The position numbers were made by a program, and so were the translations under genes. Shown in pieces: positions 1 to 20,379 of a stretch of 20,379 bases of DNA; the first letter of the stretch is position 1, and each line of letters starts with the position of its first letter. The notes under the pieces are model-generated. The model worked only from the letters and a program-made list of their open reading frames with translations. It made no database searches and was not told the origin of the DNA. The stretch comes from a virus. The DNA is taken from positions 1-20,379 of the IMG/VR virus record IMGVR_UViG_3300001814_000053. One strand, 5' to 3'.

Positions 1-66
1 GCGCGCCGCCTCGCTTCTGGTGATGCCCGTGAACTCGATCTCAATCCCGAATCTTCCCGTTAGCAT
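1..66 (-). CDS. Putative amidoligase, N-terminal end only (cut by window edge)
   Basis: Only the first 22 codons are in the window. Reading leftward from ATG at 66, the peptide begins MLTGRFGIEIEFTG. An early G-I-E-[IV]-E-F stretch is typical of the amidoligase family (Amidoligase_2, ATP-grasp/COOH-NH2 ligase fold), which is common in clostridial phages and conjugative elements and is predicted to form amide bonds on peptides or cell-wall material. The start is well supported: AGGAGG lies about 9 bases upstream (minus strand, around 76-81). It is the last gene seen of the leftward unit, after DUF4314, and is separated from it by a spacer carrying the conserved element at 115-164. The assignment rests on a short motif, so the family is likely but not proven. 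Confidence 0.6.
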   Translation of the reverse strand, partial: MLTGRFGIEIEFTGITRSEAAR

Positions 67-114
67 GCTGTTTATCCTCCTTTAAGGGCGTTTGTGGTGT
101 GTCTTCCGGCATAC

Positions 115-164
115 ACATATATCACTCTGAAAGGGGGTAATAGCAAGCTATTTCTGCGGAAAAA
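115..164 (-). promoter_or_regulatory. Conserved intergenic element, copy A (possible phage promoter)
   Basis: This 50-base block is about 84% identical to 1108-1156, although the surrounding genes are unrelated. On the minus strand it holds TTGCTA (146-141), a 19-base gap, and TGATATATG (about 124-116), which resembles an extended -10 (TGnTATAAT-like). It also contains the palindrome AATAGC-AA-GCTATT (139-152). It lies between the DUF4314 stop and the amidoligase start, so it could drive leftward transcription of amidoligase and later genes, or be an operator. The 17 bases at the -10 side are identical between copies while the middle 7 differ. That pattern fits a protein-binding site better than a coding remnant. 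Confidence 0.45.
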
Positions 165-184
165 CCACAGAAATATCGGGGATT

Positions 185-409
185 TCACAGCTTTTTTACC
201 GCGTCCTCGCCGTAGACCACGCCAAGGCGAGAGCCGCTGTCCCAGATGCAAAACAGGGTGCCGCTGTCGTCGACGAAGTCCACGGTTCCCTTGTCGCCGG
301 GCTGTAGCCTGGAGTAGGGGTCGTTCATGCGCACCAGCTCCACGCGGGCGCCGTGGGGATACTCTTTGCGCAGCCGCTCCACCATTTCTTTCGAGGGGAA
401 CTTAGGCAT
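185..409 (-). CDS. DUF4314 domain protein
   Basis: A 74-aa protein starting MPKFPSKEMVERLRKEYP. It has the DUF4314 pattern: a basic N-terminal helix, then a small beta domain with the stretch PGDKGTVDFVDDSGT and W-D-S-G-S. The family is widespread in Bacillota phages and mobile elements. Its fold suggests a small SH3-like barrel, but its function is unknown to me. Its ATG overlaps the end of the upstream gene by 8 bases, with GGAGG about 9 bases before it inside that gene, so the two are translationally coupled. The neighbours are the virulence-related protein and the amidoligase, a trio that looks like one module. Confidence 0.75.
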   Translation of the reverse strand: MPKFPSKEMVERLRKEYPHGARVELVRMNDPYSRLQPGDKGTVDFVDDSGTLFCIWDSGSRLGVVYGEDAVKKL

Positions 410-1076
410 CGGCGTCCACCTCCGTTTTGGCAGGGGCGCCGCTCTTAAACGCGCTGTTCCCGGAAAGGTTTTTTAAAAGGATTTTCCGCGCCTCCTTGTA
501 ATCGTCGCCCACAAAGCCGAGGCGAAGGAGGAACACCCGGAAGGCGTACTTCTCGTTCTCCACTGCTTTTTCCCTGCCTGTAACCCGTTTCTGACCTTTC
601 GCCGCCGCGCACAGGGCGCCGATGAAGCGGGAGTAGGCGGCGACTGTTGCGCCATCTATGCCGAACTTAAACCAGGGGAACCTAAGCGTCGTTTCCGTGC
701 GCTCGACGGGGAGGGAGTCCGCGCCGATTGCTTTCTTGATCAGCGCCGCTTTGCCGGCGATGAGCCGGTTGAGGTTCTCCAGCGCCGTGTCGGTAAAGCC
801 CACAAGCGGCATCTCGATGGTCAGCGTGTCGGGGTCGGTTTCCTCTTCCGCCGGGACAAAGCCCATCTCCCGCAATTTACTGAGCAGATGCAGCATGGCC
901 GCTTCGTCTGTGCGCTCATCCCAGGAAAGGGTACCATCGCGGCTGATGGTGACATTGCTGACCACATAGGCGAAGCTCGGCGCTCCCTTGTAGACCGGCT
1001 CCCAGCCGAGGGCTTCTCCTGCCGCCTTGACGAGCGCTTTGCGGGCCTCGCCGGTTACGTTGAATTTTACTTCCAT
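402..1076 (-). CDS. Conserved phage protein, 'virulence-related protein' type
   Basis: A 224-aa soluble protein beginning MEVKFNVTGEARKALVKAA. The N-terminal pattern (KFNVTG, then KGAPSFAYVVSNVTISRDGTL at about residues 35-55) matches a family I know from clostridial phages and conjugative elements, often labelled 'virulence-related protein' without experimental basis. No catalytic motif, signal peptide or membrane segment is visible. The reading frame is open further upstream, but that part overlaps the intergenic repeat and lacks a ribosome-binding site. AAGGAGG lies 9 bases before the ATG at 1076 and only 3 before an ATG at 1082, so 1076 is favoured. It couples by overlap to the DUF4314 gene downstream. 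Function unknown. Confidence 0.7.
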   Translation of the reverse strand: MEVKFNVTGEARKALVKAAGEALGWEPVYKGAPSFAYVVSNVTISRDGTLSWDERTDEAAMLHLLSKLREMGFVPAEEETDPDTLTIEMPLVGFTDTALENLNRLIAGKAALIKKAIGADSLPVERTETTLRFPWFKFGIDGATVAAYSRFIGALCAAAKGQKRVTGREKAVENEKYAFRVFLLRLGFVGDDYKEARKILLKNLSGNSAFKSGAPAKTEVDADA

Positions 1077-1107
1077 TTTCATAAGCCTCCTTAGCTTCTT
1101 GGTGACT

Positions 1108-1156
1108 ACATATATCACTCTGAAGCTGTGGAATAGCAAGGTATTTATGCGAAAAA
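1108..1156 (-). promoter_or_regulatory. Conserved intergenic element, copy B (possible phage promoter)
   Basis: Second copy of the element at 115-164. On the minus strand it again has TTGCTA (forward 1134-1139), a 19-base gap and TGATATATG. It lies just after the stop of the DPPY-type methyltransferase and just before the ribosome-binding site of the virulence-related gene. If it is a promoter the leader would be only about 20 bases. The half-palindrome AATAGCAAGGTATT is kept with one change. Confidence 0.45.
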
Positions 1157-1164
1157 TGAGGGAA

Positions 1165-2409
1165 TTATTGTGCTTCGGATTGCGGCTGCTCCACATCGCC
1201 AAAAGCTGCCTTCATGCCGTTCCGGATAAGGAATATATTCTCCGCGCCGCCCACCTGCTCGATGTACCTTTTGACGATCACGTCGCAGAACTTTTCGTCC
1301 AGCTCCACCGTGTAACAAACCCTGTCCGTCTGCTCGCAAGCGATGAGGGTGGAGCCGCTCCCACCGAAGGGGTCGAGCACAATACAGCCCGTCAGGCTGG
1401 AGTTGAGTATTGGGTAGGCCAAAAGCGGCACCGGCTTCATCGTGGGGTGGTCGGCGTTCTTCTTGGGCTTATCAAACTCCCAGATGGTCGACTGTTTGCG
1501 GTCGGAGTACCAGGCGTGCTTGCCGGTTTTCTTCCAGCCAAAGAGGATCGGTTCGTGCTGCCAGTGGTATGGCGAACGACCCAGCACCAGCGACTGCTTC
1601 TTCCAGATGCATGCGCCGGAGAGGTAGAAACCGGCGTCGGCAAAGGCCTTACGGAAGTTCAGCCCTTCAGTGTCGGCGTGGAAGACATAGATGCTCGCGT
1701 CTTTGGCCATCGCCTTTTCGGTGAGGGTAAAAGCATCCAGCAGAAAGCGATAGAAGGCTTCATCCGCCATGTGGTCGTTTTTGATCTTGCCCGCCGCGCC
1801 TTCATAATTTACATTATATGGAGGGTCGGTGACCACCAGATTTGCCGCCTTGCCGTCCATGAGCAGGGCGAAGGTTTCGGCGCGGGTGGAATCGCCGCAG
1901 ACAAGGCGGTGCCTGTCTAAAAGCCATAGGTCGCCCGGCTTCGTCACCGCGGGTTTCCGCAGCTCGCTCTCCACGTCGAAATCGTCGTCTTTTACGCCGT
2001 CCGCAATGGTGTCCTTGAACAGCGCGTCGATTTCGGCGGGGTCAAAGCCGGTAAGAGAAAGATCAAAGTCCGCGCCCTGCAGGTCGGCAATGACCAGCGC
2101 CAGTTTCTCCTGGTCCCAGTCGCCCTGAATCTTGTTGAGGGCGAGGTTGAGCGCCTTTTCCTTTGCGGCGTCCAGTTCCACTACCACGCAGTCGATGGCG
2201 GCAGCGCCGTCCGCCAGCAGTATTTTTAGCCGCTGGTGTCCGCCTACCACGTTGCCCGTGGTCTTGTTCCAGACGACAGGTTCCACATAGCCAAACTCCG
2301 CCACGGAGCGGCGGAGCTTCTCGTATTCCGCGTCGCCTGGCTTTAAGTCTTTGCGGGGGTTGTATTTTGCCGCCTTAATTTTTGTGACGGGGATTTTTTG
2401 TATCTCCAA
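1165..2409 (-). CDS. ParB-domain DNA methyltransferase, DPPY type (adenine-N6 likely)
   Basis: A 414-aa two-domain protein. Residues 1-90 are a ParB/Srx-like N-terminal domain (YNPRKDLKPGD at 16-26, VVGGHQR at 54-60). Residues about 160-390 are a DNA methyltransferase with motif IV DPPY at 195-198 followed by motif I LDPFGGSGST near the C-terminus (345-354), the beta-class order. DPPY suggests adenine-N6 methylation; the target sequence cannot be read from the protein. No restriction enzyme lies next to it, so it probably protects phage DNA or affects packaging or regulation. The start is TTG at 2409, supported by GGAGGG 7 bases upstream and by homology at the N-terminus with the preceding gene, whose stop is 3 bases before it. 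It is a diverged tandem paralogue of that gene. Confidence 0.88.
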   Translation of the reverse strand: MEIQKIPVTKIKAAKYNPRKDLKPGDAEYEKLRRSVAEFGYVEPVVWNKTTGNVVGGHQRLKILLADGAAAIDCVVVELDAAKEKALNLALNKIQGDWDQEKLALVIADLQGADFDLSLTGFDPAEIDALFKDTIADGVKDDDFDVESELRKPAVTKPGDLWLLDRHRLVCGDSTRAETFALLMDGKAANLVVTDPPYNVNYEGAAGKIKNDHMADEAFYRFLLDAFTLTEKAMAKDASIYVFHADTEGLNFRKAFADAGFYLSGACIWKKQSLVLGRSPYHWQHEPILFGWKKTGKHAWYSDRKQSTIWEFDKPKKNADHPTMKPVPLLAYPILNSSLTGCIVLDPFGGSGSTLIACEQTDRVCYTVELDEKFCDVIVKRYIEQVGGAENIFLIRNGMKAAFGDVEQPQSEAQ

Positions 2410-2412
2410 GCC

Positions 2413-3711
2413 TTATCCCTCCAGTCTGAGCGCTTTTGCGCCGGTGAAAGTTTCCCAGCGTTTGACCGCCAAGTCGCAGTAAACGGGCGATAGCTCCATG
2501 GCGCAGCAGCGGCGCTCGGTCTGCTCCGCCGCGATAATGGTGGTACCGCTGCCGGAAAAGGGCTCCAAAACAATGCCGCCCCGGTCGCTGTGCATCTTGA
2601 TGCAGCGCCAGGGCAGCTCCACCGGGAACATGGCCGGATGCTCCTTGTTGGCGCGCACCGTGGTCATCTCCCAGATACCCGCGTAGCCCCATTTCTTGCG
2701 CTCGTCTTTAGTCAGCCGTTTTACAAATCTATAGCTGTGCCCGGCGAAGGCCGAGAGCCACAGATATTCCTGGTCGTTGTACTCCTCGGCTTCGCCGTTA
2801 TTGCTGAAGGCCGAAATATACTCGTACTGCTGCACCGGCTTGTTGGAAACGAGGTGATAAGGGCCGACGCCAAAATTCATCCCTTGCTTTTTCCAGACGC
2901 GGATCCAGATCGGGCGATAGCCGTTTTCGGCAAACATGTTCACGGAATAGACGCTGGTCGGCTCGATGAACTGGGAGCCGGTGGCGTATAGGTCGCCTAA
3001 GTTCCAGCAGACGATCTCCGCGTACCTGCACAGGTTCTTAATCACCGGCCGGATGGTCTGAAACCACGGCTCGATGCCCGCCTTTTCATATTCCTTGCCC
3101 ACGCCGTAGGGCGGCGAGGTGATAGCGGCCTGGGCGCGGCCGCCGTCCATGAGCTTGGCGAAATCAGCCGCGCTGGTGGAATCGCCGCACAGCAGGCGGT
3201 GTCTGCCCAAAAGCCAGATGTCCCCCGGCCTTGTGATCGCGCCATCGCCTTCGATGCGTTCCTTTTCCTTATCCACATCGAAATCGTCCTGCACCGCTTC
3301 CTTGGCGTGCCAGCGGTTGAGCAGCTCGTCGACCTCCGCGGCGTCAAAGCCGGTGAGGGAGACGTCGAAGGCGCCCGCGTCAAGCTCCGCCATCAACTCC
3401 GCCAGCTTGGTTTCGTCCCATTCGCCCTGAATCTTGTTGAGGGCGAGGTTGAGCGCCTTTTCTTTCTGCGGATCAAGCTCTACCACCACGCAGTCGATCT
3501 CGCTGTGGCCCAAATCGAGCAGCACCTTCAGGCGCTGGTGGCCGCCCACCACATTGCCGGTCCGGCGATTAAAGATTACCGGCTCCACATAGCCGAACTC
3601 CTCGATGGAGCGGCGGAGCTTTTGATACTCCTTATCGCCGGGTTTTAAGTCTTTGCGCGGGTTGTACCGGGCGGGCCTTAAAAGCTCCGCCTTGATTTTT
3701 TCTATCTTCAT
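2413..3711 (-). CDS. ParB-domain DNA methyltransferase, SPPY type
   Basis: A 432-aa protein with the same layout as its downstream neighbour. The ParB/Srx-like domain spans residues 1-90 (YNPRKDLKPGD at 16-26, VVGGHQR at 54-60). The beta-class methyltransferase domain has TSPPY at 198-202 and EPFSGSGTT at 383-391. SPPY is most often seen in cytosine-N4 enzymes but also occurs in some adenine-N6 enzymes, so the modified base is uncertain. The ATG at 3711 overlaps the terminase small subunit stop as ATGA, and GGAGGGG lies about 6-9 bases upstream. The open frame extends 75 codons further upstream, but that is a shadow of the terminase gene. ParB-methyltransferase fusions next to terS are common in clostridial prophages. 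Confidence 0.88.
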   Translation of the reverse strand: MKIEKIKAELLRPARYNPRKDLKPGDKEYQKLRRSIEEFGYVEPVIFNRRTGNVVGGHQRLKVLLDLGHSEIDCVVVELDPQKEKALNLALNKIQGEWDETKLAELMAELDAGAFDVSLTGFDAAEVDELLNRWHAKEAVQDDFDVDKEKERIEGDGAITRPGDIWLLGRHRLLCGDSTSAADFAKLMDGGRAQAAITSPPYGVGKEYEKAGIEPWFQTIRPVIKNLCRYAEIVCWNLGDLYATGSQFIEPTSVYSVNMFAENGYRPIWIRVWKKQGMNFGVGPYHLVSNKPVQQYEYISAFSNNGEAEEYNDQEYLWLSAFAGHSYRFVKRLTKDERKKWGYAGIWEMTTVRANKEHPAMFPVELPWRCIKMHSDRGGIVLEPFSGSGTTIIAAEQTERRCCAMELSPVYCDLAVKRWETFTGAKALRLEG

Positions 3712-4289
3712 CTGTCGCCCCTCCTGGCGGAGAGCAGCCTCTCCATCACGTCGTCCTGCGGATTGCCGACAAAAGCCGTGGTGCAGTTTTGCTTGACGAT
3801 GTCGAAAATCTCGTACCAGAGGAGATTCGCCTGCTTCTGGAACGACTGGCTCATCTGCACGAACGGGCTGGCTATCGCGCCGCCGGTAGTCGGGTGCTTG
3901 CCCAAAAGCCCGTAGGTGCTGATGGCCTCCTCGCACTGAATGTAGCGCGTGAACGCCTGGGCGTAGGCTTCAATCAGCCGCGGGTTGACGAATTTCTCAC
4001 AGCCGCGATCTTTTAGCCATTTCCACGTCTCAATGAACAGCGCGTCCGCGCCGAGCGGTTTTCCGTCTCGCTGCCTCGCGCTGAGGTAGTCGCTTGGGGC
4101 GGGCATATCCTCGCCGAATAAATCCGCCGTGCCGCCCAGTTCGCCCGCTTCAAGCAGCGGCTCAGGAGGCAGCTTAGGGGGTTCCAAAACGCGAGCGGCT
4201 TTGCCCGCCGTGATTTTCTCCGCGAGGGGCTGCGGCTTGTCGCCGGCGCGCACGCGACGGCCGCCCCTGTTTGTTCCGTCTTTTGCCAC
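3708..4289 (-). CDS. Phage terminase small subunit, P27 family
   Basis: A 193-aa protein beginning MAKDGTNRGGRRVRAGDKP, with a basic, proline-rich, disordered N-terminus (about 1-75). An alpha-helical part follows (about 85-170: ETWKWLKDRGCEKFVNPRLIEAYA, then RYIQCEEAISTYG and SPFVQMSQSFQKQANLLWYEIFDIV), which fits P27-type small terminases. These proteins recognise the packaging site and deliver DNA to the large terminase. The start is GTG at 4289 with AAGGAGGTGA about 6 bases before it. The stop overlaps the methyltransferase start (ATGA). The large subunit is not in the window and would be expected beyond the left edge. HNH nuclease-terS is a standard gene pair. Confidence 0.8.
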   Translation of the reverse strand: MAKDGTNRGGRRVRAGDKPQPLAEKITAGKAARVLEPPKLPPEPLLEAGELGGTADLFGEDMPAPSDYLSARQRDGKPLGADALFIETWKWLKDRGCEKFVNPRLIEAYAQAFTRYIQCEEAISTYGLLGKHPTTGGAIASPFVQMSQSFQKQANLLWYEIFDIVKQNCTTAFVGNPQDDVMERLLSARRGDR

Positions 4290-4404
4290 GCGCCCTCACC
4301 TCCTTGCCGCGGCGGGGCTTAATCCCCTGTTTGAACCGTGATTTTTTCGCGCGTGACCCGCCGCCCGTTGCCCGGGGCGAGGGTTGCAGAGATTTTGACC
4401 GCCC

Positions 4405-4761
4405 CTACCGACCCCAGCGTCCGCCTTCGCGCGCGGTGAGCTCCGAGTGGCAGGAAGTACACAAAGCCGCGAGGTTATCGTCGTCGTTGGTGCCGCCTTG
4501 CGCCAGCGGCTTGATGTGGTGGACTTCCTGCGTTGGCGTTACCCGTCCCCGCTCTAAGCAGCGTTCGCAAAGCGGATGCGCCGCGCGGTAGCGGTCACGC
4601 ACCTTCCGCCACGTCCGGCCATAGAGCTTGCGCGTCGCCGGGTCACGCTGGTAGCGTTCGTATCGTTTTGCTTCCTCTTTGGCGTGTTCCGCGCAGAACC
4701 GGCCGTCTGTCAGCTTGGGGCAGCCGGGATGTGAGCAAGGCCGCTTGGGTTTGTAGGGCAT
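4405..4761 (-). CDS. HNH endonuclease (packaging-associated)
   Basis: A 118-aa protein with a complete-looking HNH core: CERC at 65-68, VHHIKPLAQGG at 80-90, N96 and CTSCH at 101-105, i.e. two zinc-binding Cys pairs framing the H-N-H residues. A second small zinc site may lie at the N-terminus (C9, C14, C23, H26). HNH proteins encoded directly upstream of terS take part in genome packaging in several phages (for example HK97 gp74), where they act with the terminase. The ATG at 4761 follows GAGGTG by 5 bases; a GTG one codon earlier is also possible. It is 113 bases upstream of terS. Confidence 0.88.
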   Translation of the reverse strand: MPYKPKRPCSHPGCPKLTDGRFCAEHAKEEAKRYERYQRDPATRKLYGRTWRKVRDRYRAAHPLCERCLERGRVTPTQEVHHIKPLAQGGTNDDDNLAALCTSCHSELTAREGGRWGR

Positions 4762-4789
4762 CACTTCACCTCATTTTTGGCAAAGTGAA

Positions 4790-4817
4790 AGGGCGCCCAC
4801 CGTGTGACGAGCGCCCT
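4790..4817 (-). terminator. Hairpin downstream of the gre-like gene, weak terminator candidate
   Basis: A 7-bp perfect inverted repeat, AGGGCGC/GCGCCCT, with a 14-base loop. It is followed on the minus strand by TTTCACTTTG, which is only a poor U-tract. It lies 43 bases after the gre-like stop and before the HNH gene, where a terminator for the separately promoted gre transcript would make sense. The long loop and interrupted T run keep confidence low. Confidence 0.3.
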
Positions 4818-4859
4818 CTCAGATATTTTGCTAACCGAGTATCAAGTACGTTAATTTTG

Positions 4860-5312
4860 TCAAACACAATCCCCATGCAATTGAATAGATTTAATCTTGT
4901 AGCGGAATAATCCTCCCGGTGCTTTAACTTCTATTTCATCACCGACTTTTTTTAACAACAATGCCTTGCCAACCGGCGATAAGTATGAAATATCTCCTGC
5001 ACTTACACTGCTGCGGAAGGGACTCACTATGCGGTAATCAAAGATTTCTTGGTCGAATAAATCTTGTATTTCCACTTCGCTACCTATGGTAACAAAGGGA
5101 ATTTTGTTGTCTGTGGTTTGCGCCTTACTTGCATTTATAATAAGTTGTTCAACACGTTTGATATAATCTTCCACAAGCATCTCTATTTCATTACGTTCCT
5201 TTGACTGTTCCGGGTAGTATTCCTCAAGAAGCTTTTTCTTCCCCTCCTCGATTTCCACCAAGTGTTTAACCAGATTTTCAAATGTAGTTTTCGATAGTTT
5301 AACCTTAGCCAA
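4860..5312 (-). CDS. GreA/GreB-family transcription elongation factor-like protein
   Basis: A 150-aa protein. Residues about 8-75 form a charged helical hairpin (KTTFENLVKHLVEIEEGKK, then NEIEMLVEDYIKRVEQLI). Residues about 85-150 match the GreA/GreB C-terminal domain (VTIGSEVEIQ, then YRIVSP, ISYLSPVGKALLLKKVGDEI and EVKAPGG). Gre factors insert the coiled coil into the RNA polymerase secondary channel and trigger cleavage of backtracked RNA. The usual acidic tip (GDLKEN in E. coli GreA) is replaced here by PEQSKERNEIE, so cleavage activity is uncertain. I chose TTG at 5312 because GGAGGGG lies 5-7 bases upstream. The longer open frame to 5432 starts inside a promoter. The gene is AT-rich against its neighbours and has its own promoter, which suggests acquired cargo. 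Confidence 0.75.
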   Translation of the reverse strand: MAKVKLSKTTFENLVKHLVEIEEGKKKLLEEYYPEQSKERNEIEMLVEDYIKRVEQLIINASKAQTTDNKIPFVTIGSEVEIQDLFDQEIFDYRIVSPFRSSVSAGDISYLSPVGKALLLKKVGDEIEVKAPGGLFRYKIKSIQLHGDCV

Positions 5313-5365
5313 ATTAACCCCTCCGTTGATACCCATTAAATGGCAAGCCCCCATATAAAAGGCAA

Positions 5366-5393
5366 GGGAGCTTCGCCAATAGGCGAAACACCC
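5366..5393 (-). promoter_or_regulatory. Leader hairpin of the gre-like gene
   Basis: In the minus-strand transcript a 12-bp stem (GGGUGUUUCGCC / GGCGAAGCUCCC, one U-U mismatch and one G-U pair) closes a 4-base UAUU loop. It begins about 10 bases after the -10 of the promoter at 5404-5432 and ends about 50 bases before the TTG start. It is followed by UUGCCUUUUAU, so it could act as an attenuator, or it may stabilise the 5' end. Confidence 0.45.
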
Positions 5394-5403
5394 AGTTAAG
5401 GGA

Positions 5404-5432
5404 AGCTTATCATGAAATACAATGATTGTCAA
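5404..5432 (-). promoter_or_regulatory. Sigma-A-type promoter for the gre-like gene
   Basis: On the minus strand there is a perfect -35 TTGACA (5432-5427), a 17-base spacer, and TAAGCT (5409-5404) preceded by TG one base upstream, giving an extended -10. This is the best vegetative promoter seen inside the leftward region and means the gre-like gene can be expressed independently of the phage early transcript. Confidence 0.7.
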
Positions 5433-5567
5433 TGGAGTATGATATTTCCATTTAATGCAAGGGTTTATAGTTTATGGTATTTTCAAAGTGCCCTCCAAAA
5501 AAGATTGCTTGTATACTTGGAAGCTACGTTTCGCTATTCTAATGCTATCAAACTTTTGCTGTGACAT

Positions 5568-5996
5568 TCAACAGATTATAGTGACATCTTTTACTCGCTC
5601 CGAGCAGGCGGCTAACGCTTCGTCGTGTATTCGGTGAACGTGGCGCACGCTGCAATGAAAATCCGCCGCGATTTCATCCCATGTTTTGAAGCAGAGATAG
5701 CGTAGTTCCAGGAGTACCCTGTAATCTGGGCTATTCAAAGAACGGATAGCATTCGCAATGTCCCGCTTCAAGTCGACGAGCCTGTCGATGTCTAAGTTTA
5801 TTTCATTCTCCAGATCCAGCATTTTGGCGATGATCTCCTCCATGCGGTGGACATTGCGCGTCTCACTCGGCGGTGTCGGCGAGAGAGTGGAGGTGGCTTT
5901 GGCGGCGAGCTCCCGAAGTACCCGTACCTGCTCTAATTTTGCGTCTATAAGGCGGTTTATCCGCCGGGTCTGTGCCAAGTACTCCTTAACCGTCAT
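5568..5996 (-). CDS. DUF1492/ArpU-like phage transcription regulator
   Basis: A 142-aa helical protein. The N-terminal half (MTVKEYLAQTRRINRLIDAK onward, to about residue 90) is a coiled-coil-like region. The C-terminal part (about 95-130: LLELRYLCFKTWDEIAADFH, then SVRHVHRIHDEAL) is a sigma-70-region-4-like helix-turn-helix. This matches DUF1492/ArpU-type proteins, which sit at the end of early modules in Gram-positive phages and are thought to activate late genes. Its ATG overlaps the stop of the cysteine-rich gene (ATGA). It is the last gene before an AT-rich insertion carrying the gre-like gene. A direct target promoter is not identifiable, but the repeated elements at 1108 and 115 downstream are candidates. 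Confidence 0.75.
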   Translation of the reverse strand: MTVKEYLAQTRRINRLIDAKLEQVRVLRELAAKATSTLSPTPPSETRNVHRMEEIIAKMLDLENEINLDIDRLVDLKRDIANAIRSLNSPDYRVLLELRYLCFKTWDEIAADFHCSVRHVHRIHDEALAACSERVKDVTIIC

Positions 5997-6208
5997 AAAC
6001 TCCGCCTCCTTTCCCCGAGTTCACACCCTGTCCAAGATATCCGCGACTGTTTGTCGCCGTTTGGCGTGATGTTTAGCAGGCACCTGTGATACTCGCTTTT
6101 ATCGTTGCCGCACTGGAAAGCCGTCCATGCCCTGCTGCTAGCCGATTCGTCGGGACACGCAAACCGGCAAGACGCGCATCTGATACGTTCTGTTGTATAT
6201 TCGCTCAT
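5993..6208 (-). CDS. Small cysteine-rich conserved phage protein
   Basis: A 71-aa protein with six cysteines (C11, C14, C18, C33, C43, C62) and the pattern ECGN-like FQCGNDKSEYHRCLLNITPN followed by ISWTGCELG. I recognise this pattern from small putative metal-binding proteins in Bacillota phages, but no function is known to me. Four of the cysteines could bind zinc. The ATG at 6208 follows GGAGG by 7 bases, and the stop overlaps the DUF1492 start. It lies between helicase and regulator in the same transcription unit. Confidence 0.7.
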   Translation of the reverse strand: MSEYTTERIRCASCRFACPDESASSRAWTAFQCGNDKSEYHRCLLNITPNGDKQSRISWTGCELGERRRSL

Positions 6209-6277
6209 AAGCCTACCTCCGATTCGGTTTTGTTTCCCTCGGATTGGCAGCTTTTGTCTTTAGTTGTCGTTGATTTA

Positions 6278-7623
6278 CTACAAATTTGCCTTGACCGCCT
6301 CGATCAGGGCGGTCTGGGTTTTGTCCTTTCGCTTGAGGGCGGCCATGACCTGTTCGTCAATCGTCCCCTTGGCGATGATATGGTGGATAACCACCGTGTC
6401 TTTCTGCCCCTGCCGCCAGAGCCGGGCGCCTGTCTGCTGGTAGAGCTCCAGGCTCCAGGTAAGCCCGAACCACACGAGGGTAGAGCCGCCGGCCTGCAGG
6501 TTCAGCCCATGCCCGGCGGAAGCGGGGTGAATAACAGCGATAGGGATTTCGCCGTCATTCCATCGCTTGATGGAGTCGGCGCTGTCCAGCTTTTCTGCGG
6601 GGAACCGCTCCAGTATCCGCGCCAGGTCGTGCTTGAACCAGTAGGCGATTAAAACGGGCTTGCCGTTTGCCGCCTCAATCAGATCTTCCAGCGCGTCCAG
6701 CTTGCGGTCGTGAAGGCGGGCAACACCGCCGTTCCCATCGTAGACGGCACCATTAGCCATCTGCAGCAGCTTGCTGCTCAAAGCTGCTGCGTTAACGGCG
6801 TCAATCTCTTTATCCTTAAGGGACAGCACCATTTCTTTTTTCATAGTCTGGTAGTGTTTATCCTCAATGGGCGACATCTTCACGGGAACCTCGTTCATCA
6901 CCAGTTCCGGCAGTTTCAAGTAGTCGGTGTTCTTCATGCTGATGGTGATATCGGAAATAAGGCGGTAGATGGCTTCCTCCGCGCCGGGCTTCGGCTTGTA
7001 GGAAAACACCACCTGGGCGTTGCGCTTGTCGGGGATAAAGAAGGCACTGCGGTAGTTGCCGATAAAGCGCCCCAAGCGCTGGCCCATGTCAAGGATGCCG
7101 ATCTCCGCCCATAAATCCATCAGGCCATTGGATGAAGGCGTCCCCGTCAAACCCACTATCCTCTTAACACCGGGCCGGACTTTCCGCAGCGCCCTGAACC
7201 GCTTGGAGCTGTACGCCTTGAAAGATGACAGCTCATCGACCACCACCATATCGTAGTCGAAGGGTAGGCCGCTCCTGTTAACCAGCCAGTCCACGTTTTC
7301 CCGGTTGATGATGTAGACCTGCGCCCGCTGGATGAGAGCCGCTTTACGCTCTCGTTCACTGCCGATTGCTACCGTGTACGTCAACCCATGCAGGTGATCC
7401 CACTTCTCAATCTCGGCTGGCCACAGGTCCCGTGCCACTCTTAATGGGCTGATAACCAGAACCTTGCGGATTTGAAAACTATCCAGCGTAAGGTCGAAGA
7501 TGGCAGAAAGTGCAATCACGGTTTTACTCAACCCAAGCCCATATCCAGAAATATCCCCGCCACGGGCCTATCAAGAAGATAGTCAATGGCGAATTGCTGA
7601 TATTCGTGCGGTATGAACTTCAT
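6278..7623 (-). pseudogene. SNF2-like phage helicase, frameshifted in Walker A
   Basis: The gene starts at ATG 7623, overlapping the VRR-NUC stop as ATGA and preceded by GGAGGG. It reads MKFIPHEYQQFAIDYLLDRP, continues to LDMGLG, and then hits TGA at 7530-7528. The remaining 415 codons are intact in another frame from KTVIALSAI onward. They hold the DExx box VVVDELSSFK, motif III-like GLTGTPSSNG, and the SNF2 C-terminal motifs SAGHGLNLQ and ARLWRQGQKD. The family normally reads DMGLGKT; here five extra bases (forward ACTCA, 7526-7530) split GLG from KT. Restored, the protein would be 446 aa, a normal size. Helicases of this type probably aid phage replication or recombination. Without frameshifting or error correction the product lacks an ATPase P-loop. 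A TTG at 7531 could start only a fragment. Confidence 0.8.
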
Positions 7624-7913
7624 CGGGCATCACCCCCTCCCATAATTTCCGACAGTACCGGCTGTATCTGCCCCTCATCGTCAATGACGTAAACCTTAAA
7701 CCCAAGCCGCCTGAGCATCTCATGCCGCTTTAGCTGCAAGGGCCGGGGTTTCATTCCATGCGCTTTAACCTCAACGAAAGCCATCCTGCCGCCGGGTAGA
7801 AGCACAAGGCGGTCTGGCATACCATCGAAACCGGGCGACATAAGCTTAATAGCAAGACCGCCTGCAGCACGGACAGCTCGGATCAGTTTTTGCTCTATGT
7901 GTTTTTCTCTCAC
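7620..7913 (-). CDS. VRR-NUC domain nuclease
   Basis: A 97-aa protein consisting of one VRR-NUC domain, a PD-(D/E)XK-type nuclease fold. Visible motifs are E7 in the first helix, then GMPDRLVLLPGGRMAFVEVK with D34, E48 and K50 as the likely catalytic triad, and the downstream PLQ (59-61). Stand-alone VRR-NUC proteins of about 90-100 aa are common in phage replication modules and act on branched or flapped DNA. The GTG start at 7913 follows GGAGG by about 5 bases. It is translationally coupled to the SNF2-like gene, and this pairing of VRR-NUC with a SNF2-like helicase is recurrent in phages. Confidence 0.88.
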   Translation of the reverse strand: MREKHIEQKLIRAVRAAGGLAIKLMSPGFDGMPDRLVLLPGGRMAFVEVKAHGMKPRPLQLKRHEMLRRLGFKVYVIDDEGQIQPVLSEIMGGGDAR

Positions 7914-7933
7914 GAGTACCTCCGGATACCTGC

Positions 7934-8194
7934 GTTCCCAAAATCCAAAAAATCTCTATACGCGCGTATATGCGTGGTTGCGTGTTCTATATCTGCTTTT
8001 ATTTACTGTTTTATATTTAATAGAAGTAATTGGAACAATGGAACACATGGTGTTAAACAGCGCATCTATAAAGGGCTGCCGCCTGTTCCCATGAAGTGTT
8101 CCGAGAAGCGGAGTTTGGAACATCGGAACAGGCTTTTTTGTTCCCAACTTCATTTTTGTTCCAAGGATTGCGCTCTGGGAACAGTCGTTGGAAC
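7934..8194. repeat. Cluster of GGAAC/GTTCC pentamers, candidate replication origin
   Basis: The pentamer GGAAC, in either orientation, starts at 7934, 8032, 8040, 8085, 8098, 8117, 8125, 8140, 8158, 8178 and 8190. Ten of these fall within 163 bases, against well under one expected by chance. Two pairs share the arrangement GGAACA-NN-GGAAC (8032/8040 and 8117/8125). The cluster straddles the end of the primase-helicase gene and the non-coding gap after it. It borders an AT-rich stretch (about 7986-8030) that could unwind easily. Iterons plus an AT-rich segment beside the replication gene is the usual plan of a phage origin. No protein-binding evidence exists here; the gap of about 236 bases holds no convincing gene. 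Confidence 0.45.
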
Positions 8195-10537
8195 ATATAC
8201 CCACTGCGGGCCATACAGCGGGATGCGTTCCTTTTTCGGTGAAACAACCCAGCCGCCGATCCCAGCCATAATCGCCGAGATTTCGTTACTGTCCATACGT
8301 TTGCAGTTGGCGCGGTCTTTACCGAAGCACTCACACCATATCTCCATGTTAGAGACCGAAGTGCGTTTATGAACGCCAACTTTGTGGCTGTTGCCAAACT
8401 CCGTGCCGTTTATATAAGCCCGGCGTTCGTATAAATCCATGGTGTCCCAATCTTCCGGCAGGAGCATATCAAGGTAATCGCGCACCAGCCCCTCGCGCTC
8501 GTCGGACTCCATCGCTTCCCGCTGCTCATTTTTGGCCAGTTTCTCAAGGGCGATATCAAGATACAGCTTTTCCCCGTCCTTGACGTATTTGAGCGCTTCC
8601 GCCCATATCTGCAGGACCTCGTCCTGTGTGAGCTGCCACGACTGCCGCTTACCGCCGCCTGGCGTTTTCACGGGCCAGAAGCGGCGGTTGCCGGTAGTGT
8701 CGCGCAGATACCCTTTTTCGGCGTTGGTGGTGCCGAAGAAAACGCATTGCCGTAGGTGTGGCGTAGCCCGTCTGCCGAAGCTGGCACGATAAATGTCGTT
8801 TTGCCGGGACAAGAAGCTGCGCAGGGTTTCTACTTCGGCTTTCTTTAATCCGGCAAGCTCGCCAATCTCCAGTAACCAATAGCCCTGCAGCTTCTCGGCT
8901 GCGGTTTTGTCCTTAGTGTCGCTTAACGACAAACTGTCAGAGAACCATTCACCGGCAAGCTTGGCGATGAGGGTGCTTTTGCCCACACCTTGCGGGCCGT
9001 TTAACACCAGCATGGAGTCAAACTTAATGCCGGGCGAGAGGACACGGGCGATGGCCGCGCAGAGCGTTTTTCTCGTCACCGCGCGGACGTAGACGTTGTC
9101 GCTAGCGCCGAGACAATCCACCAGCAGAGTGTCCACACGGGGGATCCCGTCCCATTCCGGTAGGGCGTCAATAAAATCGCGGATAGGGTGGTAGGAACGG
9201 TCATCTGTAACTTTGGCTACCGCCACCTCATAATTGCGTGCCGAAAACGTGCCATAGCGCAAGTCAATGTAGGTAATCAGCTGCGCGTCGTCAGCATCGC
9301 GCCAGAAGCGAGAGGGGTGCTTCCACGGGACTTCCCCCTTGATCTCCATGCCGTCAGATAGCTGGTTGAACACGATGTTTTTGAGGAGCGGGTCATTTTC
9401 CAATATCAACGTGAGATTGCGGATGGTGTTTCTGACGATATTGGTTCGCGGCTCTACATCAAGCTTGCTCTCCCAGTCCGCGCTACCACTAACATGAAAC
9501 TCGCTTGCCGCTCTTGCGTAACGTTCTTCGGCAAGTAAGGTTTTGACCCGCTCATCTTTAGCGGCAAGCTCCGTCATCGCTTTGAAGGATGGCAACTTGC
9601 CGGGCGGGGTGCCCTCGGCTGCCTTATCGTCAAGGTCACGGAAACGGTGAACCCGCACCAGGTCAAAGGAGTTTAAAAGCTTCCCGCAGGCCGGGTCGGT
9701 GGCGTGGTGGCTGTAGGCGAACCTGCCGTCATAGATCACAAGGCCTGCGGAGGAGTCGGCGGGGATATAATCGTAACGGCCGTTCAGCGCGCTTGGTTCG
9801 TACACATCGGTTAGAAACGCTTCTATTGCCTCTTCGATGGAATAGGCCCGGCAGAAAGCGCCCACCACGCCGTCCTTGGCAAGGGGGTCCGCTTGTTTAG
9901 TGATCTGCCGCCGCACAACCTCCGATTGCCGGGAGGATACCGGCCACATGGATGTATCCCGCCAGTCGGCGTATTTGGAAAGGTAGGCATCCGGGGCTAG
10001 CGGTTGGCCGTCCTTTTCGTAGAACAGAAACTCGCCGTCAGACGGCGTGGACGGCCAGTACATTAGCCGGGATGCCTCATAGGTGGTGTCGTCGAACAGC
10101 TCAATGCCGATTTCTTTGGCCACCATGCGCCCCAGTGCCGGGTATTCGTCCTCGCTCACCTCCCGTGAAAGGGGGATAATGAGCCGGAGCCGCGGTGATT
10201 CCGGCGTGTGCTTATGAGTGGAGTAGGCGCAGCAGGCCCAGTCATGGAGTGACTCAATCTGCTCCCAGACGCCGGGCTTGGCGTAATCCATGTCGAGGGT
10301 GAGAAGGGAGCGGCAGAGGACATAGCCGTTCCTGCGCTTGCCCTCGCGCAGGGCGCCGCCTACAAAGCCGCCCACGTCTTTAATGGCATCCTGCCGGGCG
10401 CGGCTCATCTTGCGGAACTCCGATACCGTTTCGGTGGTGCGCTTCGTAACGCGGACGGTGTTTTTGAAGTCATCCCAGGTGATGTCCTTATTTCTCCACC
10501 TCTTATCCATGCGGCTGTTGCCAACCGCTATTTTCAT
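8150..10537 (-). CDS. VapE-type primase-helicase (virulence-associated E family)
   Basis: A 795-aa protein. The N-terminal 200 residues resemble an archaeo-eukaryotic-type primase region, with LTLDMDYA (79-86, a D-x-D), YSTHKH (105-110) and RLRLIIPLS (116-124). The C-terminal half is a D5/VapE-like superfamily 3 ATPase: Walker A GPQGVGKS (514-521), Walker B WLLEIGEL (554-561), FGTTN (601-605) and the arginine motif GNRRF (616-620). It would prime and unwind phage DNA and is the probable replication initiator. ATG 10537 is favoured because it overlaps the upstream stop as ATGA with GAGGAGG about 9 bases before it; the 38 extra upstream codons are a shadow. The last codons (VPTTVPRAQSLEQK) run into the GGAAC cluster. 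Confidence 0.88.
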   Translation of the reverse strand: MKIAVGNSRMDKRWRNKDITWDDFKNTVRVTKRTTETVSEFRKMSRARQDAIKDVGGFVGGALREGKRRNGYVLCRSLLTLDMDYAKPGVWEQIESLHDWACCAYSTHKHTPESPRLRLIIPLSREVSEDEYPALGRMVAKEIGIELFDDTTYEASRLMYWPSTPSDGEFLFYEKDGQPLAPDAYLSKYADWRDTSMWPVSSRQSEVVRRQITKQADPLAKDGVVGAFCRAYSIEEAIEAFLTDVYEPSALNGRYDYIPADSSAGLVIYDGRFAYSHHATDPACGKLLNSFDLVRVHRFRDLDDKAAEGTPPGKLPSFKAMTELAAKDERVKTLLAEERYARAASEFHVSGSADWESKLDVEPRTNIVRNTIRNLTLILENDPLLKNIVFNQLSDGMEIKGEVPWKHPSRFWRDADDAQLITYIDLRYGTFSARNYEVAVAKVTDDRSYHPIRDFIDALPEWDGIPRVDTLLVDCLGASDNVYVRAVTRKTLCAAIARVLSPGIKFDSMLVLNGPQGVGKSTLIAKLAGEWFSDSLSLSDTKDKTAAEKLQGYWLLEIGELAGLKKAEVETLRSFLSRQNDIYRASFGRRATPHLRQCVFFGTTNAEKGYLRDTTGNRRFWPVKTPGGGKRQSWQLTQDEVLQIWAEALKYVKDGEKLYLDIALEKLAKNEQREAMESDEREGLVRDYLDMLLPEDWDTMDLYERRAYINGTEFGNSHKVGVHKRTSVSNMEIWCECFGKDRANCKRMDSNEISAIMAGIGGWVVSPKKERIPLYGPQWVYVPTTVPRAQSLEQK

Positions 10538-10953
10538 ATGCCCTGCACCTCCTCGCAGTTTTCCGTGAAATACCTGATGGGGATACGGCGTTTCCTCGCC
10601 CTGGCGATTTCCGCGCCCATCCCGGATGAAATGTAACTTCCGAATACCCAAAGCTCGTCACACTTGCCGAGCCAGACCATACCGAAGTACAGGCCCAGTT
10701 CACGCTGGGCAGGGTCATGCTCGTCCAATACTGGCGGATAGAGCAGATGGGGCGCAAAGGGGATTACGCCCTTGTCTATCGCGAACTTCAGATACCGCCT
10801 TGCGTTCAGCGTATTTCGGTCAATATCGCCCGCAAATGGTGAGCAGATGAACACGCAGGGTTTCCAGTTTCTTGCCTTTTCCTCACGCGCTATGTTCGCC
10901 AGCGCTTCAGCAGCGGTGGGATCGGGATAGCCTTCGGCATTAAACCTGTCCAT
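10534..10953 (-). CDS. Nucleoside 2-deoxyribosyltransferase-like protein (DUF4406/DUF7768)
   Basis: A 139-aa single-domain protein: PCVFICSPFAGDIDRN (about 32-47), ARRYLKFAIDKGVIPFAPHL, then CDELWVFGSYISSGMGAEIA (about 101-120). The SP(F/Y) start, the alternating beta-alpha pattern and the S-x-G-M-x-x-E motif match the nucleoside deoxyribosyltransferase-like superfamily, where the Glu is the nucleophile. In phages such proteins may alter nucleotide pools or bind nucleotides as signals; the substrate is unknown. The ATG is 2 bases after the antirepressor stop, with only a weak AGGTG upstream, so coupling is likely. It overlaps the primase-helicase start. Confidence 0.8.
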   Translation of the reverse strand: MDRFNAEGYPDPTAAEALANIAREEKARNWKPCVFICSPFAGDIDRNTLNARRYLKFAIDKGVIPFAPHLLYPPVLDEHDPAQRELGLYFGMVWLGKCDELWVFGSYISSGMGAEIARARKRRIPIRYFTENCEEVQGI

Positions 10954-10955
10954 GG

Positions 10956-11747
10956 CTACACCTGTTCGAACTCAAGCCCCTGCTCAATCAGCGGCAGACA
11001 ACCCTGTGATTTCAGCAATTCATAGATGAACAGCCGCCCCTTCTGCGTCCAGTAAGTGTGCACTTTGGCGTGGATCTCCCCGTCGCTGCCGGGATAGCTG
11101 TGGGTCTTGGTTACGGTGTATCCGTGCCGCGCGTATTTCTGGTACAGCAGCCAGATGTTGCCCTGCCTGAACTGCACGCCCAAGCTGTGCAGGTATTCGT
11201 TAAGCCAGCGCCCGGACTTGCCGTAGTCTTTAGCGATGGTGGTAATCGCCACGGCATCCTTGCAGTTCAGAACCACGTCATAGTAGCTGGCTTTGGGCTT
11301 CATCTCGGCAATCTGCTGCCGCTGGACACTGACCGTTGCGGTAAGGGCGGCATTTTTTGCCCGTTCCGCCTTAAGTTCCTGCAATGCCTTAATCCATAGG
11401 TCCGGGTCGGCAAGCAGCTCATCGACGGCATAAAGACCGTGTCTGCGGACGGACGGGAGAACCTCGTCAAACACCCAGCGCTCGAACCTTTCGGCGGAGG
11501 GAAGCTTGCTGTGGACGATCAGCCGGTATAAGTCGCCCTCGGTGATAAAGTTGATCTGCTGTTCACCGCCCGGAGTAAGGACTCGGTGTTTCACCGACCC
11601 CTTTGTGTGCCGCTTAACCGCGTCGTATGGGTCGGCGTATCCGAGCAGCCTGGCGCACTCTGTCGCGGGGAACATTTCTTTGCCGTCAATGGTCAGTACG
11701 CCAAGTATCCCGAACTCTGTGTTGCTGAAAACCTGTAGTGACTTCAT
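10956..11747 (-). CDS. Phage antirepressor, Bro-N plus KilAC domains
   Basis: A 263-aa protein. Residues about 1-110 form a Bro-N domain (FGILGVLTIDGKEMFPATEC, ARLLGYADPYDAVKRHTKGS, FERWVFDEVLPSVRRHG). After a helical linker (about 120-155), residues about 160-255 form a KilAC/ANT domain (AITTIAKDYGKSGRWLNEYL, LHSLGVQFRQGNIWLLYQKY, HTYWTQKGRLFIYELL). Such proteins counteract repressors to allow lytic growth, or bind DNA themselves. ATG 11747 is clear from AGGAGGG 7 bases upstream. The 19 in-frame codons before it are non-coding leader. The leader holds a terminator-like hairpin (11763-11804), so this gene and those after it may be controlled by attenuation. Confidence 0.88.
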   Translation of the reverse strand: MKSLQVFSNTEFGILGVLTIDGKEMFPATECARLLGYADPYDAVKRHTKGSVKHRVLTPGGEQQINFITEGDLYRLIVHSKLPSAERFERWVFDEVLPSVRRHGLYAVDELLADPDLWIKALQELKAERAKNAALTATVSVQRQQIAEMKPKASYYDVVLNCKDAVAITTIAKDYGKSGRWLNEYLHSLGVQFRQGNIWLLYQKYARHGYTVTKTHSYPGSDGEIHAKVHTYWTQKGRLFIYELLKSQGCLPLIEQGLEFEQV

Positions 11748-11762
11748 AATGGAACCCTCCTG

Positions 11763-11804
11763 AAAAAATGGATTTTCGGAGCGGTATAAACGGCTCCTAT
11801 CCAT
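11763..11804 (-). terminator. Terminator-like hairpin between polymerase and antirepressor genes
   Basis: In the minus-strand transcript the arms AUGGA and GGAGC pair with GCUCC and UCCAU, with a small internal loop between the two 5-bp segments, and the hairpin is followed at once by six U (forward A run 11763-11768). It lies in the 91-base spacer, upstream of a strong ribosome-binding site. It could be a partial terminator or attenuator reducing expression of downstream genes. The stem is modest. Confidence 0.4.
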
Positions 11805-11838
11805 ACGCGAAATTCAGGGGAGATTCGAACCCTCTGGA

Positions 11839-13827
11839 TCAGTCTTTTTTATAAAATTGGCAAGCAAACCCATCGGCGCGAAGCGGAAGCCCCTTGGCCC
11901 AAGGCGGCGTCTCGCTCATAAGGCGGCAGACTTCCTCCGGCGACACACTAGGCGGCGCTTCGATCACCACTTCATCGTGGACGTGCATCACGATGGAAAG
12001 CCCGGCGTCATCCAGCCGCCGCATGGCGTGGCAGAGGATGTCGCGGCTGATTGCCTGCACGATGTTCTCCACGGATTTCGGGCCGTAGCTTTCGATGCGC
12101 TCCCACTTCTTGGTTTGTCCCACACCCTCGTAAGTCACCGTCTCACTGCCAAAGCGGTTAAGCTCGATGCGCGGCTTGACGTAAGCCAACCGTCTGCCGG
12201 AGGGAAGCGTGATGAACAGGAACCCACTCTGGTAAGAGAAACGGATGCCGTGGGTTTCTGCGCATGTTCTTTCTTTGACAGCGGTCATCGCGGCGCGGCC
12301 AACGTCCCACCAAAAACTCACAATATTGGGGTTGGCGCTTCGCCAGGCGTTCACCAGCGGTTTAAGTTCTTCTTCAGCGATACCCATATCAAGTGCGCCC
12401 ATCGCTTTAAGCGCGCCGACTGACCCCCCGTAGCCACAGGCCAGTTCTGTTTGCTTGGCTTTTTGCCGGAGCAGGCTTCCTTTGGTGACGGATTCAATTG
12501 GCACATTGAACATGCGGGCAGCTGTTGCCTCATAGATCTTCCCGTTCCCGGCAAAGACGTCCATTTTCCACTTTTCCCCCGCGAGCCAAGCGATGACCAT
12601 AGCTTCTATTGAACTGAAATCAGCCACGATAAACTTAAAGCCTGGCTTTGGGATAAACGCCGTGCGGATGAGTTCCGAGAGGACAGCAGGCGCGGAGTCG
12701 TAAAGAGCTTCCAGCGTATCAAAGTCCCCGGCTTTTACGAGTTGCCGCGCCTGTACTATATCCGGCAGATTGTTCCTTGGTAGATTCTGAACCTGGATGA
12801 GCCTGCCGGCGAATCTGCCGGTTCGGCTCGCGCCGTAGAACTGCAGTAGCCCCCTGGCCCTGCCGTCGGAACCGACAACGTTCTCCATCGCCGTGTATTT
12901 CTTCACGCTGCTTTTGGCGAGAGATTGCCTGAGGGTCAACACCTCGGCCAGATTCCCCGGCGCTGTTTTCAGCAGTTCCCTAACCGCCGCCTTGCCGAGC
13001 GTATCTGTTTCTAGCCCGTGCTCAACCAGCCATGCCTTCACCTGAGCTACCGAGTTAGGGTTTTCCAGATCGGTAAGTTCCCGCATGACCCTAGTCAGTT
13101 CCACCCTTGAGCGTTCATCACAGCTGATTGCTTGCCTAACCAGTTCCATATCCAGCCGGATGCCCCGGTCGTTAATCTCCTGATCGAGTATATAGTTTTT
13201 CCACTCATCTTCCGGCACGGGGAACTTGGAGAATTTCCTGGCTATCTCTATTTCTGCTTCCACATCGCGGGCGTTGTATGCTTTAAACTGCGCCCACTTT
13301 TGGGGGTCGTGCTCCGGCAGGTTCCGCGTTCTGCCGCCGTTTGCCTTAGTGGGCTTGCAAGGCTGGCAGAAATAACGGATTAAATCCTTGCCCCCGGCCA
13401 GTTTATGTTTTTCCGCGCCTGTGGCCAGCGTGGCACCCTCAAGTGAAAGCGGCAAGCCAAGGTAAGCAGACCAGATCATAGTACAACGCCAGCTCGCGGC
13501 CGGAAGGTATCGCAGCCCAAGGTGTCGTGATAGGCAAATTCTTTCAAACTGGGCGTTATGCGCCCATTTGATGACGCTCTCATCTGTCAGGGCAGCGCGG
13601 ATTTCAGGCGGCAGGTTTTCGCCGCTGGCAAGGTCAACAACCTGAACTTCGCCGCCGTCAACGCTAAAGCCAAACAAAAGTATTTCAAAGTCCGGCGCTT
13701 CCGCGTACTTAAATACGCCGCACTTGTCTAGCTCACGGCTGGAGAAGGTCTCCACGTCGCAGAAGATGCTTTTTATTGAGGCGGGAGGGAAGGCCCCTCC
13801 CACCTCGCTGTTCTGCTTAATCGTCAT
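11839..13827 (-). CDS. Phage family-A DNA polymerase
   Basis: A 662-aa Pol I-type replicative polymerase. The 3'-5' exonuclease domain has FCDVET (D24, E26), HNAQFE (90-95) and YNARD (184-188). The polymerase domain has GRFAGRLIQVQNLPR (337-351), motif A IVADFSSIE (D403), motif B RQKAK...YGG (454-468) and motif C HVHDEV (D617). All key acidic residues are present, so it should be active. There is no 5'-nuclease domain, as usual for phage enzymes. The ATG overlaps the DUF2815 stop (ATGA); no clear ribosome-binding site precedes it, so translation probably depends on coupling. It would copy the genome with the ssDNA-binding protein and the VapE-type helicase. Confidence 0.95.
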   Translation of the reverse strand: MTIKQNSEVGGAFPPASIKSIFCDVETFSSRELDKCGVFKYAEAPDFEILLFGFSVDGGEVQVVDLASGENLPPEIRAALTDESVIKWAHNAQFERICLSRHLGLRYLPAASWRCTMIWSAYLGLPLSLEGATLATGAEKHKLAGGKDLIRYFCQPCKPTKANGGRTRNLPEHDPQKWAQFKAYNARDVEAEIEIARKFSKFPVPEDEWKNYILDQEINDRGIRLDMELVRQAISCDERSRVELTRVMRELTDLENPNSVAQVKAWLVEHGLETDTLGKAAVRELLKTAPGNLAEVLTLRQSLAKSSVKKYTAMENVVGSDGRARGLLQFYGASRTGRFAGRLIQVQNLPRNNLPDIVQARQLVKAGDFDTLEALYDSAPAVLSELIRTAFIPKPGFKFIVADFSSIEAMVIAWLAGEKWKMDVFAGNGKIYEATAARMFNVPIESVTKGSLLRQKAKQTELACGYGGSVGALKAMGALDMGIAEEELKPLVNAWRSANPNIVSFWWDVGRAAMTAVKERTCAETHGIRFSYQSGFLFITLPSGRRLAYVKPRIELNRFGSETVTYEGVGQTKKWERIESYGPKSVENIVQAISRDILCHAMRRLDDAGLSIVMHVHDEVVIEAPPSVSPEEVCRLMSETPPWAKGLPLRADGFACQFYKKD

Positions 13828-14402
13828 GACAGGAAATCGTCGTCTGCGTCGGTGGCGAAGTCATCAGCTGCGTTAGAACGCCCGCCCAGCGGCTCGCCGT
13901 CACGGATTTTCTGGATGTTGCCAAGTCCGCAGGCGATTCCTTTGTTGCCGTTAGTGTTGAAAGCATAAAGGCTTATAGACACCCTCGCATACACGCCGGA
14001 ATAGACCTCGCTGCGGTCAAGAATGGGGTTTAACTGCCTGTCCACTATCTGTGGCGCGGTATTGGAGTTGGCGTTGATAAAATAGCTGTTTGCGTAAGCT
14101 TCATCATCCGGGCGGTCGATGTCGCCGTCCCGTAGGGGTAGTTTGAGGGCAGCCTTGTTTGGCACCTTGCCGCCGAGTTTGACCTTGCCTTCCTCAATGG
14201 CGGCGTCCACAGCGGCGTTGATGGCCGCGATGGTCTTGGTATCCGACTTGGGGATGATCAGGCTGACGCTGTACTTCTCGGTGCCGCCATTGATGGACTT
14301 GGGCTCCCACACGTTGGCGTAGGATAGGCGTACGATGCCGGTGACGACTTTCATGGGGTTCTTTCCCGGGTTCGGGTTTGTGCGGTTAGCGGTGTTTGTC
14401 AT
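13824..14402 (-). CDS. DUF2815 (Enc34-type) ssDNA-binding protein
   Basis: A 192-aa protein (MTNTANRTNPNPGKNPMKVV start) of the DUF2815 family, now linked to the Enc34 phage single-stranded-DNA-binding fold. Landmarks are VRLSYANVWEPK (about 24-35), SVSLIIPKSD (about 46-55) and a VYSGVYARVSISLYAF stretch typical of an OB-like core. The tail is rich in aspartate (DADDDFLS end), like the acidic tails of SSB proteins that recruit partners. ATG 14402 is preferred, with GGAGG 10 bases before it. An ATG at 14411 overlaps the upstream stop but sits only one base from that site. The DUF2800-DUF2815-polymerase order is standard in clostridial prophages. Confidence 0.85.
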   Translation of the reverse strand: MTNTANRTNPNPGKNPMKVVTGIVRLSYANVWEPKSINGGTEKYSVSLIIPKSDTKTIAAINAAVDAAIEEGKVKLGGKVPNKAALKLPLRDGDIDRPDDEAYANSYFINANSNTAPQIVDRQLNPILDRSEVYSGVYARVSISLYAFNTNGNKGIACGLGNIQKIRDGEPLGGRSNAADDFATDADDDFLS

Positions 14403-14407
14403 GGTTT

Positions 14408-15544
14408 TCATTCCTCCGTAAAATCAATTTTGGCGTTGGATATATTCATCGCCGGGCGCTTGTCCGAGAGCGGAACCAGCGTCGGCTTACCTGGCGGCTT
14501 TTCAATTAGCCTGCCTAGGATTTCGTTGAATTTAGGCTTGGTCATCAAGCGCTCCATTTCTGTAATGGTAATCAGGCTTTGCTTGTAGATGTCGCGGTAC
14601 CCCGCAGCTTTTGCAGCTTCCGCGACAGCTTCCTCGTCGGAATACCTGCGGTTGGAGCGTCCCTCAACCACCTTAAATCCGGGCCATTCCTTACCGTGGT
14701 TCACGGCGGCATCAGTGGCGTAGGCCATAATCTCATTGGCCCAGCTGGTCAGGTCACCGATGGCGGCCAGAACCTCGGAGATCTCCTCGTCAGAGAGTAG
14801 TGGCGGCAGGGCGAATTCGAAGGCGGCTAGTTTCAGCTTGGCCTCTGCCCTCGCCCGGCACTTAACGGCCGCCCGGCAGAACTGGCAATGCTCACCAGGG
14901 ATGTACTCCCCCCCGCCCTCAAAAGCAATTACTGCCGTTGGTTTCAGGACTTCCTCCGCCCATTGGTAAAGCGATTCCTTGAATACAGTGTGGGTGCTGA
15001 CGTTTTCACGGCGGGGCTGGTAGATGGTCATGGACACCGTACTGATGTCGTAAATGCCATCAAACAGTTCCAGAGCGCCGATTGCGTACAACTTCATTTG
15101 CGGATTGTTCTCGGCCTCGACCAGAACGCCCTGACCGTACTTGAAGTCGACAACGTGGAGCGTTCCGTCTGTGATGAGCAAGAAGTCACCGGTGCCGTAG
15201 CCGTCTTTCACATATCGGGAGAAGTCCAGCTTCTGCTCGATAAGTACTAGCGGATCGGTGCAGGACAGCTTCGCCTGGGCGATTTGCTCCAAGATGAAAG
15301 CAACGTAGCCGTCCGTGTAGCCATCCATCTCGTCACAGTCGTACTTGGAGATAGGTTTCTTAGAGCGCATCTTCAGGGCTTTCCGCAGTTTGTGTTCCGC
15401 CAGAGCGTGGGCGGCCGTCCCCTCATCAGCTGCGGTGCCGGAGGTGTCGTCAAACTCCAGTTCCAGCCGGGCCGATGGAGTGCAAGCCATCCAGCGGTGG
15501 GCGGCGGAAGGGGAGAGCAGGAAATGCTGTTTTTCTCCACTCAT
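14408..15544 (-). CDS. DUF2800 RecB/Cas4-like PD-(D/E)XK exonuclease
   Basis: A 378-aa nuclease. Catalytic-looking residues are H46 in GTAAHALAE, E103 in the LIEQKLDF stretch, D120 in YGTGD, and D133 and K135 in VVDFKYG. Four cysteines (C21 in WMACTPSARLE; C220, C223 and C229 in GEHCQFCRAAVKC) match the 4Fe-4S clasp of AddB/Cas4-type nucleases. The protein probably resects phage DNA for recombination with the adjacent ssDNA-binding protein, a Red-like role; this role is inferred. The ATG overlaps the preceding stop as ATGA with GGAGGGG upstream. Confidence 0.88.
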   Translation of the reverse strand: MSGEKQHFLLSPSAAHRWMACTPSARLELEFDDTSGTAADEGTAAHALAEHKLRKALKMRSKKPISKYDCDEMDGYTDGYVAFILEQIAQAKLSCTDPLVLIEQKLDFSRYVKDGYGTGDFLLITDGTLHVVDFKYGQGVLVEAENNPQMKLYAIGALELFDGIYDISTVSMTIYQPRRENVSTHTVFKESLYQWAEEVLKPTAVIAFEGGGEYIPGEHCQFCRAAVKCRARAEAKLKLAAFEFALPPLLSDEEISEVLAAIGDLTSWANEIMAYATDAAVNHGKEWPGFKVVEGRSNRRYSDEEAVAEAAKAAGYRDIYKQSLITITEMERLMTKPKFNEILGRLIEKPPGKPTLVPLSDKRPAMNISNAKIDFTEE

Positions 15545-15864
15545 TTCAGCCCCTCCGCGTCCCTGATGAGAGCTGCATAATTCGCCGGATCGATTTCGCT
15601 GAGTTTCTTCGCGCCGTGCTTTTCCAGCAGCCCCCGAACCTCGGCGGTAAAACCGTTGTGGGATTTCTCGGCCAGCACCGCCCGGACTTGCTCCAGCGGA
15701 ATCGGCTTCTTTTCGGGCTTTGATTCCGGTTCCGGTACTGGCGTTTTCGGTTGTACAGCCTTAGCAGGCTCGTTGTCTACCATTGATCCCGCGACCGCCT
15801 GGATGCTGCCGGCTAGCGACCGCAGGTCAGACACCACATCTAGAAGCAGCTTGGTTTTACTCAT
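15541..15864 (-). CDS. Small conserved phage protein, unknown function
   Basis: A 107-aa protein in three parts: a short helical N-terminus (MSKTKLLLDVVSDLRSLAGS), a proline/lysine-rich linker (about 33-55) and a compact C-terminal helical domain (about 56-107: LEQVRAVLAEKSHNGFTAEV, then LLEKHGAKKLSEIDPANY). The C-terminal pattern recurs in small proteins encoded upstream of DUF2800 in Bacillota phages. It may be a recombination or replication accessory, which is inferred from position only. Good GGAGG before the ATG; it overlaps both neighbours. Confidence 0.65.
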   Translation of the reverse strand: MSKTKLLLDVVSDLRSLAGSIQAVAGSMVDNEPAKAVQPKTPVPEPESKPEKKPIPLEQVRAVLAEKSHNGFTAEVRGLLEKHGAKKLSEIDPANYAALIRDAEGLK

Positions 15865-16066
15865 GCTCCGCGCCTCCTTTCCTGATTTCCTTGATTTCCA
15901 CTGTTTCGACTGAGTCGCCGGGCGTGATCACGAGGATGTCCGCCTTCTCGCCGAACAGCAGGGTCAGCAGTCTGCTGCGGATTGTCTGCCAGCCGCTTTT
16001 CAGCACCGGGTCGCGGATGCCGTCGGGTTTGGTCACGCTGATAGTGACTTTGTGCTTCAGACCCAT
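15857..16066 (-). CDS. Small conserved phage protein, unknown function
   Basis: A 69-aa protein (MGLKHKVTISVTKPDGIRDP start), probably a small beta-rich fold. No motif recognised. AGGAGG lies 8 bases before the ATG, and its end overlaps the next gene by 8 bases, so it is a genuine member of the unit. The 77-base spacer before it carries a GGGGC/GCCCC hairpin and the recurrent GGGTTCGAA motif described in the findings. Confidence 0.6.
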   Translation of the reverse strand: MGLKHKVTISVTKPDGIRDPVLKSGWQTIRSRLLTLLFGEKADILVITPGDSVETVEIKEIRKGGAEHE

Positions 16067-16143
16067 TTTTTTTGCCTCCTTTCCGGGGGCGTTTTCTGCC
16101 CCTCACCAATAAGCGAAAAAACTGGTCTGTTCGAACCCCCTTT

Positions 16144-16641
16144 TTAGGGGAAGAATTTACGGAGCTTGTCATGCATTTTTCTCAAGCGCTTTCTGATAAC
16201 CGTCTCACTCACACCTTCTTCAGCGGCAATGTCCGTGTTGGAGCGTTTGGAAACGTATTTCTTTTCAAAGAGGGTACGCTGTTGGAGCTCAAGGCTTTCC
16301 ATCGCGTTGCTGAGCCGGAACAAGGTTTCTGCGTATGCAGTGTCGTCCTCCTGAGCAATGAGGACAGTCTCCGGGTTTGCCCGGTTATCGGCAAGACGTT
16401 TGTTACGGTCGCCTGCCTCCTCGCCGTCGCCATCGTGGTAGGCGTCCAGATGCTCAGTGACGCGGTAGTCATAACGGCGTTGTTCGTTAACATCTGTGTC
16501 GTCCATAGCGTGAAGCTCTTCGACTAAGGCTTCGGTTACGCCATTCTCGCCGGGTATCAGTTCCATGATTTTCTGACCGTTAGGGCCGTAATAAATGTAG
16601 GTAGTGCGGTTCTTTTTACTAGTCTTGTACTTTCTTGACAT
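16144..16641 (-). CDS. Sigma-70 region 4-like phage regulator
   Basis: A 165-aa protein. The N-terminal part is polar (YKTSKKNRTTYIYYGPNGQK). Residues about 105-165 look like sigma region 4: LFRLSNAMESLELQQRTLFE, then a helix-turn-helix NTDIAAEEGVSETVIRKRLR (135-154) and a basic end. It lacks regions 2 and 3, so it is not a complete sigma factor. Such proteins head replication modules in Bacillota phages and conjugative elements and probably regulate them. AGGAG lies 7 bases before the ATG. The 146-base leader is strongly structured (16659-16773), which suggests control at RNA level. Confidence 0.75.
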   Translation of the reverse strand: MSRKYKTSKKNRTTYIYYGPNGQKIMELIPGENGVTEALVEELHAMDDTDVNEQRRYDYRVTEHLDAYHDGDGEEAGDRNKRLADNRANPETVLIAQEDDTAYAETLFRLSNAMESLELQQRTLFEKKYVSKRSNTDIAAEEGVSETVIRKRLRKMHDKLRKFFP

Positions 16642-16658
16642 AATTTGGCTCCTTTGGC

Positions 16659-16773
16659 TTTCAGATTTCTGAAATCCGCCAGAGCCGCTTGAATCCGCTT
16701 AAACGAAATAGACGGCAGGTGAACCCCCTAGTTCGGGAGTTCCGCGCTGCCGTCTTGCGTTCGGGCGGATTTC
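16659..16773 (-). ncRNA. Structured leader RNA of the sigma-like gene (candidate cis-regulatory RNA)
   Basis: On the minus-strand RNA there are nested stems. The outer 10 bp is GAAAUCCGCC (16773-16764) with GGCGGAUUUC (16680-16671). The middle 9 bp is AGACGGCAG/CUGCCGUCU (16755-16747 with 16718-16710). The apical 8 bp is GAACUCCC/GGGGGUUC with a 6-base loop and one G-U pair that would be a C-A mismatch on the other strand, favouring minus-strand RNA. A second hairpin, UUUCAG-AAAU-CUGAAA (16674-16659), uses the same UUUC as the outer stem, so the two are mutually exclusive. It ends just before the ribosome-binding site. This looks like a switch; the ligand or trigger is unknown. Confidence 0.5.
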
Positions 16774-16787
16774 TCTTATTTACTTGT

Positions 16788-16946
16788 TTAGGCTTTTACA
16801 GTGATTCGCTCATGGGTGATCTGAAGAGTCCCGTCTGGTTTAGCTCTGATTCTTGTGATGCAGTCTTTTTTTGCGATTTCAGCGACCTTTGAATCACTGC
16901 TGATATCGCAAACCCGCTTGTCATCAAGGTTTCTGACTTCTTTCAA
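16788..16946 (-). CDS. 52-aa conserved small phage protein
   Basis: A short gene starting at TTG 16946, with GGAGG 7 bases upstream, and ending in TAA at 16788. The product begins MKEVRNLDDKRVCDISSDSK and ends DGTLQITHERITVKA; it looks like a small beta protein with two cysteines. I recognise the MKE(V/I)RNL...RVC pattern from short proteins at the head of phage and conjugative-element operons, but no function is known to me. It is the first minus-strand gene seen after the divergent intergenic region. The plus-strand frame overlapping it is less likely to be real. Confidence 0.65.
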   Translation of the reverse strand: MKEVRNLDDKRVCDISSDSKVAEIAKKDCITRIRAKPDGTLQITHERITVKA

Positions 16947-17061
16947 GGCTTGTCCTCCTTTCTTTTTCGTTTGGTTGACTATCGATGCTTTCGGTATAAT
17001 GCAGTTTTACACGTATTTACATTGAGTTTCAGATAAATAGGTTTATTTATTTTAAAATATG

Positions 17062-17070
17062 TGTTATAAT
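17062..17070 (+). promoter_or_regulatory. Extended -10 promoter for the ABC-3C operon
   Basis: TGTTATAAT is a perfect extended -10 (TGnTATAAT). The -35 region 17 bases upstream (TTTATT, 17042-17047) is poor, which extended -10 promoters tolerate. Transcription would start near 17077, giving a leader of about 200 bases that contains the inverted repeat and the phased repeats, leaving room for regulation. Confidence 0.55.
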
Positions 17071-17104
17071 CTTTAATGAATTTTTGTACTTAACTGGTTG
17101 CGCA

Positions 17105-17124
17105 CACTAAAGTCACGTTTAGTG
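17105..17124. promoter_or_regulatory. Inverted repeat in ABC-3C leader (possible operator or hairpin)
   Basis: CACTAAA-GTCACG-TTTAGTG: perfect 7-bp arms with a 6-base centre. It lies about 28 bases after the predicted transcription start. No T-tract follows, so it is not a terminator. An operator site for a dimeric regulator or an RNA hairpin are both possible. Confidence 0.35.
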
Positions 17125-17221
17125 AAGCATTAGCTGTCAGTCGATATCACCGCCCCAGCAAAAATCGTGTAACCCACAAGAAAATGATACCTGGTGGCGA
17201 CTCAAAAGTATTTCCTCGCAG

Positions 17222-17252
17222 TTTGACCTGTTTTTGACCTGATTTTGACCTT
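17222..17252 (+). repeat. Three tandem 11-bp-phased TTTGACCT repeats
   Basis: TTGACCT recurs at 17223, 17234 and 17245, exactly 11 bases apart, in direct orientation. Phasing near one DNA helical turn would put all three on the same face of the helix. They lie just upstream of the ABC-3C start codon and could bind a regulator. Confidence 0.5.
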
Positions 17253-17275
17253 GAGATGGGAAGGATGCGGCTTAT

Positions 17276-18538
17276 ATGGGGAGATTGTGTTTTGGGACAT
17301 ACGCAAAACTCCTACAAAAAACCCTTGCAGCTGACGACAATAAACATGTAGTGAGTTTACTGTTGGGGTTGATTATCGACAACGAGGATGTCAGAAATCA
17401 GCACGGCGAGCCGTTTGACGTTTCTGATAAACATGCCAGTCGCCTTCTCAACCACAAGGACAATTTGCGCAAAAAAATAAAGGATGCCTCTGGCACCCCC
17501 AAAATTATAAACGCTGCTCGTGATTATTTTGATGATGTTGTCATTCCAGAAATAATGCCTGATTTAGTCGCTGATTTGATTGCTGATTTAAGAGAACTTA
17601 TTATGTCCGATGTTGGAATACCGAAGCGCAAACAAACTGACTTCCTTGCATTAGGAGATGGGGATTCTCTAGCTGAGTTTCTGGCAAAAGTGTTTTTATA
17701 TGCAATAAAAAAACCCAATAAGTTATGTGCTGATAAAAAAGGCATGGAAACGAGTGATGAACTGCTTCCGCTCTCGCCTGCACGACCGAGGGCGCTTCCA
17801 GAATCAGACATTTATCTGCTTTTGGAAGCGAACAGTGTCTGTCCCTCTTGCGGGAAACCACTTGTTAACGACAAGAACAACCACAGCCTTCCCGGATACG
17901 CGATCACACCGATTATCCCGCTTCGGCCTACTGATGATGAAAGAACGGAGTTAGGTGATTTGATAAACAATACCTATGACCCGGAGACAAACAACAATAA
18001 AATTGCTCTCTGCCTTGAATGTGCGAATCGATACAAACTGCATACCACTAAGGAGGAATGCAGGCAATTACTGGATACCAAGGACAGTTTAAGGCGAAAT
18101 TTCGATGCCTCTGTAATGCTGGATAAAATGTATCTGGAAGAACAGATAGAAGCAGTATTGAGGCAGATACCCTTTGCATCTGCAGAACAACTATCGGATA
18201 CCCTTGAGTATAACGCTCTACGGATTAAAGAGAAAATATCCAGTAATGTGCCACTAATCATAAAAACCCAAGGCTTTGTGGTGCAGTATTACACATTTAT
18301 TAAATCTGTGTTCTCACAAATGGAGCGCGAAGGAATACTGAACTTCGAAGACGTGGCGAATGATGTCCAGCGCAGTTACAGGAAGCTTTCTTCAATCGGG
18401 CTGAAGCAAGAAGAAATATTCACGCAATTAGTAGAGTGGTTCAAAAAGAAAGGGAAAGCGAGAAGTTCGCTCGCCTGCGAAATAATTGTGGCATTCTTTG
18501 TGCAGAATTGTGAGGTGTTCCATGCGCTTACCCAATAA
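17276..18538 (+). CDS. ABC-3C system protein with degenerate HNH-like zinc finger (probable effector component)
   Basis: A 420-aa protein. Residues 1-110 are helical and begin MGRLCFGTYAKLLQ, a start I associate with ABC-three-component partner proteins. Residues 187-265 form a zinc-finger region: CPSC (189-192), YAITPIIPLRPT (208-219) and NNNKIALCLECANRY (239-253), spaced like an HNH core. The first His is Thr211 and the His of the usual C-x2-C-H is Ala250, so nuclease activity is doubtful. The C-terminal region (about 340-420: IFTQLVEWFKKKGKARSSLA, then CEIIVAFFVQNCEVF) resembles the shared C-terminal domain of ABC-3C proteins. The only ATG after the in-frame stop at 17252 is at 17276, with AAGGA 10 bases upstream. 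It overlaps the next gene by 17 bases. It would bind the ATPase and carry out the response; role inferred. Confidence 0.7.
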   Translation: MGRLCFGTYAKLLQKTLAADDNKHVVSLLLGLIIDNEDVRNQHGEPFDVSDKHASRLLNHKDNLRKKIKDASGTPKIINAARDYFDDVVIPEIMPDLVADLIADLRELIMSDVGIPKRKQTDFLALGDGDSLAEFLAKVFLYAIKKPNKLCADKKGMETSDELLPLSPARPRALPESDIYLLLEANSVCPSCGKPLVNDKNNHSLPGYAITPIIPLRPTDDERTELGDLINNTYDPETNNNKIALCLECANRYKLHTTKEECRQLLDTKDSLRRNFDASVMLDKMYLEEQIEAVLRQIPFASAEQLSDTLEYNALRIKEKISSNVPLIIKTQGFVVQYYTFIKSVFSQMEREGILNFEDVANDVQRSYRKLSSIGLKQEEIFTQLVEWFKKKGKARSSLACEIIVAFFVQNCEVFHALTQ

Positions 18539-18761
18539 GGTAAACAGTTTCAACGGAAGCGTAATCTCCAGATTCCCAGTTGTGTTAAATGTATTAGAGC
18601 AAGGCGATACATCACCCTCAACACTATATGACTCAGTGATCAAGACAGTTGGTGATATAAGCGAATTTATAGAGATACTGGACTGCCTTTACGCTTTAGG
18701 GAAAATAGAATTCGACGCAGAAACGAGGTTGCTACATTATGTTGCTGGAAATAAGATGTGA
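18522..18761 (+). CDS. ABC-3C middle component (small winged-helix-like protein)
   Basis: A 79-aa protein, MRLPNKVNSFNGSVISRFPV onward. The two-part pattern (LPNK...S at the start, then VLNVLEQGDTSPSTLYDSV and FIEILDCLYALGKIEFD) matches the small middle components of ABC-three-component systems, which are winged-helix-like and, by size and context, probably bridge ATPase and effector. ATG 18522 follows GAGGTG by 4 bases; 12 more codons are open upstream but have no ribosome-binding site. It overlaps the upstream gene by 17 bases and the ATPase gene by 23, so the three proteins are translationally coupled and likely form one complex. The exact middle-component subtype cannot be decided here. 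Confidence 0.72.
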   Translation: MRLPNKVNSFNGSVISRFPVVLNVLEQGDTSPSTLYDSVIKTVGDISEFIEILDCLYALGKIEFDAETRLLHYVAGNKM

Positions 18762-20379
18762 CAGATTCAAGAGCTACGGTGAATTACGCCCTCCTATCGC
18801 CTTCCACGCGGGACTGAACACCGTACTTGGAAGTGAAACGGGCAGCAACTCCATTGGGAAATCTACCTTCCTTATGACTGTAGACTTTGCCTTTGGCGGA
18901 GATGACTATGTGTTGAAGTCAACGGACGTTCAAACACAGGTGGGGCCGCACAGTATCCAGTTTGCTTTTGAGTTCAATGGGAAGAGGCATTTCTTCTCTC
19001 GCGAAACGATTAACCACACCCGCGTCATCCGTTGCGATGCGGAATACAATCCCATATCGGAAATGTCACGAGATGAATTCCGGACGTTCCTTTTTGAACA
19101 ATATGGGATTAAGCTTCCACTGATCACCTTTCGAGATATGGTTGGTCGTTACTTTCGCATCTATGGGCGAGACAATCTAGATGAAAAACGCCCGCTGCAT
19201 GCAGCAAAAGGTGAAGCTCCCAAGAAAGCCATTACAGCATTGATGATGCTTTTCAATAAGTACGCTGCTGTGCATGACTTGGAAAAAGCGGTCGATGAAA
19301 GCAAAAACCAGAAGGATGCCTACAAGAGAGTACAAGAATTTCATTTTATTCCCAGAATAGGTAAGCGGCAATTTGCCGCTAATGAGAAGCGGATTGAAGA
19401 ATTACAGACTGAGCTTGCACAACTTCAGGAAAGCAGTGGAAATGAACTAATGGGACTTGATTCCCAGCAAGTTGAGTTTCTTGCGGAATTAAGACGAAAA
19501 CTCACTGCGGTAAAGCGTCAGAAAAGCCGCCTAACATCGCAGTTGACCGTTATCGAAAGTGATATATCAACAGACATTGCTGACAGTCCAAGGCAGCATA
19601 GTAACTTCCAGGCCTTATTGCGCTTTTTCCCGGATGCGAACCTCAAGAAAATCGAAGATATCGAGCAGTTCCATCACCAACTGGTAGGTATTTTGAATGC
19701 GGAGTATGAAGAAGCAAGGCGGCGGTATCTTTCACTTATAGAACTTGCGACCAATGAAATCAGGGTGCTGGAAAACGAAATTCGGGCCTCTGGTCTTACG
19801 CCAAAAGTATCTCGTACTCTGTTGGAAGAGTATGCCTCTAAGAAGGGGCAAATAAAAGCTTTGGAAAAGGAAAACGAGACATACAGCAAGATGGAAGAAT
19901 TAAAGACTGCTGCTAAAAATATGGAAGAGCGTCTTATTGCCTTGCAGGAAGAACAAATTGGCTTTTTGCAAAGCGCCATCAACGTTCAGATGGACGAGAT
20001 TAACGATGTTGTTTATCAAGGCGAAAAGAAACCTCCCGTCTTGACAATAAAGAGGCCAAACAGCTATACATTCCTCACACCGGATGATACGGGCACAGGC
20101 ACTTCGTATAAAGGGTTAGTTGTGTTTGACTTGGCGGTAATGCAGTTAACACCGCTACCCGCCTTGGTTCATGACTCGGTAATACTGAAGCAAATAGCCG
20201 ATGAGCCGCTTGAAAGAATACTGGAACTCTACAGCAGCACTCCAAAGCAGGTTTTCATTGCTCTGGATAAAAAGGGCTCGTATTCCGAAAAAACACAAGC
20301 AATTCTTGAGGAAAATACAGTAATTCATCTTTCCGATAACGGAAATGAGCTGTTTGGGTATTCGTGGAACATTAAGTAA
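18739..20379 (+). CDS. ABC-3C ATPase, DUF2326 type (SMC/Rad50-like)
   Basis: A 546-aa ATPase. The N-terminal half-site has LEIRCDRFKSYG (3-14) and Walker A GSETGSNSIGKST (31-43). Long charged helices predicted as coiled coil span about residues 205-290 and 325-425. The C-terminal DUF2326 part has GTGTSYKGLVVFDLA (452-466) at the signature position, a Walker B-like ALVHDS (475-480) and QVFIALDK (504-511). This is the SMC/RecN/Rad50 plan: two ATPase halves joined by a coiled coil, probably dimerising and sensing DNA or phage products. The start overlaps the middle component by 23 bases, with GAGGTT upstream. The stop is the last codon of the window, so anything downstream is unseen. AT-rich relative to the phage genes, suggesting horizontal gain. 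Confidence 0.82.
   Translation: MLLEIRCDRFKSYGELRPPIAFHAGLNTVLGSETGSNSIGKSTFLMTVDFAFGGDDYVLKSTDVQTQVGPHSIQFAFEFNGKRHFFSRETINHTRVIRCDAEYNPISEMSRDEFRTFLFEQYGIKLPLITFRDMVGRYFRIYGRDNLDEKRPLHAAKGEAPKKAITALMMLFNKYAAVHDLEKAVDESKNQKDAYKRVQEFHFIPRIGKRQFAANEKRIEELQTELAQLQESSGNELMGLDSQQVEFLAELRRKLTAVKRQKSRLTSQLTVIESDISTDIADSPRQHSNFQALLRFFPDANLKKIEDIEQFHHQLVGILNAEYEEARRRYLSLIELATNEIRVLENEIRASGLTPKVSRTLLEEYASKKGQIKALEKENETYSKMEELKTAAKNMEERLIALQEEQIGFLQSAINVQMDEINDVVYQGEKKPPVLTIKRPNSYTFLTPDDTGTGTSYKGLVVFDLAVMQLTPLPALVHDSVILKQIADEPLERILELYSSTPKQVFIALDKKGSYSEKTQAILEENTVIHLSDNGNELFGYSWNIK

Follow-up and report, generated by a model that had tools for sequence, protein, structure and literature searches.

A structured leader RNA between a small gene and a sigma-like gene in a phage early operon, a candidate double lock

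The window analysed here is a virus record of 20,379 bases. On its minus strand, a leader of about 130 nt separates a 52-codon ORF (16788-16946) from a gene resembling sigma-70 region 4 (16144-16641), which is followed by replication genes. The sequence-only reading had called the gene after the leader sigma-like, and its match to PF08281 bears this out. The features of the locus, in transcript order, are as follows.

16788-16946, minus strand: 52-codon ORF with a TTG start and AAAGGAGG upstream of it; a member of the A4-profile family (see below) and the candidate partner of the leader
16758-16773, minus strand: 5′ arm of the leader, with two alternative partners, the near arm (in the minimum free energy, MFE, fold) or the distal arm
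16773-16764 (GAAAUCCGCC) with 16680-16671 (GGCGGAUUUC), minus strand: outer stem of 10 bp, read from the sequence, spanning 103 bases
16755-16747 with 16718-16710, minus strand: middle stem of 9 bp, read from the sequence
16742-16735 with 16728-16721, minus strand: apical stem of 8 bp including one G-U pair, read from the sequence
16710-16755, minus strand: terminator-like hairpin made of the middle and apical stems (helices 3 and 4 of the alignment, with changes on both sides in 12 of 17 pairs)
16701-16710, minus strand: U-rich tail UAUUUCGUUU, 7 U in 10, interrupted, read from the sequence
16692-16705, minus strand: near 3′ arm (CGUUU and GCGGAUU), with which the 5′ arm pairs when the leader is OFF (MFE; helices 1 and 2 of the alignment)
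16681-16688, minus strand: anti-Shine-Dalgarno strand (GCGGCUCU), of which 16686-16681 pairs with 16652-16647 (helix 5)
16671-16680, minus strand: distal 3′ arm (GGCGGAUUUC), the alternative partner of the 5′ arm, overlapping the Shine-Dalgarno hairpin
16647-16655, minus strand: Shine-Dalgarno strand AAAGGAGCC, whose GGAG ends 7 nt from the AUG
16144-16641, minus strand: sigma-70 region-4-like gene of 165 aa (PF08281, E-value of 1.1e-6), 3′ of the leader

The window also encodes DUF2800, an Enc34-type ssDNA-binding protein (PF10991, which we take to be DUF2815), a family A DNA polymerase and an SNF2 helicase, and contains a sub-threshold VRR-NUC match (21.1 bits against a cut-off of 23.8). A blastn search of phage records found no similar DNA. 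Elsewhere on the minus strand, two neighbouring genes (1165-2409 and 2413-3936) both encode a ParB_N and an N6/N4 DNA methylase domain in one protein, and a second sigma-region-4-like protein is encoded at 5568-5996, with Pfam matches slightly below the cut-offs. A divergent cluster of three genes on the plus strand (17276-20379) encodes an ABC-three-component set (CTD11, MC7 and a DUF2326 ATPase), and with PADLOC it matched PDC-M68A and LmuB weakly; it is likely a defence system adjoining the phage early operon.

All three nested stems described in the sequence-only reading are present at their minus-strand positions. So is its second hairpin near the ribosome-binding site, which appears in the fold: GGCUCU (16686-16681) pairs with GGAGCC (16652-16647), with all four GGAG bases paired, and within the loop the pairing continues into the UUUC that belongs to the outer 3′ arm. 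This hairpin and the outer stem are therefore mutually exclusive. As to which of the two prevails, the outer stem exists in the sequence without being part of the default fold. In the MFE structure of the window leader, the 5′ arm (16771-16765 and 16762-16758) pairs instead with a near copy of the outer 3′ arm (16698-16692 and 16705-16701, respectively), the Shine-Dalgarno hairpin forms at the same time, and the alternative state with the 10-bp outer stem lies 12.7 kcal/mol higher (ViennaRNA). The MFE of −65.2 kcal/mol is far below that of shuffled sequences (mean −36.7, sd 3.9; z −7.2), with none of 200 shuffles as stable. Three parts of this arrangement were absent from the sequence-only reading, namely the U-rich tail, the near copy of the outer 3′ arm and the small upstream gene.

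To place the leader among its relatives, we gathered leaders by protein, pattern and covariance-model searches, which yielded 32 distinct ones including the window. Searching viral contigs with the sigma-like protein identified 4 loci, and 44 once a profile was used. The protein was also found in one named phage, in one MAG contig carrying an identical gene and in 11 of 398 genomes (E-value of 1e-15). An order-level search was positive in 4 of 299 genomes. In a class-level search of 97 genomes, all matches were weak (E-values of 2.4e-5 to 7.3e-4) except for the MAG in which the gene is identical. A covariance model of the leader type found in the window (group A), built from nine sequences and termed R1, matched 14 places in 12 of the 398 genomes, one of them antisense, as well as nine more viral contigs retrieved by DNA patterns. 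The pattern-derived loci L088-L091 had no R1 match at an E-value of 0.001. Duplicates were removed (L016 and L019, equal to L014; L023 to L022; L062 to L015; L072 to L028; L012 to L007; L074, L076 and L082 to L061, L064 and L068, respectively; L079 to L078; and L006, L008 and L053 to L002, which is the window), and L026 and L046 were dropped because they have only 9 nt upstream. L084, with a shortened leader, stands outside the 32, and L087 is L081 read in antisense. Two more leaders outside the 32, L030 and L032 (42.1 and 38.5 bits), belong to group A and to a wider set of 40 leaders used below; they were also counted with group A in the cross-group, forced-pairing and G-U comparisons.

The 32 distinct leaders aligned to R1 (alignment A5) pair in 95.0% of the cells of the default fold. 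The sequence-only reading had named compensatory changes in homologous leaders as the point on which it could fail; they are present, with 25 of the 43 pairs and 147 cells changed on both sides. None of 500 shuffles reached any of five measures of the default fold, and slid partners paired in 35-55%. Because the alignment was fitted to R1, it is biased toward the structure, although both-side changes in 10 of the 11 hairpin-helix pairs would be hard to obtain as a product of model fitting. Pairing is retained in 88-98% of the cells in each of helices 1-4 and in 98.4% in helix 5. The near stem and the hairpin form one long, near-continuous helix, as might be expected of an RNase III or other processing hairpin that separates the mRNA of the small gene from that of the sigma-like gene. 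The U-rich tail and the anti-Shine-Dalgarno/distal design would then be superfluous, and we consider such a processing site quite improbable.

The U-rich tail is found in all 32 leaders, with 6-9 U in the 10 positions after the hairpin, compared with at least 6 U in 2.2% of the minus-strand 10-mers of the window. Many relatives have runs of 5-8 U there. The window hairpin, whose tail is interrupted, was missing from a simple consensus terminator scan. Together with the Shine-Dalgarno sequence and the orientation to the genes, the tail sets the transcript strand. The apical G-U pair, which had been put forward as a sign of selection on the minus-strand RNA, turned out to be weak evidence: across 23 leaders the transcript fold has 83 G-U pairs and 18 A-C mismatches against 71 and 26 in the antisense fold, a small asymmetry, and the antisense of the window leader folds at −64.4 kcal/mol, nearly equal to the transcript. 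The same small asymmetry, with the antisense folding nearly equally in many leaders, would fit structured DNA (a cruciform, an origin or a protein-binding site) in place of RNA, as would the nearly invariant base of the hairpin stem (GACGG/CCGUC) and the three of six helix-3 pairs without variation. Against a DNA element stand the transcript-side tail in 32 of 32 leaders, the pairing of GGAG in 40 of 40 and, in the loci inspected, a constant place and orientation between two genes; we regard it as very improbable.

No Rfam family matches the leader. At gathering scores, Rfam matched neither the window nor L003, L004, L005 and L007, in keeping with the earlier remark that no known riboswitch class was recognised. 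Fifteen related loci compared with Rfam at an E-value of 1 gave four matches, all under the gathering scores. The best sub-threshold match of the region, Tombus_5, was rejected as an identity at 21.3 of the 43 bits needed and on the opposite strand; SNORD53 in the region and mir-1781, mir-6301, SNORD49 and isrF in related loci were likewise sub-threshold.

We next looked at the alternative partner of the 5′ arm. The distal pairing, which is not part of R1, is paired in 86.9% of cells over the 32 leaders, a value reached by none of 500 shuffles. Its covariation, uncorrected for kinship, lies mainly in one column pair, 12-134 (CG in 11 leaders, AU in 10, GC in 5, GU in 4 and others in 2), and the number of double-change pairs was matched by 69 of 500 shuffles. 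C11 faces a G in the distal arm of 31 of the 32 leaders, against 18 of 32 in the near arm. By duplex energy, the 5′ arm favours the distal over the near arm in 39 of 40 leaders; the two are tied in L075, where much of the distal complementarity is lost.

This dual complementarity recurs with other letters upstream of the sigma-like gene in group B (L004, L007, L018 and L031) and group C (L005 and L029), where we set the segment borders by hand. Pairing of the 5′ arm with the distal arm averaged −18.5 within group B and −31.1 within group C, against cross-group means of −9.3 to −17.0; the group B margin is narrow (−18.5 against −17.0 with C). Compared with shuffled 5′ arms, the distal pairing was equalled in 0 of 500 cases for both group C leaders and in 4, 40, 0 and 11 of 500 for those of group B. 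By eye, L127 also shows distal-type complementarity with other letters.

In free folds, all leaders favour the OFF state. The probability of an open Shine-Dalgarno sequence stays at or below 0.25 in every one of the 32 full-length folds and exceeds 0.5 in none, and when the segment from the anti-Shine-Dalgarno strand to the start codon is folded alone, at least three of the four GGAG bases are paired in 40 of 40 leaders. Forcing the distal pairing costs 0-12.8 kcal/mol across 23 leaders. With the near arm blocked, the distal pairing becomes dominant in 20 of 32 leaders and the Shine-Dalgarno sequence opens in 16 of 32, including L113, which yet lacks the distal pair as measured. The window is not among these 16, as its distal pairing rises to 0.12 and its Shine-Dalgarno opening to 0.11 only. 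Since OFF is favoured throughout, bare RNA would stay OFF and a change would need a driver.

A stable OFF state in 32 of 32 leaders and a U-rich tail in as many are also what ordinary insulation would produce. The hairpin would then end the small-gene transcript, the Shine-Dalgarno hairpin would quiet read-through, and the second pairing would be a by-product with no regulated switch behind it; many other leader types of this gene family likewise show, by eye, terminator-like and Shine-Dalgarno hairpins. A by-product sits poorly with a distal complementarity that is retained and exceeds the near one in 39 of 40 leaders, with the covarying column pair 12-134 and with the recurrence of the design in groups B and C and, by eye, L127. 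We judge insulation unlikely, though well short of negligible.

The preference for the distal arm could also act between molecules. Termination at the U-rich tail would leave the near arm, located at or beyond this tail, untranscribed and the 5′ arm free, and this short RNA could pair with the anti-Shine-Dalgarno/distal strand of the full-length mRNA and open it, so that expression would track the level of leader RNA. In this respect, the calculated energies rank the distal duplex above the near one in 39 of 40 leaders and above the Shine-Dalgarno hairpin in 36 of them (the exceptions being L075, L098, L085 and L068). Relatives in logic would be the CI RNA of phage P4 and the C4 RNA of phage P1, but these repress whereas the leader RNA would activate, and the linked small gene would be left unexplained. 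A trans-acting leader RNA is improbable in our view.

The genes upstream of the leaders, of about 50-70 codons, form one family, whose profile (A4) comprises 18 rows of 48-69 aa. None of the 18 members had a Pfam match under an E-value of 0.03 or a PHROG match at 0.01. An AlphaFold model of the small protein is all-beta with five strands (pLDDT 87.8), fold searches with it gave no matches at an E-value of 0.001, and its net charge ranges from −3 to +3 in the family. The gene directly upstream matched the A4 profile in 32 of 32 leaders, weakly and partially in L085 (E-value of 3.7e-6) and at 6.6e-15 or below in all others, and L030 and L032 were positive as well. In contrast, the profile had no match at any of the 25 leaders belonging to other types (best E-value of 0.031). 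These controls comprised groups B-E and G, including the near-duplicates L037 and L040 as well as L035, L038 and L043; L036, L039, L041, L044, L045, L047, L048, L050 and L054-L060 were outside the control set.

A protein search of the 398 genomes with the A4 profile found 12 places in 11 genomes, all 12 adjoining an R1 leader, and among the 13 sense leader places the small gene was absent at an E-value of 0.001 only beside L085. As the profile rows derive largely from leader loci and at least 9 of the 12 genome places are themselves in the profile, these counts are partly built in. Their informative part is that no copy of the small gene lies away from a leader in the 398 genomes. More independent support for the linkage comes from the pattern-found loci and two named phages. 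The small gene was present in 9 of 9 pattern-found loci, in 8 of them with proteins outside the profile rows, although the L095 protein is identical to that of the window and those of L100, L101 and L103 are nearly identical to each other. Both named phages with a good small-protein match, PV036458 and PV036426, have an R1 match directly after the gene (E-values of 2.9e-14 and 3.1e-8, respectively). In PV036426, the 5′ arm and hairpin alone are clear; another Shine-Dalgarno hairpin lies further down, and by eye the anti-Shine-Dalgarno strand of that hairpin has an upstream complement. Two further records, from Arthrobacter (E-value of 0.7, tail genes), complete the four matches listed and are outside the two counted here. 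A search of plasmids with one small protein gave no match.

Leader distances across 31 loci correlated with those of the small gene at a Mantel value of 0.585 (0/2000), against 0.253 for the sigma-like gene (19/2000); L112 was left out, as its contig has no downstream ORF. Plain linkage could yield part of this signal and may also underlie the co-inheritance. Depending on the locus, 5 to 38 nt separate the stop codon of the small gene from the leader, which does not favour a ribosome stalled at that stop. Attenuation by a ribosome translating an ORF within the leader was rejected, as by eye the window leader contains no ATG, GTG or TTG.

Downstream of R1 leaders, the proteins vary and are mostly sigma-region-4-like. 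Seven of ten tested reached the Pfam gathering score for sigma-70 region 4, those of L085 and L101 matched more weakly, and that of L081 had no match. Many were missed by the window-protein profile at an E-value of 1e-15, though sigma-like in appearance. This variation indicates that the leader is a module and not a fixed part of one gene.

Conversely, relatives of the sigma-like gene are preceded by several leader architectures, which are unrelated to one another and appear similar in logic. One riboswitch-like leader of about 145 nt, on the gene strand, occurs at L015 (1809-1955), L037 (700-842) and L042 (1795-1941) and in L024, L028, L033, L063, L067, L070, L049 and L051. It consists of a long irregular stem with a conserved GGGAUACAU...AAGUACC, where G28, A29, T30 and C32 of L015 are invariant in 11 sequences, followed by a terminator-like hairpin whose 5′ strand, GGUACUU, by eye complements AAGUACC in several members. 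Three of these 11 loci, L015, L033 and L037, had no Rfam match, and the leader is a candidate unannotated attenuator or riboswitch. For the second leader type, RNAalifold returned five pairs only, on a MAFFT alignment that we take to be poor. In L065, L066, L069 and L073, a hairpin that carries an extended A/U stretch and a U-run precedes, by eye, a Shine-Dalgarno hairpin of the type CCCUUUUCUC...GGGG. Plasmids gave no match for the other leader types.

Computation shows the fold of the leader and its covariation, complementarity for the near as well as the distal pairing, a U-rich tail and linkage with the small gene. From these we propose a double lock close to where the phage early operon begins, in which termination and Shine-Dalgarno sequestration are combined with a near/distal switch and the upstream small protein is the likeliest key; we give this proposal about an even chance. 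The first lock would be the middle and apical hairpin with the U-rich tail, serving as an intrinsic terminator after the small gene and ahead of the sigma-like one. In RNA that is read through, the near arm would capture the 5′ arm and leave the anti-Shine-Dalgarno strand free to mask the Shine-Dalgarno sequence, which would be the second lock. If the near pairing were blocked or displaced, the 5′ arm would pair with the distal strand (the anti-Shine-Dalgarno strand together with GCGGAUUU) and the Shine-Dalgarno sequence would be freed. The likeliest trigger would be binding of the leader by the small protein from the adjacent upstream gene, in which case the operon would open only after that protein had accumulated. 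Termination in vivo, switching and an effector role of the small protein are all presumed here, the last from co-inheritance and by analogy with Com-mom of phage Mu. As the terminator-like hairpin is nested within both pairings, the switch as drawn fails to explain antitermination. The near/distal choice can control translation, without by itself relieving termination. The sequence-only reading had placed a switch or attenuator at the head of the operon; the hairpin with its U-rich tail and the Shine-Dalgarno hairpin agree with such a device, while the position must be amended, as the 52-codon gene precedes the leader.

In a broader reading, the leader and the small all-beta protein belong together as a dedicated RNA-protein pair. 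They would form a portable cassette whose leader is unlocked by an RNA-binding protein of a new class and whose sigma-like cargo is exchangeable, an arrangement that would have evolved more than once. The zinc-ribbon-like ORF in the same place in group C would mean that the order of key upstream and lock downstream arose repeatedly. We see this as possible, with the chances somewhat against it.

Among the known systems close to this proposal is Com of phage Mu, a small protein that is proposed to refold the mom mRNA and expose its translation start signals (PMC6483171). As in that account of com-mom, a small protein from the same operon would act here on a hairpin that masks the start of the next gene (PMC6483171). 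Unlike Com, the small protein of the window is modelled as all-beta, lacks a CCCC zinc finger and has no match to Com (PF10122); and unlike com-mom, the leader also has a terminator-like hairpin and a choice between near and distal pairing, and the gene downstream is sigma-like and not mom. The window leader would thus work like Com-mom without belonging to it, through a putative binding event. A more Com-like feature is the CxxC zinc-ribbon-like ORF immediately upstream in both group C loci. Three group B loci (L004, L007 and L031) have a zinc-ribbon-like ORF at a greater distance upstream, with another small ORF in between in L004 and L007. Two group B zinc-ribbon proteins had sub-threshold Com matches (E-values of 0.049 and 0.018), and the two from group C had none among the matches listed.

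Riboswitches and attenuators that act by termination or Shine-Dalgarno sequestration have mutually exclusive pairings, a terminator-like hairpin and a Shine-Dalgarno hairpin. The window leader shares all three. Across the 32 leaders, the hairpin followed by a U-rich tail and the Shine-Dalgarno sequence paired in the default fold are each found in every one. For an alternative that frees it the picture is mixed, as the duplex energies and column pair 12-134 favour the distal pairing but the blocked-arm folds open in 16 of 32 leaders, the window not among them. Unlike a riboswitch class, the leader has no Rfam family and is tied to one small protein family. The CI RNA of phage P4 and the C4 antisense RNA of phage P1 act as repressors in immunity, and there a short strand can pair with either of two sites in a phage leader. 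Here, too, one short leader strand has two complements, but its pairing would free the Shine-Dalgarno sequence, and there is no Rfam match at threshold.

The phages themselves have early core genes in common with Ca. Heliusviridae, which are described as sharing nine genes and are reported from 190 of the 196 people in a gut cohort (PMC9226167). The window has the five early genes of these nine, VRR-NUC being sub-threshold, in a comparison restricted to the early genes; the other four are structural (PMC9226167). Two records classed as Ca. Heliusvirales, the named phages above, carry the leader in whole or in part. Neither the leader nor the small gene is mentioned in the sections of the Ca. 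Heliusviridae description covered here (PMC9226167); titles and abstract openings in the open-licence literature gave no account of the leader, and no work on the timing of early expression in these phages, among the matches listed. We file the leader as a new RNA family of an already known kind. It places a covariation-backed family without an Rfam match at a regulatory step that leads from a small gene to a sigma-like gene and on to replication genes, and the strict association between a single small gene and a single leader offers a candidate regulator and target.
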